NCBI GenBank assembly: GCA_021804785.1
Contig: JAJZGY010000008.1
Location: 1-64,000 of the forward strand
Direction of reading: 5' to 3'
Origin: Pseudomonadota bacterium
GTDB taxonomy: Bacteria > Pseudomonadota > Alphaproteobacteria > Micropepsales > Micropepsaceae
Length of the DNA: 64,000 nt
The notes below the pieces were generated by a model. That model saw only the letters and a program-made list of their open reading frames with translations, was not told the DNA's origin and did not search any database. The translations under genes were made by a program, and so were the position numbers. Positions 1-64,000 of this stretch are shown piece by piece; position 1 is the stretch's first letter; each line of letters begins with the position of its first letter.

Positions 1-2019
1 CTGCGTCGAGGCTGCTTTGCTGCAGTGTGTGTTTTGACTTTTTCCGGGTTTGCGCACGCGCAATCTATTGAAACTGTAACGGTAACTGCCGCACGGATGC
101 CGCAGCCTGTCGGCCAGAGTGCATTTTCGGTGGTCACCCTGTCGGCGGCCAGCCTCTCGCGTGCGGGACGCCTGGATGCCGCGTTGGAACAGGTGCCGGG
201 CGTTTCGCTCTTTCGGCGCGGCGATAGCCTTTCGGCAAACCCGACAACGCAGGGCATATCGCTACGCGCGATTGCGCCTTCTGGTGCCGGACGAGCCCTG
301 GTCCTGCTTGACGGCGTACCAATGAATGATCCGTTCGGAAATTGGGTGATCTGGACAGCGCTTCCCTGGGAAGACATAGGGCAGGCGCAGATCGTGCGTG
401 GAGCAGGTACCGGTCCTTATGGCTCCGGGGCTCTTACTGGTACGATTGCGCTTACTGAACGAAGTGGTCAGGGTCTTGCCGTGGCAGATGCATCGGCCGG
501 CTCCCTGGGCACAACAAGGCTGGGAGCCGCCGGTGGAGCCGAGATCGGTCAGGTCTCGTTCTTTGCTAGCGCTTCGGCAGAGCATGCCGACGGCTGGTTT
601 CCAGTCATGGCCGGACAACGGGGCGCGGCGGATAGGCCTTTATGGTTCAATGGTGCCTCCGGTTCCTTGCGGGCGCAGGCAACGCTGGAGGAAGGTCTGA
701 CCTTCTCCGCCCGTCTGGGGCTCTATGACGAAACCCGCGGCAATGGCGTGATCGGCGGCCGTGCCGGAGCAAACGGCGAGGTAGCCAGCGTCGCATTGGC
801 TCGGACAGCTACGCGATCCCGGCCTGGTTGGCGTCTGCAGCTATGGTCTTTGAGCAGCAATCTCAACAACACCTTCACGTCAGAAGCGCTCAACCACATG
901 AGCGCGCTGGTCGTGGATAATCAGTATGCGACGCCTGCGTGGGGTTGGGGCGCCAATGCGGCGATGGTTGGCGCATCGGGACCGTGGCGGTGGGAACTCG
1001 GCGGGGACCTGCGGGATGATTCCGGTGAATCCCGTGAACTCTACCTGCCGGTTCAGGGGATATTTCAGGACAGGCGCCGTGCCGGAGGAAGGCTTGTCAT
1101 TGTAGGTCTTTACGGCGAAGGGGCGTGGCGGCACCAGGGCTGGCTGCTGACTGCCGGCGTACGTGCGGACCGCTGGGCGACATCTCAAGGGCATCTTGTC
1201 GAGAGCAGGGTCGCAAGTGACGCACTCATTGCACTCAGTGATCCACCGAGCCGCAGCGGCATCGTACCAACGGGCCGTATCGGAATTAAACGTAACCTAA
1301 GCGGTGGCCTATATTTGCGTGCAGCTGCCTACGCCGGATTTAGGGTGCCGAGCCTCAATGAGCTCTATCGTCCATTTCGGGTGGGGAGCGTGATCACCAG
1401 TGCGAACGCCAATCTGAAGCCGGAACAGCTCTATGGTGAAGAACTCGGCTCGGGCGGTCAGCACGCCGGTTGGAAGTGGTCTCTTACCGCCTTTTACAAT
1501 CAGCTTGCCAACGCAATCACGAATGTAACCGTTTCTACAACGCCTCAGCTGACATTCCAGCAACGCGAGAATGCCGGTACTATTGATGCGCTCGGACTTG
1601 AGGGCGAGGCATCGGTAGCGCTCTCCAAGCAGCTTGTTCTTTATGGCGCATATGCTCTCACCGATGCGCGGGTCCACGCGCATGGCCCGGCTGCTCAGCT
1701 TAACGGAAAGCGACCTGCCCAGGATCCAGTTGCAACCATCACTGCCGGAGCCGACTATAGCCCTCTTGATCCGTTGCGTCTTTCTGCCCGGGTCCGATAC
1801 GAAAGTGCCCGCTATAACGATGATCTGAACCGGCAGCGTCTAGGCGCAGCGGTCACGATTGATCTGCGTGCCGACTGGCGACTTCGTCAAGCATGGGACG
1901 CATACATTTCCCTCGATAACGCCGCCAATGCCCGCGTGGCTTATCAAGTTGATGCGCCTGGGGTTGATCTTTATGCTGAACCCCGACGTCTGATGGTTGG
2001 CCTAACCTATGAACCCTGA
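1..2019 (+). CDS. TonB-dependent outer-membrane receptor (5' partial)
   Basis: Outer-membrane beta-barrel receptor that takes up a ligand using energy from TonB. The reading frame is open back to base 1 and the first residues (LRRGCFAAV...GFAHAQ) are the end of a signal peptide with an AHAQ cleavage site, so the true start lies just outside the window; a GTG at 25 is an unlikely start. After cleavage comes a TonB-box-like ETVTVTA, then a plug domain (about residues 20-140, with LVLLDGVPMNDPFG and GAGTGPYGSGA), then a barrel ending in a short C-terminal strand. About 650 mature residues is normal for small receptors of the BtuB/siderophore kind. The ligand cannot be read from sequence; a cobalamin-riboswitch-like stretch follows the gene rather than preceding it. 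Confidence 0.9.
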   Translation: MRRGCFAAVCVLTFSGFAHAQSIETVTVTAARMPQPVGQSAFSVVTLSAASLSRAGRLDAALEQVPGVSLFRRGDSLSANPTTQGISLRAIAPSGAGRALVLLDGVPMNDPFGNWVIWTALPWEDIGQAQIVRGAGTGPYGSGALTGTIALTERSGQGLAVADASAGSLGTTRLGAAGGAEIGQVSFFASASAEHADGWFPVMAGQRGAADRPLWFNGASGSLRAQATLEEGLTFSARLGLYDETRGNGVIGGRAGANGEVASVALARTATRSRPGWRLQLWSLSSNLNNTFTSEALNHMSALVVDNQYATPAWGWGANAAMVGASGPWRWELGGDLRDDSGESRELYLPVQGIFQDRRRAGGRLVIVGLYGEGAWRHQGWLLTAGVRADRWATSQGHLVESRVASDALIALSDPPSRSGIVPTGRIGIKRNLSGGLYLRAAAYAGFRVPSLNELYRPFRVGSVITSANANLKPEQLYGEELGSGGQHAGWKWSLTAFYNQLANAITNVTVSTTPQLTFQQRENAGTIDALGLEGEASVALSKQLVLYGAYALTDARVHAHGPAAQLNGKRPAQDPVATITAGADYSPLDPLRLSARVRYESARYNDDLNRQRLGAAVTIDLRADWRLRQAWDAYISLDNAANARVAYQVDAPGVDLYAEPRRLMVGLTYEP

Positions 2020-2048
2020 AGCCAGGGGATTTAGCGTTAGTCCATGTC

Positions 2049-2100
2049 CCACGGAAGGACGAAGATCAAAGGGCTCGGGAAAGCCTAGCGAAGACCTGCC
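2049..2100 (+). promoter_or_regulatory. Sequence resembling the 3' half of a cobalamin riboswitch
   Basis: Between the receptor and the broken reductase the leader contains GGAAGG (2053-2058), GGGCTCGGG, then AAGCC and GAAGACCTGCC (2090-2100). This order resembles the 3' portion of cobalamin riboswitches, which end in a conserved GGAGACCTGCC-like B12 box. The 5' half, with its conserved CCCGCAACTGT-like core, is not visible upstream, where the receptor gene ends. It may be a truncated element or a chance match. Confidence 0.25.
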
Positions 2101-2112
2101 GCGAGCCAGATC

Positions 2113-3096
2113 ATGAGGGAGCATAGCCCGCAGACCGTGCGGCTTGGCCAAACTGGATTGAAGGTAACGCGTATATGCCTTGGCGCCACGAGTTATGGTT
2201 CTTCGAAGTGGCGGGATTGGGGGCTTGACGAGGAAGAAGGTCGCCCGATGATCCGAAGGGCGATAGAAGCCGGGATCAATTTTTTTGACACTGCTGACAT
2301 ATATTCCCTAGGAGTAAGTGAGGAAGTCCTCGACCGCGCGCTCCGGGACTTTGCGGGCGCACGTGATGCCTATGTGGTTGCAAACAAAGTGTTCAATCCC
2401 ATGGGCGATGCAGCCAATCAGCGCGGATTATCCCGGAAACACATTGTGTCTGCGATTGATGCGAGCTTGCGTCGTCTGGGAATGGATCACGTTGACCTTT
2501 ACCAAATCCACCGATTTGACCCGCAGACTCCGATCGAAGAGACGATTGAAGCTTTCCACGATGTGGTCAAGGCGGAAAAGGCGCTCTAGGTAGGTGCATC
2601 ATCCATGTATGCTTGGCAATTTTCCAGCTATTTGCATATGGCCAAGGTGATGGGGATGACACGCTTTGTCTCCATGCAAAATCATTACAATCTCGTGTAC
2701 CGCAAGGAGGAACGCGAGATGTTGCCACTCTGTGCAGCAGAAGGAACCGGAATCATTTTCTGGAGCCCGCTGGTGCGAGGCTTCCTCGCCAATAACAGCC
2801 GTGAGCAAACGCGTAGAGCCAAGTCTGACCAGTTTGCTCACGCCATGTATCAGGAGAGCGACTTTTCAGTTGTTGATGCAGTAAGCGAGGTTGCTAGGAC
2901 GCGCGGTGTGTGCAATGCGCAGGTTGCGCTTGCATGGCTATTGCACAAGTCGACGGTGACGGCGCCGATTATTGGGCCGACCAAAATGATCCATCTGGAG
3001 GAAGCCGTTGCTGCGACGTTGCTCAATCTGGACGACGCAGAGCATAGGGCGCTCGAGGCGCCCTATGCTCCACACCGCGTGCTGGGTCATCTTTAG
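2113..3096 (+). pseudogene. Aldo/keto reductase interrupted by one amber codon
   Basis: NAD(P)H-dependent aldo/keto reductase of the YhdN/Tas-like class, about 327 residues if intact. The frame runs from ATG 2113 to TAG at 2587-2589 and continues in the same frame from 2590 to 3096. Before the stop lie the start of the barrel (VRLGQTGLKVTRICLGATSYG) and the catalytic Asp/Tyr region (FDTADIYSLGVSEEVLDRAL). After it lies VGASSMYAWQF, which in the family directly follows a Tyr (typically YIGASSMYAWQF). A single tyrosine-to-amber change therefore explains the break. No frameshift is seen. It is probably an inactivated gene; readthrough or a sequencing error are alternatives. No strong ribosome site precedes 2113. 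Confidence 0.85.
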
Positions 3097-3119
3097 GGCT
3101 GGGCGCGCAGCAAGCCTTT

Positions 3120-4631
3120 TCAAAAAATCCAGTCAAGAATCCCACGGTTCTTCAGATGCTTGGCCGCCTTCTTAGCTGCATTGACGGCGGGCGCGGACGC
3201 TTTCGGAAGAGTCGCAGGGATTGGAACGGGCTGGGTCATATCGGCCGGATTTTCACTCCAGCCGCCACCCAGCGCAGTATAGAGGCTGACATCAGCCTGA
3301 ATGCGCGCGAGTTTGATCTGAACGAGTGTGTCTTCAGCAGAGAACAATGTCTGCTGGGACTGAAGCACAGTCAAAAGGTCGGTTACGCCTTCGCGGTATT
3401 GGATTTCAGAAATGCGGAACGCCTCTGCCGCAGCCTTGACCTGGGCAGCGGTATATTTCTCTTCCTGCGCATAATGTGCAACTTGGCTCAGAGAGGTCTC
3501 CACATCCTTGAACGCGTTCAGCACGGCAGTGCGGTAGGCTTCGATCAGCTGGAGTTGCTGCGCCTTGCTTAATTCAACCTGCCCGGTTAGTCGCCCACCG
3601 TTGAAAATCGATTGGATCAGCGAAGCGCCAAGCGAGAATCCTAGATTTGAGGGATTGATCATTGAGCTGAGAGCCGTCGAGGCATAACCACCTGACGCAG
3701 TCAGGTTGATCTGCGGGAAGAAGGCATTTCGCGCGGCGTCGACATTGGCATGTGCGGCGGCAAGCTGAGCCTCTGCCTGCGCGACATCTGGACGGCGTTC
3801 AAGGAGTTCAGATGGCAGACCAGGGGCAACTGTGGGGGCCTTGATACCCGCAAGGCTGTCTCCGGTCACCTTGAAACCCTCCGGTGGCCGCCCCAGAAGA
3901 ACGGCCAGGGCAAAGCGTGCTTCGTTACTCTGTTCCTGAAGCGCCGGAACTTGGGCCTTTTGGCCGTTAACCACGGCTTCTTGCTGAGCAAGAGAAAGAC
4001 GTGATGCCACGCCGTTTGTTACCTGTGCCTCGGTGACGCCGAGGATACGGTTGGCGGCGCGAATATTCTGATCTGCAATGGTTTCGCGTTGACGCAGCGC
4101 GAGAACGTCCAGGTACGTATTGGCCACTGAGGCGGTGACGGTGAGTGCTACAGTCTGCTGATTAAATCGCGCCGCCTTCAGCGCTTCCTGTGCGGAGTTC
4201 AGGGTAGGAAGGGTGTCCCAGAAACTCGCCTCATAGCTCGCGCTTCCTGACAACCCGAAGTCATTGCGGGTCAGGTTGAAGCCCTGCGCGTTGGAGCTGC
4301 TGCGACTCGCAGTGCCGGCTAGTGAAAGACTTGGAAATAGGGCCGAGGCCGAAATGTAGGTCTGGGCCCGCGCCTGCATGACTGCTGCCACGGCGGAGGC
4401 GAGATTGAGATTGTTCTGGTGGGCTTCGACAACCAGCGAGTCGAGTTCGGGGCTACCGAATCCTTGCCACCAGCCTGGCTTGGGCCATATCTGAGCGTTG
4501 GCGGCGATGGGCTGAGAAAACGACTTGGGCACGTCACGCCGGGTCAGGGCCACAGGCGGGGGCGTTTCCACGCATCCCGCCGCAACGAGGGCGAGCGCAG
4601 CAATCGACGAGGCCTGAAGTAGCTTTTTCAT
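3120..4631 (-). CDS. Outer-membrane efflux lipoprotein, NodT/OprM family
   Basis: Outer-membrane factor of a tripartite efflux pump, forming the TolC-like exit duct. The 503-residue protein starts with a lipoprotein signal (ALVAAGC, lipidated Cys near residue 20) followed by a short Pro-rich linker. It contains the two OEP repeats, with the typical WWQGFGSPELDSLV near residue 55 and LLERRPDVAQAEAQLAAAHANV near residue 285 as the family's mid-protein signature. The C-terminus is Ala/Lys-rich and not part of the fold. No membrane-fusion or RND gene lies beside it in this window, so it is an orphan here and could serve a pump encoded elsewhere. Its substrate cannot be predicted. Confidence 0.92.
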   Translation of the reverse strand: MKKLLQASSIAALALVAAGCVETPPPVALTRRDVPKSFSQPIAANAQIWPKPGWWQGFGSPELDSLVVEAHQNNLNLASAVAAVMQARAQTYISASALFPSLSLAGTASRSSSNAQGFNLTRNDFGLSGSASYEASFWDTLPTLNSAQEALKAARFNQQTVALTVTASVANTYLDVLALRQRETIADQNIRAANRILGVTEAQVTNGVASRLSLAQQEAVVNGQKAQVPALQEQSNEARFALAVLLGRPPEGFKVTGDSLAGIKAPTVAPGLPSELLERRPDVAQAEAQLAAAHANVDAARNAFFPQINLTASGGYASTALSSMINPSNLGFSLGASLIQSIFNGGRLTGQVELSKAQQLQLIEAYRTAVLNAFKDVETSLSQVAHYAQEEKYTAAQVKAAAEAFRISEIQYREGVTDLLTVLQSQQTLFSAEDTLVQIKLARIQADVSLYTALGGGWSENPADMTQPVPIPATLPKASAPAVNAAKKAAKHLKNRGILDWIF

Positions 4632-4959
4632 TCGAAATACTCGCTAGAAAGAAATCGGCCTACTGGCGGCTGGCGCCCCTTCATAAACGCTCGATCCCTG
4701 AACGCAAGGGTTCAGCACGTCCTGAAGGCCCAGCCGACCTCGGGGTGTAGTGGTACCCCGCCAGATGGGAAGTATATGGATCAGGATCAAGGCACCGGTG
4801 GCGGTTTGGCATGGGCTGTGCTTCTGGGGCCACGATAGGGCGGTATGGTGACCGCCCCTTAGATAAGGGGGCAGAGCCGCCCCCAAAAGGCCATGCTCTG
4901 CCCCGAATGGTAACCATCTGTCGCCGAGCCCGCCGTCAGGTTGGCGGCCGGCTTCTTGC
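4632..4959. other. Intergenic region between the TPR gene and the efflux lipoprotein gene
   Basis: No gene is supported in this 328-bp stretch. Short open frames on the minus strand lack coding character and family resemblance. It holds two GC-rich hairpins (4838-4857 and 4867-4884), listed separately, and must contain the upstream region of the minus-strand efflux gene. Confidence 0.5.
4838..4884 (-). terminator. Tandem GC-rich hairpins downstream of the TPR gene
   Basis: Two perfect stems lie about 75-120 bp after the minus-strand TPR gene: GGGGGC/GCCCCC (4867-4884, 6-nt loop) and GGGCGGT/ACCGCCC (4838-4857, 6-nt loop). They could end transcription before the next minus-strand gene. Neither is followed by a convincing T-run, so termination is inferred from position only. 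Confidence 0.4.
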
Positions 4960-5583
4960 TTAGCTGTTGTGGGTGGCCGGCTCCCGGATCACCTTGAAGC
5001 GCGTAAGCTGCTGCTTGGCGAGGGTAAAGTTCGGAGACAGGGCTACCGCGTGCTGGTAGTCAAAGTAAGCACTGCGGATGTCTCCCAGGCTCTCGTGAGC
5101 CACCGCGCGGTCATAGTAGGCGATCTGTGGCCGGTTGACGTGCAGTGCAAGGCCCTTGTCTATAGCTACGAGGGCGGCACGATAACGCTTCAGCGAGAGC
5201 AACGCCGCTCCCCGGTCCACATAGGCCTCCGCCAGATGGGGAGCGAGGGCTATCCCCTCATTGTAATCCGCCAGTGCCCCTCGCGGGTTTGACGGGGCTC
5301 TAAGGATGCCACGATTGACATAGGTGGAGGCACGATCATGGACGCTCAGCGGCTCCTGATTGAGAGCCAAGGTACAGGTGTTGATGCCGTCCCGTGTATC
5401 GCCGCCAAACTCGGCCGCTTTATAGCAGCCCTGGGCAAGACCGCTGCCCATAACTGTAATCGCCGCCTGGGCGGTTGTCGTGCCCGCGGCTATCGTAATC
5501 AAGACACCAAATGCACTTGCAAGTAAGGGCCCATTTTTGCCTGCAAACCTGCGTTTGAAGGTGAGCATGTTAGGCAATGCCAT
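4960..5583 (-). CDS. Secreted tetratricopeptide-repeat protein
   Basis: Protein of 207 residues with an N-terminal signal sequence ending in TTTAQA-A (about residues 15-40) and then TPR repeats: DRASTYVNRGILRA, NEGIALAPHLAEAYVDRGAA, and YDRAVAHESLGDIRSAYFDYQHAVALSP. TPR proteins of this kind act as periplasmic protein-protein scaffolds; no specific partner can be named. The ATG at 5583 is preceded by AGGAGAG at good spacing, which supports this start. It is followed by tandem hairpins and then by the unrelated efflux gene on the same strand. Confidence 0.85.
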   Translation of the reverse strand: MALPNMLTFKRRFAGKNGPLLASAFGVLITIAAGTTTAQAAITVMGSGLAQGCYKAAEFGGDTRDGINTCTLALNQEPLSVHDRASTYVNRGILRAPSNPRGALADYNEGIALAPHLAEAYVDRGAALLSLKRYRAALVAIDKGLALHVNRPQIAYYDRAVAHESLGDIRSAYFDYQHAVALSPNFTLAKQQLTRFKVIREPATHNS

Positions 5584-5693
5584 GAAACTCTCCTACGTGA
5601 AACGCAAACGCGATGTTGCGACTGTATGCAGCGCCCGTCTACAGCAGAGACTGTCACGACCGCGTGAGACCTATCGCGATTTCGTGAGCGTGC

Positions 5694-6137
5694 TCAGCCC
5701 TGCCATGGGTCCATGTCGAAACTAGTCACCGCGCGCATGGGAATATCCACTTCGGGAAGGGTACCAGGGTATACGATTACGGTCATGGTCTGACTCGATG
5801 TGTCCCATTTCATCTGAGGCGCTATGTGACCGGGATAACGAAATACATGACCATTGAAGTGCATATGTCGGGGTTGAACGAAGGACCAGCTTGAATCCAG
5901 ATCCTGGGCAAGGCGGGCACGAATTACGGCACGCTGGTCTGGATCGGCGCTGACGTTTAGTGCATCTGGGGCGCTCAGATAGATGGCTCCATTCTTCTCG
6001 ATCTTGAGGCGGGCAACGATCATCGTTTCGGGCGACTGGAAGCTGCCCTCCCAGCGACCAACGGGCGGCTTGGCCGGGGAGCAGGCCGACAGGCCGACCG
6101 CGATCCCTGCAAGCGCGGTGCTGACAATGGTCCGCAT
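5694..6137 (-). CDS. Small putative lipoprotein of unknown function
   Basis: Protein of 147 residues beginning with a lipoprotein-type signal (MRTIVSTALAGIAVGLSAC, lipidated Cys at residue 19). The rest contains VGRWEGSF, MIVARLKIEKNGAIYLSAPDAL and a C-terminal hydrophobic strand region (MTVIVYPGTLPEV). The pattern suggests a small beta-rich envelope protein. I do not recognise the family. The start is supported by GGGGAGAG just upstream of the ATG. It precedes the TPR gene on the same strand with a gap of about 110 bp and may be co-transcribed with it. Confidence 0.7.
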   Translation of the reverse strand: MRTIVSTALAGIAVGLSACSPAKPPVGRWEGSFQSPETMIVARLKIEKNGAIYLSAPDALNVSADPDQRAVIRARLAQDLDSSWSFVQPRHMHFNGHVFRYPGHIAPQMKWDTSSQTMTVIVYPGTLPEVDIPMRAVTSFDMDPWQG

Positions 6138-6282
6138 AGGCTCTCCCCAGGGTACGGGATGACGAGAGGGACAGCTTGGCAGGTCTAGGTTGACGAACAG
6201 TAAGCAGCACCGATCAATTCCCGCGGTTTGGCTTGCGCCCGACGGCAGGGGATTGCTAGTTCTGTGCTTCCATCCCTTCTAA

Positions 6283-7521
<1,239 letters not shown>

Positions 7522-7687
7522 GGTGAGCACAACACGATCAGCTGGTTGAGCGATGGCTCTGAGCGGACGGGGGGCACGTGGGCGTTTTCGTTTGACGGTG
7601 ACTTGCTGGTAGAGATGCGCAAGTGTCTGTCGATGCCTTCAGCTCGTCTTGAAAAAGGAAGCGCAGTGAGATTACCCTTCCGTAGGG

Positions 7688-8662
7688 TCAGCTCATGTCG
7701 CCCGCAAAGCTATACTTGCCATTGACGAAGCCGAGGACTTCCTGAGCCGCCTCGTGGTCAATTCCGCCATAGCGGGCCCGCAGTCGTTCAACCTCGACGA
7801 CACCAAGCGGCTCTAGGCCGGCATCCTGGAGGAGGCTGAGATCCTCATAAAGGCATTCGGCCAATTGGGAGCCGCACACGGCCATGGCGGCTTCGTGAAA
7901 TGCCCGGCCATAATCATAAAGGGCGCCCTGACGATACGCCATTGCCAAGCTCATCGCTGGAATTTGAGCCAATGTTGGTTGAAGCGATGGGTTCACAGCG
8001 TGCCCCTCCAGCTGGACTGCCGCAGTCACGCTTCGTCCGGTTACCGCACGAATATGCAGATAACGGCTCATTCGCGGGCCGTCGTTGACAGGATAATTGT
8101 CCCACAGAACGGGCTTGCGCCGCAAAAGATCGCGATGCCAGGATCCAAGAGCTTTCCGATGGTCTCGAGATAATCGGCCGGATGGCGACCAAATGTGCGG
8201 TCGAGGACTGGATCATCACTATAGTAGGTGGGACAAAATATCAGCTTCGTTCCTGGCAGCTGTTGTCCGACTGGTTCGATGATTGCTCGTTGGCCAGCCG
8301 TGGTGAGCCGCCATGCATGTCATCAAAAAGGATGGCAAAGAGATCAAGCTTTAGCGCACGCAGTTGGTCAAGCTTGGCCGCGAGCTCGGTACGAGCCGTC
8401 TGACCGAAGTTTCGAAACAGCGCATAGGGACTAAATCCAAGACCAAAATTGACTCCCAAGCCCTGGCAGTATCCCGCCAGACTGACCAATGCCTCGAAAT
8501 CGCGCTGGGGATAGGGTGTACGCCATCCCCGTCGCAAGTAATTGTCGGACTTGGGAGCATAAATGTAGAAGCCATAACCATGCGGCCGCAGCGCAGCTAT
8601 CGTGCTCTTGCGACTGCGCATCGCCCACGGTCTTCCCTAAAAGCTTCAATGACGCCGAGCAT
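7688..8662 (-). pseudogene. GH84 beta-N-acetylglucosaminidase, broken by several lesions
   Basis: Remains of a family GH84 beta-N-acetylglucosaminidase (O-GlcNAcase/hyaluronidase type). Read on the minus strand from about 8662, the pieces follow the family order: LGVIE..F.GRPWAM, then RPHGYGFYIYAPKSDNYLRR, the catalytic double aspartate in LFAILFDDMHGG, KLIFCPTYYSDDPVLDRTFG, then RRKPVLWDNYPVND and a C-terminal helical part. They lie in different frames. A base loss plus a TAT-to-TAG-like change near 8640 breaks the N-terminus. A frameshift near 8280-8295 follows the DD motif. Near 8110-8125 a deletion of roughly 20 residues, with a frame change, removes the segment before WDNYPVND. The catalytic residues survive but the gene cannot encode a continuous enzyme. 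Confidence 0.82.
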
Positions 8663-9228
8663 GGCTCTTGCCCGTGGATTGACCCATCTTGGATCGCATA
8701 GCGCGGATGCCTTATGGCCGCATCCGCATCGTCCCCGGGTCCTTTTGCAGCAGTGCTGCATGTAGCTGGGCAGGGCACCTTGTGCTGTGGATCAAGGACC
8801 TCCACCCGACCTTGAGTGAAAATACATCGAGCCTTTGGCGAAATCTCTGTGCTGAAAGGACAATGTCAAAGGCCAAATATCATGTATGCGGTCAGGCATG
8901 GCGCTCTGCGGCAGGATGCCTCTGCTTCTCTGCAGCCACTGGCGACAGGCCTTAGCCGCCCTATCGTCAATGCTACCGAAAGAGACGCGCAACCCGCTCG
9001 ATCGAGTGAGCGCGCAGTGCCGCGTGTCAAGTACCCTACTACGACGCGGACTGGCTCCCGTTTCCACGAGTTTCTTAAGTTTTGTCGGGTCCAGGCATGA
9101 TTTTGCTTGCTGGCTGCTTCATTCAGCGCGAGCATTCCCCTCGCGGGGCGCGTGACGCGACCCTATCATAGGGGAATGCGCCCGCCGCGCCTCGGTCCGG
9201 ATCTAGGCTCCGGACAAGTGAGGCGCAC
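8663..9228. other. Intergenic region upstream of the EF-G paralogue
   Basis: This 566-bp stretch lies between the decayed glycosidase and the EF-G-like gene. Several open frames of 60-90 codons exist on both strands but overlap each other and show no recognisable domain. It may include further decayed upstream DNA of the glycosidase. Its last 100 bp carry two inverted repeats, listed separately. Confidence 0.5.
9132..9215 (+). promoter_or_regulatory. Two inverted repeats in the leader of the EF-G-like gene
   Basis: A perfect 10-bp inverted repeat GCATTCCCCT (9132-9141) / AGGGGAATGC (9170-9179) encloses 28 bp. A second perfect 7-bp stem GTCCGGA (9195-9201) / TCCGGAC (9209-9215) has a 7-nt loop and ends just before the GTGAGG ribosome-binding sequence of the gene starting at 9229. 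As RNA these could form leader hairpins next to the start site; a terminator or protein-binding site is also possible. Confidence 0.45.
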
Positions 9229-11274
9229 ATGTCCACGAAGAATGGAGGTAATGGGCCACGTACAGTGGCCTTGGTCGGACCCTATGGGGCCGGCAAGACG
9301 AGCTTGTTGGAAGCGATGTTGTACGCGGCGGGAGCGATCGGACGAAAAGGTTCGGTCACTGCTGGCAGCAGCGTTGGGGATTTCGGCTCCGAGGCGCGGT
9401 CACGCCAAATGAGCGTCGACGTCAATTGCGCGACTTTCGACTATTTGGGTGAACGTTTTACTCTACTCGATTGTCCAGGTTCGATTGAATTGCTGGCTGA
9501 TACCCTTGGAGTACTGACAGGCGTCGATGCAGCCGTGGTCGTCTGTGAACCGCACGCAGAAAAGCTGATGATGCTGAAGCCTTATCTGAAGAGGCTCGAA
9601 GAACAGGGAATTCCCCACTTTCTGTTTGTCAACAAGATCGACAAAGCCTCTGGAAGCTTGCGTGAGCTTCTCGCATTCCTGCAGGAAGCGTCAGACAAGC
9701 CACTATTGTTTCGGCAAATTCCGATATGGGAAGGGGGGGCTGTTGTCGGCTTCGTCGATTTGGCACTAGAGCGTGCCTATGTCTACCATCAGCATGAGCC
9801 AAGTGAAGCGATCTCGATGGATGGCGAGATCAAGGCGCGGGAAGTTGAGGCCCGCTTTGCGATGCTCGAAAAGCTGGCCGACTTTGATGAGCACCTTATG
9901 GAAGAGCTGCTCAGCGATATGACCCCGCAACCTTCTGAAGTGTTCGCGGATTTGACCAAGGAGCTTGGTAACGGCGACCTGGTTCCAGTGCTGATTGGTT
10001 CGGCCGAGAACGACAATGGCATTCGGCGGTTGCTTAAGGCACTGCGTCACGAAACGCCGGGAGCGGAAAAGACCGCGGCTCGCCTGGGACTACAGCTAGG
10101 AAGAGGTGCGGCTGTCCAGATACTCAAGACATATCACTCGACACTGGGAGGCAAGATGAGCCTGGGACGTATCTTCGGTGGTCCGCTGAAAGATGGTGCG
10201 GTCTTGCACACGCCTACCGGAAGTGACGTACGTGCAGGAGGTGTTTTCTCGTTGCGAGGCGCCGAGGTCAGTAAGATTTCGGAAGCTTCTGCGGGGGAAT
10301 GTGTTGGCTTGGGTCGGCTGGACGGGGTGTTGACTGGTGATCTGCTGACTGAGGCAAAAGGTGTACCTCTATCCAAGATCGAAATTGAACATCTTCCACC
10401 GGTTTATCGTCTGGGCATCGAAGTCGCTGATCGCAAAGATGAGGTTAAACTGACGGCAGCGATCGCCAAGCTCCACGAAGAAGATCCCTCGCTAATTCTC
10501 GAGCAGAACCCTGAGCTCAACGAGATGACCTTGTGTGGGCAGGGAGATATTCACCTTAAGGTGGCAACCGAAAAACTCGTGGGAAAATATGGGCTCAAGC
10601 TCAATACGCATCCTCCGCGCGTGCCTTACAAGGAGACAATCCGAAATGCCACTACGAAGCGGGGCCGGTATAAGCGGCAAACCGGAGGGCATGGTCAGTT
10701 TGGAGATGTGGTCCTCAAGATCGAACCACTTACACGGGGCTCCGGCTTTGTGTTTACAGATCGAATTACTGGCGGAGTTGTGCCAAAGCAATGGATTCCA
10801 TCGGTGGAGAGGGGGGTGACGGAGTATCTCAAGTGTGGACCTCTTGGCTTTCCGATCGTCGATATTTCGGTGACCCTCTCTGACGGATCTTACCACTCTG
10901 TGGATTCATCGGATGCGGCATTTCAGAGCGCGGCGCGTATCGCCATGCAGGAAGGCATGCCGGAATGTAATCCTGTACTGCTCGAGCCAATCATGCACGT
11001 CCAAATACACGTTCCAAGCGAGGCGACAGCAAAGGTCAACGGTGTCGTGTCGAGCAGGCGCGGCCAGTTGCTGGGATATGACGTGAGGCCGGGCTGGCGC
11101 GGCTGGGATACGGTGCTGGCACAGATGCCGATGGCGGAGTTGACGGATCTGATCATCGACCTGCGATCCCTGACGCAGGGCGTAGGCAGCTTCGAGGTCG
11201 AATTCGATCATTTGGGGGAACTGTCGGGAAAGCTTGCTGAGCAGGTCGTTGCCCAACATCGGAAGGCGGCATAA
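9229..11274 (+). CDS. Elongation factor G-like GTPase (divergent paralogue)
   Basis: Translation-factor GTPase of 681 residues with full EF-G architecture: G domain with P-loop GPYGAGKT (residues 17-24), switch II LLDCPGSIE near residue 80, NKID near 140, then domain II, III, IV (RVPYKETI...GGHGQFGDVVLKIEP) and V. The canonical EF-G switch II is DTPGHVDF; here the histidine that positions the catalytic water is replaced by Ser, so GTP hydrolysis is probably slow or altered. It stands alone, not in a str operon with rpsL/rpsG/tuf, so it is unlikely to be the housekeeping fusA. Other EF-G-like proteins act in ribosome recycling, back-translocation or stress; which applies here is unknown. The ATG at 9229 has GTGAGG upstream. 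Confidence 0.88.
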   Translation: MSTKNGGNGPRTVALVGPYGAGKTSLLEAMLYAAGAIGRKGSVTAGSSVGDFGSEARSRQMSVDVNCATFDYLGERFTLLDCPGSIELLADTLGVLTGVDAAVVVCEPHAEKLMMLKPYLKRLEEQGIPHFLFVNKIDKASGSLRELLAFLQEASDKPLLFRQIPIWEGGAVVGFVDLALERAYVYHQHEPSEAISMDGEIKAREVEARFAMLEKLADFDEHLMEELLSDMTPQPSEVFADLTKELGNGDLVPVLIGSAENDNGIRRLLKALRHETPGAEKTAARLGLQLGRGAAVQILKTYHSTLGGKMSLGRIFGGPLKDGAVLHTPTGSDVRAGGVFSLRGAEVSKISEASAGECVGLGRLDGVLTGDLLTEAKGVPLSKIEIEHLPPVYRLGIEVADRKDEVKLTAAIAKLHEEDPSLILEQNPELNEMTLCGQGDIHLKVATEKLVGKYGLKLNTHPPRVPYKETIRNATTKRGRYKRQTGGHGQFGDVVLKIEPLTRGSGFVFTDRITGGVVPKQWIPSVERGVTEYLKCGPLGFPIVDISVTLSDGSYHSVDSSDAAFQSAARIAMQEGMPECNPVLLEPIMHVQIHVPSEATAKVNGVVSSRRGQLLGYDVRPGWRGWDTVLAQMPMAELTDLIIDLRSLTQGVGSFEVEFDHLGELSGKLAEQVVAQHRKAA

Positions 11275-11708
11275 GGCGCTGCAGGAGGCTGCGTGGTGGC
11301 CGCCTGTAGAATACTAGTGCGGCATCCCCTTCAGGCTGAGCTCCATGCGCGCGCTCTCGCCGCGTCCCCATCTCATGGTGACGGAAATGTAATGTACTGA
11401 TGCTGAAACTTCCGCCGGGACGCTGCGTGTGGCGTTGGAACTGGTCAGCCTGAGGCAGCCGGTGTCGCCGTCGGCCCAAGTTTTTCGTAGAAGCGGTGTC
11501 ATGTCGGCGGATGGAACAATTGAAATTGGGTCAGGGCCTTACCGGCCTGGTAGCTCCAGGACCCAAAAAATTGCTATATCGTGTATTGCCCATCAGGGTG
11601 AACGATCTGGTCCAGCCCGGCCAACGTATGAACGGGTGATCTTACTGCGTATAGCCGTTAGAAGCAGTCGATCAGAGGAAAAAGCCGTCGTCAGACAGGG
11701 AGGCAAGA
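11275..11708. other. Intergenic region between the EF-G-like gene and msrP
   Basis: No gene is firmly supported in these 434 bp. An imperfect inverted repeat around CAGGAGGC...GCCGCCTG (about 11284-11307) just after the EF-G stop could help terminate transcription. A minus-strand frame at 11314-11502 (62 residues, ending RMELSLKGMPH) has plausible codon use but no start context or recognised family, so it is only noted. The 3' part must carry the msrP promoter. Confidence 0.4.
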
Positions 11709-12698
11709 TTGCTTATCCAAAAGCCGAAGCGCTGGGAGTTGCCTGACCGGATGGCTACACCTGAGGAGCTGTTTTTCAGCCGGCGCCAGCTGGTCACCGG
11801 AGCAAGCGCCCTCGCACTTTCCCTGCCACTGGCGGCGTGCGGTTCAAAAAGCGCAGTTGCGTCGAAGCCCGTGGCAATGGGGGGAGCCAATCCAACGCTC
11901 AAGCTTTATCCGGCAAAGCGGGATACGGCATTTAAGCTCGATCGGCCAATCACCAAGGCGCAGATAGCGGAGACATATAATAACTATTACGAGTTCGGGA
12001 CATCAAAGGACATTTGGCAGCAGGCACAGGCTCTGCCCATTAGACCCTGGGAGATTTCTGTTGAAGGTCTGGTCGAGAAGCCATTCAAGATCGGGGCCGA
12101 CGAACTGATCTTCAAGATGCCGCTAGAGGAGCGGCTCTACCGACATCGCTGCGTCGAGGCCTGGTCGATGGCAGTGCCATGGACTGGATTTCCCATGACT
12201 GCGTTCCTCGCTCTGGCGAAGCCGCTTGCCTCTGCCAAATATCTGATGATGCAGACGTTCATGATGCCAAGCGTTGCGCCCGGGCAAGATCAGCCTTGGT
12301 ACCCTTGGCCATACGTTGAAGGCCTAACCATGGCCGAAGCTGCAAATGAGCTGACGTTTCTTGTCACCGGGATCTATGGCAAGCCCCTGCCCAAACAGAT
12401 GGGCGCACCACTTCGTTTGGTGGTACCCTGGAAATACGGTTTCAAGTCTGTGAAAGCAATTGTCCGGTTCCGCTTTCAGACTGAGCAACCGAAAACCTTC
12501 TGGGAAGCAGTAGGTCCTGATGAGTACGGATTCTGGGCGAACGTTAATCCCAAAGTTCCGCATCCGCGGTGGAGCCAGGAAACTGAACGTGTACTCGGCA
12601 CCGATGAACGCGTCCCAACTCAGATTTTCAATGGTTATGGTCCCGAGGTGGCAAGTCTCTATACCGGCATGAATATCGGAAATAAGCTGTATCGGTAG
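11709..12698 (+). CDS. msrP: Protein-methionine-sulfoxide reductase catalytic subunit MsrP
   Basis: Periplasmic molybdopterin enzyme that reduces methionine sulfoxide in envelope proteins, taking electrons from the membrane haem protein MsrQ. Of the 329 residues, the N-terminus has a twin-arginine signal (SRRQLVTG followed by a hydrophobic ALALSLPLAA). The molybdenum-ligand cysteine lies in YRHRCVEAWSM near residue 148. WYPWPYVEGL and the conserved C-terminal WEAVGPDEYGFWANVNP also fit. The start is a TTG at 11709 (reading MLIQKPKRWELP), chosen because this N-terminal stretch is conserved in the family. Its partner msrQ is present but 3.8 kb away, at 16493. Confidence 0.93.
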   Translation: MLIQKPKRWELPDRMATPEELFFSRRQLVTGASALALSLPLAACGSKSAVASKPVAMGGANPTLKLYPAKRDTAFKLDRPITKAQIAETYNNYYEFGTSKDIWQQAQALPIRPWEISVEGLVEKPFKIGADELIFKMPLEERLYRHRCVEAWSMAVPWTGFPMTAFLALAKPLASAKYLMMQTFMMPSVAPGQDQPWYPWPYVEGLTMAEAANELTFLVTGIYGKPLPKQMGAPLRLVVPWKYGFKSVKAIVRFRFQTEQPKTFWEAVGPDEYGFWANVNPKVPHPRWSQETERVLGTDERVPTQIFNGYGPEVASLYTGMNIGNKLYR

Positions 12699-12790
12699 GC
12701 TAAGCGCAAGATGTCCATTTCCGAGTGCAGCACGTAGGAACAGCTATGACTGCGTACGCCTCGGGCAGTCGCCGCAGTGTAGTTTAGGAG

Positions 12791-13453
12791 TTAAAACAGC
12801 TCTGGTACAAGGCGATATCGGACACGCTGTGCAAATGAATGATAATCTGAGTCCCGTTTCAGGATTCCCTCTTCCCGCTCCATGCGCCAAAGCTGAAATA
12901 TCAATGTCATGGAGTAAAGAGCGGCATTGCGCCAGGTAGGCATTGCCATGAGTATTCCAATGTGGGTTAGCAAATAACCAGCATACATCGGGTGACGTAT
13001 GAACCGATAAGGGCCTTGCGTACGCACACCTCTATTGGCGGCGATAATGCCAAAGCTGCGACCGAGGCTGAGCTTTGCAGCTATCTCAAGATAGATGCCA
13101 GCGATCATGATTATTAGGCATGCGACTACTGGTATGAGCGCGGTTGACGTCGTACTCGGAATTACCAGCAGCGGCATCATCGTTCCCGCAATGCCGACCG
13201 ACCAGTCAAGCGGGTGTGCAGAAAGCAGCTGTGATGGCCGTCGAAATAGAATAAAGCCAACCGGCAGCGCTTCACTTACAATCATCATCAGGCTGACGAT
13301 CTGTGAGGTCTGCGCAAAATTGCTGGCCGCATGCCAGGCGAATTGGACGAAAAGACCAATCACGATCAGCCGTTCGACGACGTCGAGGACTAGCATCCGA
13401 TAGGAAATGGCAGTGTCGGAAGCGGGGCTGAGTTGGACGCTGCTTTCGGGCAT
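12791..13453 (-). CDS. Isoprenylcysteine carboxyl methyltransferase-like membrane protein
   Basis: Integral membrane protein of 220 residues from the ICMT/phospholipid methyltransferase superfamily. Four to five hydrophobic segments precede the conserved C-terminal block GPYRFIRHPMYAGYLLTHIG (about residues 150-170), which forms the S-adenosylmethionine pocket in this group, followed by RMEREEGILKRD. Bacterial members methylate small lipophilic or lipid substrates; the substrate is unknown. The open frame extends upstream to 13558, but the ATG at 13453 has GGAAAGGG at good spacing, and the extension has no membrane or family character, so the shorter form is preferred. Confidence 0.8.
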   Translation of the reverse strand: MPESSVQLSPASDTAISYRMLVLDVVERLIVIGLFVQFAWHAASNFAQTSQIVSLMMIVSEALPVGFILFRRPSQLLSAHPLDWSVGIAGTMMPLLVIPSTTSTALIPVVACLIIMIAGIYLEIAAKLSLGRSFGIIAANRGVRTQGPYRFIRHPMYAGYLLTHIGILMAMPTWRNAALYSMTLIFQLWRMEREEGILKRDSDYHSFAQRVRYRLVPELF

Positions 13454-13775
13454 TGGGGCCCTTTCCGGTGTTGTGCTCGATGTTTGGTCCAGGATGATGC
13501 CGCTTCTGAAATTAAAGGGCAGTAAAGGCCGGTATCGCAGAATTGCATCAAATGCCATCCAGTTTGACCTGCCGTCGGGCAGGACGAAGCCGTTTGAAGG
13601 TTTCTGTAGCCAAGCTCAGCGTCCTTCCCCACCCTTGAATCAGGGGCATCCGATCTTGGCTCGCTGTTGCGGCTTTGGTTCGCGGCCACAGGGCAGAAGA
13701 GGGCGCAGCCCCTGGCTCAAGATCTCGAGCCGGGCGTCAAGAGGGCCAAGGCCAATTAGGTGGTGAAAATGCCAG

Positions 13776-14669
13776 CTAGTAGCGCCACTCTTTGGCCGCG
13801 CGCACGAGAAAATCCCGAAAGGCAGCTATCCGTTTGGACTGACGCAGGGCATCCGGATACACCAGATGCAGGTCAAAGCTCGGGCCGTCGATGTCGGGTA
13901 GAACACGCTTGAGATGGGGCCTGGTTGCAACCAGATAATCTGGCAGGGTTGCTATTCCGGTGCCGCTTTCAGTTGCATGCAGGATTCCGGTGAGATTATT
14001 GATACGGACGATACGAGCACTGCAATCGGGAGTGAGGCGACGTGCGGTGGCCAAGAGCCAGTTTATATCGCGCAACTCCGAAGGTGCTGTTTCGCCATAG
14101 GCGATAATCGTGTGCCGCCCCAAATCATCCACTGTCGCGGGCGCGCCAAACTCTGCCAAATATTCCGCAGTGGCATACAGGTGGTAATGGATGGTGAACA
14201 ATTTACGCTGGATCAGGTCGGCCTGGATCGGCGCACGCATCCGCAAAGCGATATCCGCTTCGCGCTGCGCGAGATCAAGCTCACGGTCCTCGAAGAGCAA
14301 GTGGACCTGTAGTTCGGGATACTCGCGCAGAAACTGCTTGAGCCGAGGAACGAGCCAGTAGGCGCCAATGCCGTGGCTCGAGGTAATTTTGATCGAGCCT
14401 CGCGGCGCAGCCTGTACGTTTTTTAGCGCCTCTTCAGCCGTCGCCAATCTCGAAAGCACATCGGACACTGCCCCATAGAGGAGCTCGCCTTCGTCCGTCA
14501 AAGTCAGGCCACGTGCGTGGCGCTGGAACAACGGTGTGGAGAGATCTTCTTCAAGGGCACTGATCTGACGGCTAACCGCCGACTGACTTAGCGTCAGCAT
14601 TTGTCCGGCATGGGTAAAGCTCCCAGCGGACGCGACTGCGTGAAATATGCGCAGCTTGTCCCAATCCAT
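13776..14669 (-). CDS. LysR-family transcriptional regulator
   Basis: DNA-binding regulator of 297 residues. The N-terminal winged helix-turn-helix (MDWDKLRIFHAVASAGSFTH, with QSAVSRQISALEE as recognition helix) is followed by a periplasmic-binding-like effector domain (from about residue 90, GSIKITSSHGIG). It lies 42 bp downstream of trxB on the same strand, an arrangement common in alphaproteobacteria, and may be co-transcribed with it. The effector and targets are not evident; a redox-linked role is only suggested by the neighbour. Confidence 0.88.
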   Translation of the reverse strand: MDWDKLRIFHAVASAGSFTHAGQMLTLSQSAVSRQISALEEDLSTPLFQRHARGLTLTDEGELLYGAVSDVLSRLATAEEALKNVQAAPRGSIKITSSHGIGAYWLVPRLKQFLREYPELQVHLLFEDRELDLAQREADIALRMRAPIQADLIQRKLFTIHYHLYATAEYLAEFGAPATVDDLGRHTIIAYGETAPSELRDINWLLATARRLTPDCSARIVRINNLTGILHATESGTGIATLPDYLVATRPHLKRVLPDIDGPSFDLHLVYPDALRQSKRIAAFRDFLVRAAKEWRY

Positions 14670-14711
14670 CCCGTTTTCTCCATACCCGAACTGGCTGACG
14701 CCACTCCGGGT

Positions 14712-15647
14712 TCAATGATGTAGGGTGGCTAGAAAACGTTCGGCTTCGAGCGCGGCCATACATCCCATGCCAGCCGCGGTGACTGCCTGTCGAAAAATCT
14801 TGTCCTTGACATCACCTGCTGCAAAGACACCGGGCACTGAAGTACGGGTAGAATCCGGGAGGGTCTTGATGTACCCGTCCCCATCCATTTCGAGTTGTCC
14901 CCGGAACAGCGACGTCTGTGGCGAATGTCCAATGGCAACGAAGAGCCCCTCAACGGGCAGATCCCTCTTGGCGCCAGATGTTACATGACGCAATCTTAAG
15001 CTAGTGACAGATAAGGGCTGGTCTGTGCCGATTACGTCCTCGACTACAGTCTCATAGAGAATCTCAATCTTTGGATTTGCCGCCAGACGCTGCTGATTGG
15101 TCCGATCTGCGCGAAGACCTTCACGGCGATGAATGAGCGTCACCTTGTTGGCGAAGTTGGTCAGGTAAAGTGCTTCTTCTGCAGCGGTGTTGCCACCACC
15201 CACTACTGCGATATCTTTTCCCCTAAAAAAGAACCCGTCACAAGTTGCACAGGCTGACACTCCAAACCCCTTGAATTTCTGTTCCGAAGGGATCTCGAGC
15301 CAATTAGCGGTAGCGCCGGTTGCTATAATAAGGCTTTCGGTCGAATAGCGCGCACCGCCATCTCCAATGAGGGTAAAGGGCCGCTTGCCCAGATCGACGC
15401 TCGTAATGGTGTCGGCAATAATCTTGGCGCCGACATGTTCGGCCTGGGCCTGCATCTGCTCCATCAGCCATGTCCCCTGAATTGCCTGAGCAAAGCCGGG
15501 ATAATTTTCCACCTCGGTTGTGATGGTAAGCTGCCCGCCAGGCTGTAGACCGCAGATCACGATCGGCTCAAGCATGGCTCGGGCGGCGTAGATGGCAGCC
15601 GTGGCGCCTGCGGGGCCGCTGCCGAGAATGATCGTGTTCGCGTGCAT
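14712..15647 (-). CDS. trxB: Thioredoxin-disulfide reductase
   Basis: Cytosolic flavoenzyme that uses NADPH to reduce thioredoxin. In 311 residues it shows the FAD-binding GSGPAGATAAIYAAR at the N-terminus, the redox-active CATC (Cys 133 and 136), the NADPH-binding GGGNTAAEEALYL and the C-terminal FAD-contacting VFAAGDVKDKIFRQAVTAAG. Length and motif spacing match bacterial TrxB. A TATAAT box on the minus strand at 15742-15747 could be part of its promoter. It heads a probable trxB-lysR unit, and its redox function fits the nearby msrP and msrQ genes. Confidence 0.96.
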   Translation of the reverse strand: MHANTIILGSGPAGATAAIYAARAMLEPIVICGLQPGGQLTITTEVENYPGFAQAIQGTWLMEQMQAQAEHVGAKIIADTITSVDLGKRPFTLIGDGGARYSTESLIIATGATANWLEIPSEQKFKGFGVSACATCDGFFFRGKDIAVVGGGNTAAEEALYLTNFANKVTLIHRREGLRADRTNQQRLAANPKIEILYETVVEDVIGTDQPLSVTSLRLRHVTSGAKRDLPVEGLFVAIGHSPQTSLFRGQLEMDGDGYIKTLPDSTRTSVPGVFAAGDVKDKIFRQAVTAAGMGCMAALEAERFLATLHH

Positions 15648-15941
15648 GAGGCTCCTAACAGCCTGAGATTAGTATGAATTAGCTTTCCCGGCTCATATCG
15701 GAAGCTGCCGGCAAAACGTCAAGGACAAGCATAACACATTGATTATATGTATGTTTATCCCCGGATGGGGTGCTGACGAAGGAGCCTCCAGCTATTATTT
15801 ACCGCAATTTCCTCGCGATTCGCCGCAAATCACACGAATTAATTGCTGCGTAACATTCGAGAACGGTGTAGAAATATTATTGCGCTAACACAGGTGCGAG
15901 CGTAAAACCGCATCGGTTCTTTCTCGGAATAGGTGTTCTCA
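15648..15941. promoter_or_regulatory. Divergent promoter region between trxB and the Lrp-type gene
   Basis: This AT-rich intergenic stretch of about 294 bp separates the minus-strand trxB from a plus-strand Lrp-type gene. On the minus strand TATAAT (15742-15747) is a good -10 candidate for trxB, though no good -35 is visible. Near the plus-strand gene, TAGAAATATTATTGCG (about 15869-15884) partly resembles Lrp-family binding sites, and autoregulation is common in that family; both are inferences. Confidence 0.4.
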
Positions 15942-16418
15942 ATGGAGCATCATAAGCTGGATTCAATCGATTTGCGGATCCTCGCGGAGCTGCAGGCGAA
16001 CGGCCGAATCACAAACGTGGAATTGTCCCGACGGGCGAAAATCACTGCTCCTCCCTGCCTGCGGCGTATGCGGGCCCTGGAGAAGGCAGGCTACGTAAAA
16101 GGATACCATGCCGAACTTGAACCAAAGCTGCTTGGGTTTGAGGTTTCTGCGTATGTCTTTGTCGGACTGAATAGCCAGAACGACGCGGATCTGCGGAAGT
16201 TCGAAGAGCATGCCAGGGGATGGCCTGAGGTCCGCGAGTGCTACATGCTGTCGGGGGAGGTCGATTTTCTGCTGAAGTGCGTCGCCAAAGACCTGTCTTC
16301 GTTTCAGGCATTTATCACCGATCGGCTAACGGCGTTCAAAAATGTCGCGAGCGTCAAGTCCTCGCTGGTAATCCATGCAAGCAAACATGAACCCGGCGTC
16401 CCCCTCGAGGCGAAGTAA
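15942..16418 (+). CDS. Lrp/AsnC-family transcriptional regulator
   Basis: Regulator of 158 residues with an N-terminal AsnC-type helix-turn-helix (LDSIDLRILAELQANGRITN, recognition helix around APPCLRRMRALEKAGYV) and a C-terminal RAM ligand-binding domain (ECYMLSGEVDFLLKCVAKDL). Such proteins sense amino acids and bind AT-rich operators as octamers or larger. The ATG at 15942 is chosen; a GTG three codons upstream (15933) is possible. It precedes msrQ by about 75 bp on the same strand, but a functional link is not shown. Confidence 0.87.
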   Translation: MEHHKLDSIDLRILAELQANGRITNVELSRRAKITAPPCLRRMRALEKAGYVKGYHAELEPKLLGFEVSAYVFVGLNSQNDADLRKFEEHARGWPEVRECYMLSGEVDFLLKCVAKDLSSFQAFITDRLTAFKNVASVKSSLVIHASKHEPGVPLEAK

Positions 16419-16492
16419 AGCTTACAATCGTGTGAGCAGTGGTACACGCGGCCGGTACCGCCGTATAAAGCGGGGCCATGAAGGACGCGTAT

Positions 16493-17365
16493 ATGTCAAA
16501 GAGGTTGATTTCTTTGCCCTGGACGGACCGGTCCGGGCGCCTATCCGTGCTCAAAGCGAGCGTATTTGTAGCGCTGTTTGCTCCTGCGATCTGGATATTC
16601 TACAGGCTTATGGCGGGGTATTACATGGCCGAGCCCGCAAAGTCGGTAAACCATGAACTCGGGCTCTGGGCGTTTCGTTTGCTGCTGATATCCCTGACAA
16701 TCACGCCGGCGATGCAGATTTTTAGACTGCCGCGGCTGATTATTATTCGCCGAATGGTTGGGGTTGCCGCTTTCGCCTATGCCTTCAGCCACATTTGCGC
16801 CTATGCAGCGATGCAAAATTTTCATATCGGTAAAGTCATCCATGAAATTTTCGCGCGGTTTTATCTGACTATTGGCTTTGTAGGGCTCCTAATTCTGGGA
16901 GTATTGACCGCAACATCCGTTGACGCTGCTGTACGGAAAATGGGCACACGCGCCTGGCTGCGGCTGCACAGACTGGTCTATTTGGCGGCTATTCTTGCGC
17001 TTGTTCACTATTTCATTCAATCCAAGCTCATTGTCACCGAGCCGACAATCTTCGCTGGCTTGTTCCTGTGGCTGATGGCTTATAGGCTCGTTTTGTGGCT
17101 AACGCGGCCCCGCGTTGCGTCTCATCCCGTCACGCTATTGGCGCTTAGCTTCACGGCGTCTGCCCTGACCATGGTAGGCGAGGCGGCGGGATATATTTTG
17201 TTCACCCGCATTGATGGCATGAAGGTCTTCGATGCCAATTTCACTTTTGTCGCCGGAATTCGTCCGGGATGGATCGTGTTGATCGTGGGTACCGCGATTT
17301 TTGTTCTTGCCCTGGTCCGCGGTGGTAAGACGGTCGCCCCGAGTAGGGCGACCGCCGTAGTCTGA
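16493..17365 (+). CDS. msrQ: Protein-methionine-sulfoxide reductase haem-binding subunit MsrQ
   Basis: Inner-membrane b-type haem protein of the ferric-reductase-like family that passes electrons from the quinone pool or a flavin reductase to periplasmic MsrP. It has about six membrane segments and the conserved histidines in AFSHICAYAAM, RLHRLVYLAAILALVHYF. The C-terminal part has extra hydrophobic helices (LIVGTAIFVLALV), making the 290 residues longer than the 200-220 usual in enterobacteria; longer forms occur in alphaproteobacteria. The ATG at 16493 has AAGGA at ideal spacing and is preferred over the in-frame ATG at 16478. It is separated from msrP by five genes. Confidence 0.9.
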   Translation: MSKRLISLPWTDRSGRLSVLKASVFVALFAPAIWIFYRLMAGYYMAEPAKSVNHELGLWAFRLLLISLTITPAMQIFRLPRLIIIRRMVGVAAFAYAFSHICAYAAMQNFHIGKVIHEIFARFYLTIGFVGLLILGVLTATSVDAAVRKMGTRAWLRLHRLVYLAAILALVHYFIQSKLIVTEPTIFAGLFLWLMAYRLVLWLTRPRVASHPVTLLALSFTASALTMVGEAAGYILFTRIDGMKVFDANFTFVAGIRPGWIVLIVGTAIFVLALVRGGKTVAPSRATAVV

Positions 17366-17394
17366 ATACGACCGGATTCTTGAAGATCGCTGTT

Positions 17395-18810
17395 CTAGGA
17401 TGCAGCGAGTTTGCTGCGCCGCCGGCCATATACGAGGTAGACGACGAGCCCGATACCATTCCAGAACAGAAACCACCATTTTGTAAATGCAGGCAGGCCG
17501 GTAAAGAACAGGTAGAGGCAACCCACAATGCAGACCGGTGCAATCAACCAAACCATCGGCGTACGAAATGCCCGTTCGCGGTTTGGCTCACGTACTCGCA
17601 AAATCAGGACGCAGACCGAGACCGCAACAAATGCACAGAGCGTGCCTGCATTAGCGAGTAGGGCAATTTCGTCCAGGCGCAAGGTCGCTGCCATGATGGC
17701 TACGACGATGCCCGTGAGTACGGTCATCACCACCGGTGTGCCGCGCTTTCTGCTAATCCTCGCCAAAGAATTTGGCAAAAGCCCGTCGCGCGCCATTACG
17801 AAGAAGATTCGGCTTTGGCCATACATTAGCACCAGAATGACTGTAGGTAGTGCGATGATGGCTGCTGCAGCTACAAGCTCTGCAAATCCGGGATGCTTTA
17901 ACAGAATGAGTATGTATACGAGCGGCGCAGCCGACTTTGCGAAGTCTGCAAAATAGGATGCACCGAGTGCTGCTGTGGCGACGAGGACATAGATCGTAGT
18001 GCACAACGCCATCGAGCCAACAATTCCGATGGTCAGGTTGCGGCCTGGATCCTTGGTTTCTTCAGCGGCGGTTGAAACGGCATCAAATCCGTAGAAGGCA
18101 AAAAATATCAGCGCAGCCGCAGCGAGTGCTCCACGTTTGACGCCATCGGCGTCGACATGGGCACCAAGCCCGTAGGGAGCAAAGGGGTGGAAATTCGCAG
18201 TTTTAAAGGCTTGGCCAGCCAATAATACGAACACTACCAGCGCACTAAGTTTGATGATGACCAGGAAAATGTTGACCGTGGCGCTTTCGCGCGTTCCGAC
18301 TATCAGCATTAAGGTAACAACGCCTGAGATAAAAATCGCAGGAAGATCAACAAGGCCTCCGCTCATGACACCATGCAGCAAAGAGTTTGGCAGTGGCCAG
18401 CCTGCTGCATGAATGAACTCGGCGACGTGGGCCGACCAGCCCACCGCGACGGCTGAGGCGGCCACAGTGTACTCGAGGATGAGGCTCCATCCCACAATCC
18501 AAGCCACGACTTCCCCAAGTGCGACGTAGGAATACGTGTAGGCGCTCCCGGAAGCAGGGATCATCGTTGCCATTTCTGCGTAGCAAAACGCAGCACAGGC
18601 ACAAAGCAGTCCGCAGCCTAGAAAGGATAGAATTACCGCTGGGCCAGCCAATCCAGCGCCAATACCGGTCAGGGTATAAATGCCGGTTCCAACGATGGCA
18701 CCTACACCCATCGCCACCAGATGGGGCCAGCTCAAGGTGGGCGTGAGTCGAGTGGAGGCGTCGAAATGCGCAGCCGCGTTGATCGACTTTCTGCGCGTCA
18801 AAAATGTCAT
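17395..18810 (-). CDS. APC-family amino-acid permease
   Basis: Inner-membrane amino-acid transporter of 471 residues with about 12 hydrophobic segments. The N-terminal GVGAIVGTGIYTLTGIGAG is the substrate- and ion-site motif of the cationic amino-acid transporter (CAT/YfnA) subgroup, and FFAFYGFDAVSTAAEETKDP is the conserved central signature. The C-terminus ends in basic residues (YGRRRSKL). The likely substrate is an amino acid of broad type; specificity is not evident. It ends only 29 bp from the convergent msrQ stop. Confidence 0.9.
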   Translation of the reverse strand: MTFLTRRKSINAAAHFDASTRLTPTLSWPHLVAMGVGAIVGTGIYTLTGIGAGLAGPAVILSFLGCGLLCACAAFCYAEMATMIPASGSAYTYSYVALGEVVAWIVGWSLILEYTVAASAVAVGWSAHVAEFIHAAGWPLPNSLLHGVMSGGLVDLPAIFISGVVTLMLIVGTRESATVNIFLVIIKLSALVVFVLLAGQAFKTANFHPFAPYGLGAHVDADGVKRGALAAAALIFFAFYGFDAVSTAAEETKDPGRNLTIGIVGSMALCTTIYVLVATAALGASYFADFAKSAAPLVYILILLKHPGFAELVAAAAIIALPTVILVLMYGQSRIFFVMARDGLLPNSLARISRKRGTPVVMTVLTGIVVAIMAATLRLDEIALLANAGTLCAFVAVSVCVLILRVREPNRERAFRTPMVWLIAPVCIVGCLYLFFTGLPAFTKWWFLFWNGIGLVVYLVYGRRRSKLAAS

Positions 18811-19116
18811 GAATGCCCTCTTGAATAGACTTACCGGCGCACCCCGGCGCTCGGACCAGGAGCATCATACAAGTCCTGAGCATCTGGTAAATTCAACAGT
18901 CTGGGAACGCCAGGTTTGTTGGGGCGGTGGGCTGCCAGGCTATGTCTGGTGGTGCCTGGTGCACTCAGGGGCGTTTGGGCATGTGGATAAGCCTAGTCCA
19001 TGGTCCCGATGAGAGCGGCTGATTAGCACCCGACCTTAGTGCCGACGCTGCGAACTGGGCTGTTAGGAGACCTGGTCAACCCCATCGGGCAGCGTCTTGG
19101 AGGGTGCAGCTGCCGA
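18811..19116. other. Intergenic region between the permease and the Crp/Fnr-type gene
   Basis: No gene or RNA is supported in these 306 bp, which lie between two minus-strand genes. CCAGGC...GCCTGG (about 18928-18952) forms an inverted repeat around a 13-bp centre; its role, if any, is unknown. The permease promoter should lie in the left part. Confidence 0.4.
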
Positions 19117-19917
19117 TCAGGGCTGCCTCGTCAGTGCGGTTTGTGCCTCCCAGATCTCGCTCTGCAGGGTTCCTGGCTGATTTTGAGGGCCCAGCCGGCC
19201 CGCCAAGGAGAGGAGCGCGGCCTTATCTTGAATGGTGACCGTCCCGCCTTCAGTACGAATGAGTTTGGCTTTCCGCAAGTGTTGTATTGTACGGTTCATG
19301 TGGACCGTCGACAGGCCGACCGCTTCGGCAAGGATTTCCTGGGTAAGTGGCAGACCAAAGGAATTGTCCTGGACAAGGCCACTCAGTTGTAACCGTCCGT
19401 AGAATTCCAGAATGAGATGACCGACCCGTTCATAGGCGGTTTGACGACCATTGCGAACAATCTGCTGTAGAAGGCGAATCTCAACTTGTTGCTCGAGGGT
19501 ACGGCAGATATGAGCAAGCACCGGCCAATGCGGCTGGTCTTCCTGAGCATTGCGCAACAGCTCTTCCGCTTGAGCGCAGTCGGATCGTGTCAGGCTGATG
19601 TATGACGCTGCAGCCTCCGCACCGCGGCGAGATGAGAAGCCAACCAGGTCTCCGGGAAAATAGAAGTCGAGGATTTGGCGCCGTCCATCGGGAAGGCGGG
19701 CGGTTCGGCAAACCCACCCTGAGGCAAGAATCTTGGGCGCGTCCAGAAGGGTTCCGGCGGCGATGATCTCGTTTCCGGCCGCGAAAGTTGTCAGGCGCCC
19801 TAGCATCGCCCGCAACGCCTCGGCCTCGGCCTGGGGGAGCGGGGCGAATGCTGAAAAATAGCTGAGCACGGCCAATCTCGGGTTGGCGGAGGTAGGGCGA
19901 GATTTATTCGTAGGCAC
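19117..19917 (-). CDS. Crp/Fnr-family transcriptional regulator
   Basis: Regulator of 266 residues with an N-terminal cyclic-nucleotide-binding-like beta barrel (about residues 25-130, GSTLL..., GWVCRTARLPDGRRQILDFY) and a C-terminal winged helix (LTQEILAEAVGLSTVHMNRT). It lacks the N-terminal cysteine cluster of oxygen-sensing Fnr and the family's cAMP-contact motif is not clear, so its signal is unknown. It starts with GTG at 19917, preceded by GGAAGGA. No direct operon partner is visible. Confidence 0.87.
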   Translation of the reverse strand: MPTNKSRPTSANPRLAVLSYFSAFAPLPQAEAEALRAMLGRLTTFAAGNEIIAAGTLLDAPKILASGWVCRTARLPDGRRQILDFYFPGDLVGFSSRRGAEAAASYISLTRSDCAQAEELLRNAQEDQPHWPVLAHICRTLEQQVEIRLLQQIVRNGRQTAYERVGHLILEFYGRLQLSGLVQDNSFGLPLTQEILAEAVGLSTVHMNRTIQHLRKAKLIRTEGGTVTIQDKAALLSLAGRLGPQNQPGTLQSEIWEAQTALTRQP

Positions 19918-20413
19918 GAGATCGTGTCCTTCCGACGCAGCATTGCGACCCCACCAGCCTCCAACGATCGTTCCGGCAGCCGTCGGCGATGGCGTGCTTG
20001 GTCTTCCACTTTCTCTCTGGACGAGGTTCGCAAGATTGCGCGTGCCTCGTGCCGCTGACTCAAGGCGTAAAGATGAGCTTAGTTCCCCAAGAAAGCCGGA
20101 GGCGGTAGCTCGGTGACGCGGTTTGGTGGTGCGTTGGCATGATCCAACGAGGGAGTTGGCTGTGCAATTTCACCAGTGGGGCGCCTTATGGAGGTCGCCT
20201 GGGGGCTTATCTCTCTTGGTTCGGTGCAGGTCATCTGCTCCTCCTGGGGAGTTTGTAGGGCGGGAAATCCCGAGCCGGGGTAGGTCCCCCCAAAGGAGGC
20301 CCTTCCGGGATGCCTGCACTCTTACGGAGGGTGCCGCCGGCTCAATCGCATTACATAGTTGCAAATGAAACTAAATTAGCACTACCCTGTAGCAAGACCA
20401 AAGGAGGCCCGCC
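19918..20413. other. Intergenic region upstream of the tyrosine-degradation operon
   Basis: This 496-bp region between divergent genes contains no supported gene. It has several GC-rich short hairpins around 20260-20320 (for example CGGGA/TCCCG and GGGG/CCCC). An AT-rich promoter with an operator-like repeat at 20356-20388 is listed separately. The left half must hold the promoter of the minus-strand Crp/Fnr-type gene. Confidence 0.45.
20356..20388 (+). promoter_or_regulatory. Probable hppD promoter with palindromic operator
   Basis: TAGTT (20356-20360) and AACTA (20369-20373) form an inverted repeat with an 8-bp centre, the size and style of a MarR-family operator. A possible -35 TTGCAA (20359-20364) and -10 TACCCT (20383-20388) are 18 bp apart, so the repeat would overlap the polymerase site, fitting repression. 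The MarR-type gene at 24245, the last gene of this operon, is the obvious candidate regulator. The pairing is inferred. Confidence 0.5.
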
Positions 20414-21499
20414 ATGAACCAGCTCTGGGACAATCCGATCGGTACCGATGGCTTTGAGTTTGTAGAGTATACCGCTCCTGACGTCGGAAAGCTGCACCGC
20501 TACTTCGAACAAATGGGTTTTCGCGCCGTTGCGCGTCATCGTTCCAAAGATGTTGTTCTGTACCGTCAGGGCGAATCAAACTTCATCGTAAACGCCGAGC
20601 TTGGCAGCCATGGCTCGCGCTTTGCCCAGGCCCATGGCCCATCTGCCTGTGCCATGGCGTTCAGAGTGAAAGATGCCACGCGGGCATATCGCAAATTACT
20701 AGAGCTGGGAGCAAAGCCCTTTGCCAACCAGATCGGACCAATGGAGCTCAATATCCCTGCGATCGAGGGAATCGGCGGGAGTGTTATCTACCTGGTCGAC
20801 CGTTATGATGAGCATTCAATCTATGACGTCGACTTTATTCCCACAGATTCGTCCAAGGGATTTGCGCACAGCGGTACAGGGATCACCTATATCGACCACA
20901 TTACGCACAACGTTTTTCGCGGGAATATGGACAAATGGGCCGGATTTTACGAAAAGCTCTTCAACTTCCGAGAGATACGGTACTTTGATATTGAAGGTAA
21001 GCTGACGGGGCTGAAGTCGCGCGCGATGACCAGCCCGGATGGTAAAATCCGTATCCCAATCAACGAAAGCTCGGATGATAAGTCTCAGATAGCAGAGTAT
21101 CTGGAAGACTATAAAGGCGAAGGAATACAGCACATCGCCCTCGGAACTGACGACATTTACCAAACGGTCGAATTTATGAGAGAAAACGGCGTTCCGTTCC
21201 AGGATACGCCGGATACCTATTACGAACGCCTGGACAACCGCATCAACGGACATGGCGAAGACGTCGAACGTCTGAAGAAATTGCGGATTCTCATGGACGG
21301 AGCACCCACTTCTGGTCAGGGGCTATTGCTGCAGATATTTACTCGGAATGCGATCGGTCCCATTTTCTTCGAGATTATTCAAAGGAAGGGTAATGAAGGG
21401 TTCGGGGAAGGCAACTTTCGAGCCCTCTTCGAGTCCATTGAGCTCGATCAAATACAGCGCGGGGTTTTAAAGGACCCTGGCGATGCGAGGCTTTCATGA
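20414..21499 (+). CDS. hppD: 4-Hydroxyphenylpyruvate dioxygenase
   Basis: Non-haem iron(II) enzyme converting 4-hydroxyphenylpyruvate to homogentisate, the second step of tyrosine breakdown. Its 361 residues form two vicinal-oxygen-chelate halves, starting with DGFEFVEYTAPDVGKLHRYF. The iron ligands are visible as His in YIDHITHNVF (near residue 161), His in GIQHIAL (near 240) and Glu in IFFEIIQRKG (near 318). GGAGG precedes the ATG. It is the first gene of a tightly packed operon and overlaps hmgA by 4 bp. Confidence 0.97.
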   Translation: MNQLWDNPIGTDGFEFVEYTAPDVGKLHRYFEQMGFRAVARHRSKDVVLYRQGESNFIVNAELGSHGSRFAQAHGPSACAMAFRVKDATRAYRKLLELGAKPFANQIGPMELNIPAIEGIGGSVIYLVDRYDEHSIYDVDFIPTDSSKGFAHSGTGITYIDHITHNVFRGNMDKWAGFYEKLFNFREIRYFDIEGKLTGLKSRAMTSPDGKIRIPINESSDDKSQIAEYLEDYKGEGIQHIALGTDDIYQTVEFMRENGVPFQDTPDTYYERLDNRINGHGEDVERLKKLRILMDGAPTSGQGLLLQIFTRNAIGPIFFEIIQRKGNEGFGEGNFRALFESIELDQIQRGVLKDPGDARLS

Positions 21500-22626
21500 G
21501 CCAGTGCCATTGGATTGAATTGCCACGAAAAGAGGGGGTGACATCGCGTCAGGCGCACTGTGATGTGCCTGAAGGTACTTATGAACGGGAGATTGGACGG
21601 GACGGCTTTTTTGGTCCGGCAGCACATGTCTACCATTCCCACCCGCCAACTGGGTGGATCAAATTTGATGGGCCACTCCGCCCCCGGGCCTTTGACGCCG
21701 TAGCTGCGGCGCGGGAATCATCTGATCTGTTTGACGCAGAACTCCTCCTCTCCAATTCGAATGTCCGAATCAAGATTTGGTCGCTTCATCGACCCATGCA
21801 ACATCTGGTTCGAAATGCTGACGGAGACGAACTCATATTTGTTCACGCGGGCGAAGGCGAGCTGTTCAGTGACTTCGGCCATTTGGGCTATCGGGACGGT
21901 GATTATCTGCTGATCCCACGCGGAACGATGTGGCGCCTCGAGCCCAAGACACAAACAACCGCTCTTTGCATTGAGGCAACCAATGGAGCCTACAAGCTCC
22001 CTGAGCGCGGCGTCCTCGGTCCCCATGCCATATTTGATCCCGCGGCGCTTGATACCCCGAAGCTCGACGATATGTTTCAGCGGCAGAAGGGTGAAACAGA
22101 GTGGTGCGTCAAGGTAAAACGCCGCAACGAAATCTCAACCATAACCTATCCATTCAACCCACTTGACGCCATGGGCTGGAAGGGAAATCTCACCGTGCTC
22201 AGGCTCAACTGGCGGGATATCCGGCCAGTCATGAGCCACCGCTATCACATACCGCCGAGCGTTCATTCTACTTTTGTGGCAGAACGCTTTGTCGTATGCA
22301 CTTTCGTACCACGGCCCATTGAAAGTGACGCAGGTGCGCTAAAGGTTCCATTTTACCACTCGAATGACGATTATGACGAAGCAATATTTTACCATAAGGG
22401 CGAGTTTTTCAGTCGCGACAACATCAGACCTGGAATGATGACATTTCACCCTTGCGGATTTACTCACGGCCCTCATCCCAAGGCATTTGCAGCCGGGGCA
22501 AAGGCGGAAAAAACTTCTACTGATGAAGTTGCGGTCATGATTGATGCCCGCGATTCTCTGGAGATGCAAACGGCCGCTTCCGCTACAGAGGTTGGCGGCT
22601 ATGCCGAAAGCTGGGCGACAAAATGA
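21496..22626 (+). CDS. hmgA: Homogentisate 1,2-dioxygenase
   Basis: Iron-dependent cupin-type dioxygenase that opens the homogentisate ring to maleylacetoacetate. The 376-residue protein, shorter than the roughly 430-residue fungal/human form, has the family features FFGPAAHVYHSHPPTGW, the central DGDELIFVHAGEGEL and LIPRGTMWRLEP, and the C-terminal iron-site region with EAIFYHKGEFFSR and FHPCGFTHGPHP. It overlaps hppD by ATGA and the next gene by 4 bp, supporting coupled translation in the tyrosine operon. Confidence 0.94.
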   Translation: MSQCHWIELPRKEGVTSRQAHCDVPEGTYEREIGRDGFFGPAAHVYHSHPPTGWIKFDGPLRPRAFDAVAAARESSDLFDAELLLSNSNVRIKIWSLHRPMQHLVRNADGDELIFVHAGEGELFSDFGHLGYRDGDYLLIPRGTMWRLEPKTQTTALCIEATNGAYKLPERGVLGPHAIFDPAALDTPKLDDMFQRQKGETEWCVKVKRRNEISTITYPFNPLDAMGWKGNLTVLRLNWRDIRPVMSHRYHIPPSVHSTFVAERFVVCTFVPRPIESDAGALKVPFYHSNDDYDEAIFYHKGEFFSRDNIRPGMMTFHPCGFTHGPHPKAFAAGAKAEKTSTDEVAVMIDARDSLEMQTAASATEVGGYAESWATK

Positions 22627-23609
22627 AGCTTGCCTCACTTAAACATGGACGAGATGGACTACTCGTTGTGGTCGCTAGCGATTTGAAGACCTGTATCTCT
22701 GTTCCACATATAGCACCAACATTGCAGTTGGCGCTCGACAATTGGCATGAATGTGCGGCCCGACTAATGCGGGTTTACGAGCTGCTTAATGACGGTAGTG
22801 CCGAGGGCGCGCGGATTTTTGAGGTGACAAATTGCGCCGCGCCTATTCCGCGGGCATTCCAGTGGGCGGACGGGTCGGCTTATGTGACGCACGTGGAACT
22901 TGTTCGTCGCGCTCGTGGCGCGCAGATGCCGTCGAGCTTCTGGACGGATCCGTTAATGTATCAGGGCGGATCCGATAGTTTTGTTGGAGCATGCGATCCC
23001 ATACTTGTGGAAACAGAAGCAGCAGGGATCGATTTTGAAGGCGAAATTGCGGTCATCACCGATGATGTCCCCATGGCAGTTACGGCCGAACGGGCCCAAA
23101 AGCATATCAAACTTCTGATGCTAGTTAATGATGTTTCCTTGCGGAACCTCATTCCTGGTGAGCTTGCCAAAGGCTTTGGTTTCTTCCAATCCAAGCCTGC
23201 CACGGCATTCTCGCCGGTAGCAGTTACACCTGACGAGTTGGGTGAGGCCTGGGATGGTGGACGTGTACATTTGCCGCTTCAAATCAGATATAACAATCAT
23301 GAGTTTGGTGCACCGAATGCTGGCGAAGACATGACATTTGATTTTTCCCAATTGATTTCCCACGCCGCAAAGACACGGTTTCTGTGTGCGGGTTCGATTA
23401 TTGGATCTGGAACCGTCTCGAATAAGGACCCAGGGCGGGGTTCTGCCTGCCTCGCCGAGCGGCGAATGCTTGAGATCATAGGGTCTGGAGAGGCGAAGAC
23501 GCAGTTTATGCGCTTTGGAGATCGGGTACAAATTGAAATGTTAGATCTGTCTGGGCGCTCGATATTCGGCGCAATAGACCAGGTGGTATGCCGCTATGAG
23601 GGAGCTTGA
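22623..23609 (+). CDS. Fumarylacetoacetate hydrolase-family protein
   Basis: Predicted to split fumarylacetoacetate into fumarate and acetoacetate, the last step of tyrosine degradation. The 328-residue protein has the FAH domain signature: metal-binding acidic residues in AGIDFEGEIAVITDD (near residue 135-150), VSLRNLIPGELAKGFGFFQSKPATAFSPV and GSIIGSGTVSNKDPGRGSACLAE. Length matches the bacterial FAH-like enzymes rather than the 420-residue eukaryotic form. It overlaps hmgA by 4 bp and maiA by 14 bp. Confidence 0.92.
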   Translation: MKLASLKHGRDGLLVVVASDLKTCISVPHIAPTLQLALDNWHECAARLMRVYELLNDGSAEGARIFEVTNCAAPIPRAFQWADGSAYVTHVELVRRARGAQMPSSFWTDPLMYQGGSDSFVGACDPILVETEAAGIDFEGEIAVITDDVPMAVTAERAQKHIKLLMLVNDVSLRNLIPGELAKGFGFFQSKPATAFSPVAVTPDELGEAWDGGRVHLPLQIRYNNHEFGAPNAGEDMTFDFSQLISHAAKTRFLCAGSIIGSGTVSNKDPGRGSACLAERRMLEIIGSGEAKTQFMRFGDRVQIEMLDLSGRSIFGAIDQVVCRYEGA

Positions 23610-24255
23610 AGTGTCGGTCACTCTCTATACGTATTTCCGTTCATCAGCGGCATTTAGGGTACGCATAGCGCTGGAACTAAAAGGACTGAAGCACCAGGAT
23701 GTATATGTGCACCTGCGCAAGAACGAGCAGATGTCACAAGCATTTCGTCAGGTCAATCCGCAAGGCTTTGTTCCGTCCCTGGTTCACGATGGTCAAGCAA
23801 TATCTCAATCGCTGGCGATCATCGAGTATCTGGACGAGGTGTTTCCAGATCCGCCTCTTTTGCCAAATGATCCGCTCTCGCGAGCACGCGTGCGGCAGAT
23901 CGCCTATGCGATTGCCTGTGATATCCACCCCATAAATAATCTTCGCGTTCGTAGATTTCTGATGCAGGAATACAAAAGAAGTGAAGCAGATGTTGACGAC
24001 TTCATGCGACACTGGATTGAGCAGGGTTTCGATGCAATCGAGAAGATGATCGGCGGGCATCCGCAGACTGGACGCTTTTGCCATGGTGACCAGCCTACGG
24101 TGGCAGATCTTTGTTTGATTCCGCAGATTGCAAATGCCCGAGCCGCAAATATGGATATCGATCGCTGGCCCGCATTGAGTGCAATCGAAAGGTCAGCCTA
24201 TGAGATGCCCGCATTTGTAGCAGCACAGCCCAAGAGCCAGGCGGATGCAGAGTGA
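23596..24255 (+). CDS. maiA: Maleylacetoacetate isomerase (zeta-class GST)
   Basis: Glutathione-dependent isomerase that turns maleylacetoacetate into fumarylacetoacetate. The 219 residues show the zeta-class GST fold: N-terminal thioredoxin domain with active site SSAAFRVRIALELKG (families usually have SSCxxR; here the Cys is Ala but the catalytic Ser stays), NPQGFVPSLV and QSLAIIEYLDE for glutathione binding, then an all-helical domain with GDQPTVADLCLIPQI. A GTG at 23611 is an alternative start. It completes the tyrosine pathway gene set. Confidence 0.93.
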   Translation: MRELEVSVTLYTYFRSSAAFRVRIALELKGLKHQDVYVHLRKNEQMSQAFRQVNPQGFVPSLVHDGQAISQSLAIIEYLDEVFPDPPLLPNDPLSRARVRQIAYAIACDIHPINNLRVRRFLMQEYKRSEADVDDFMRHWIEQGFDAIEKMIGGHPQTGRFCHGDQPTVADLCLIPQIANARAANMDIDRWPALSAIERSAYEMPAFVAAQPKSQADAE

Positions 24256-24697
24256 ACTTCGTGAAACATTGGTGCTTGAGGCATTCCTGCCCTATCGGCT
24301 TTCGGTTCTTACCAATCGCGTTAGCAGTGCCTTATCTGAGCGCTATGCCGGAGAGTTTTCGATGTCGGCGGCAGAATGGCGGGTGATGGCCGCATTGGGT
24401 TGTAGCGACGGCCTATCGGCCCGAGAAGTTTGCATTCGAACGGCCATGGATAAGGTCCAAGTCAGCAGGGCTGTTGCGGGTCTGGTGGAAAGCGGTCGCG
24501 TGGTGCGGCGAACAGATGCAGAAGACGGACGAGTAACCAGGCTTACACTGTCCGCTGAAGGGCGCACGGTTTACGAGGAAATCGTGCCACGCGCCCACAA
24601 TTTCGAAGCCAGGCTCATGTCAGCACTGACAGCGGAGGAACTTGAGGCTCTCGATGTGATTCTTGGGAAGCTGAGTCGCGCTGTTCTCACTCTTTGA
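24245..24697 (+). CDS. MarR-family transcriptional regulator
   Basis: Regulator of 150 residues with a winged helix-turn-helix (LSAREVCIRTAMDKVQVSRAVAGLVESGRVVRR, with the wing TDAEDGRVTRLTLS). It overlaps maiA by 11 bp, so it belongs to the tyrosine operon, and likely controls it through the palindrome at 20356-20373. Family members of this kind release DNA when bound by an aromatic pathway intermediate; which one is unknown. Its end overlaps the convergent lutC end by 11 bp. Confidence 0.9.
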   Translation: MQSELRETLVLEAFLPYRLSVLTNRVSSALSERYAGEFSMSAAEWRVMAALGCSDGLSAREVCIRTAMDKVQVSRAVAGLVESGRVVRRTDAEDGRVTRLTLSAEGRTVYEEIVPRAHNFEARLMSALTAEELEALDVILGKLSRAVLTL

Positions 24698-25280
24698 TCA
24701 GCAAGAGGCAAAGAGCCTTGGGACCATGGGCGCCCAGCTCAAGCGTTTGCTCAATATCTGCGGTACGCGATGGCCCTGTTACGAAATTCAGAGTTGGTGG
24801 CAGACCCATATCGGCAACCTTTGCCAGGGCGTCCTCCATATGGCCGACAATGTCCCGTGCCCCTAATACCGCGATTTCCAAGCCAGCCCGAAAATGCCAG
24901 CTTGCGGGCCTTGAGGTACTGGCTGGATAAACCAGGGTACCGGTTTCAGCAATTGCCAGCAGGACGTGGGCAAGCGCGGCATCGTCTGGTCCAGGGGGCG
25001 TTTCTAATATTTCGCCGTGCCATCCAGAGATATCAAGCATCGAACCATTGGGCACATGGAGGCGGGCGGGCAGGTTGCGGGCTCGCAGAATATCCGCAAT
25101 GGCATCCGGCACCTCAGTCGAGGTGGACAGAACACGTAATTCTACCGCCGCGCGTTCCGCCATGGCTGTAAAGCGCTGCAAGAGATCCTGTACGGGAGGT
25201 GGGACATAAGCCGGCGGCAGGGGGGAGGGAGCCAGTTCGGCTCTCTGGATGGCTTTAAAAATGTCATCGCGCGCGGTCAT
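24687..25280 (-). CDS. lutC: LUD-domain protein LutC (lactate utilization)
   Basis: Third subunit of the LutABC-type L-lactate oxidising complex. The 197-residue LUD domain has the typical ISGWHGEI, AIAETGTLVYPAST, and FVTGPSRTADIEQTLELGAHGPK with a C-terminal LCLLLIKE. Its start overlaps the lutB stop by ATGA, so the two are translationally coupled. The family role in lactate use is known from Bacillus and related YkgEFG genes; function here is inferred from the complete gene set. Confidence 0.92.
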   Translation of the reverse strand: MTARDDIFKAIQRAELAPSPLPPAYVPPPVQDLLQRFTAMAERAAVELRVLSTSTEVPDAIADILRARNLPARLHVPNGSMLDISGWHGEILETPPGPDDAALAHVLLAIAETGTLVYPASTSRPASWHFRAGLEIAVLGARDIVGHMEDALAKVADMGLPPTLNFVTGPSRTADIEQTLELGAHGPKALCLLLIKE

Positions 25281-26683
25281 GGGGAATTGAGCTGCTCCAT
25301 AAAGGTTTTACCCTGTGGCTCGGGAAGGTCTCGAATGGCAAACCATCCTCCAGCCATGGGGAGGGCTCGAATGCGGCCACCCTTGGCTAACTTTTTCAAT
25401 ACGCGGCTAGCCAGCCTTGTTCCCAGTCGGTAAAGCAACGGGCGCTTGGCAGCAAATGCCCATAAACCCAGACCGGCGCGATAAGTTATTGGTGGCAGAC
25501 CTGCCGCGTACTCACGCGCGCGCCAATAACGCATAATTGTAGGCAAAGGAATCTTTACCGGACACACCTCCGCACACCTGCCACAAAAAGTGGAGGCGTT
25601 GGGGTGATGATGCGCCTCGGATATGCCCAACAGATTAGGGTTGAGGGCGGCGCCAATGGGGCCTGGGTAGGTCGCTCCATAGGCATGGCCGCCCACCGCA
25701 CCATAGATTGGGCAATGATTGAGGCATGCCGCGCATCGGATGCAGCGCAGGGTTGCTTGCGCCGGGGTTCCCAGAAGACGCGTTCGCCCGTTATCGACCA
25801 GAACGACATGAAATTCACGCGGGCCGTCAGCCATTTCCTCCGAATGTGGCCCGCTCATTACGCTGACATATGACGTTATGGGTTGGCCCGTAGCCGAGCG
25901 GGTCAACAAACGTAACAGAACCGAAGCGGCATTAAGGTCTGGTACTACCTTTTCTATGCCGGTCACAACAATATGGGTGCGGGGAAGCAGGCGCGTCAGA
26001 TCGCCATTGCCTTCGTTCGTAACAATCAGCGCTGCACCTTCGCGTGCGGTCAAGAAGTTTGCACCAGTGATGCCAGCGTCAGCCCCTTCAAAGGCTGCTC
26101 GTAGCATGGCTCGGGCCTCGCCTACGAGAGCGCTACGATCAGAGAGATCTCGCGCAGGGTCCAATTTGCTGTGCGCTGCGCGAAAAGTATCTGCTACATC
26201 CTCCTTGTTAAGATGAAACGCTGGAGCAATGATGTGGCTCGGCGGTTCATGACGCAGCTGGATGATATATTCGCCAAGATCAGTTTCGATCGGCACGATG
26301 CCATGGGCGAGAAGGGCATCATTTAACCCGATTTCTTCGCTGACCATGGATTTTCCCTTGGTCACGCGTCTAGCACCCGAGCGCTTCAGGATATCGATAA
26401 CAATCTGACGTGCTTCAGTCGCATTGCGGGCCCAATGAACTTGCCCGCCGCGGGTGGTCACTGACTTTTCAAATTCGTCGAGCAAAGAGTGAAGGTGTGT
26501 AATGGAGTGCTCGCGTATCGCGGCGCCCTGGCCACGCAGGGCATCAAAGTCTGGAAAGTCACTCGATGCGAATCGTCGGGCGAGCTGGAAATGCCCCTTG
26601 ATCCGACCTAAGGCCTGTTTAAGCCGTGGATCGTGTACCGCTTTCTTGGAGGCCTCGCGGAAAGCTAGCGGATCTTGTGTCAT
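25277..26683 (-). CDS. lutB: Iron-sulfur cluster-binding protein LutB
   Basis: Central subunit of the LutABC-type lactate dehydrogenase complex, 468 residues. An N-terminal LUD-type domain (KGKSMVSEEIGLNDALLAHG, ITGANFLTAREGAALIV) is followed by a ferredoxin-like part with two 4Fe-4S motifs, CIRCAACLNHCP and CGRCAEVCPVKIPLP, and a basic C-terminal tail. The ATG at 26683 is chosen because it overlaps the lutA stop by ATGA and has GGAGAAGGG upstream; the open frame extends to 26713. Confidence 0.93.
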   Translation of the reverse strand: MTQDPLAFREASKKAVHDPRLKQALGRIKGHFQLARRFASSDFPDFDALRGQGAAIREHSITHLHSLLDEFEKSVTTRGGQVHWARNATEARQIVIDILKRSGARRVTKGKSMVSEEIGLNDALLAHGIVPIETDLGEYIIQLRHEPPSHIIAPAFHLNKEDVADTFRAAHSKLDPARDLSDRSALVGEARAMLRAAFEGADAGITGANFLTAREGAALIVTNEGNGDLTRLLPRTHIVVTGIEKVVPDLNAASVLLRLLTRSATGQPITSYVSVMSGPHSEEMADGPREFHVVLVDNGRTRLLGTPAQATLRCIRCAACLNHCPIYGAVGGHAYGATYPGPIGAALNPNLLGISEAHHHPNASTFCGRCAEVCPVKIPLPTIMRYWRAREYAAGLPPITYRAGLGLWAFAAKRPLLYRLGTRLASRVLKKLAKGGRIRALPMAGGWFAIRDLPEPQGKTFMEQLNSP

Positions 26684-27426
26684 GTCCCTTCTCCAATTGA
26701 AGCTTGGGAGCAATTGGCAAGCACCTCAGCGATGTGGCGAAATTTGAGATTTTCACCACGTCGTGCAGCCCGCCCCGCAAGATGAAGCAGGCAGCCAAGG
26801 TCTGGTCCTATGACAAGGGATGCTTCGCTGTTCTTTGCATCGGAAAGCTTGTCATCTGCCATTCGTTCGGAAATTTCGGGGTATTTGACACTAAACAAAC
26901 CGCCAAAGCCGCAGCACACGTCCGCGTCCTTCAGCGGTTTCAGTTCGAGGCCCTCAACGTTGGCAAGTAGTTGTCTCGGTGCGTCACGAACAAACATCTC
27001 GCGCAAGCATGAGCAGGAGTCATGATAGCAGGCGGAAGCATTGTACTTTGCCGAGAAATCCGTTGCTCGTGCAACCTCAACGAGGAACTGGGTGAGTTCG
27101 TATGTCTTCTTGGCAAGCGAGAGTGCCCGAAGATGATAAGCGCCATCATCTTTGAGCGCCTCAGGGTAATGATTACGAATCATGCCGGCACAGGACCCTG
27201 ATGGTACCACCACGTAGTCAAATTCGAGGAAGCTGTCGATGACCTTGCGAGCCAGATCCCGGCAGTGGGCATCCGCCCCGGAATTCCATGCCGGCTGACC
27301 ACAACAGGTCTGCGTTGGCGGAACGATGACCTCGCAACCTGCGCGCTCCAATAGCTTGATCGCGGAAAACCCGACCGAAGGCCTCATCGTGTCGACGAGG
27401 CAGGTAACAAAGAATCCTACGCGCAT
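26680..27426 (-). CDS. lutA: (Fe-S)-binding protein LutA
   Basis: First subunit of the LutABC-type lactate oxidation complex. The 248 residues carry two cysteine-rich CCG domains: CCGQPAWNSG near residue 43 and CCGFGGLFSVKYPE near residue 173, plus CYHDSCSCLREM before the second. Such CCG modules bind unusual iron-sulfur clusters and occur in heterodisulfide reductase and glycolate oxidase subunits. It begins where the acyltransferase ends (TGATG junction), so it is co-transcribed with it. Confidence 0.93.
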   Translation of the reverse strand: MRVGFFVTCLVDTMRPSVGFSAIKLLERAGCEVIVPPTQTCCGQPAWNSGADAHCRDLARKVIDSFLEFDYVVVPSGSCAGMIRNHYPEALKDDGAYHLRALSLAKKTYELTQFLVEVARATDFSAKYNASACYHDSCSCLREMFVRDAPRQLLANVEGLELKPLKDADVCCGFGGLFSVKYPEISERMADDKLSDAKNSEASLVIGPDLGCLLHLAGRAARRGENLKFRHIAEVLANCSQASIGEGT

Positions 27427-28295
27427 CAGATCTTCCTCGGTTGATTTGTTCTTCTGCCTGTATATTGCAGTTCGCTGCCAAGCGCGTATGTCATATTGCG
27501 CAACTGATCCATAAATGACTGTCTATTTCCGGGATCTGGGAGGTGTTCAAAGTCTATCACGTTACCAATTCTAACGTGTATGTCGCTGCCAATGCGGTCG
27601 CGCACTTCTTTGAATAGCAGGGAGAGACGCAAGGTGAGTGAAATGTGACTGGCAATCTGAAATAGGCGACTGTTTTGACCTGCAAAATATACAGGTACGA
27701 CCTGAGCCTTGCACTGATGGATGAGGCGACCTGTGAATTTTTTCCACTCGGCGTCGGTTGCGGCCCTGTTCCACAGTCGGGGTGTGGTTGAAACACCACC
27801 TGCGGGGAAAACTACCAGGCACCCACCACCCATGAGGTGGTGCTTTGCAGTGGCTCTCGACTTGAGATTAATTGCGAGCGCTTCTTCGGTTTCGGTGAAA
27901 TCTATAGGTAGGAGGTATGACTTTAGTTCTTCTGACTGGGTGAGCAGTGCGTTGGTGAGTATTACAAAGTCGCTGCGTACGCGTGCGATGAGATGACAGA
28001 TAATAAGTCCATCCAAGACGCCAAAGGGGTGGTTGGCAACGACGACGAGTGGACCTGTTCGTGGCAGTTGGAACAGACGGTCTTCATTGGCAATTACGTT
28101 TAACCGCAGGCGACGCACCGCCGAATCCCAGAAGCTTTCCCCTGGTATGGGATTGGTGAGGTGATCATCATATAGGGACTTCAGAAATGGTTGTCCGGTC
28201 ATGCGCTCTATCGTGCGAATAACAAAGCGCTTGAGCCACGGATCATCGGGACCCGCATAGGAAAAATTGGTAGGAGGGCGAGAAGAAGCAGTCAT
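27426..28295 (-). CDS. Lysophospholipid acyltransferase-family protein
   Basis: Membrane-associated acyltransferase of the PlsC/hemolysin-like superfamily, 289 residues. The catalytic HX4D motif is visible as NHPFGVLD near residue 90-97 (His and Asp four residues apart), followed by the FPAGGVSTTP block and VPVYFAGQNSRLFQ. Members acylate lysophospholipids or ornithine lipids, the latter being typical for this OlsA/hemolysin-like subgroup. The ATG at 28295 is preferred; the open frame extends to 28382 but there overlaps the preceding gene. Its stop overlaps the lutA start by one base. Confidence 0.78.
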   Translation of the reverse strand: MTASSRPPTNFSYAGPDDPWLKRFVIRTIERMTGQPFLKSLYDDHLTNPIPGESFWDSAVRRLRLNVIANEDRLFQLPRTGPLVVVANHPFGVLDGLIICHLIARVRSDFVILTNALLTQSEELKSYLLPIDFTETEEALAINLKSRATAKHHLMGGGCLVVFPAGGVSTTPRLWNRAATDAEWKKFTGRLIHQCKAQVVPVYFAGQNSRLFQIASHISLTLRLSLLFKEVRDRIGSDIHVRIGNVIDFEHLPDPGNRQSFMDQLRNMTYALGSELQYTGRRTNQPRKI

Positions 28296-28351
28296 CTGAT
28301 GGCGGACCACTGATCGTCGTATCTGAAACGGTCGGCACTGGTGATCTTCAA

Positions 28352-29323
28352 CTAATGATTTGGAAACCGACGCTGAAGCCAATCCAGCATGGCAGAATTG
28401 GTACGTTCCGGGGCCTCCTGCTGCGTCCAGTGACCGCAGTTCTTGATCAGAACCTTTTCCAGATCTGGCACATAGCGTTCCATCCCGTCGGCCATAGCAG
28501 GAGAGAGAACAACGTCATCTTCAGCCATGATCATCAGTGCAGGTACGTCAATTTTTTGAGGCAAATGCTCACTCAGTTGCCAATTGCGCGTAAAGTTACG
28601 ATACCAGTTTATCCCGCCGGTAAATCCGGTTCGTTGATAGGTGTCGACAAAGACCTTGAGGTCCTGTGGGCTTAAAAGCAGCTCGCCTCCCCACCCTGAT
28701 TCATCTTCACCAAGGGCACGGACAAGCTCGAGATTACGTGCTTGTTGAGGAAGTTTGGCATAGTCGACCGCGCGAATACCCGATTTTCGCATAAAGAAGC
28801 GGAAGCTTCTGGCTACATCCTTGGCCAGAATGGCGTCTGCAACTCCCGGCTGCTGGAAAGATACTATATACATATTGTCGCCGTAGGCGTTACGCATGGC
28901 CAGGATGGGATCGACAGGAGGCCGGGGCAGGAAGGGCGTATTGACCCCGATGATGCCGGCTACTCGCGTAGGGTGCCAGAGCGGCATCTGCCACACGACA
29001 AGTCCGCCCCAGTCATGACCAGCAAAGATTGCCCGATCAATTGACAGCGTGTCGAGCAGCCCAGCCAGGTCACCGGTGAGATTTACAATGTCGTAGCTTT
29101 CGATCGTCTGCGGCCGTGAGGAGCCGCCATATCCGCGCTGGTCTGGGGCAATCACGCGATATCCCGCTTGCGCCAAGGCTGGCAGCTGATAGCGCCAGCT
29201 GTAGGCAAGCTCCGGAAAGCCGTGACACAGTACGATGGGGATACCATTCGCTGGCCCCATTTCGTAGATCGCCAGTTCGACGCCATTGGTCTTGATTAGA
29301 CGTGCGTCTGGAAAGTTGTTCAA
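28352..29323 (-). CDS. Epoxide hydrolase-like alpha/beta hydrolase
   Basis: Alpha/beta hydrolase of 323 residues resembling soluble epoxide hydrolases. It shows the oxyanion motif HGFPE near residue 35, the nucleophile Asp in AGHDWGGLVVWQM near residue 103 and the catalytic His in CGHWTQQEAPE near residue 300. HDWGG with these flanks is characteristic of the epoxide hydrolase branch rather than lipases. The natural substrate is unknown. It lies 13 bp from the DUF423 gene stop and 56 bp from the acyltransferase start on the same strand, so these may share a transcript. Confidence 0.88.
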   Translation of the reverse strand: MNNFPDARLIKTNGVELAIYEMGPANGIPIVLCHGFPELAYSWRYQLPALAQAGYRVIAPDQRGYGGSSRPQTIESYDIVNLTGDLAGLLDTLSIDRAIFAGHDWGGLVVWQMPLWHPTRVAGIIGVNTPFLPRPPVDPILAMRNAYGDNMYIVSFQQPGVADAILAKDVARSFRFFMRKSGIRAVDYAKLPQQARNLELVRALGEDESGWGGELLLSPQDLKVFVDTYQRTGFTGGINWYRNFTRNWQLSEHLPQKIDVPALMIMAEDDVVLSPAMADGMERYVPDLEKVLIKNCGHWTQQEAPERTNSAMLDWLQRRFPNH

Positions 29324-29336
29324 TCCGTCCTCCCAT

Positions 29337-29714
29337 TCAGCCTAGGTGACAGGCTGCCAATGCAAGCATGACCCAGCCGGCCAGAAAAGCTAGGCCACCA
29401 AACGGGGTTACGTAAACTAGCGGCCGCCAATTGCGGACTGAGTAAAGATAGAGTGACCCGCTAAACAGTATTATCCCGAGGGTAAATAAGGAGCCGGCTG
29501 CTGTGACCTGTTGTATATCCGCGCCGTGGCTGGCGAACGCACATAGTCCAAGGGCAAGGGCGTGATACATGTGGTACCGAACAGCGGTCTCGAAGGTGGC
29601 GAGATCTTTGGCCGATAGCCGGCCCTCCAATCCGTGGGCCCCGAAGGCTCCAAGCGCGACGGCAAGAAGCCCGTTTATCGCCGCAATCAAGAGCCAAAAG
29701 CCCATTTCCGCCAT
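29337..29714 (-). CDS. DUF423 family membrane protein
   Basis: Small inner-membrane protein of 125 residues with four hydrophobic segments. The N-terminal GAFGAHGL and the following FETAVRYHMYHALAL are the conserved DUF423 (YgdD) signature, and GIILFSGSLYLYS and TPFGGLAFLAGW complete it. The function of the family is not known. Start choice among TTG 29720, ATG 29714 and ATG 29705 is uncertain. Confidence 0.88.
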   Translation of the reverse strand: MAEMGFWLLIAAINGLLAVALGAFGAHGLEGRLSAKDLATFETAVRYHMYHALALGLCAFASHGADIQQVTAAGSLFTLGIILFSGSLYLYSVRNWRPLVYVTPFGGLAFLAGWVMLALAACHLG

Positions 29715-29795
29715 CCCCAAGTCCAGCTGCTTTACCCCATTCTAAGCGTGCGTGCCTGACTTTGCGAGCCGCTAGTCTCGGGGTAAAAGGCTGGC

Positions 29796-30557
29796 ATGAC
29801 CGAATATGTGATGACCCCGGACGGGCTTAGGATTGCGTTTGAAGATATCGGGAAAGGGCCGCCCATCGTCCTGGTCCATGGGTTCGGGTCCGATCGCACG
29901 CAAAACTGGCGGGCGCCGGGCTGGTACGAGACCCTATTGAATGCGGGGTGGAGGGTTGTCGCGCTGGACATCCGCGGACATGGGGAAAGCGACAAACCTC
30001 GCGACCGGGCCGCATATGCGCAGGATCTCCGTGTGGGCGATGTCCTTGCGGTCATGGACGCCGCTGGTCTGAAACAGGCGGTGGTGATGGGCTACTCGAT
30101 GGGAGGCTACATAGCCATTCATCTCGCCAAGATGTTCGGAGCACGCGTCGGGAAACTGATCATAGGGGGCGTCGGGGAGACTTATTTCCATGACCGAGCA
30201 AATACGCTCTCTGGTGTGGCAGCGGCATTGGAGGTCGAAGATCCAACAATGATCGTGGATCCTGTTGGGCTCATGTTCCGCCGTTTTGTCGATCAGAGAG
30301 GAAAGGATCGGCTTGCGCTTGCCGCCTGCATGCGCGGCAGCCGTACAACCTGGCCACCGTCACAGCTCGCTGACATATCACAAAAAGTTCTTGTGGTATG
30401 CGGCAGCGCCGATACGCTAACCGGCCGGCCAGGTCCCTTGGCGGCGGCATTCCCAAGGGGGCGCGCTTTGACCATTGAGCGGCGCGACCATATGACGAGT
30501 GTGGGCGACAAATTATACAAGCAGGCAGTACTCGATTTTCTGAAGGAACAGGATTGA
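29796..30557 (+). CDS. Alpha/beta hydrolase
   Basis: Serine hydrolase of 253 residues. It has the oxyanion motif LVHGFGSDRTQNW, the nucleophile in MGYSMGGYIA near residue 100 and a C-terminal catalytic His in IERRDHMTSVGD. It stands six bp before the glutaryl-CoA dehydrogenase gene on the same strand, suggesting a two-gene operon. The substrate is unknown; an ester or thioester is possible given the neighbour. Confidence 0.87.
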   Translation: MTEYVMTPDGLRIAFEDIGKGPPIVLVHGFGSDRTQNWRAPGWYETLLNAGWRVVALDIRGHGESDKPRDRAAYAQDLRVGDVLAVMDAAGLKQAVVMGYSMGGYIAIHLAKMFGARVGKLIIGGVGETYFHDRANTLSGVAAALEVEDPTMIVDPVGLMFRRFVDQRGKDRLALAACMRGSRTTWPPSQLADISQKVLVVCGSADTLTGRPGPLAAAFPRGRALTIERRDHMTSVGDKLYKQAVLDFLKEQD

Positions 30558-30563
30558 TCCGCC

Positions 30564-31766
30564 ATGTCGACCCAGCGCCCCCCAAAACTCGAAAGCAATT
30601 CATTTGATTGGTCCGATCCGCTTCTCTTGGGAGAGACGCTAGCGGAACAGGAGCGTCTGGTCCGTGACAGCGCTCGTGACTTCTGCAGCGGCGTCTTGAT
30701 GCCCGCTGTTCGCGATGGCTTCCGCCATGAGAAGTTTGATCGGGCGCTGATGCATCAGATGGGAGAAGTCGGATTTCTTGGCATTACTTTGCCTGAGGCC
30801 TATGGCGGGGCGGGACTGAACTACACAAGCTATGGCCTGGTGGCGCGTGAAGTAGAGCGCGTTGACAGCGGCTATCGCTCGGCGATGAGCGTTCAGAATT
30901 CTCTTGTTATGCATCCTATCTATGCCTACGGCTCCGAAGAGCAGCGGCGCAAATATCTGCCAAAATTGGCCAGTGGGGAATTCGTCGGCTGTTTCGGATT
31001 GACGGAGCCGGATCATGGCTCTGACCCAGCAAGTATGGTCACGCGGGCTGAAAGGATCAGTGGCGGCTACCTGCTCAATGGAGCGAAAACCTGGATTACC
31101 AATTCACCGATTGCAGATGTAGCAGTTGTATGGGCCAAACTTGACGGGAAAATCCGTGGCTTCGTTGTCGAGCGTGACGCTGAGGGCTTTTCTACACCCA
31201 AGATCGAGGGCAAGTTTTCACTGCGCGCTAGCCTGACTGGCGAGATCGTCCTCACCGACTGTCGGGTCGGCGAAGGTGCTCTGCTTCCAGAGGTGTCGGG
31301 ACTTTCCGGTCCATTTGGATGCCTCAATCGGGCACGCTTTGGAATAGCTTGGGGCGCCATGGGCGCCGCGGAATTTTGTTTTCACGCTGCGCGTACCTAC
31401 ACGATGGAACGCAAACAGTTTGGACGCCCTCTGGCCGCCAACCAGTTGATTCAGAAGAAGCTGGCAGACATGCAGACCGAGATCACGCTCGGGCTTTCGG
31501 GGGCACTGCAGCTTGGGCGCTTGATGGATGAAGGGAGAGCCGCACCTGCAGCTATTTCTCTCCTAAAGCGTAATAATTGTGGGAAGGCCCTGGCGATAGC
31601 CAGAGAGGCGCGTGACATGCATGGCGGTAACGGCATTTCTGATGAATATGGTGTAATCCGACATGTGCTCAATCTGGAGGCGGTCAACACCTATGAGGGC
31701 ACGCATGACGTGCATGCACTCATTCTTGGTAGGATGATTACTGGGATTGCAGCCTTCTCAGCCTAG
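30564..31766 (+). CDS. gcdH: Glutaryl-CoA dehydrogenase (acyl-CoA dehydrogenase family)
   Basis: FAD enzyme that oxidises and decarboxylates glutaryl-CoA to crotonyl-CoA in lysine and tryptophan degradation. The 400-residue sequence has the acyl-CoA dehydrogenase fold, with [16 protein letters not shown] and [15 protein letters not shown] in the middle barrel, [21 protein letters not shown] and the active-site Glu in [16 protein letters not shown]. The [12 protein letters not shown] and [15 protein letters not shown] blocks are those of glutaryl-CoA rather than straight-chain dehydrogenases. It shares an operon with the upstream alpha/beta hydrolase. Confidence 0.93.
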
Positions 31767-31831
31767 CCAGACGGAAGAGTTCAGATGCAAACACCGTCTG
31801 ATCACGTAGGCACCTAACTTGACTGAATTGA

Positions 31832-31858
31832 CCTCCGTGGCATGAGCTGCCACGGAGG
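31832..31858. terminator. Strong hairpin between convergent gcdH and SDR genes
   Basis: A perfect 11-bp stem, CCTCCGTGGCA (31832-31842) with TGCCACGGAGG (31848-31858) and a 5-nt loop, lies between the two converging genes. Position and stability suggest a bidirectional terminator. No T-run follows on either side. Confidence 0.65.
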
Positions 31859-31881
31859 CCGTTCCGGTGGTGCCAAATGTT

Positions 31882-32772
31882 CTAAACTGTGCGTTTAGCT
31901 TTATCTTTGGCATTGGTACCCTTAATCTCGTCGCGAATGTGTTGCCAATCGCTGTCACCAAGCGCGCTGAGTTGGTAGAAATTTCCGCCGGACGCGAGAT
32001 GTAATCCGCCATCGATTGCTATGGTCTGTCCGGTGAGATAGTCGCAGCCATCCGCCATCAGGAATACCGCGAGATTGGCCAGTTCAGGCATTTCTCCGTT
32101 GCGGCCCATGGGAATGGCATTTACCCTTTGTTCGCTGCGGTTGGCAGACTGCGGACTGAGCCGGTCCCAGGCGCCCTTGGTTGGAAAGGGGCCCGGGGCG
32201 ATAGCATTGAGACGGATGCCATAGGCTCCCCATTCACTTGCCAGGGATTTTGTCATGATGTGAAGGCCAGCCTTGCTCATCGCGCTTGGTACAGTGAAGG
32301 GGCCGCCATTCCAGATCCACGTTGTCAGTATGGAGATGACGCTGGCCTTTTGGCCACCGTCGATCCACCGCTTTCCGCAGGCCAAGGTCACATAAAAGGT
32401 GCCACGAAAAACGATGTCGGCTATTGCGTTGAAACCTCGAGGCGACAGGTCCTTTGTACGGCTAATGAAATTACCTGCTGCGTTGTTCACCAGTCCGGAC
32501 AATGCGCCGCCGTCGGCCCATATTTCTGCAATCATGTCCTCTACGGCTTCGGCGACACGTATATCGCAGGAAATTGCGCTGACCTGGGAATGCGTGCGAT
32601 CGGAAATCCGCCGGGCGGTGTCCTCGAGCACGTCCTTGCGGCGTCCGCAAATGTACACCCTAGCACCCAGCTGGGCATATGCCTCGGCCATTACTTCACC
32701 CAGCCCGGTTCCACCTCCGGTGACTAAAATGCGTTTGCCCTTGAGCAGGCTTTCGCGAAACATCAGCTCCAT
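31882..32772 (-). CDS. SDR-family oxidoreductase, 2,4-dienoyl-CoA reductase-like
   Basis: Short-chain dehydrogenase/reductase of 296 residues. The Rossmann motif TGGGTGLGEVMAEAY and the VNNAAGNFISRTKDLSPRGF segment match the bacterial and peroxisomal 2,4-dienoyl-CoA reductase-like branch. At the usual YxxxK site the sequence reads PSAMSKAG, so the Lys is kept but the Tyr is absent, as in dienoyl-CoA reductases. It probably helps degrade unsaturated fatty acids. GGGAGG precedes the ATG at 32772; the frame extends to 32823 without family character. Confidence 0.83.
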   Translation of the reverse strand: MELMFRESLLKGKRILVTGGGTGLGEVMAEAYAQLGARVYICGRRKDVLEDTARRISDRTHSQVSAISCDIRVAEAVEDMIAEIWADGGALSGLVNNAAGNFISRTKDLSPRGFNAIADIVFRGTFYVTLACGKRWIDGGQKASVISILTTWIWNGGPFTVPSAMSKAGLHIMTKSLASEWGAYGIRLNAIAPGPFPTKGAWDRLSPQSANRSEQRVNAIPMGRNGEMPELANLAVFLMADGCDYLTGQTIAIDGGLHLASGGNFYQLSALGDSDWQHIRDEIKGTNAKDKAKRTV

Positions 32773-32860
32773 AATCTGGCCTCCCTTTTGCCTGCAGCAT
32801 ACAATGGTCTGCGCCGGCCGCAATCTGCTGCTTCGGCGCCGCTCCTGTTAGACTGAAGTC

Positions 32861-35368
32861 ATGTGTGCCGATAAACCTGCCGATACGGAAACCAGGTTGC
32901 CACCCCACTTTGCCCGCTGGTTTGCCAGCCGCGGGTGGGCACCACGTGCCCATCAACTTGAATTGCTGAGCCAGGCACAGCAGGGACGGTCATCCCTGCT
33001 GATAGCCCCAACCGGCGGAGGCAAGACGCTGGCCGGCTTTCTGCCAAGCCTGGTTGAGCTCAGTCAGCGACCGGCTTCGAGCCCGCGTCCCTATCAACTT
33101 CACTCGTTGTACATATCGCCGCTCAAGGCATTGGCCGTTGACGTAGCACGCAATCTGCAGACACCCGTCGCCGAAATGGCTCTAGACCTGCGCATTGAAA
33201 GCCGTACCGGCGACACGCCGACTCCACGGCGCCAGCGTCAGCGTTACATGCCGCCCGACATCCTGCTGACGACGCCAGAACAGCTTGCTCTGATGCTTGC
33301 GATGAAGGATCCAGAGCGCTTGTTCGGACAGTTGCGCATGGTTATCTTGGATGAGGTGCATGCGCTTCACAATACAAAGCGCGGAGATCTTCTGGCGCTC
33401 GGGTTGAGCAGGCTGCAGACGATTGCCCCGGATCACATTCGCATAGGTCTCTCGGCCACGGTGGCCAATCCTGAGCCGCTGCAACGCTATCTTGTTCCAC
33501 AGCCCTCAGGGGAACGGGCGCTCAGCTCTCTGGTCATTGGGCAGCCCGGCGTCAGCCCGCAGATAAAAATCCTGGCATCGCAGCAATATGTTCCATGGGC
33601 TGGCCATATGGCCAAGCACGCCGTCGGCGAGGTGATGGGGGAAATCCAGGCAGCGACGACGGCGCTGATATTTGTGAACACACGAGCTCAGGCTGAGCAC
33701 CTGTTTCAGGACCTTTGGTCGATCAATGACGGCAACCTGCCGATCGCGCTTCATCATGGATCATTGTCAACAGAACAGAGACGCAGAGTTGAAGCTGCGA
33801 TGGCAAATGGCCGCCTGAGGGCGGTAGTCTGTACGTCTACGCTCGATCTTGGCATTGATTGGGGAGCTGTCGACCGGGTCATTTGCATCGGAGCTCCGAA
33901 AGGTGCAGCCCGACTGCTCCAGCGAATTGGACGCGCCAACCACAGGCTGGATGAACCAAGCCAGGCACTGCTCGTCCCGGCCAACAGATTTGAGGTTCTT
34001 GAATGTGTGGCGGCAAGGGATGCCGTTCTAGCCGGTGAACTTGACACGGAATTCTTGCGTCCCGGAGGGCTCGACGTCCTGGCTCAACATATCATGGGAA
34101 GGGCTGTTGCTGGACCGTTTCATGCCGAGGATTTATATCGTGAGGTCGTCAGTGCCTTTCCTTACAGGCAGCTTGCACGAGGGGACTTTTCAAAAACTCT
34201 GGAATTCGTGGCCAACGGAGGATATGCGCTCAAGCGCTATGAGCGCTATGCGCGGTTGAGACCGAAAGAGAATGGTGAGTGGCGGCTGTCCCACCCGAGA
34301 CTTGCACAAGGCTACCGTCTCAACATTGGCGTGATCGTTGAAGAGCCTATGCTGGATATCAGGATTTTGGCCAAAGGCAGGCCAATAGGGTCTGGTGGGC
34401 GGGTGATTGGGCGCGTGGAGGAATATTTTCTGGAAACACTTACCCCGGGAGACACGTTTGTCTTCGCCGGAGAAGTACTATGTTTCGAAGGCATCCGCGA
34501 AAGCGCGGCATTTGTTTCCCGGACACGTGATTCTGAAGCGCAAGTGCCTTCCTATATGGGCGGAAAATTTCCGCTATCGACCTTCCTTGCGGAGCGCGTA
34601 CGCCAGATAATAGCCGACCCTGTGCGGTGGACGCACCTGCCTCACCCGGTCAGGGAATGGCTAGAAGTCCAGCAGGCACGGTCGGCAATACCTGAACCTG
34701 GCCAACTGCTGGTCGAGACTTTTGTGAGAAGACGGAAGCACTACTTCGTTTGCTATCCATTTGAAGGTCGTTTGGCCCATCAAACTCTCGGGATGTTGTT
34801 AACCCGACGCCTCGAACGATTGAACAGGAGGCCGATCGGATTTGTCGCAAATGAGTACGCGCTTGCCATTTGGGGGCTTGTGAGCATGGCCGACGTTGAC
34901 GTCGATGCCCTGTTCGCAAGCGACATGCTCGGGGACGACCTGGACGACTGGCTGTCAGAGTCGGCGCTTTACAAGCGGACTTTTCGCAATTGCGCCATAA
35001 TATCCGGCCTCATCCAGACGCGTGGCTCGGGACGGGTCAATACCAATCGACAGGTAACTTTTTCGTCTGACCTCATCTATGATGTTCTGCGGGAACATGA
35101 ACCAGATCACATTCTCCTGCGTGCGACCTATCAGGATGCTGCATCAGGACTTCTGGATATAGCACGTCTGTCAGACTTGCTTGTGCGCATTGCGGGACAC
35201 ATTGTGGTACGAAATCTTGAACGGGTATCGCCCCTTGCGGTGCCTGTCCTTCTGGAAATTTCCAGGGAGATGGTTCCGGGCCAGGGGCAGGAGGACATTC
35301 TGCGGGAGGTAGAGGAAAGTCTTATACATGATGCCATGGGTAGCGTGAAAAATGCGCGTACGCCTTAA
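32861..35368 (+). CDS. Lhr-type DEXH helicase (ligase-associated DNA damage response)
   Basis: ATP-dependent DNA helicase of 835 residues from the Lhr-Core family. It has Walker A APTGGGKTLAGF near residue 50, DEXH box ILDEVHALHN near 162, SATVAN (motif III) near 205, motif V STLDLGIDWG and motif VI LLQRIGRANHR. The long C-terminal winged-helix and Lhr-specific domains follow. Such helicases are encoded beside the PdeM nuclease in a predicted DNA repair cassette. It overlaps pdeM by 17 bp. The exonuclease and ATP-dependent ligase genes usual in that cassette are not beside it. Confidence 0.95.
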   Translation: MCADKPADTETRLPPHFARWFASRGWAPRAHQLELLSQAQQGRSSLLIAPTGGGKTLAGFLPSLVELSQRPASSPRPYQLHSLYISPLKALAVDVARNLQTPVAEMALDLRIESRTGDTPTPRRQRQRYMPPDILLTTPEQLALMLAMKDPERLFGQLRMVILDEVHALHNTKRGDLLALGLSRLQTIAPDHIRIGLSATVANPEPLQRYLVPQPSGERALSSLVIGQPGVSPQIKILASQQYVPWAGHMAKHAVGEVMGEIQAATTALIFVNTRAQAEHLFQDLWSINDGNLPIALHHGSLSTEQRRRVEAAMANGRLRAVVCTSTLDLGIDWGAVDRVICIGAPKGAARLLQRIGRANHRLDEPSQALLVPANRFEVLECVAARDAVLAGELDTEFLRPGGLDVLAQHIMGRAVAGPFHAEDLYREVVSAFPYRQLARGDFSKTLEFVANGGYALKRYERYARLRPKENGEWRLSHPRLAQGYRLNIGVIVEEPMLDIRILAKGRPIGSGGRVIGRVEEYFLETLTPGDTFVFAGEVLCFEGIRESAAFVSRTRDSEAQVPSYMGGKFPLSTFLAERVRQIIADPVRWTHLPHPVREWLEVQQARSAIPEPGQLLVETFVRRRKHYFVCYPFEGRLAHQTLGMLLTRRLERLNRRPIGFVANEYALAIWGLVSMADVDVDALFASDMLGDDLDDWLSESALYKRTFRNCAIISGLIQTRGSGRVNTNRQVTFSSDLIYDVLREHEPDHILLRATYQDAASGLLDIARLSDLLVRIAGHIVVRNLERVSPLAVPVLLEISREMVPGQGQEDILREVEESLIHDAMGSVKNARTP

Positions 35369-36002
35369 TGGAGAATTGTTGACCCTTGATCCATCTGGCG
35401 CACTATGGTGGGAGGCGCGTCGCACACTCGTGATCGCGGACATTCACTTTGAAAAGGGCAGCTTTTTTGCCAGGCACGGCGTATTTCTTCCGCCATACGA
35501 CAGTCGAACCATGTTGTTTCGCATCGCCAAGCTTGCACAGAGTTATCGTCCGCAGCGTATCATAGCCTTGGGCGACAGCTTTCACGATGCAGGAGCTGAA
35601 TTCCGGCTCGAGGCAAGTGAGCAGTCCGATTTGAAAGCGTTGGTCGGCGCGCAGGAGTGGATATGGGTCTGCGGCAATCACGATCCCAATCCTCCCTTAT
35701 GGCTTGGTGGTCGGCGCGAAAGCGAATTGATCGACGGGAATCTTCATTTTCGGCACGACCCTGGTCTCGTTGCCATGGCTGGTGAGGTCGCGGGGCATCT
35801 TCACCCCTGTCACACTTTGCGTCGCCACGGGCGGGTGGTACGACGTCGCTGCTTCGTGTCCGATGGACAGCGTCTTGTTATGCCGGCATTTGGTGCCTAT
35901 GCAGGGGGACTAGATCTCAAAGATGACGTCTTCCAGCGGCTGTTTTCCGAGCAGCGTCATGTCTTCATGCTTGGTCGTGAACGGGTCTATGCTGTTGGCT
36001 AA
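35352..36002 (+). CDS. pdeM: Ligase-associated DNA damage response endonuclease PdeM
   Basis: Metallophosphoesterase of 216 residues, predicted nuclease of the Lhr-linked repair cassette. All metal-binding motifs are visible: ADIHFEKG near residue 30, GDSFHD near 75, CGNHDPNPP near 105 and GHLHPCHTLRRHGR near 150. The order and spacing match calcineurin-type phosphoesterases. It overlaps the helicase gene, so both are translated together. The family function is known only in outline. Confidence 0.93.
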   Translation: MRVRLNGELLTLDPSGALWWEARRTLVIADIHFEKGSFFARHGVFLPPYDSRTMLFRIAKLAQSYRPQRIIALGDSFHDAGAEFRLEASEQSDLKALVGAQEWIWVCGNHDPNPPLWLGGRRESELIDGNLHFRHDPGLVAMAGEVAGHLHPCHTLRRHGRVVRRRCFVSDGQRLVMPAFGAYAGGLDLKDDVFQRLFSEQRHVFMLGRERVYAVG

Positions 36003-36276
36003 GCGCTGTTGGCGTTTGCGATCCGACGAGATTGCTTTCCATCTCATGTAGGCAGCGAAATGGTGACGAGAACTGACGCATTGGTCATCTGACGAAGGCA
36101 TTCTCGGCAGGCATTGCCTGCGGCGGGAGTTAATTGTGTTGTCCCAGTGCCGTGCGAGCGAAATTGTCAGGATACTTCGTAGGCGCGGCAGTTCAACAGA
36201 GTAGGTCCTGCCGCCCAAAGCCGGGCTCAGGTTCTCAGGCCGTAAGATAGCTGTAGAGCCGGCACGAGGCGCTGCC

Positions 36277-36291
36277 GGGGACTATGTCCCC
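36277..36291 (-). terminator. Short hairpin at the end of the PodJ-like gene
   Basis: CGGGGAC / GTCCCCG with a 3-nt loop overlaps the stop of the minus-strand gene. Because it lies on the stop codon and has no clear T-run, it may not be a real terminator. Confidence 0.25.
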
Positions 36292-37766
36292 GCTGTCGCT
36301 GCACGCTGGGTGTTCTGCATCGCGGTTGACGCGACGTATGGCTGGGATCGGAGCTGCGATGCAAGAGCGCGGTTATGATAAAGGAAATAGGCGGCCGCCA
36401 AAGCGAACAGCAGGACTGTTACGCTGGTGATAGCAACGTTACGCAGACGTATCTTGTCGGACGAACCGGTTGGTTCTGAAATCGATGTGCCGCGATGGGC
36501 CCTAGCTCTTCGTTCCTTCTTCGTTGGGGTCGGCCGAACGATGGGGCCAAAGTCGCCGAAGGCGACATTTGGGCGCGCTGACGGTAATGTCGGGGGCGTT
36601 GAGGTCGACGGTAGAGCTGCGAGCAGATATGGCTCGGGTTCTGATTGGTGGAGCGCCTGTGTCAGTGCCGAGAGATTGAATTCAGGATGCTTCTCTTTCG
36701 GTGGGTCCGGGATAGCTGTGAGCGATTTAGCCGGGTTGAGCTTTTCGTGTAGTCGCGCGAGGTCCTCACGAAAGATGGTTTCGGCGCTATCCAGACGGCG
36801 GGCCAGACGACTAAGCTCATCAGATAACTTTTGCGCGACCTGGGCGCGATCTCCGGAGCGGGACAGCTCCGACATGCGCTTGTCAAGCTGCGCAATTTTT
36901 TGATCGACATTCGAACGCGCCATGTGTGTGCCCAGGCCGAGCAAAGCCTTTTTGAGGCGGGCAAGCTGACCTGCTCGTATGCTTTCGGCCTCGATAATCT
37001 TGGTGCCGAGCTCTCGGATGGAATTGCGCAGCCCGGCGGTGGCATCGCCCAGATTGAGTTTTTCCAGTTGATCGACCCGCCTGCCAAGGCCTGCCAGCTC
37101 ATCCTTCACTTGAAGTGCCGTGATTTCCATCTCGCAGTTGGTCAATTCGATTCGGCTCGAAAGCGAATCAACCCGTTGGCTCAAGCCGTTGATGCGTGCG
37201 TCGGTCTGTCGTGTAGCCTGGCCGGTCTGCTCGTTGAGTTTGGAGAGACCGGCATGGAGCGCAGTGACCGCATCCTTGATTGACTGGTTGGTTGAACCTG
37301 GCTGAAGTTTCCTGTGCCGCTCGACAAGCTCTAAAACCTCATTTTGCAGCGAGGCCAAGGCTTTGACCAAATCTGAATCATTTGGGTCACTCTGTGAGAG
37401 GGCGTGCGCAGTTCGCGGGCTTTCAGTTGAAGGCCCACCGCCTGTGCTGAGATTGTGATGACGAGGCTCATGCCGATCGCGGGGCATCTCTGATGGGAGC
37501 GCAGTAGCCTGCTCGCGCTGCTGGAGTGGGGCACTATCGCGCGTCTCCGCGCCGCCGCCACTGCCTCCATCGGCATTTGCCGCCGGGTTTGGCCTCCAGC
37601 TCTCGGGCAGCGCAAGGATGTTTGGCTGGGCAACGCCAGGGGGACGCAGAATACGCCGTGTCAGCCACTCGCCCACTGGCATGCCCTCACGCCGGGCAGC
37701 GGCACGAGCGGCTTCCCGGGCTTCCGGTGGAATGCCACCTACATTCCAGAGCAGGTCAGGCTGCAT
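36282..37766 (-). CDS. PodJ-like coiled-coil membrane protein
   Basis: Protein of 494 residues. The N-terminus WNVGGIPPEAREAARAAARREGMPVGEWLTRRI is the short helix shared by alphaproteobacterial PodJ-like polarity proteins and related sphingomonad proteins. A Pro/Ser-rich linker, a long coiled coil (about residues 140-340, with repeated RVDSLSSRIE and LSRLARRLDSAE) and a single membrane helix near the C-terminus (VTVLLFALAAAYFLY) follow. It is not a close PodJ copy, since no SLT or peptidoglycan domain is visible. A role in cell envelope or polarity is inferred only. A promoter is predicted at 37798-37826. Confidence 0.72.
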   Translation of the reverse strand: MQPDLLWNVGGIPPEAREAARAAARREGMPVGEWLTRRILRPPGVAQPNILALPESWRPNPAANADGGSGGGAETRDSAPLQQREQATALPSEMPRDRHEPRHHNLSTGGGPSTESPRTAHALSQSDPNDSDLVKALASLQNEVLELVERHRKLQPGSTNQSIKDAVTALHAGLSKLNEQTGQATRQTDARINGLSQRVDSLSSRIELTNCEMEITALQVKDELAGLGRRVDQLEKLNLGDATAGLRNSIRELGTKIIEAESIRAGQLARLKKALLGLGTHMARSNVDQKIAQLDKRMSELSRSGDRAQVAQKLSDELSRLARRLDSAETIFREDLARLHEKLNPAKSLTAIPDPPKEKHPEFNLSALTQALHQSEPEPYLLAALPSTSTPPTLPSARPNVAFGDFGPIVRPTPTKKERRARAHRGTSISEPTGSSDKIRLRNVAITSVTVLLFALAAAYFLYHNRALASQLRSQPYVASTAMQNTQRAATAGT

Positions 37767-38322
37767 GCTCTTTTGCCCCCAGTATCACTCAAAATTGAGT
37801 GTAAGACCCTACATGTAGTATAGCAAAGCTAAAGCCCCCCGGCCAGCTTGGGAGCCAAATTGAGCTGTGACTGCTTTGGTAAAACTGTTGCAGAGAGCGC
37901 AATTTTGCAGGGGACACGGCGGTGGCGCGCCGGGGAGCAGGCGTTGCCATCGAGGGCAAAGGCAGATTTCAGCCGCTCCCACGAGTGTCAGGCTTTGAAG
38001 CCGTGCCTGGGCTAGGGGCCATGGGACTGAGGGGGGAGATCAAGCTGCGCCACGGTATGATGCGGCACCACGTCGGCTGAACCGGCGAGGCGTCTGCTGG
38101 TTGATGGATCTGGCGCCAACAGGATGGTAATTCCTCCGCCCCGGTGGCGCGTCATTTCCTCGTGCTAGAGCCAAATCCGAGTGTATGGCCGGTCTCGGTG
38201 AAATCCATCGGTCGTCAGCGGGCCGTATGACCACCGCAGCCATCATGGTGGGCGGGTCACGGCCCATACCCAGAGATGGAAAGGGGGCCGCTAGCAGGTC
38301 ACCGTCTTCGCCACCAGAGAGG
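37767..38322. other. Intergenic region between the CAP lipoprotein and PodJ-like genes
   Basis: No gene is supported in this 556-bp stretch on either strand; frames crossing it are extensions of antisense frames over the CAP gene. It contains the PodJ-like gene promoter (listed separately) at its left end and some GC-rich short repeats without clear meaning. Confidence 0.45.
37798..37826 (-). promoter_or_regulatory. Promoter with an internal palindrome upstream of the PodJ-like gene
   Basis: On the minus strand TTGCTA (37826-37821) and TACACT (37803-37798) are separated by 17 bp, matching a sigma-70-type promoter; the ATG at 37766 lies about 30 bp downstream. The spacer holds the perfect palindrome CTACATGTAG (37809-37818). 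ACTCAA/TTGAGT, a 6-bp inverted repeat around AA (37787-37800), overlaps the -10. Either could be an operator. Inference from sequence only. Confidence 0.45.
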
Positions 38323-39015
38323 TCAGGGCGTACTATTTTGGGGCGCCCCCGTCCCCGTAACGCTCTTTTTCGCGCGAACCGATGGCTTGGCCCGCATCGC
38401 GACCGTCGGATTAGTATACCATTTTGCGACCCGCGCATGTACGGATTTGCTCGCATCGGGATGAGGTGGCATTGCATCGGCGAAAAGCTGAGTGACGAAC
38501 ACTTCGTGACCGTTGATGGCAACCCCGACGCCTGTCTGGGTATAGTCCGAGAATGCGAGGTTGTCGCGGTGGCTTTTGCTCTGCATCCACGTTTTGACGA
38601 AACGTCTGGCATAGGTATTGATATTGATGCCCGCAGCCTTGGTGTAATACTGGGCGGCTATGTTTTCTCCAAGAAGACCCTGAAATGACTTGTCGCGCGC
38701 CATAATGAGGCGTGCGGTTGTTTCACCATTTGGCGCACGATGGCCGAGAAAATGTTCACGTGCCATATCTTCGCTGTGAGTGCGGGCAACAGCTGTCAAT
38801 TCCGGATCAAGTGCCAGTGGCCTGGCTGCCGGATTGGTCTTAAGACGATCCCTTTCGACAAGGACAAAAATCCGTCGTTCCATCTCCGCCAATTGTTGGT
38901 GAGGATTGCTGGCCAAGGTGCTTTTTGCTGAAAGCTGTCCTTGGTTTGTACATCCCGCCAACATCAGGGCCCAAATGGTGGTTGCGATCCTGGCGCTGTT
39001 CCCTGTCCAGCGCAT
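38323..39015 (-). CDS. CAP-domain (SCP/PR-1 superfamily) lipoprotein
   Basis: Lipoprotein of 230 residues with signal ALMLAGC (Cys near residue 22). A single CAP domain follows, with LALDPELTAVARTHSEDMAREHFLGHRAPNG and FVKTWMQSKSHRDNLAFSDYTQTGVGVAI, containing the His/Glu residues of the typical CAP cavity. It ends in a basic Ala/Lys-rich tail. Bacterial CAP proteins are extracellular or envelope-bound but their activity is poorly known. It lies directly downstream of the thiolase gene with no gap of note (thiolase starts upstream at 40221 and ends at 39016). Confidence 0.88.
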   Translation of the reverse strand: MRWTGNSARIATTIWALMLAGCTNQGQLSAKSTLASNPHQQLAEMERRIFVLVERDRLKTNPAARPLALDPELTAVARTHSEDMAREHFLGHRAPNGETTARLIMARDKSFQGLLGENIAAQYYTKAAGININTYARRFVKTWMQSKSHRDNLAFSDYTQTGVGVAINGHEVFVTQLFADAMPPHPDASKSVHARVAKWYTNPTVAMRAKPSVRAKKSVTGTGAPQNSTP

Positions 39016-40221
39016 TTAGGTCAGGATCTCAAACAGGCCTGCCGCACCCATGCCTCCACCAATACACATGGTAACAACGCCAAACTTGGCGCCACGGCGC
39101 CGTCCTTCGATAAGCAGATGCCCGGTCATGCGCGCGCCGCTCATGCCGTAAGGATGGCCGATCGAGATTGCACCACCATTTACGTTTAGTTTGTCATGGG
39201 CGATCCCAAGTCGGTCAGCACAGTAGAGCACCTGGCTGGCGAACGCCTCGTTAAGCTCCCAAATGTCGATATCGTCGACTTTAAGTCCATGACGGGAGAG
39301 CAGCCGGGGAACGGCAAAAACAGGGCCAATGCCCATCTCGTCAGGTTCGCACCCCGCCACTGCAAAACCGCGGAAAATTCCCAGCGGTTTAATACCGCGT
39401 TCGCGCGCGAGGCTGCCATTCATGACGACACATGCCGATGCACCATCAGAAAATTGTGAGGCATTTCCCGCGGTAATATATTTTCCTTCCTTTACTTTCG
39501 TGCCACCACGGAATACCGGCGCCAGAGATCTCAATCCATCGATCGTGGTATCTGGGCGGTTGCATTCGTCGCGATCAACCGTTGTCTCAACGATGCTTTC
39601 CGCTCCAGTACTCTTGTCAACATTCTTCATTTTGGTCTTCAGGGGCACGATCTCGTCGTTGAATTTCCCGGCTTGTTGGGCCGCAGCTGTCCGCCGCTGA
39701 CTTTCAAGGGCGTACTGGTCCTGCCGTTCGCGGTTGACGCTATACCGCTCAGCTACGATTTCGGCCGTTTCGATCATTGACATCCATAAAGCCGGCTTGA
39801 TCTCCATCAAGTGTTCTTCGGTAATGTTTTTTGTGTTCATGCCGCCCATCTGCACAAGGCTGATGGACTCTACCCCTGATCCTATGGCCACAGGGGTGCT
39901 CTCAGTTATGACCTGCTGCGCAGCCATGGCGATTGCCTGCAACCCTGAAGAACAGAAACGATTGATCGTGGTGCCAGCGGTGGTTACCGGGCAACCCGCC
40001 CAGATTGCTGCGTTGCGTGCGACATTCATTCCGGTCGCACCTTCTGGCTGGGCACAGCCCATGAATACGTCTTCTATTTCGGCTGGATCGAGGCCTGCGC
40101 GGGCAACTGCATGTTTGATCGCATGGCCGCCCATGACGGCGCCATGCGTAATGTTGAAGCCGCCACGAACGGATTTGGCGAGCCCCGTGCGGGCGGTAGA
40201 AACGATGACGGCTTCGCGCAT
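39016..40221 (-). CDS. Acetyl-CoA C-acyltransferase (thiolase)
   Basis: Thiolase of 401 residues, cleaving 3-ketoacyl-CoA with CoA in fatty-acid breakdown (FadA-like) or running in the synthetic direction. The nucleophile Cys is in [16 protein letters not shown] near residue 91, and the C-terminal [17 protein letters not shown] and [18 protein letters not shown] hold the His and second Cys. The ATG at 40221 has GGAGGAAAG upstream; the frame extends to 40317 without supporting sequence. It ends one base from the CAP lipoprotein start, so the two may be co-transcribed. Confidence 0.93.
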
Positions 40222-40380
40222 GGCTTTCCTCCGGAAGATCGACAAGGGGGCAGACCTTAAGCTGTGAACCTGCCTTCCGCCAAGCCTGCATGCGGTTCGT
40301 GCCGTCGAAATCTGCACGACCGGATATTATGTCATGCTCCGACCGCTCGCGCCTTCCCAGCTTAGGGCGCCAGCGGGGAC

Positions 40381-41001
40381 CTAACGATTATGACCTGTCG
40401 CCGATTTGATCGCAGGGACCTGATCGTGGGGCAAATCTCGCTCATGACTGACCGGGCGATGCGGAAAACGCAGCGTGAACACGATCACCGCGCCAAGCGC
40501 CGCAAGACCAAAGGCAAAGTCACCCGAAATGGAAATATTGGGGTCGCTGAGCGTGACCGCATCCGCGACACCCATCATCAGCACTGCCAGTGCCCAGGCT
40601 GCGGTGATCAGCAGGTGGGAGCGCCACAAGCCGGAAAATTGTCTGCGCGCGCCCGTCCGGTGATAAGCAAGACTAACGGGCTTGCTGCCGGCAATCGAAA
40701 AAAGGGCGAGCCCGAACAAGGTGGCCTCCACTGCCAGGCGAGCTGTTATTAGTCGCAAATTGGGCGCTAGGAAGCCTCCGACAAGCGCCAACCCGCCAAA
40801 GATAAGAAGGTTTGCCCCATCAAGTAGGCGCAAGCGAGGTGTCTCCACGAAATCACGGATGGTAATCACGAAAGCTGCTGTAAATGCCAGCCACAATCCG
40901 AGGCTGAGTGACAACAGAGTCACAAGTGAGAAGATGATGAACGGTGCAAAACCGAACAGCGTGGCCAGCGCGATCCGACGTTCGGCGAAGCGTTCGTCCA
41001 T
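40381..41001 (-). CDS. Hypothetical integral membrane protein
   Basis: Protein of 206 residues with five to six hydrophobic segments (FGFAPFIIFSLVTLLSLSLGL, LLIFGGLALVGGFLAP and others) and a polar C-terminus. No enzymatic motif is visible. I do not recognise the family beyond a general resemblance to small alphaproteobacterial inner-membrane proteins. The ATG at 41001 has AAGGG upstream; a GTG at 41010 is an alternative. It lies downstream of the TPR gene on the same strand. Confidence 0.6.
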   Translation of the reverse strand: MDERFAERRIALATLFGFAPFIIFSLVTLLSLSLGLWLAFTAAFVITIRDFVETPRLRLLDGANLLIFGGLALVGGFLAPNLRLITARLAVEATLFGLALFSIAGSKPVSLAYHRTGARRQFSGLWRSHLLITAAWALAVLMMGVADAVTLSDPNISISGDFAFGLAALGAVIVFTLRFPHRPVSHERDLPHDQVPAIKSATGHNR

Positions 41002-41059
41002 GCGTGTCACCCTTGGTCAAGGCGACCCGGGCGCTTGGCGCCCAGGTCGCTTTGCCGCC

Positions 41060-42355
41060 TCAGTGCTGGGCTGGTTGCGTGGATGACGCAGCGGGTGCGG
41101 TGGCCGCAGTGCTTAGCTTCTTGGACTTTATCCAGAGTTCCCAAAGTGCGGCTGCACGGGCTCGTGCAGGTGCCCCATCGACCTGGGCCAATTCCTGGTC
41201 GGCGTCTGCATATTGTCCCTGCGCGGCGAGGGCGATGCCGACAATGAAATGGGCTTCGCTCGGATCCTTGACGCCTTTGGCGAGCGCGGCCTTGCCGGCA
41301 GTCACGGCATCTGCATAGCGCTGGTAGCCCCAGTAGTCTTCGGCCAGAGCGAGCTCCTGCTTGCCATCGCGGGCGTGTTGTGCCGAACGGACAATTTGCG
41401 GCAGGGAATGCTCGTCTTCGGATTTTTCATGAGCGGCTTTGGCGAGAAGCGGGGCCACCTTGCCCGTGTCCGTGATTTTATTGGTGGTCAGCCCCTGCTG
41501 CAGGTATTGGAGGGCTTCGGCGGGATAACCGCGCTTGTCAGCGATGCGAGCCGAAATTGTGTAATCATCTGGTGCGGTTACGGCATGGGTGATGTAGCGC
41601 AGACGGTACAAATAGAGGGCATCGAGCTCGGTGATGCCGTTAGTGCCAAGTGCATTGTCAATGAGTTGGCCCCAATCATCTGCAGTCCCGTAGTACAGCG
41701 TCAATTTTTCCAACATCTTGAGGGCCCCGGCTTCGTCATTGCTTGACGCATCGGCGCTCATGATGATCTGCAGTGCAGCCTGCGGGGGAGGCTGCTTGGC
41801 GGCCTCTTCTGCGGTGATGGCCTGTTCGGCGGCAGCTTTGGCCTTGGCCAGATCCTTCTGATTGTAATAGGCAACAGCAAGATTGGTGAGCGAAGTAGCA
41901 TCCAGCGGCGTCATCTTCTGCAAACGTACCGCGGCGTTGACGACCTGGGGCCAATGGTGCGCATTGGTGCTCAGAAGCAGGGCATTGCGCAGGCTTTGCT
42001 GCTGTTGAACCGGATCGAGGGTCGTGAAGGCCGGAGACGCAACGACCGCCTCATAGGCGGCAGTCGCCGTCGCGTAATCTTTTTGCTGAACCGCAATAAA
42101 GGCCTTAATCTGATTGACTTTCAGCTGATCGAAGGCCGATATTTTAGGCACACTTTCCGCCTTTTGCAGTGCGGCATGAGCCGCCGCCCAGTCGTTCTTC
42201 TGGGCAGCCTTGATCGCTTCATTGAGTGGCTCACCGACCGCGCGGCTGACCTGTGGTTCCTTGCCGGCATAGGCGTAGGGAACCGTCGCAATGGCGGTTG
42301 CCGATCCGCACAACAGCGCGGCGATGAATGCGGTTCGGAGGAGATGTTGTTTCAT
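41060..42355 (-). CDS. Secreted TPR-like protein
   Basis: Protein of 431 residues with a signal sequence (MKQHLLRTAFIAALLCGSATAIA) and helical TPR-like repeats rich in Ala, Gln and Lys (AIKAAQKNDWAAAHAALQKAE, LTNLAVAYYNQKDLAKAKAAAEQAI, HFIVGIALAAQGQYADADQELAQ). The short C-terminal tail is Ala/Pro/Thr-rich. It is probably a periplasmic scaffold. The ATG at 42355 has AGAGGAA upstream and fits the signal sequence; the frame extends to 42430 without it. Confidence 0.78.
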   Translation of the reverse strand: MKQHLLRTAFIAALLCGSATAIATVPYAYAGKEPQVSRAVGEPLNEAIKAAQKNDWAAAHAALQKAESVPKISAFDQLKVNQIKAFIAVQQKDYATATAAYEAVVASPAFTTLDPVQQQQSLRNALLLSTNAHHWPQVVNAAVRLQKMTPLDATSLTNLAVAYYNQKDLAKAKAAAEQAITAEEAAKQPPPQAALQIIMSADASSNDEAGALKMLEKLTLYYGTADDWGQLIDNALGTNGITELDALYLYRLRYITHAVTAPDDYTISARIADKRGYPAEALQYLQQGLTTNKITDTGKVAPLLAKAAHEKSEDEHSLPQIVRSAQHARDGKQELALAEDYWGYQRYADAVTAGKAALAKGVKDPSEAHFIVGIALAAQGQYADADQELAQVDGAPARARAAALWELWIKSKKLSTAATAPAASSTQPAQH

Positions 42356-42533
42356 GGGTATTCCTCTTCTTGTCGCGCCGGCTGTGCCGGCTGCGCATGC
42401 GAAACTATCCGGCCCGGCGAATGTGGCCAATGCGAGGCAGATATATCATGCCCCAGGCCGCCCTTGGGGCCCTCCGTTGCGCGGCCTGACAAAACCGCCT
42501 ATCAGGCTCTGAGCAGAAATTCCAGTTGCCGGC

Positions 42534-42959
42534 ATGGTTGATTCTCCCGTTACCTTGCCCGAGGGCGCTGAACTGGCGTCCACGGGCGGATTTAATGCCT
42601 ATATCGGCCCGCTTTACCGTCTACCGGACGAGGAGGACGGCGCCGTGAAGCGATTCTGCTTCATTGCTGCTCCGCACCATATGAATGCGAGCGGCACGGT
42701 GCATGGCGGCATGCTGATGAGCTTTATCGATGTTTCGATGAGCCGAACCACCCGTCTTGTGACGGGGGCCCAGCGCACCGCTACGGTTTCTCTGGCTACG
42801 GATTTTGTCGGTCCAGGCCGTCTTGGCGAGGTTATCCAATCGCGCGTGCGCATCAGCCGCAAGACGCGTAGCATGCTGTTTTTAGCCGCAGAAATCTTTA
42901 CCTCGGAGCGCAAGCTCGCCGTGGCCAATGGCCTGTGGAAGGTATCGGAGGCGGCATGA
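42534..42959 (+). CDS. PaaI-family thioesterase (first of a pair)
   Basis: Hotdog-fold acyl-CoA thioesterase of 141 residues. The family signature MNASGTVHGGMLMSFIDVSMS contains the conserved HGG with catalytic-region Asp, and TVSLATDFVGPGRLG completes the fold. It is followed with a 4-bp ATGA overlap by a paralogue of similar length, so the pair is translationally coupled. Acyl substrate is unknown. The paralogues may form a heteromer. Confidence 0.86.
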   Translation: MVDSPVTLPEGAELASTGGFNAYIGPLYRLPDEEDGAVKRFCFIAAPHHMNASGTVHGGMLMSFIDVSMSRTTRLVTGAQRTATVSLATDFVGPGRLGEVIQSRVRISRKTRSMLFLAAEIFTSERKLAVANGLWKVSEAA

Positions 42960-43366
42960 GTATGTCTCTGCTGCCTGGCTATCGGCAGACCGAGCTTGTC
43001 GACCCATTCGAAATCTTTATAGGTCCGGTCTATGAGATCGGAGAGGGTCTGGCCCGGCGCTATGCCCTTCCGGTGGATGCGCGCCATGTCAACATGGGTG
43101 GACGCATTCATGGTGGAGCGCTCATGACATTTGCCGATCTGTCGCTTGGTCAGGCGGTATGGGACGCCACCGGCCGGGCTGCAGTTGCGACTACCAACAT
43201 GCAGACCCAATTTCTCAGAGCGGTCCAGATTGGCGATGTGCTTGAAGTTGCGCCGCAAATTACCCGGCACACGCGAACGCTCGTCTTTGCCCGGGGTGAT
43301 TACACTGTAAATCGCGAACTGGTATTTACCGCACAGAGTGTGTGGAAATTGCTTGGCGAGAATTGA
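42956..43366 (+). CDS. PaaI-family thioesterase (second of a pair)
   Basis: Hotdog-fold thioesterase of 136 residues, similar in length and layout to the gene before it. It has VNMGGRIHGGALMTFADLSLG with the conserved HGG and TTNMQTQFLRAVQIGD. The start is the ATG overlapping the previous stop (ATGA at 42956). The frame extends to 42935 but the overlap and family N-terminus fit 42956. The two copies differ clearly in sequence, so this is an old duplication or a pair of distinct activities. Confidence 0.86.
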   Translation: MSMSLLPGYRQTELVDPFEIFIGPVYEIGEGLARRYALPVDARHVNMGGRIHGGALMTFADLSLGQAVWDATGRAAVATTNMQTQFLRAVQIGDVLEVAPQITRHTRTLVFARGDYTVNRELVFTAQSVWKLLGEN

Positions 43367-43438
43367 GCGGCCCGGTCTGCTAACCGCTCCTTTACCTTAA
43401 AGGCGCAAAATTCTTCTGGCCACAGGGAGAGGCGCAAG

Positions 43439-44359
43439 ATGCCGGCGGAACTGGTCCTCGGGGCGGTACAGCTGGGTTTGCCATACGGGGCCACAAATCG
43501 CACGGGACAGCCATCCCATGCGGCTGCGCTGCGTCTGGTTGGCCGTGCGTTTGACCATGGTATTTCGACCTTTGATACGGCGCGCGCCTATGGGAACAGC
43601 GAAGAACGTCTGGGTGAGGCATTGTCCGCGCGCCCCGTGCGCATGGTGACGAAGCTCTCGCCCCTGGCGACTTTGGCCGAAGATGCACCGCGCGAGACCG
43701 TCCGTGCCGAGGTTGATGCCAGCATCGCTCAGTCCCTTTGTGCGCTTAGGCAAGACCGGATTGACTGTCTGATGCTGCATCGCGCCGCCCACCGCATTTC
43801 CCACAATGGAGCGATCTGGGAGCGCCTGATCGAGCGCGTTGAGGAGGGAGTTATTCTGGCACTTGGCGTATCCGTGCAGTCCCCTCAAGAAGCGCTTGAG
43901 GCATTGGCCTGCCCGGATGTGCAGCACCTGCAGATGCCCTTCAATCTGCTCGATTGGCGTTGGCGTCACGATGGCGTGATAGCGGCCATACTTGCTCGGC
44001 CGCGGGTTACGATCCATGTGCGCAGTGTCTTTCTTCAGGGTGTCCTGGCGGCACGCGATCCGTCTGTTTGGCCGCGGCTGAGCGGGATCAGGGCCACAGA
44101 ACTGATCGCCCACATCGATGCTCTCGTCGAGGACTTTGGACGCTGCAGTCCTGCGGATTTGTGTCTCGCCTACGCTCGGGGGCAGCAATGGGTTGATGGA
44201 GTGGTTGTGGGCATGGAAACCGAAGATCAGCTTGAGACCAACGTATCTTTGTTTCTGCGTCCACCTCTGTTGCCGCCGGAGTGCAGGCGTATCGAGGCAC
44301 GCTGCCCTCATGTTCCTGAAGCGTTGCTCAACCCGGCATCGTGGCCAGCGCTCGGATGA
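43439..44359 (+). CDS. Aldo/keto reductase
   Basis: NAD(P)H-dependent aldo/keto reductase of 306 residues. The catalytic Asp/Tyr segment FDTARAYGNSEERLGEAL is near residue 42-58 and the Lys in MVTKLS near 78, with His in CLMLHRAAH near 117, giving the full tetrad. It is shorter than the typical 330 residues and the C-terminal cofactor part (VVVGMETEDQLETNV) is present. GGAGAGG precedes the ATG. It overlaps the SDR gene by 4 bp. The natural substrate is unknown. Confidence 0.88.
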   Translation: MPAELVLGAVQLGLPYGATNRTGQPSHAAALRLVGRAFDHGISTFDTARAYGNSEERLGEALSARPVRMVTKLSPLATLAEDAPRETVRAEVDASIAQSLCALRQDRIDCLMLHRAAHRISHNGAIWERLIERVEEGVILALGVSVQSPQEALEALACPDVQHLQMPFNLLDWRWRHDGVIAAILARPRVTIHVRSVFLQGVLAARDPSVWPRLSGIRATELIAHIDALVEDFGRCSPADLCLAYARGQQWVDGVVVGMETEDQLETNVSLFLRPPLLPPECRRIEARCPHVPEALLNPASWPALG

Positions 44360-45147
44360 GCGGTCGGGATCCTTTTCGTCTGGATGGACGGATTGCATTC
44401 GTGTCTGGGGCGGCTCGTCATTTGGGACGGGCAATAGCCATCGCACTGGCCGGCGCCGGGGCACATGTCATACTCAATGGCCGGGGTCGGGCTGCGCTTG
44501 AGGTTTTGCACGGCGAACTGGGTGCTGATGGACGCAGCAGCGAATGTGCGGCCTTTGACATGGGAGATCTGGATCGGGTCCGGGACTTCTTCGCGGGCCG
44601 GGAGCGGCTTGACATCATTGTCAACGGCGCGGTCACGATGGCGGGCGCTGCGTTCGACGCGTTGCAGCCTGAGGCATTCGAGATTACCTACCGCACGGCG
44701 GTAACGGGTGCGTTTGAGGCGGTGCGAGCGGCACTGCCGGCTCTGCGGGCGGCGGTGCGTACGCATGGAGATGCTGCAGTGGTCAATGTGGCGTCGATGT
44801 ATGGCATGGTCGCCCCGCAACCGTCCCTCTACAGCGACCCAAGGGCCATCAGCCCAGCCCATTACGGCCCTGCCAAGGCAGCGCTTTTGCAACTGACACG
44901 TCATCTGGCTGCCCAGCTTGGACCAGAAGGGATACGGGTGAATGCGTTGGTTCCCGGGCCCTTTCCCCGCGCCGAGACCCAGGCGGAGGACCCAGCCTTT
45001 GCTGCCCGTTTGGCAGCCGGAACCATGCTTGGACGGCTTCCAACGCCTGACGAGATCAAGGGACCGCTCCTATTCCTGGCTTCGCCAGCGTCCAGTTTTG
45101 TCACGGGCGCAGCGGTTCCTGTGGATGGTGGCTGGACGGCTTGGTAG
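44356..45147 (+). CDS. SDR-family oxidoreductase
   Basis: Short-chain dehydrogenase of 263 residues. The nucleotide motif VSGAARHLGRAIAIAL, NGAVTMAG (NNAG-like) and the catalytic Tyr/Lys in AHYGPAKAALLQL are visible, and the tail FVTGAAVPVDGGWTAW is typical of FabG-like enzymes. The ATG at 44356 overlaps the AKR stop (ATGA). It may work with the AKR and thioesterases in one pathway, but the substrate is not evident. Confidence 0.9.
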   Translation: MSGRDPFRLDGRIAFVSGAARHLGRAIAIALAGAGAHVILNGRGRAALEVLHGELGADGRSSECAAFDMGDLDRVRDFFAGRERLDIIVNGAVTMAGAAFDALQPEAFEITYRTAVTGAFEAVRAALPALRAAVRTHGDAAVVNVASMYGMVAPQPSLYSDPRAISPAHYGPAKAALLQLTRHLAAQLGPEGIRVNALVPGPFPRAETQAEDPAFAARLAAGTMLGRLPTPDEIKGPLLFLASPASSFVTGAAVPVDGGWTAW

Positions 45148-45167
45148 GTTAGAAAATTGGTGAGATC

Positions 45168-47006
45168 ATGAATGCTATGGCCATACTGACCTCACTGCGT
45201 ACCGCCCGCGATGGTGGCTACCCTGACGAACTGCGCGAGCATCTGCGGCGCTTCGGGCTCCTTGATGCTGTTGGCGACGTGGCTCTCGGCCGGCTCCTGT
45301 CCGAGGCCAGCTGGTTCGGCCTGCCAGGAGGGGTGACGCTCACCCGCGATGGTGAAAATAGTCAAGCGCTCTTTCTGGTCATAACCGGTTGTCTTGGTGT
45401 TTTTGTCGAAGATGATGACGGCAGCCGACGATTGGTCGCTCATATTCCGGCAGGGGAAACCGTGGGCGAGATGAGCCTCATTTCCGGGGAACCCCATTCG
45501 GCAGCGTTGGTGGCATTGCGTGACACCGAGTTGCTGCGGGTTGATGCACGGAGCTTTGACACGCTTATCGCTCGTCATCCACGGGTCATGCTCAACCTGA
45601 TGCGGATCTTGGTGCGTCGTCTGCGCGCTACCACGCAGCGTGGACACGACAATGCACGACCAAAATCTTTTGCCATTGTGCCTTTGCAGGAAGGCCTGGA
45701 GGGTGAAAATATTGCGGCCCGCCTTGCTGTGGCGTTGGGCGAGATGGGTTCAAATGCTGCAGTTGTTGATGCTTCTGCTGCCAGCAAGAGCGCAGATGAG
45801 CTAAACGCATTTGAGGCCAGCCATGACATTGTGTTCTATCGTGGCGACACACCGGATGGGGCTTGGACTCATTTGTGTTTGCGGCAAGCCGATCGGGTCC
45901 TGCTCCTTGCGCGTGCCGATCAGCCCTTGCCGCTGCGCCCGCTTGATGTTCCTGCTGCCAAGACTCGTGTGGGGGGCCTGCCTGAATTACTTCTTCTGCA
46001 CTCCAATGGCGGCACGCGCGGCCTGCCGGAACATTTTACGCTGAAAAGTCGCCTCTTTGAGACCCATCATCACGTTCGTCTGGGGCAGCCGGACGATATT
46101 CGCCGTCTGGCCCGGTTTATCTCAGGCCGTGCCGTTGGCCTCGTACTCGCCGGTGGTGGCGCGAGGGGCTTTGCCCATATTGGTGTGTTGAAGGCCTTGG
46201 CTGAGCAGCGGGTTCCGTTCGATCATTTGGGGGGAACCTCGATGGGCGCGATTATTGCCGCTGGGGTTGCCATGGAGTGGAGCCTTGAAGAGCTGGCTAC
46301 GCGCATGCGTCATGCCTTTGTAGAAGCCAACCCCCTGTCCGATTTTACCCTGCCTCTGATTGCCATGGTTCGCGGTCGCAAAGTCTCTAATCTGCTGCAT
46401 GAGCATTTTGGCGACATTCGCATTGAAGAATTGGCTAAGCCGTTCTTTTGCGTATCCTCTGACCTAACGACAGGGCGTATTCATGTTCATCGTCAGGGTC
46501 TGCTGTGGCGCGCCCTGCGTGCGAGTGTTGCATTGCCCGGCATTTTGCCCCCGGTCACCCAGCACGGCCATCTTTTGGTCGATGGAGGGGTAATGAACAA
46601 TCTGCCTGTTGATGTCATGGCGCAAAGCCGCCATGGACCGATCATTGCGTCGGATGTCACAGGTGAAGTTGATCTGCACGCGACTGACGAACGTTACGGC
46701 GAGCGACCCTGGTGGTGGCTGATCAGCCAACGCATGCGCGGTACTCCATCGATTATCTCAATCCTTATGCGATCTGGCACCGTTGGTTCAGAGGCACAGC
46801 GAAGGATCGTGCGCGAACAAGCTGACTATTTGTTCGAGCCTCCGTTGGCGGAGGTAGGGCTTCGCGACTGGAAGAAGTTCGATCGCGCGATTGCTGAGGG
46901 CTATGCACATGCCAGCACGCGCATCGAGCAGCAAGGCGTGCCGCTGACCGACGCATGGAGTGACGGGCCGGCGGTCTCCCTGCAGCAGCCGTTGGCCACA
47001 CTGTAG
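45168..47006 (+). CDS. Cyclic-nucleotide-binding patatin-like phospholipase
   Basis: Protein of 612 residues of the neuropathy-target-esterase-like class. An N-terminal cyclic-nucleotide-binding domain (about residues 25-145, with LVAHIPAGETVGEMSLISGEPHS) is followed by a central segment (about 165-310) like a degenerate ParA/MinD domain without a Walker A loop. The C-terminal patatin domain has GGGARGFAHIGVLKAL near residue 326, the GTSMGA nucleophile serine near 355 and DGGVMNNLPVD near 471. It likely hydrolyses phospholipids or lysophospholipids at the membrane. Whether the N-domain binds a nucleotide is unknown. Confidence 0.9.
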   Translation: MNAMAILTSLRTARDGGYPDELREHLRRFGLLDAVGDVALGRLLSEASWFGLPGGVTLTRDGENSQALFLVITGCLGVFVEDDDGSRRLVAHIPAGETVGEMSLISGEPHSAALVALRDTELLRVDARSFDTLIARHPRVMLNLMRILVRRLRATTQRGHDNARPKSFAIVPLQEGLEGENIAARLAVALGEMGSNAAVVDASAASKSADELNAFEASHDIVFYRGDTPDGAWTHLCLRQADRVLLLARADQPLPLRPLDVPAAKTRVGGLPELLLLHSNGGTRGLPEHFTLKSRLFETHHHVRLGQPDDIRRLARFISGRAVGLVLAGGGARGFAHIGVLKALAEQRVPFDHLGGTSMGAIIAAGVAMEWSLEELATRMRHAFVEANPLSDFTLPLIAMVRGRKVSNLLHEHFGDIRIEELAKPFFCVSSDLTTGRIHVHRQGLLWRALRASVALPGILPPVTQHGHLLVDGGVMNNLPVDVMAQSRHGPIIASDVTGEVDLHATDERYGERPWWWLISQRMRGTPSIISILMRSGTVGSEAQRRIVREQADYLFEPPLAEVGLRDWKKFDRAIAEGYAHASTRIEQQGVPLTDAWSDGPAVSLQQPLATL

Positions 47007-47498
47007 TTCCACGCTCCGGCATCATAAAGCAAGGCGCCCGCAGCTGATCTTGAGGCTGGCGGGATTAGGTCGCTGGGCGCAGCTACCCGCTTGTCGGAGT
47101 GCAGCCTGCGTGGGCTTCTCCATGCATCGGGGTGCCAAAGGCTCAACGCAGACCGGGCACCAGGGCTTGTTGCGTGCGGGGGCAAGGATGTTACTTGGCA
47201 CGGACCAAGGGTTCTGCACGCCAGACCTATTCCAAGGCATGAACGCAACGATCGGCCCGGTCGGCGGAACAGAGGGCTGCAGGAAAGCCCCTTTGCGACC
47301 GCCGGGCGTCGCTGCTGGACGTCCGAAGCGGCTTCGTCCTGCTGGATGTGAGAGGTGAAAAGGGGGCTGACGGCAATTTTTTAATTTTGAAAGAAAATTA
47401 CTGTAAGCGTACACTAACTTTATCGCCAAGAAATTTAAAGCTGCCCGCCGCATCAGTCTGGGCTAGCGTCCCGCCAGAAGCCCTTCTTGTGAGTCACC
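47007..47498. other. Intergenic region upstream of ggt
   Basis: No gene is supported in these 492 bp between two plus-strand genes; several open frames on both strands lack motifs and overlap each other. The last 120 bp turn AT-rich and hold the promoter listed next. Confidence 0.45.
47387..47415 (+). promoter_or_regulatory. Sigma-70-type promoter upstream of ggt
   Basis: TTGAAA (47387-47392) and TACACT (47410-47415) are separated by exactly 17 bp in an AT-rich stretch of an otherwise GC-rich region, about 85 bp before the ggt start. This is a good match to a vegetative promoter. No operator is obvious. Confidence 0.5.
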
Positions 47499-49253
47499 AT
47501 GTCCCGTATTGCCGTGTTTATGAGTGCCGGACTTCTGGCCGTGGCCGGCCTGTCGCCTCTCGTGAATGCCGGTCAGGCAAGTGTCTTTGACCAGGTTGGT
47601 GCGATCACCTCCCGCGCCGCGCTGGCCAAAGATCGGCCGGTCGTGGCACCGCACGCGATGGTGGTAACTGCGCAGCATTACGCCACCGAAGCAGGGCTGG
47701 AGATCCTTAAGAAGGGCGGCAATGCCATCGATGCGGCTGTGGCCACAGGCTATGCTCTCGCGGTTGTTGACCCGTGCTGCGGCAATATCGGCGGCGGCGG
47801 CTTCATGACCATCCACCTCGCCAATGGCCGGAACCTTTTTCTGGACTTTCGTGAAAAGGCACCGCTCAAAGCCACGCCCACCATGTATCAGGACGCCCAC
47901 GGCAATGTGGTTCCTGGTCTCAGCACCAAATCCTGGCTGTCCATAGGCGTGCCAGGTACCGTAATGGGTCTTAATGAAGCCCTGGCGCGCTATGGTACAA
48001 TGAGCAGGGCGGAAGTGATGGCGCCTGCGATCCGTTTGGCGCGGGAGGGTTTTGTTCTTGCGTCTGCGGACGTAAAACGTCTTGACAGCCATGCGGCTGT
48101 ATTTGCCAAAGAACCCAACGTGGCAGCTACCTTTTTGAATCACGGTAAGCTGTACAAGGTTGGCGAGACCCTGAAACAGCCACAACTTGCCCACACGCTC
48201 GAGCTGATCGCCAAGGGAGGCGACGCGGTCTACTATCGTGGTCCGATAGCACACTCCATTGTGGCCGCGAGCAAGCAGCACGGAGGCATTCTCAGCCTGC
48301 AGGATTTTGCCGATTATACCGTGAACTGGGAAAAGCCGGTCAGCTGCGACTACAGAGGGTACACGATCGAGTCTGCGCCTCCGCCGAGTTCGGGCGGGAC
48401 AACGATGTGCGAAATCCTGCAAATCATCAAACCCTATCCGTTTGCCAAATGGGGCTATGCCTCTGTGCCGGCAACGCATTATCTTGTTGAAGCTGAACGG
48501 CGAGCCTTTGCCGATCGTAACTCCGAGCTTGGAGATCCGGCGTTCGTGCACAATCCGGTAGCCAGACTCATTTCCCCTGCACATGCCGCCAGGCTGAGGG
48601 CCAGCATCAAAGCCGATGCTGCAACACCCTCATCCGCCATCAAGGGTTTCAGCGGCGCCCAGGAAGGCACCGACACCACGCATTTCTCGGTGGTGGACGC
48701 CCAAGGAAATGCAGTGTCCACGACCTACACGCTGAATTTTCTTTTTGGCAACAGTAAAATTGCCGGAAACACCGGATTTTTCCTCAATGATGAGATGGAC
48801 GATTTTACTTCCAAACCTGGTTTTCCCAATGGCTATGGCTTGGTGCAGGGCAAGGTCAATGAGATTGAGCCGGGCAAGCGACCTCTTAGCTCGATGACCC
48901 CGACGATCGTCCTGCGTCATGGCCGCCTGTTCATGGTTACTGGTAGTCCTGGTGGCTCAACGATCATATCGACCGTATTGGAAAGCATTCTCAATGTGGT
49001 CGACTTCCATATGAACATGAAGCAGGCTGTCGACGCGCCGCGGATACACCAGCAGTGGCTTCCCGATGTCGTATATGTCGAGCCCGGCTATTTGACTGCG
49101 TCTAGCCGCGCCGCACTCGAGAAAATGGGCTATCACTTCCGCATCATCCCCTCTATGGGTGCCGATGAAGCGATCTTAAGATCGCCACGCACAGGAATAC
49201 TCGAGGGCGCCAACGACGCACGCCGCCGGGCCGGGCTCGCTGCTGGCTATTGA
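47499..49253 (+). CDS. ggt: Gamma-glutamyltransferase
   Basis: Periplasmic Ntn-hydrolase that removes or transfers the gamma-glutamyl group of glutathione. It is made as a 584-residue precursor with a signal sequence (FMSAGLLAVAGLSPLVNA) and cuts itself before the catalytic Thr in GTDTTHFSVVDAQGNAVS near residue 388. The family blocks GGNAIDAAVATGYALAVV and NIGGGGFMTIHLANGR, the PPPSSGGTTMCEIL and the MTPTIVLRHGRLFMVTGSPGGSTI in the small subunit are all present. The first part corresponds to the large subunit. The ChaC gene at 54082 acts on the same molecule class. Confidence 0.95.
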   Translation: MSRIAVFMSAGLLAVAGLSPLVNAGQASVFDQVGAITSRAALAKDRPVVAPHAMVVTAQHYATEAGLEILKKGGNAIDAAVATGYALAVVDPCCGNIGGGGFMTIHLANGRNLFLDFREKAPLKATPTMYQDAHGNVVPGLSTKSWLSIGVPGTVMGLNEALARYGTMSRAEVMAPAIRLAREGFVLASADVKRLDSHAAVFAKEPNVAATFLNHGKLYKVGETLKQPQLAHTLELIAKGGDAVYYRGPIAHSIVAASKQHGGILSLQDFADYTVNWEKPVSCDYRGYTIESAPPPSSGGTTMCEILQIIKPYPFAKWGYASVPATHYLVEAERRAFADRNSELGDPAFVHNPVARLISPAHAARLRASIKADAATPSSAIKGFSGAQEGTDTTHFSVVDAQGNAVSTTYTLNFLFGNSKIAGNTGFFLNDEMDDFTSKPGFPNGYGLVQGKVNEIEPGKRPLSSMTPTIVLRHGRLFMVTGSPGGSTIISTVLESILNVVDFHMNMKQAVDAPRIHQQWLPDVVYVEPGYLTASSRAALEKMGYHFRIIPSMGADEAILRSPRTGILEGANDARRRAGLAAGY

Positions 49254-49316
49254 GCGGGTGTTTTGCTGGCCCCTTGGCGAGGGCCTGCGGGTAGAGAAAT
49301 CGAGCGGAGAGACAAT

Positions 49317-50174
49317 ATGGCAATCAAGTATGACGAACTGATGCAAACCAGGGTTCAAGGATTGAAGGCCTCCTATGGCGATCGGGAAACCATGCTTTAC
49401 GCCCTCGGTATTGGCTTTGGCCGGGATCCCCTGAATAGCGCGGAGCTGCCATTCGTTTACGAAAACCGCTTGACCGCGGTCCCTACCATGGCGACCGTCA
49501 TCGGTTGGGGCGCCAGCGGCGTGATGAGCAAGTCAGGCATCAATTATCTGATGGTGGTGCATGGCGAACAGCGTTTGACGCTTCACAAGCCGCTACCCAG
49601 CGCAGTCGATGTGGTGATGGATGAGCGGGTTGTCGGAGTTTGGGACAAGGGCGAAGGCAAGGGTGCGATCGTTGTCACCGAGCGTACCATCAGTCAGGCA
49701 GTTGGTGGCGAGCGCCTATGTACTCTAATGTCTACAATATTTGCACGCGGCGACGGTGGCTTTGGCGGACCAAAGGATGGTGCCCCGGCACCTCACGCAC
49801 TGCCCGAACGGGCGCCTGATGTGGTTCATGCTTGTGACACCCGGCCTGATCAGGCCCTGCTTTATGCGCTGTCGGGTGACCGCAATCCGCTGCATCGCGA
49901 TCCAGACATCGCCAAAATGGCGGGTTTTCCCCGCCCGATCCTGCACGGGCTTTGCACCTATGGCACCGCCTGCCGGGCGGTGCTGACAGCCATGTGCAAC
50001 TACGATGCGGCTGGGATTACGGGTTTCGACGTGCGCTTCTCGTCTCCAGTGTTTCCAGGTGAAACGATTGTCACCGAGATGTGGCGGGATGGCGCGGTGA
50101 TATCTTTCCGGGCCAAGGTCAAGGAACGCGACGTCGTGGTTCTCAACAATGGCAAATGCACTCTTGCAAGCTGA
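49317..50174 (+). CDS. MaoC/hotdog-type enoyl-CoA hydratase
   Basis: Double-hotdog hydratase of 285 residues, resembling hydratase 2 of peroxisomal multifunctional enzyme and its bacterial homologues. The N-terminal pseudo-domain (YALGIGFGRDPLNSAELPFVYE) and the C-terminal active half with ALSGDRNPLHRDPDIAKMAGFPRPILHGLCTYG, in which the D and H of the NPLHxD motif form the catalytic dyad, are both seen. Probably hydrates 2-enoyl-CoA (R-specific). The ATG at 49317 has GGAGA upstream; the frame extends to 49263 without support. It overlaps the next gene by 26 bp. Confidence 0.9.
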   Translation: MAIKYDELMQTRVQGLKASYGDRETMLYALGIGFGRDPLNSAELPFVYENRLTAVPTMATVIGWGASGVMSKSGINYLMVVHGEQRLTLHKPLPSAVDVVMDERVVGVWDKGEGKGAIVVTERTISQAVGGERLCTLMSTIFARGDGGFGGPKDGAPAPHALPERAPDVVHACDTRPDQALLYALSGDRNPLHRDPDIAKMAGFPRPILHGLCTYGTACRAVLTAMCNYDAAGITGFDVRFSSPVFPGETIVTEMWRDGAVISFRAKVKERDVVVLNNGKCTLAS

Positions 50175-51246
50175 CGAGGATCCAGTTTTTCGGGGTAAAA
50201 CCCTCCTGGCAGAGGGGCGCTTTGGCGATGTCATCGACACGCTTCTCCCGCTTTTGCAGCAGGGGCGCGGAGGGCTTCTGGCAAGGACTTTGCTGACACG
50301 AGCGCTCCTGGGAGCTGGCGAGGTAGAACGGGCACTCATTCTGGCCAGGGATACCACGCAGCTTTATCCTGGTGCAGCAGTTGTGTCCTTGTCGCTCGGG
50401 GAGGCCTTGCTGGCGTCCGGCAAGCCAGCTTTGGCCATTGCCGAGTTCCAGCGCGCGCTGCGTTGTGACCCTGATCTGGATGAAGCAAGGTTTATGCTTG
50501 GTTCCGCTTGGCTCCAGGCGGGGGAAGGTGGGCGCGCGCTTGCGGAATTTTCCTCATTGCATACTTACGAGCCTGCCGCCGTTCTCGACCAGAAAATCGC
50601 CGAAGCAAACGCCATGCTGCAGGCGCCGCGAGCCAATGCGCGCTATGTGCAGCACCTCTTCGATCAATTCAGTACCGACTACGACGCCCGCATGCTGGGA
50701 TCACTGGCCTATCGGGCACCAGAAATCCTGCGGGATCTATTCGCACTCGTCGTCCCCGGACGCAACGGCTTGGAGGTCCTTGACCTTGGCTGTGGTACCG
50801 GCCTTGTCGGTGCCGCATTTGCCGATATTGCCGCCCGGATTGATGGAATTGATCTTTCGCCGCAGATGATCGCAAAGGCGCGAGATCGTGGTCTTTACGC
50901 TAACCTTGCGGTCGCCGATATTGAGTCCTTTCTCGTCTCGGATGGTCACACCTATGACCTCATTTTGGCGGCGGATACGCTCGTCTACCTGGGTGATCTG
51001 GCGCCCACACTGGGAGGTGTGAGCGGCAGGCTCAAGCCAGGCGGCTTTTTTCTCTTTACCGTGGAAAAGGCTGAGGGGCGGGGGTTCGAGCTGGGACCGA
51101 AGCGGCGCTGGCGTCATGCGGAAGAATATTTGCGTGCCGTCGCGGCCGATGCCGGTCTTGATCTTGCTGGCTTCCTCGCGGCAAGTCCGCGCAACGAGGC
51201 GAGCCTGCCGGTCGACGGCTTCGCTGTGGCGTTGTGCGCGCGCTGA
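50149..51246 (+). CDS. TPR-containing class I methyltransferase
   Basis: Protein of 365 residues. The N-terminal 150 residues are TPR-like helices (LLTRALLGAGEVERALILARD, LASGKPALAIAEFQRALRCDPDLDEARFMLG). The C-terminal half is an S-adenosylmethionine-dependent methyltransferase with motif I VLDLGCGTGLVGAAF and GIDLSPQMIAKARDRGLY, ending VDGFAVALCAR. It resembles the NDUFAF5/BioC-like and other methyltransferases that carry TPRs; the target is unknown. It overlaps the hydratase gene by 26 bp, so its translation is likely coupled. Confidence 0.85.
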   Translation: MANALLQADEDPVFRGKTLLAEGRFGDVIDTLLPLLQQGRGGLLARTLLTRALLGAGEVERALILARDTTQLYPGAAVVSLSLGEALLASGKPALAIAEFQRALRCDPDLDEARFMLGSAWLQAGEGGRALAEFSSLHTYEPAAVLDQKIAEANAMLQAPRANARYVQHLFDQFSTDYDARMLGSLAYRAPEILRDLFALVVPGRNGLEVLDLGCGTGLVGAAFADIAARIDGIDLSPQMIAKARDRGLYANLAVADIESFLVSDGHTYDLILAADTLVYLGDLAPTLGGVSGRLKPGGFFLFTVEKAEGRGFELGPKRRWRHAEEYLRAVAADAGLDLAGFLAASPRNEASLPVDGFAVALCAR

Positions 51247-51354
51247 AATTCACAGGTAGGCTGTCAGGGACTTTATTATTCGGTAAACTTTGTGCTTTGA
51301 TCACGCCCGTTGGGGCGCGGCAATCCGCGGCCACTCAGGGCAACAGGAGAACGA

Positions 51355-51741
51355 ATGGGTAGCTTGGTTAAAAGGACGGCTTTGGTAGCCGCATTTCTGG
51401 TCGGTGCGTCAACGTCGGTGCTTGCCGCCACCTGCACCGAACCGGTACCTCCGGTTATTGCGGTCAATGGTGCGACTGCGACTGTGCAGCAGATGAAGGA
51501 CGCGATCGCCGACTTCAAGATTTATCAGTCAGCTGCGGATGATTTCCAAAGCTGCATCAGTGCTCAAATTGAGAAGAAAGAGGCAGCTGCGAAGAAGTCG
51601 AGCGACCATAAGCCGATCGATCCGGCGATTCTTTCAGCATTGAATTCGCGTGCCAATGCGGTACAGGCTGAAAAGGAAAAGCTGGGCGGTCAGCTCAATG
51701 CCCAGATTGTGGCCTTCAAGCAGGCGCATCCCGGCAAATAG
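51355..51741 (+). CDS. Small secreted protein of unknown function
   Basis: Protein of 128 residues with a signal sequence (TALVAAFLVGASTSVLAA) and two cysteines in the mature part (ATCTEP and FQSCISA), possibly a disulfide. The rest is helical, Lys/Ala/Gln-rich (KKEAAAKKSSDHKPIDPAIL). I do not recognise it. The ATG at 51355 has CAGGAGA upstream; the frame extends to 51310 without signal character. It is followed by a hairpin at 51767. Confidence 0.72.
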   Translation: MGSLVKRTALVAAFLVGASTSVLAATCTEPVPPVIAVNGATATVQQMKDAIADFKIYQSAADDFQSCISAQIEKKEAAAKKSSDHKPIDPAILSALNSRANAVQAEKEKLGGQLNAQIVAFKQAHPGK

Positions 51742-51766
51742 GTCGAGCGATGGAATAACGTAAATG

Positions 51767-51793
51767 GGCCCGCGGCGCGTCGCGTCGCGGGCC
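51767..51793 (+). terminator. Hairpin after the small secreted protein gene
   Basis: GGCCCGCG (51767-51774) and CGCGGGCC (51786-51793) form a perfect 8-bp stem around an 11-nt GC-rich centre, 26 bp after the stop. It is a good terminator candidate by position, but lacks a T-run. Confidence 0.5.
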
Positions 51794-51830
51794 TAAGCGG
51801 TTGCTCCGCGAATCGGGCTATGCTTTGAGG

Positions 51831-52451
51831 ATGGTGTCGTCCAGCCCCATTAATGCGTCTCGTGCAGAGCGCCGTGCCCGTTCCCGGGAATTTACCCGCG
51901 CGGCGATACTTGCCGCCGCCCGTCAGGTGGCGGTGCGCGAGGGGGCGGCCAATCTCTCTTTGCGAGCCGTTGCCGCCGAAGCCGGTTTTGCGCCGGCGGC
52001 CCTATATGGGTACTTTGCGAACAAGAATGAGCTCCTGATCGCGTTGGCAGCGGAAGATCTCGGGGCAGTGGTGCGAGGCCTTCGTGAGCTACGCGGGGAG
52101 GTTCCGGCGTTAGGCCGGGCGGCGGGCGTGGTTATCGACCTGCTTCGGCACAGTGAAACCATGGCGGCTGGTGCGGCGGCGCTGCCGTCTGCCGGGGGCA
52201 CAGCTGACGCAGAACGCCTGTTTAACGGGCGATTGATCGCGGCATTGCGCGCCCTCGCGGAAGCCTGCGGGACGCCGGATGATAGCCGGCAGGACCAAGC
52301 CGACATTGTGCTGATTGCCGCAGCTCTTACTGGCGTTGCGGTGCTGGCCCGGTCCGGTCGTCTCCAGGCGCTAGGATTTTCCCCGGCGGAGCTGATTGGT
52401 GCGCTCGACCGTCATTTCGCCGCCGGGACGGCTCCGGTCAAGGTATCGTGA
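51831..52451 (+). CDS. TetR-family transcriptional regulator
   Basis: Repressor-type regulator of 206 residues. The N-terminal helix-turn-helix is typical: FTRAAILAAARQVAVREGAANLSLRAVAAEAGFAPAALYGYFANK. A helical C-terminal ligand domain follows (AAGVVIDLLRHSETMAAGA). It precedes the acyl-CoA synthetase gene by about 60 bp on the same strand and may control it and neighbours; the ligand is unknown. Start choice between ATG 51831, GTG 51834 and an upstream TTG is uncertain. Confidence 0.85.
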   Translation: MVSSSPINASRAERRARSREFTRAAILAAARQVAVREGAANLSLRAVAAEAGFAPAALYGYFANKNELLIALAAEDLGAVVRGLRELRGEVPALGRAAGVVIDLLRHSETMAAGAAALPSAGGTADAERLFNGRLIAALRALAEACGTPDDSRQDQADIVLIAAALTGVAVLARSGRLQALGFSPAELIGALDRHFAAGTAPVKVS

Positions 52452-52508
52452 CCTGCCCCAGCGTCAGGCTACGCTTGTGCTTTGACCCGTGCCGCTTCGC
52501 GCGCTTAG

Positions 52509-54089
52509 ATGACGGGGATCACCATTTGTGCAGAGAGGCCATACGTGCATCCTTCCATCTTTGCTGCCAAAACGCCTGACAAGCCTGCCGTCATCATGGC
52601 AGCCAGCGGGCAAACCCTGACCTATCGCGAACTTGACGCCCGCTCGAACCAGGGCGCGCAGCTTTTCCGCGCCCTGGGATTGGAGACAGGCGATGGCATT
52701 GCAGTGTTCGCCGACAATTCGCCCCGCTTCTTTGAGATTTGCTGGGCGGCTCAGCGCGCCGGTCTCTATTATACCTGTATCTCGACGCGTCTGACCGCCC
52801 GTGAAGTCGAGTACATCGTTCGCGACAGTGGCGCCAAGGTTCTGATCGCGAGTCATTCTCTTCACGCAACCGCGTCCGAACTCGTGGAACTTCTGCCTGA
52901 GGTTGACCGATTCATGCTGGGCGGAGTTGTCGAAGGCTATCGTTCTTATGAGGATGCAGTGGCACGGATGCCTGCAGTACCGATTGCCGATCAAACTGCC
53001 GGGGCTGATATGCTCTATTCTTCAGGTACGACCGGACGGCCTAAAGGCGTGCGCCACGCCTTGAGTGGGGAATCAATTGACGCCCCTAGTCCCCTGCTTG
53101 GACTGGTCGTGGCTCTCTTCGGCGCAAGCGAGAATTCGATCTACCTGTCGCCGGCTCCGCTCTATCACGCTGCACCCTTACGCTACTGCATGAGCATGCA
53201 TCGGATTGGTGCCACTGTTGTAGTCATGGAGCATTTTGACGCTGAGGCCGCTCTGGCTGCAATTGAAAAGCACAAGGCCAATATCAGTCAGTGGGTACCG
53301 ACAATGTTCGTACGCATGCTGAAGCTGCCGGAGGAGGTTCGGGTTAAGTATGATGTTTCCTCGATGCGTTCGGCAATCCACGCTGCCGCTCCTTGTCCTG
53401 TTGAGGTTAAGAGGAAGATGATCGAGTGGTGGGGTGAAGTCCTGCATGAGTACTATGCGGGTACAGAGGGAAACGGGTTCTGCTACATCAGTAGCCGCGA
53501 ATGGCTCGCTCATCCAGGATCGGTTGGTCGCTCATTGCTGGGGCCAATACATATTTGTGATGACGATGGTAACGAAGTGCCGAACGGTGAGGAGGGCACA
53601 ATTTATTTCGAAAGCGAGAACCAGTTTGAGTATCACAACGATCCGGAAAAAACGGCCAGTGCTCGCCACCCCCGCCATCCGAATTGGTCAACACTTGGCG
53701 ACGTTGGGCGCCTAGATGATGACGGTTTTCTCTATCTTACCGATCGCAAGGCATTCATGATCATTTCCGGGGGTGTCAATATCTATCCCCAGGAAGCCGA
53801 AAACCTGCTGATTAATCATCCGCAGGTGGCAGATGTTGCGGTTATTGGCGTGCCCAATGAGGAATTCGGTGAGGAGGTGCGAGCTGTCGTACAGCCTGTG
53901 CGCTGGGAAGATGCCGGTCCCGAACTCGCTGATGAACTAATGACGTTCTGCCGTCAGAATCTCGCGAGTATCAAGTGCCCCAGGGCTGTCGATTTTGAGC
54001 GCGAACTGCCGCGCCACCCCACCGGGAAGCTCTACAAGAGACTGATCCGGGATCGTTATTGGGGCAAGAGGAATAGCCGTATTGTCTGA
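52509..54089 (+). CDS. AMP-binding acyl-CoA synthetase
   Basis: ATP-dependent acyl-CoA ligase of 526 residues of the ANL superfamily. It shows the phosphate loop MLYSSGTTGRPKGVRH near residue 172-187, EYYAGTEGNGFCYIS near 320, LGDVGRLDDDGFLYLTDRKAFMIISGGVNIYP near 410 and the C-terminal catalytic Lys in PRHPTGKLYKRLIRD. The family activates a carboxylic acid as an adenylate and passes it to CoA. The nearest relatives are fatty-acid and 2-carboxylate ligases; exact substrate is unknown. It overlaps the ChaC gene by 8 bp. Confidence 0.93.
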   Translation: MTGITICAERPYVHPSIFAAKTPDKPAVIMAASGQTLTYRELDARSNQGAQLFRALGLETGDGIAVFADNSPRFFEICWAAQRAGLYYTCISTRLTAREVEYIVRDSGAKVLIASHSLHATASELVELLPEVDRFMLGGVVEGYRSYEDAVARMPAVPIADQTAGADMLYSSGTTGRPKGVRHALSGESIDAPSPLLGLVVALFGASENSIYLSPAPLYHAAPLRYCMSMHRIGATVVVMEHFDAEAALAAIEKHKANISQWVPTMFVRMLKLPEEVRVKYDVSSMRSAIHAAAPCPVEVKRKMIEWWGEVLHEYYAGTEGNGFCYISSREWLAHPGSVGRSLLGPIHICDDDGNEVPNGEEGTIYFESENQFEYHNDPEKTASARHPRHPNWSTLGDVGRLDDDGFLYLTDRKAFMIISGGVNIYPQEAENLLINHPQVADVAVIGVPNEEFGEEVRAVVQPVRWEDAGPELADELMTFCRQNLASIKCPRAVDFERELPRHPTGKLYKRLIRDRYWGKRNSRIV

Positions 54090-54798
54090 TGTCCGTGTAA
54101 GTCCCCATCAGCTGACGCGCGATGATTTTACCGCGGAGCGCGTCCAGATTTATGCGGCAATGATGCGTCAGCGCGGCATGCCCGAGCCCATGAGCGAGCA
54201 GGAGCGCGAACAGTCGCGTCAGGCTGTGCTTGCGACAATCACCAGTGGTGAAGACCTGTGGCTGTTTGGCTACGGTTCGCTGATGTGGAACCCCGCGATT
54301 ACGGTGTCCGAGAGCCGGATTGCCCGAATCGCAGAGCACACCCGACGTTTCTGCCTGACGCTGTCGCTAGGACGTGGCGTTCCGGAAAGGCCTGGCTTGA
54401 TGCTGGCTCTTGATTATGAGCCCGGTACGATCTGCACGGGCATTGCCCATCGTATCCTTAATCGCGATCTTGATAGCGAGACAAAGGTTCTGTGGTATCG
54501 GGAGATGATTTCCGGTGCTTACAAGGCTCAATGGCTCATGGGTGAATTCCCGGATGGGAGCCGGTGCCGCATGCTGAGCTTTGTTGTGCGCCGCGATCAT
54601 GCGCGCTACGAGAGAGGATTACCTCAGTCCGAGCAGGTGCGGCGGATCGCTGAAGCTGAAGGCGTTTTGGGAACAAACCGCGATTATCTTTATCGGACAG
54701 CCGAGTTTCTTATATCACGAGATATTGCGGAAGAGTGGCTCGTAGAGCTCGCCGAAGATGTCCGTAACTATCGCATTCAGCAAGGAGAAAAGCCGTGA
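54082..54798 (+). CDS. ChaC-like gamma-glutamylcyclotransferase
   Basis: Cytosolic enzyme that cuts glutathione or gamma-glutamyl peptides to 5-oxoproline. The 238-residue protein has the family's LWLFGYGSLMWNP near residue 53-65, the glutamate-containing active-site region in the central strand and the helical C-terminus (LYRTAEFLIS). It starts with TTG at 54082, overlapping the ligase gene. It is in an operon with a MaoC hydratase (4-bp overlap). It complements the periplasmic ggt a few kb upstream. Confidence 0.88.
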   Translation: MSDVRVSPHQLTRDDFTAERVQIYAAMMRQRGMPEPMSEQEREQSRQAVLATITSGEDLWLFGYGSLMWNPAITVSESRIARIAEHTRRFCLTLSLGRGVPERPGLMLALDYEPGTICTGIAHRILNRDLDSETKVLWYREMISGAYKAQWLMGEFPDGSRCRMLSFVVRRDHARYERGLPQSEQVRRIAEAEGVLGTNRDYLYRTAEFLISRDIAEEWLVELAEDVRNYRIQQGEKP

Positions 54799-55247
54799 AA
54801 ACAGTCAGCTTTGATGAGCTCACCTCATTGGTAGGTCAGGAAATTGGTGTGTCGGAATGGGTTGAAATCGATCAGGCGCGGATCAATCAGTTTGCCGAGG
54901 CCACCGGTGATCATCAGTGGATTCATGTTGATGTCGAGCGTGCAAAAAAGGAGATGCCTGGCGGCAAGACCATAGCACATGGGTTTCTTACGCTATCTCT
55001 AATTCCGATGTTGGGTGCCCGGATCCTGCGTATCACCGGAGTAAGCCGTGGCATCAATTACGGGTCGAACAAGGTGCGCTTCACCAACATGGTTCCGGTG
55101 GGCTCGCGGGTCCGCGCACGCCAGAAGCTTTTGTCGGTTGAGTCACGAGGCGCCGGTCTGCAGGTCATCAATGAAATGACCATCGAGATAGAGGGACAGG
55201 AACGTCCCGCCTGCGTAGCTGAAACAATTTCGATGATCTACAAGTAG
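54795..55247 (+). CDS. MaoC-family dehydratase
   Basis: Single-hotdog R-specific enoyl-CoA hydratase of 150 residues. The catalytic motif is visible in FAEATGDHQWIHVDVERAKKE, with Asp and His in the DHQWIHVD stretch. The KTIAHGFLTLSLIPML loop is the typical second half. It overlaps the ChaC stop by 4 bp (ATGA-like), indicating an operon with the acyl-CoA synthetase. Fits fatty-acid or related acyl-CoA metabolism. Confidence 0.9.
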   Translation: MKTVSFDELTSLVGQEIGVSEWVEIDQARINQFAEATGDHQWIHVDVERAKKEMPGGKTIAHGFLTLSLIPMLGARILRITGVSRGINYGSNKVRFTNMVPVGSRVRARQKLLSVESRGAGLQVINEMTIEIEGQERPACVAETISMIYK

Positions 55248-55272
55248 AAAATATTGCTTTGTCTTGCCACCC

Positions 55273-55297
55273 CCTCCCGCAATGCACGTGCGGGGGG
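55273..55297. terminator. Hairpin between convergent MaoC and hydrolase genes
   Basis: A 9-bp stem (one G-T pair) around a 7-nt loop, with core CCCGCA (55276-55281) / TGCGGG (55289-55294), lies between the two converging genes. Position fits a bidirectional terminator; no T-run. Confidence 0.45.
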
Positions 55298-55316
55298 ATG
55301 CGGCGCTGATGGACTT

Positions 55317-56219
55317 TCAATCCTCAAGCGTTGTTGTCACAAAGCGGCAGATTTTGTCGATTGCCTGGCGTGCTTCTGGAACGACGTCAGCAAGAACCTG
55401 CCAGACATGCGGCACCTTGGGCCAGACCTCAAGTTCAACCATAGTGCCGGCGGCCCGCATTTTCTCGGCAAGGCGAACCGAATCGTCGCGAAGCATCTCG
55501 GCGCCAGAACATTGCAGGAGCGTGGGTGGCAGTGCCGAAAGATCGCCACGCAAGGGTGAAATCAGTGGATCGCGGGCATCCTGTCCCGGGCAGTAGGCTT
55601 CTACCAAGGTGGCAAAGCTTGTGGGCACGAAGAGGGCATCCGAACGCGCATTTTCGAGCTGAGACGGCCCCGGTTCGACAAGATCTGTAACCGGCGACAA
55701 GCAGACGAGGCAGCCCGGAAGGGGAACGCCCTGCATTTTCGCCTTGAGGGCGACAGTGAGGGTCAGATTGCCTCCTGCCGAATCACCGATGATGGCGATA
55801 CGCCGGCTCTCTATTCCCTGGGCCAGCAGTCCGTGATAGGCGGCAAAGCAGTCGTCAAGACCGGCGGGGAAGGGATGTTCGGGCGCGAGGCGGTAATCCA
55901 CCACGTGCACAGGCAGATTGGTAAGACGGGCTAACCGCCAGGTCAGAGGGCGGTGCGTACTTGGTGCGCCTGCGACAAACCCGCCACCGTGCAAATACAG
56001 GATGGCGCGGGTCTGGTCAGAGCCTGGCTGGCTTAGCTTCTCGGACGCGACACCACCAAGCTGTTCATTTTCGATCGCAACCGGCGGCGGCGGGGCTTTT
56101 GAACTGGAGGCCATTTCCGTCATGACGGCTCGCAAAGTCATGACGTTTGGCGCTTTTGCGAACCTCCGCTTCACCGAAAACCGTAACATCTTGTCCATCA
56201 AAAACAGTTGAACACTCAC
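55317..56219 (-). CDS. Hormone-sensitive-lipase-type alpha/beta hydrolase
   Basis: Esterase of 300 residues of the HSL (bacterial family IV) group. The oxyanion motif LYLHGGGFVAGAPSTHR is near residue 73, the nucleophile serine in IIGDSAGGNLTLTVAL near 147, and the catalytic His in KVPHVWQVLADVVPEAR near 270. The N-terminal cap is helical (MSVQLFLMDKMLRFSVKRRF). The substrate is unknown. It stands alone on the minus strand, at the edge of the accessory region. Confidence 0.9.
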   Translation of the reverse strand: MSVQLFLMDKMLRFSVKRRFAKAPNVMTLRAVMTEMASSSKAPPPPVAIENEQLGGVASEKLSQPGSDQTRAILYLHGGGFVAGAPSTHRPLTWRLARLTNLPVHVVDYRLAPEHPFPAGLDDCFAAYHGLLAQGIESRRIAIIGDSAGGNLTLTVALKAKMQGVPLPGCLVCLSPVTDLVEPGPSQLENARSDALFVPTSFATLVEAYCPGQDARDPLISPLRGDLSALPPTLLQCSGAEMLRDDSVRLAEKMRAAGTMVELEVWPKVPHVWQVLADVVPEARQAIDKICRFVTTTLED

Positions 56220-56409
56220 CAGTTCGCTCCTGTCCTAAGTCCACCACATCCGGTCTGGTTGGGCATGCATGCTAACGCTTTTTGTCGTGCTTAACAGCAA
56301 TGTTTGCCCGATACGCGGGTGTCATTCGTTCCAGTTTCGGCCTAAAGGAGGCCGGATCCTGATCCTGGCCGCTGGGGCCGCCAGCCAGGATGGCGTTAAT
56401 GAGAGTGGC

Positions 56410-57375
56410 ACAGGGACACTCAGGTCATGTTGTCCCGGAAGGCGCCGTCGATCAGGTCAAGCGCGAGCGCCGGGAGTTTTTATTCCCAAGGCCGAGCGCG
56501 AGAAGCATATCTATGGCTCGGAATTTGAAATCCAGCTCCGCAACAAATTGACTCAACGCGCCGTAGCGCGGGAGTGCGCGGAATGGATTCGCAAGAAGGC
56601 GTCATTCCGGTCCAACCGGACCAAGGCCCCGATGCAACAGTTTGCCTGCGTTGCTGGGCAGGATGCCTCAGTCACCTACATGCCCGTAAATGGCTTCACC
56701 ACCTTGGACCTGGGATACCAAAAGGGCAATGCGGTCTCCAATATGGTGAACCATTTCGATGACGCTGCCCATACGACGGCCTACCTGGAGCTGTTCCATC
56801 AGATTTGGGCGGACGCGGCCAATGTGCAGGACGTTACGGACACGATCTGCCAGCACATCGAGTCAGTCTATGAAGAGAACTCGCCAGAGCGAATCTACTT
56901 CCTCATTCTCTACAATTTTTTCCGGGAGTTTCTGGAGAATATTGACGAGGACGTTCTGCCCAACGACCGCACTGGCTACCTCGAAAGCGGGGTCTGGAAG
57001 AAGTTGTTCAATTTTCAGCGTGATGCGGCGACCGGCGTCAACACCACGATGGTGACAGGCTAGGATGCGCCTAAGAGCACTATCCCTAGGAGCTATGACT
57101 TTCAATCGATCCTGACACTGTTCTCGCCCCGGTCGAAGGAAAAGTCAGTAACTATGCCGAACGATCCCAATCAGATCGATATCCTGATTGGCACCGACTG
57201 TATCTCTGAAGGACAAAACCTCCAGGATTGCGATTACCTCATCAATTACGACATCCACTGGAATCCTGTCCGCATAATCCAGCGCTTCGGGCGCATTGAC
57301 CGTATCGGATCGCCTAACGCGCAAATTCAGTTGGTCAATTATTGGCCCGACATCACAACGCATGCTCAAAATTGA
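56410..57375 (+). pseudogene. Remnant of a large SNF2-type helicase (phospholipase D-like group)
   Basis: Two pieces of one large helicase. The first (about 56410-57060) contains IPKAEREKHIYGSEFEIQ, MPVNGFTTLDLGYQKG and RIYFLILYNFFREFLENI, which belong to the N-terminal part before the ATPase core. A PEGAVDQVKRE-like stretch just upstream is in another frame, showing a frameshift near 56470. The first piece ends at a stop (57061-57063) where intact proteins continue into the Walker A region. The second (about 57097-57375) holds ILTLFSPRSKEK, IDILIGTDCISEGQNLQDCD and VRIIQRFGRIDRIGS, helicase motifs V and VI. The DEAD-box core between them is deleted. This family often accompanies mobile elements and defence genes. 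Confidence 0.8.
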
Positions 57376-57491
57376 GTTGCATCGGGTTCTTCCGAGTCAT
57401 CGTGTCATAGATCCACCTGAGCTTCTTGTCGCCCAGCTTTGGCGGACAGCCAAACAGCGGCTTTGCTTTAGTTCCCCCATCCTCCTCGCCG

Positions 57492-57599
57492 TTACTCATT
57501 TATCCATCGGTATATCGCCGTCCGACCAATGCCGAAAACTTCCGCCGCAACTTCAGGGCTATTGCCCTCCTGTACGCGCCGCATGGCGCGCTCCCTCAT
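57492..57599 (-). mobile_element. IS630-family transposase N-terminal fragment
   Basis: A 35-codon frame on the minus strand (ATG 57599, stop 57494-57492) reads MRERAMRRVQEG, then PEVAAEVFGIGRTAIYRWINE. This is the N-terminal helix-turn-helix of IS630-type transposases. It stops abruptly, and the rest of the transposase is missing. The surrounding 57376-57713 shows no other gene and no clear terminal inverted repeats. It marks past insertion-sequence activity between the helicase remnant and the metal-response locus. Confidence 0.65.
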
Positions 57600-57713
57600 C
57601 ACTCCTCAAATTGTCAAAATCACTGCAGGGACGTCAGCGCGCTGCGTCCGTATCTCAAGTTCCCGATTTGGCGTCCAACTCTTCGCACTACGTGTCGGCG
57701 TAGACCATGCCTC

Positions 57714-58280
57714 TCAGCCTTTTTCCAGTTCATCCGCCAGCTTTCGGCGGGCTCGGTAAAGGCGCATCTCGATTGCCTTGCGTGTCGTTCCGAGGATCAC
57801 CGCCGCCTCGTCTTGGCTCAGGCCCTCGATCACTGTGAGCAACAAGGGTTCCTTGTACAGCGTCGGCAATGCTGCAATGGCCATGTTGAGCCGGGCGAGC
57901 CGCGCGGAAGCTTCAAGTTCCTCGTCGGCGCCCCCTACGTCCATTGGAGGCTGATCTTCAGTGCCAAGAGCAAGAAGGCGCAAGAAGGTGCGGCGAACGG
58001 CCTTCCGGCGACCAAAGTCCCTACACTTGTTGAGGGCGATGCGATGTAGCCATGGCGAAAAGGGCCGCTTTGGGTCGTAGCGGTGGAGCGCGCGCCAGGC
58101 CGAAATGAAGGTATCCTGGAGAAGATCATAGGCATCATCGGCATCGCCGACATAGCGGCGAACGAAACGATATAGCGGCTCCTTGTAGCGCCGGATCAGA
58201 CCGTTGAAGGCCGCGCGGTCGCCGCCTGCGGCACGGTGTGCGAGTGCCTCATCCGATGCGCTTTCCGGCGCATATGTCAC
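57714..58280 (-). CDS. ECF sigma factor, CnrH/NccH type
   Basis: Extracytoplasmic-function sigma factor of 188 residues. Region 2 (FNGLIRRYKEPLYRFVRRYVG, DDAYDLLQDTFISAWRALHRYD) and region 4 (YKEPLLLTVIEGLSQDEAAVILG, TRKAIEMRLYRARRKL) are both present. The GTG start at 58280 overlaps the sensor gene stop (GTGA) and is preferred over the longer open frame, whose upstream part is antisense-like. By analogy with CnrYXH, it is held by the membrane anti-sigma factor and released when the periplasmic sensor binds metal. It should direct transcription of the divergent pump genes. Confidence 0.88.
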   Translation of the reverse strand: MTYAPESASDEALAHRAAGGDRAAFNGLIRRYKEPLYRFVRRYVGDADDAYDLLQDTFISAWRALHRYDPKRPFSPWLHRIALNKCRDFGRRKAVRRTFLRLLALGTEDQPPMDVGGADEELEASARLARLNMAIAALPTLYKEPLLLTVIEGLSQDEAAVILGTTRKAIEMRLYRARRKLADELEKG

Positions 58281-58720
58281 GACGAGCCCGCGGTCAGTGC
58301 CTCGTAGACTGCGCGATCGAAGACCTTGGACTGTTTGACCGTGAGGATGGCACGCATGGCGAGCACGTGCCGGATCGTGGCTTCCTGGAGGCTCTTTTCT
58401 GCACGGTGGAAGCGGTCGATTGCCGCCTGTTCCTTCGGACCATAGGTGTGATCCGCCTCCAGCGCGATTGCCAACTCCAGATCCGCCGCCTGCATTTCTG
58501 CCTCGAATACCTTGCCGCGCGTCGCGAATCGCTGTTCGAGGACAGCAATCCGTTCGCTCTGCGCGGCAGTCAGGTCGAGATCGTGATGCAGAATCGCGTG
58601 AAGGTCCTGGGGCGGGGCGGCCTGCCGTGCGCCATAGGAAACGCCCAGCCAGCCGCCAAGAGCGCCCGCTGCCAAGGTCAGCAGCACCATCGCGACGACC
58701 GCGCGAAGTGACACGCTCAC
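58277..58720 (-). CDS. Periplasmic metal sensor, CnrX/NccX type
   Basis: Membrane-anchored periplasmic sensor of 147 residues. One N-terminal membrane helix (VVAMVLLTLAAGALGGWLGV) is followed by a four-helix hooked hairpin. The Ni/Co ligands known for CnrX (His42, His46, Glu63, His119, Met123) correspond here to His41 and His45 (HAILH), Glu62, His118 and Met122 (HVLAM), all present with exactly the same spacing, offset by one. It sits between the anti-sigma and sigma genes with 4-bp overlaps on both sides. The conserved ligands make nickel or cobalt sensing likely; the actual metal range is untested. Confidence 0.88.
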   Translation of the reverse strand: MSVSLRAVVAMVLLTLAAGALGGWLGVSYGARQAAPPQDLHAILHHDLDLTAAQSERIAVLEQRFATRGKVFEAEMQAADLELAIALEADHTYGPKEQAAIDRFHRAEKSLQEATIRHVLAMRAILTVKQSKVFDRAVYEALTAGSS

Positions 58721-58995
58721 GGAAGTCTCCCAAACAGGAGGTCGAAAGGCGCAAGCCCACCGCTCGGTCGCGCGATGGCATTCGCGGTCGGATGCGCCGG
58801 AGCGGCTGCGGCGCCAGCTGCTACGCTGCCGAGCAAGGCCACGACCAGTGCGACAGCCTGACAGGACGTGATGACGCGACCGGTGCGCCGCTCCGTCGCG
58901 CGCGTCGTGATGGCCCTCCAGACGCCGATCTCCAGCCGATCGAGCGGTCTGTCCGGCGGCAGCTTTGCGAGGGCTTGAAGTTCACGATCAATCAT
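58717..58995 (-). CDS. Membrane anti-sigma factor, CnrY/NccY type
   Basis: Small protein of 92 residues with a cytosolic N-terminal part (MIDRELQALAKLPPDRPLDRLE, then VWRAITTR), one membrane helix (AVALVVALLGSVAAGAAAA) and a short periplasmic C-terminus. This matches CnrY, whose N-terminal helices bind the sigma factor. The ATG at 58995 fits the family length; the frame extends to 59016. It overlaps the sensor gene by 4 bp. Low sequence complexity makes the assignment rest partly on position. Confidence 0.75.
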   Translation of the reverse strand: MIDRELQALAKLPPDRPLDRLEIGVWRAITTRATERRTGRVITSCQAVALVVALLGSVAAGAAAAPAHPTANAIARPSGGLAPFDLLFGRLP

Positions 58996-59031
58996 GGCGT
59001 CTGGCCTCGCTCTCAATCACGTCCACCTCTC

Positions 59032-59088
59032 TGATACGCATCGTTCTTGCCTTTCCCTCCAGAAGGAAACCCCTGGCGTCCGCGTAAC
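59032..59088. promoter_or_regulatory. Paired divergent ECF-like promoter motifs
   Basis: Between the divergent YXH and pump genes two copies of one pattern point outwards. On the minus strand GGAAA (59056-59052) and CGTATCA (59038-59032) are separated by 13 bp; on the plus strand GGAAA (59065-59069) and CGTAAC (59083-59088) are also separated by 13 bp. The two GGAAA boxes are 8 bp apart. GGAA... / CGT... resembles ECF sigma promoters, although the usual spacer is longer (about 16-17). They may be targets of the sigma factor encoded at 57714-58280. Confidence 0.35.
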
Positions 59089-59145
59089 GGATCGATAGGG
59101 GACCAATCCCCCCTACACACGAACTCCGTTTGATCGGGAAGGAGT

Positions 59146-59280
59146 ATGAACAAGCGGACCGAGTTCTGGAAGTGGGTCAAGGCCGCCATCGCCGCTATCC
59201 CCGTGGCCGGGTTGACTGTCTTGGAGTTTGCCTATTCTGGTGCCTACGACGTCGCTACCGATGTGCCGCACAGCAGATGA
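59146..59280 (+). CDS. 44-residue membrane-anchor ORF, likely truncated cytochrome-type protein
   Basis: A strong ribosome site (GGAAGGAG) precedes this short frame: MNKRTEFWKWVKAAIAAIPV, one hydrophobic helix, then YSGAYDVATDVPHSR and stop. The helix followed by YSGxYDVAxDxPHS is the N-terminus of a group of membrane-anchored c-type cytochromes. The CxxCH haem motif is missing, since the frame stops right after PHS. It may be a truncated gene or a small protein now used alone. It lies first in the pump transcript, about 110 bp before the outer-membrane factor gene. Confidence 0.5.
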   Translation: MNKRTEFWKWVKAAIAAIPVAGLTVLEFAYSGAYDVATDVPHSR

Positions 59281-59391
59281 GTCCTTATGCGGGTGAAAAG
59301 AATGCGGTTGCTCGAATTCTCGGGTTCTCGGGAGGGGTAGTGCGCGCTCGTGCGTATGACCGTGATGATGATTGCAATACGTACGAAATCC

Positions 59392-60810
59392 ATGCCGACT
59401 ACCTTCAAAATGCGGTATCTGTGCCTGTTCGCCGTGGGGCTTCTCTCCGGCTGCGCCACTTTTCAGCCGCGTCCGATCTCTCCTGCCGGATCCCTCGGGG
59501 CCTATGAGAGTCGCTCGCTCGGCAATCCGGGCCTTGTGAAGTTTCTGGTGGCCAACCATGTCGCATGGCCCGGCAGCGGTCAGTCCTGGGATCTTAAGGC
59601 GTTGACCCTGGCCGCATTTTACTACCAGCCCGCGCTCGCCTATGCGCGTGCGCAGCTGCTCTCTGCGCAGGCGGCCCGGATCACAGCCCGTGCGCGTCCG
59701 AACCCGTCTCTTTCGCTGAGCCCGGGATACGACTCTGGGGTTCCGGGTGTGCGCAATCCCTGGATCGTGCCGGTCGCCATCAACTGGCCGATCGACAGTG
59801 TGGGCCGGCGCGGCGATCGCATGGCGCAGGCGCGTCACCTCGCGGTCGCCGCACGGTGGGACCTCATTGGCACAGTCTGGGGGGTACGCAGCCGCCTGCG
59901 CCGTGCATTACTTGCGCTGTATGGGGCGCGTCAGACCAAATCGCTCCGGGTCCGCCAGGTGACTGCGTTGCGGAGCGTCGTCAATCTCCTCGAAGGCCAG
60001 TTCAGGGCCGGTGCGGTGTCGAGTTACACTGTCACCGGGGCGCGGATCGCGCTCGAACATGCGACCCTTGCCAGACAGGCACAGGCGGGCCGGATTCGCC
60101 AGGCGCGCATCGCGCTCGCCGGCGCGATCGGGGTACCGGTAAGCGCATTGCGAGGAGTGCATCTGTCGTTCGCCGGATTCAGACGGTTCCCGCGTGATCT
60201 CACCCGCCCGGCGGTGCGGCAGCACGCTTTGCTCGGGCGCTCGGATGTGAGGGCATCACTCGCGCAATACGCGGCCAGCCAATCGGCCCTGAAGCTCGAG
60301 GTCGCGCGCCAATGGCCTAGCGTCGTGCTCGGCCCGGGCTATGTCTGGAACTCGCAGCTCGTCGACGATAGCCAGTGGCAGCTCAGCCTCTCGCTGACGT
60401 TGCCCCTCCTCAATCAGAACCAGGGCCCTATCGCTCAGGCAAGAGCTCGGCGCCGCGTGGCCGCTGCACAGTTCCTCGGCGTGCAGGCGGCGGCCGTAAC
60501 CCAGATCGATGGCGCGCTCGCCGCGTACCGGTCGGCGCTCGCGCAGGTCAGGACGGCCGACTCGTTACTCGGAAACTTGACACACCAACTCAAATCCATA
60601 CGCGCGCAGGTCAGCGCCGGAGAGATGCAGCCGCTCGACCTCGCCAACGCAGACGTCGCCTTCTATGCCGGGGCACAAAATCTGCTCGCAACGCGGCTGG
60701 CCGCGCAACAGGCGCTTGGCGCGTTACAAGACGCGGTGCAAAGCCCGCTCACCCTACGTCCCTCCATGTTGCAATCCGCACAAAACATTCCTCACCCGGC
60801 AGGTCCATGA
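59392..60810 (+). CDS. Outer-membrane factor of the metal-locus RND pump (CnrC-like)
   Basis: TolC-type outer-membrane lipoprotein of 472 residues. The signal ends in LFAVGLLSGC (Cys near residue 21). OEP helices follow, e.g. YARAQLLSAQAARITARARPNPSLSLSPGYD near 80-110 and AARWDLIGTVWGVRSRLRRALLALYGA. It forms a 4-bp overlap with the adaptor gene. The start at 59392 is one of several possible (59350 GTG, 59410 ATG); all give a lipoprotein. By position it corresponds to CnrC/CzcC, though sequence places it generally in the OEP family. Confidence 0.88.
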   Translation: MPTTFKMRYLCLFAVGLLSGCATFQPRPISPAGSLGAYESRSLGNPGLVKFLVANHVAWPGSGQSWDLKALTLAAFYYQPALAYARAQLLSAQAARITARARPNPSLSLSPGYDSGVPGVRNPWIVPVAINWPIDSVGRRGDRMAQARHLAVAARWDLIGTVWGVRSRLRRALLALYGARQTKSLRVRQVTALRSVVNLLEGQFRAGAVSSYTVTGARIALEHATLARQAQAGRIRQARIALAGAIGVPVSALRGVHLSFAGFRRFPRDLTRPAVRQHALLGRSDVRASLAQYAASQSALKLEVARQWPSVVLGPGYVWNSQLVDDSQWQLSLSLTLPLLNQNQGPIAQARARRRVAAAQFLGVQAAAVTQIDGALAAYRSALAQVRTADSLLGNLTHQLKSIRAQVSAGEMQPLDLANADVAFYAGAQNLLATRLAAQQALGALQDAVQSPLTLRPSMLQSAQNIPHPAGP

Positions 60811-61874
60811 AAAAATCCCGCACATTGGTCACCATCGGCATCGCCGCCTTTGGATTCGCGCTCGGCGCGTACTTACTCCTCAGATCGTACGGTGCAAGGT
60901 CTGTGGCAGCTGAGCAGTCCGATGCATCCCGAGGCCCCCGGATCACCGTTCAGGTCGGTGAATTAAGGCGCATGACCCTGCACCGCTACGTGTACGGCTA
61001 CGGCGTGGTGGAGCCGGCACCGACGACGCCGCAGCACCCTGCAGCCTCTGCGTCTGTTGCCGCTCCCGTCAGCGGTGTCGTCACCCATGTGCTCGTCGCG
61101 GCAGGGGAGCGAGTCAGGCGAGGCCAGCTGCTGGTTGTTCTCAATTCTGGCACGATGACGGAGCGCTACGCGGCACAGCAGGTCGCACGGCTCAAGCGGC
61201 TGTACGCCGAGCACAACGCTGCGCTGAAAGCCTTGCAGAGTGCGCAAGCGCAACTTGCGCTCCTGCGCGTCACCGCCCCACTCAGCGGGCAGGTTGTCAG
61301 CGTCAATGTGAAGGCCGGTACCGCGGTAGATGCGCGTACTGTGCTCGCCGTGGTGGTCGACGTCGACCATCTCGTGGTACGAACGGATATTCCCGAAGAG
61401 GAAGCTTCGCAACTCGCCCCCGGTGATCCCTTGCAGGTGCTGGGCGCGCGGCCCATCTCGACGCGGCTCGCCTATGTCAGTGCAACGGTCAACGCGAACG
61501 ATGGAACCGTGATGGCCTGGGGTAGCCTGCCGCGGAAGAGCAGTCTTCGACCGGGCCAATACTTTCACCTGCGCATCGTGACGGCGACAGAGCCCAATGC
61601 GCTGGCGGCGCCCAGTAAAAGCGTAATCAGCCAGATCGCAGGCAGCCGTGGCGTCCTCTCCGTCGTGCGTGGCAGCACGGCGATCCGCGTTCCTGTCGAG
61701 GCAGGCCTGCGGGAAGATGGCTGGGTGGCGGTGTCCGGTCCCGGGCTCAAGGTCGGGACTCGGGTCGTCACCGAGGGCGCCTATGGCTTACCGGACCGGA
61801 CGGCAATCCGGATCGCCGCTCCATCCAGCGGCCAGGCCGTCTCATCGCGCACCATGGATCTTCAGACGCAATGA
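60807..61874 (+). CDS. RND periplasmic adaptor (membrane-fusion) protein
   Basis: Adaptor of 355 residues joining the inner-membrane permease to the outer-membrane factor. It has an N-terminal membrane anchor (IGIAAFGFALGAYLLL), a split lipoyl domain (VAAPVSGVVTHVLVAAGERVRRGQLLVVL and RVTAPLSGQVVSVNVKAGTAVDA), a short helical hairpin and a beta-barrel. It lacks the extra histidine-rich metal-binding N-terminal stretch seen in CzcB/CusB-like adaptors. The ATG at 60807 overlaps the previous stop, and the next gene overlaps its stop by 4 bp. Confidence 0.9.
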   Translation: MKKSRTLVTIGIAAFGFALGAYLLLRSYGARSVAAEQSDASRGPRITVQVGELRRMTLHRYVYGYGVVEPAPTTPQHPAASASVAAPVSGVVTHVLVAAGERVRRGQLLVVLNSGTMTERYAAQQVARLKRLYAEHNAALKALQSAQAQLALLRVTAPLSGQVVSVNVKAGTAVDARTVLAVVVDVDHLVVRTDIPEEEASQLAPGDPLQVLGARPISTRLAYVSATVNANDGTVMAWGSLPRKSSLRPGQYFHLRIVTATEPNALAAPSKSVISQIAGSRGVLSVVRGSTAIRVPVEAGLREDGWVAVSGPGLKVGTRVVTEGAYGLPDRTAIRIAAPSSGQAVSSRTMDLQTQ

Positions 61875-64000
61875 GCACCCCTGAACCCGAGCGCGCGGGC
61901 ACGCCCCTTGGCAGATTTGCAATTCGCCACACGATAGCCATCGCATTCATCGCGATTGTGCTCTGTGCGGCGGGGTTATTCGCGGCCCTGAATACGCCAT
62001 CGTCGGTATTTCCGGCCACGGCCTTTCCACGGATCGTCGTCAACATCGGCAACGGCATCATGCCTGCTGATCAGATGATGGCGACGATCACGCGACCGGT
62101 CGAGCAGTCCCTGAAGAGCATTCCGGGTGTGACCTCCGTGCTCTCTACCACCACCCGCGGATCGGCGATCGTCAACGTGAAGTTCGCCTGGGGCACGGAC
62201 ATGCACCGTGCGGAGCTCTACGTGCTCGGACGGCTCTCCGAGATGCGCAGCGAGCTGCCGCCTACTGCGGTGACCAGCGCCGAGCGCGTCGGGTTCTCAC
62301 TGAGCTACCCAATCATCGGCATCAGCCTGACGGCGCGCAACCATAACCTCATGGACCTGTGGAATACCGCCACATATACCATCAAGCCGCTCTTTCTGCA
62401 GATCCCCGGGGTCTCAAGGGTGGAGATCGTCGGGGGCCAGAAGCCGGAGTACCATGTGGTGGTCGATCCGCTCAGGCTCCAGGCGGCCCATCTTGCGTTG
62501 CAGGATGTAACCGCAGCGCTCGGTCGCAACAATATGGTCTCCTCCGCGGGGTTCCTGCCGCAGAATTATCGTCTCTACCTGACGATGGTTGACGGCCGGG
62601 TCTATTCGGCCAGGCAGATCCGTAAGGTGGTGATCGCCGAGCGCGGTGGCCATCCGATTCTCGTCCGCGACGTGGCGCAAGTCGTCCGCGGGCCAGCACC
62701 GGCCTACACAAACGTCACCGCTCAGGGGCACCGCGCGGTGCTGTTCGACATTGAGAGCCATACCAACGCCAGCACCTCCGCGATTGCGAAGGCGCTCCAG
62801 GCAAAGCTGCAGTTGCTGCGGCGCGAGTTGCCGCCCGACATGCACATCAGGTTCTTCTACGACCAGTCCTCCTTCGTACGCTCTTCCATCAGAAATGTCT
62901 GGGACGCGGTCATTTTTGGACTGCTTCTATCGGCCGCCATCCTGTATCTCTTCCTCAGAAATTGGGGCAGCGTCTGGACGGCGATCGTCACCATTCCGAT
63001 CTCAGTTCTGATCACCTTTGTCGTGATGAAACTCGCCGGCATGAGTTTCAACATGATGACGCTCGGCGGGATCGCGGCTTCGATCGGCCTCATCATCGAC
63101 AACGCTATCATTGTGGTCGAGGCCATGTGCCACCGCCTGGCCCTTGGCGGCCCGCGCCTGTTGGGGATTCAGGAGGCCATGGGCGAGATCCTGACCGCGC
63201 TTGTCGGCTCCACGCTGACGCCCGTCGTGGTTTTCCTGCCCCTCATGTACCTGACGGGGCTTGCGGGGGTGTTTTTCCGTGCCCTCGGATTGACCATGGT
63301 GGTCTCGCTCCTGGTTTCGCTCCTGCTGGCCGTCACCTTGACCCCTTCTCTGGCCGCCTGGCTCATTCGCGGCGGCAAGCAGGTCAGCGAGGAAGGCGGC
63401 TTTATCTTAAGGCCCATCCTGCGCGCCTATGAGAGCGCCGTGCGCTGGTCCTTGCTGCATGCCGGGCAGACGCTCCTTGCCTGTGCTGCCATCGGGGTAT
63501 GCGCGGTCATCATTTACGGGCACTTGCAGACTGGATTTCTGCCTACATTCAATGAGGGCGGATTCAACATCGACTACTCGGCGCTCCCGGGCACCAACCT
63601 CGCGGAAGCCTCGCGAGAGCTCGACCAGGCCGAGAAACTCATCCGCGCCGACCCCGATGTCCAGGCGTATTCGCGCCGGCTGGGCACTGCGCTCGGCCCA
63701 TTTTTGGCCGAGCCGAATGTTGGCAGCTTCCTTATCAAGCTCAAACCCGTCAGCAAACACACCACCGAGCAGGTTCTCGATCATCTGCGTGCGCAGTTCG
63801 ATCAGCGCTTTCCGATGATCCATTGGGACTTCAAGGGCTTCCTCACGGACCTTGTTGGTGATCTGCAGCTCGCACCTGACCCGGTCGAGATCCGCCTCTT
63901 TTCCCCGAATCTTGCCTGGCTAAAGAAGACGGCGCCGCGCGTCGCGGCACAGATCAAGAAGATCCCGGGACTCGTCGATACGTTCGATGGTCTGGTGGTG
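61871..64000 (+). CDS. RND efflux permease (3' partial)
   Basis: Inner-membrane proton-driven pump; 710 codons are seen before the window ends, out of about 1030 expected. The N-terminal membrane helix (AFIAIVLCAAGLFAALNTP), the first porter domain with GVSRVEIVGGQKPEYHVVVDP, and TM helices 2-6 are present. The TM4 site reads ASIGLIIDNAIIVVEA. Metal exporters (HME) typically show DFGxxxDGAxxxVE, and AcrB-type drug exporters show GLLVDDAIVVVEN, so this protein has Asp-Asn at the relay site and lacks the HME DFG. It is more like an HAE pump, although it is encoded with metal-response genes. Confidence 0.92.
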   Translation, partial: MSTPEPERAGTPLGRFAIRHTIAIAFIAIVLCAAGLFAALNTPSSVFPATAFPRIVVNIGNGIMPADQMMATITRPVEQSLKSIPGVTSVLSTTTRGSAIVNVKFAWGTDMHRAELYVLGRLSEMRSELPPTAVTSAERVGFSLSYPIIGISLTARNHNLMDLWNTATYTIKPLFLQIPGVSRVEIVGGQKPEYHVVVDPLRLQAAHLALQDVTAALGRNNMVSSAGFLPQNYRLYLTMVDGRVYSARQIRKVVIAERGGHPILVRDVAQVVRGPAPAYTNVTAQGHRAVLFDIESHTNASTSAIAKALQAKLQLLRRELPPDMHIRFFYDQSSFVRSSIRNVWDAVIFGLLLSAAILYLFLRNWGSVWTAIVTIPISVLITFVVMKLAGMSFNMMTLGGIAASIGLIIDNAIIVVEAMCHRLALGGPRLLGIQEAMGEILTALVGSTLTPVVVFLPLMYLTGLAGVFFRALGLTMVVSLLVSLLLAVTLTPSLAAWLIRGGKQVSEEGGFILRPILRAYESAVRWSLLHAGQTLLACAAIGVCAVIIYGHLQTGFLPTFNEGGFNIDYSALPGTNLAEASRELDQAEKLIRADPDVQAYSRRLGTALGPFLAEPNVGSFLIKLKPVSKHTTEQVLDHLRAQFDQRFPMIHWDFKGFLTDLVGDLQLAPDPVEIRLFSPNLAWLKKTAPRVAAQIKKIPGLVDTFDGLVV

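Follow-up and report, generated by a model that had tools for sequence, protein, structure and literature searches.

The gene at positions 9229..11274 of the forward strand (ATG start, 681 amino acids) encodes a paralogue of elongation factor G (EF-G) belonging to the subfamily EFG II, in which three residues of the GTPase active site are replaced together while the motifs for GTP binding and the ribosome-facing domain IV are retained. The gene lies in the window, a term used here for the whole 64,000-nucleotide stretch of DNA analysed, taken from contig JAJZGY010000008.1 of an alphaproteobacterial assembly of the family Micropepsaceae. The assignment is based on the tree and on the best NCBIfam model, NF009379. 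The product is probably a ribosome-binding EFG II paralogue of the alphaproteobacterial/cyanobacterial type with little or no GTP hydrolysis, which would serve as a slow alternative translocase of low GTP cost or as a related A-site factor.

Assignment to the EFG II Subfamily

Four EF-G subfamilies have been described by Margus et al. 2011 (PMC3150367). In the excerpts of that paper, EFG II is marked by a divergent G domain without RGITI, and its branch of Alphaproteobacteria and Cyanobacteria carries the G2 motif R/HxMS/GV. The window protein resembles this branch in its G2 motif (RQMSV), in its location outside the str operon, and in the combination of a divergent G domain with a conserved domain IV. 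It also matches 12 of the 13 diagnostic positions given there, 6/6 of type I and 6/7 of type II. No clear difference from the branch is seen; the only mismatch is position 499, where Arg is found and not Lys, and Arg is also the majority residue among the alphaproteobacterial sequences. The terms “histidine” and “DTPGH” have no occurrences in the same excerpts, which do not discuss the switch II His.

The first-pass annotation of this DNA had called the protein an EF-G paralogue and had proposed a family tree as a check. Such a tree, built with EFG I and EFG II sequences, supports the name and places the protein inside EFG II, apart from EFG I. It comprises 60 sequences (33 alphaproteobacterial ones, L027, and 26 others) and was computed by a quick method with SH-aLRT values as its only support. 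EFG I, with eight sequences, is separated from the 52 others with SH-aLRT 100 on both sides. The 33 alphaproteobacterial sequences and one divergent alphaproteobacterial sequence form a single branch, again with SH-aLRT 100, and the window protein falls inside it. When 14 control genomes were searched at E<=1e-200, only Synechococcus elongatus gave a match, which is expected because the group is alphaproteobacterial/cyanobacterial.

Other families were rejected. A canonical EF-G (EFG I) is ruled out by RQMSV and by Ser at residue 85, and the TIGR00484 score is 367 bits against a cut-off of 659. A TetM-like tetracycline ribosomal protection protein is likewise ruled out (NF012153, 217 bits, cut-off 775), and the model of the Bacteroides EF-G2 protein family, NF058620, gives 315.6 bits against a cut-off of 1000. 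Judged by its sequence, the window protein is thus an ordinary member of a subfamily that was already described in 2011.

Domains and Predicted Structure

The G domain comprises residues 11-275 (9259..10053, Pfam GTP_EFTU) and is followed on the same forward strand by domain III (residues 390-461, 10396..10611, EFG_III), domain IV (463-580, 10615..10968, EFG_IV), and domain V (583-672, 10975..11244, EFG_C). The Pfam scores of domains III, IV, and V are far over the cut-offs, and the Pfam search gave no match for domain II. NF009379 (“elongation factor G,” equivalog) matches residues 8-680 with 977.5 bits, over a curated cut-off of 513 that some EFG I proteins also pass, for example, L136 at 547 bits. 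The AlphaFold2 model, obtained with a 30-row alignment, has a mean pLDDT of 89.2 and a pTM of 0.85. The earlier statement that domains II-V are intact therefore stands on Pfam evidence for III-V; for domain II, it rests on the model and on the full-length NCBIfam match, not on Pfam.

In VIA-align, the best match of the model is 9rtu, a ribosome-bound EF-G chain (Z 47.5, 2.6 Å, 666 residues). The model also aligns with Thermus thermophilus EF-G-2 (1wdt; Z 44.1, 3.5 Å, 656 residues, 34% identity), with Bacteroides thetaiotaomicron EF-G2 on the ribosome (8dmf; Z 40.2, 3.6 Å, 668 residues), and with Mycobacterium smegmatis EF-G2 on the 70S ribosome (9k0z; Z 40.1, 3.1 Å, 655 residues).

Genomic Context

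The profiled neighbours of the gene, between 4960 and 17365, include an aminotransferase, a broken N-acetylglucosaminidase, a molybdopterin oxidoreductase, a LysR regulator, and a pyridine nucleotide-disulphide oxidoreductase, among others, with no ribosomal protein genes. The genome's own canonical EF-G (G000:C95) occupies the str operon, between the S7 and EF-Tu genes and with S12 and S10 adjoining. The earlier remark that the paralogue lies outside any ribosomal protein operon is therefore borne out. Two more matches are present in this genome, one at 27% identity and one weak; from position and length, they are read as RF3 and as another translational GTPase, respectively.

Clustering of the ORFs around 31 loci, the window included, yielded no conserved partner gene, in clusters that contain many shadow ORFs of GC-rich DNA, and synteny is shared with near relatives only. 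Around the gene, promoter- and terminator-like sites do not exceed their frequency in shuffles. Its genomic context does not point to any function.

Two side observations concern neighbouring genes. The beta-N-acetylglucosaminidase-like gene (PF07555) at 7688-8621 of the reverse strand falls into two ORFs that are not in the same frame; as its counterparts in L005 and L017 hold both pieces in one single frame, the window copy is either broken or affected by a sequencing error. Elsewhere, EFG II and canonical EF-G genes occur on one contig, about 12 kb apart in Novosphingobium mathurense G485:C25 (L230, 70341-72344, and L236, 84603-86654) and about 21 kb apart in G286:C38 (L099 and L140).

Active-Site Replacements in the Window Protein

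The canonical EF-G, represented by the copy of the same genome and by E. coli fusA, shares with the window protein the five-domain fold, the domain IV tip, and the G1, G3, and G4 motifs. It differs in its overall sequence (about 30% identity between the two proteins of this genome), in its str operon location, and in the motifs AHIDAGKT, RGITI, and DTPGH, whose counterparts in the window protein are GPYGAGKT, RQMSV, and DCPGS. In the P-loop (GPYGAGKTSL, 9277..9306), aligned with EFG I, Lys23 and Thr24 are kept, whereas the Asp found in 38/38 EFG I sequences is replaced by Gly20. In G2/switch I (RQMSV, residues 59-63, 9403..9417), which fits the motif of the alphaproteobacterial/cyanobacterial group in PMC3150367, the Mg-coordinating Thr of RGITI is Ser62. 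Switch II reads LLDCPGSIELL against DTPGHVD in EF-G, and within DCPGSIEL (9469..9492) the position of the catalytic His is occupied by Ser85 (9481-9483). The G4 motif NKID (9631..9642) is kept; all four motifs are on the forward strand.

The replacement of the catalytic His, which the first-pass annotation had proposed, is confirmed by the presence of His in all 38 aligned EFG I sequences, and the changes of the P-loop Asp and of the switch I Thr are two more that it had missed. The P-loop Asp is a ligand of a monovalent cation, and Gly has been noted at that position in EFGII (excerpts of PMC4342817). The switch I Thr is a Mg ligand, and a Ser in its place could still coordinate Mg (excerpts of PMC3150367). 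Since Lys23, Thr24, the Asp and Gly of DxPG, and NKID are retained, the window protein is expected to bind GTP. Conversely, the combined replacement of the P-loop Asp, the switch I Thr, and the switch II His would make its GTP hydrolysis poor or absent.

Active-Site Residues among Relatives

The alphaproteobacterial relatives were drawn from a scan of genome contigs (31 loci), from 289 genomes of the class (30 loci and 70 stretches, plus 10 canonical EF-G stretches), from searches of the genus and the order (five loci), and from named plasmids (5 of 1269 matching records). The resulting set has 136 rows, excluding L001, which is the window gene itself. L026 and L135 are C-terminal fragments without a G domain and do not enter the switch II count, which covers 134 rows; L113 and L129 are without an N-terminus and were counted from switch II onward only. 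For comparison, 23 other EFG II sequences (15 from elsewhere in the phylum, four from Myxococcota/Deltaproteobacteria, one more metagenome-assembled genome, and three PDB chains) and 38 EFG I sequences were used.

The switch II His is present in 0/134 alphaproteobacterial EFG II, 0/23 other EFG II, and 38/38 EFG I sequences. Of the EFG I rows, 25 came from the phylum search and share 54-68% identity with E. coli EF-G; the remaining 13 were classed by low similarity to the window protein and by canonical motifs, so that for these 13 the count leans on the motif under test. The tree covered eight EFG I rows and part of the EFG II rows. Within the first set of 125 clade sequences, 123 could be scored at this position: Ser occurs in 108, Ala in 11, and Asn, Gly, Phe, and Thr in one each, with no His. 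The P-loop Asp is found in none of 121 sequences of this set, and the switch I position is Ser in 89, Gly in 24, and Thr in 8 (n=121). The P-loop Lys is present in all 132 alphaproteobacterial rows that hold the P-loop (L026, L113, L129, and L135 left out), and the GTP-binding motifs G1, G3, and G4 are kept across the clade. In the 23 other EFG II sequences, the switch II residue is Tyr in 10, Ser in 10, Ala in 2, and Leu in 1.

The loss of the His is not peculiar to the window gene: it is fixed across the alphaproteobacterial clade of EFG II, and His is missing at this position from every EFG II sequence examined. Chance or a sequencing error behind the switch II change is ruled out by the recurrence of the motif across this large clade. 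The text of the open-access papers searched yielded no remark on how the switch II His is distributed in EFG II, and we do not claim that the pattern is unpublished.

Erosion of GTPase Elements in EFG II

The switch I segment corresponding to window residues 37-58 has 21-22 residues in 122 of 132 alphaproteobacterial rows and is reduced to 8-10 residues in eight. These eight are four plasmid-borne copies of Rhizobium/Sinorhizobium (L192, 4013-5974; L193, 1538-3487; L195, 4001-5950; L196, 4013-5971), the copy of Gemmobacter aquaticus (L027, 6001-7908), and L123, L126, and L127. The four Rhizobiaceae copies and L027 are 34-38% identical to the window protein and have a switch I of 8-9 residues; their switch II reads DAPGPNE, DVPGNNE, DTPGSIE, DTPGPNE, or DVVGGAE. 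All five retain GKS, NR[MI]D, and the tip of domain IV, and those that are annotated bear the plain name elongation factor G. NF009379 scores L195, L193, and L027 at 720-861 bits, and the model of L027 is confident across most of its length (mean pLDDT 86.3, pTM 0.80). With L195 as a query, 87/289 genomes of the class sample matched, and as the best match was 44% identical, this sample holds no close relative of the Rhizobiaceae form.

Outside the class, seven further EFG II proteins of one family in the same phylum (L167-L172 and L179) read GAGETTL in the P-loop, with Glu instead of Lys; their G4 motif is Thr-[K/R]-x-D rather than NKxD, and at the position of the switch II His they carry Ser. 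From these residues, nucleotide binding itself may have been lost in this group. The P-loop Lys is also absent from L174 and L175. Four proteins of Myxococcota/Deltaproteobacteria (L030, L031, L032, and L034) have TGMD for NKxD, with Ser or Ala at the position of the switch II His. Loss in the GTPase part thus recurs across EFG II, as the short switch I, GAGETTL, and TGMD sequences indicate.

Characterised EF-G2 Proteins and GTP Hydrolysis

The closest parallel in function is the EF-G2 of B. thetaiotaomicron (BT2167, fusA2). Its chain (7uvp/8dmf) has the switch II IIDCPGSDDF and the P-loop GSSGSGKT; it therefore shares with the window protein DCPGS, the P-loop Gly for Asp, and a Ser in G2, and it too is a second EF-G alongside a canonical one. 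By contrast, it is a distant relative of 718 amino acids from another EFG II branch, with YGYSV as its G2. In the tree, where it is represented by the G-domain piece only and has a long branch with weak support, it lies outside the alphaproteobacterial clade, so that the DCPGS of the two groups may be convergent. Han et al., in EMBO J, are said to have found this protein to be without GTPase activity. Excerpts of citing papers describe it as enabling GTP-independent translation, and it has been reported to support translation. Carbon limitation induces its gene 238-fold, and the gene is required for gut colonization (excerpts of PMC6989115); this induction is reported for the Bacteroides gene and not for the window gene. 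The Bacteroides protein is probably the best precedent for function, as a parallel and not as proof. As a side remark, 7uvp_A is labelled tetracycline resistance protein TetQ, a label that looks misannotated since the sequence is identical to that of B. thetaiotaomicron EF-G2 in 8dmf.

Other members of the family differ among themselves. T. thermophilus EF-G-2 shares with the window protein the EFG II fold, the P-loop Gly, and the absence of the switch II His, but it has Tyr at the His position (DAPGYGDF), Thr in G2, and a reported GTPase activity; the excerpts of PMC3832671 and PMC9067457 describe it as a GTPase dependent on the ribosome, whose poly(U)-dependent activity is low. The EF-G2 of M. 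smegmatis, another EFG II protein with Tyr at this position (DTPGYADF) but with QQRSV as G2, showed no ribosome-dependent GTPase according to the same sources. In E. coli EF-G with the H91A substitution, ribosome-stimulated hydrolysis runs at 28 instead of 202 per second (about 7-fold slower) and Pi release at 0.32 instead of 28 per second, with intrinsic hydrolysis unchanged (excerpts of PMC4532990). A dead enzyme is thus not predictable from the His change alone; the argument rests on the three changes together and on the switch I trend. Because the biochemistry of the family is mixed, the functional step is one that we still infer.

These data leave an appreciable minority chance that the window protein is a working ribosome-dependent GTPase, in which the ribosome or another residue makes up for the His, and hence a slower but ordinary alternative EF-G. 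The activity reported for T. thermophilus EF-G-2, the roughly one-seventh of the wild-type rate left in H91A, and the retention of G1, G3, and G4 in the clade all agree with such an enzyme. However, the residue found here is Ser and not Tyr, the switch I Thr is mostly gone (8/121), and several relatives are without most of the switch I segment. Moreover, no new His appears among the clade-specific conserved positions, and the sole new Gln, Q438, is in domain III. Poor GTP hydrolysis is a reasonable inference from the sequence, and it gains strength from the two accompanying losses, of the P-loop Asp and of the switch I Thr, as well as from the identical DCPGS of Bacteroides EF-G2.

Maintenance and the Ribosome-Facing End

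The tip of domain IV carries His556 (10894-10896), the equivalent of T. thermophilus His573, which is His in 135/135 alphaproteobacterial rows, and the loop residues around it are nearly fully conserved. Columns conserved to at least 95% number 36/119 in domain IV for both 123 alphaproteobacterial EFG II and 13 EFG I rows, whereas in the G domain they number 42/270 in the former and 120/270 in the latter, in a comparison of sets unequal in size and depth. Comparison with the 92% identical relative in L005 gives a dN/dS of 0.036 for the whole gene and of 0.028 for the G domain, a ratio that is rough because dS, at 1.28, is near saturation. The invariant tip His and the low dN/dS indicate that the gene is not decaying. 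A match of at least 600 bits occurs in 101/289 genomes of the class, by a count of the matches listed, a match at E<=1e-200 in 72/96 genomes of the order and 42/60 of the genus, and five genomes (loci L005, L020, L025, L027, and L029) each hold one EFG II and one canonical EF-G. This pattern shows a protein that is maintained, its ribosome-facing end preserved and its hydrolysis residues lost.

Conservation of this end also bears on an improbable alternative, a non-translocating A-site factor that acts on stalled, idle, or post-termination ribosomes in rescue, recycling, or hibernation, with GTP as a structural ligand only. EF-G paralogues are known to split functions, as in the recycling by B. 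burgdorferi EF-G2 and mitochondrial EF-G2 (from excerpted sources), and a structure of M. smegmatis EF-G2 on 70S ribosomes exists (9k0z) although the protein showed no GTPase activity. Such a role is at odds with the full conservation of the domain IV tip His, with its nearly invariant loop, and with the support of translation reported for Bacteroides EF-G2. That the gene is a decaying duplicate without function is very improbable: its divergence from the canonical EF-G and its patchy presence in the genus would suit this, but the dN/dS value contradicts it, and the open reading frame and the spread through the class also stand against it.

The preferred reading is that of a ribosome-binding paralogue with little or no hydrolysis. 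The window protein would bind GTP and the ribosome, and its domain IV would enter the A site in the manner of EF-G. It may then move tRNA as a slow, low-GTP-cost alternative translocase, or act as a related A-site factor, under a stress in which canonical EF-G is scarce, as would be in line with the reports on Bacteroides EF-G2.

Biological Significance

What seems worth keeping is the His-free pattern of EFG II, the Bacteroides-like DCPGS, and the loss of switch elements in alphaproteobacterial relatives. On a more tentative level, EFG II as a whole might be marked by the loss of the switch II His, with its alphaproteobacterial branch made up of GTP-binding but non-hydrolysing translocases that are most eroded in Rhizobiaceae and some others; we regard this as possible, with the odds slightly against it. 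If it were true, a large share of the Alphaproteobacteria could possess a factor that drives tRNA movement through its binding only, and the Bacteroides finding would extend to other environments. The need for GTP hydrolysis in the steps of tRNA and mRNA movement is still debated (excerpts of PMC12775393). In this regard, the EFG II proteins of the class would offer many natural EF-G variants without the hydrolysis residues, including forms without most of switch I, with which this need could be tested.
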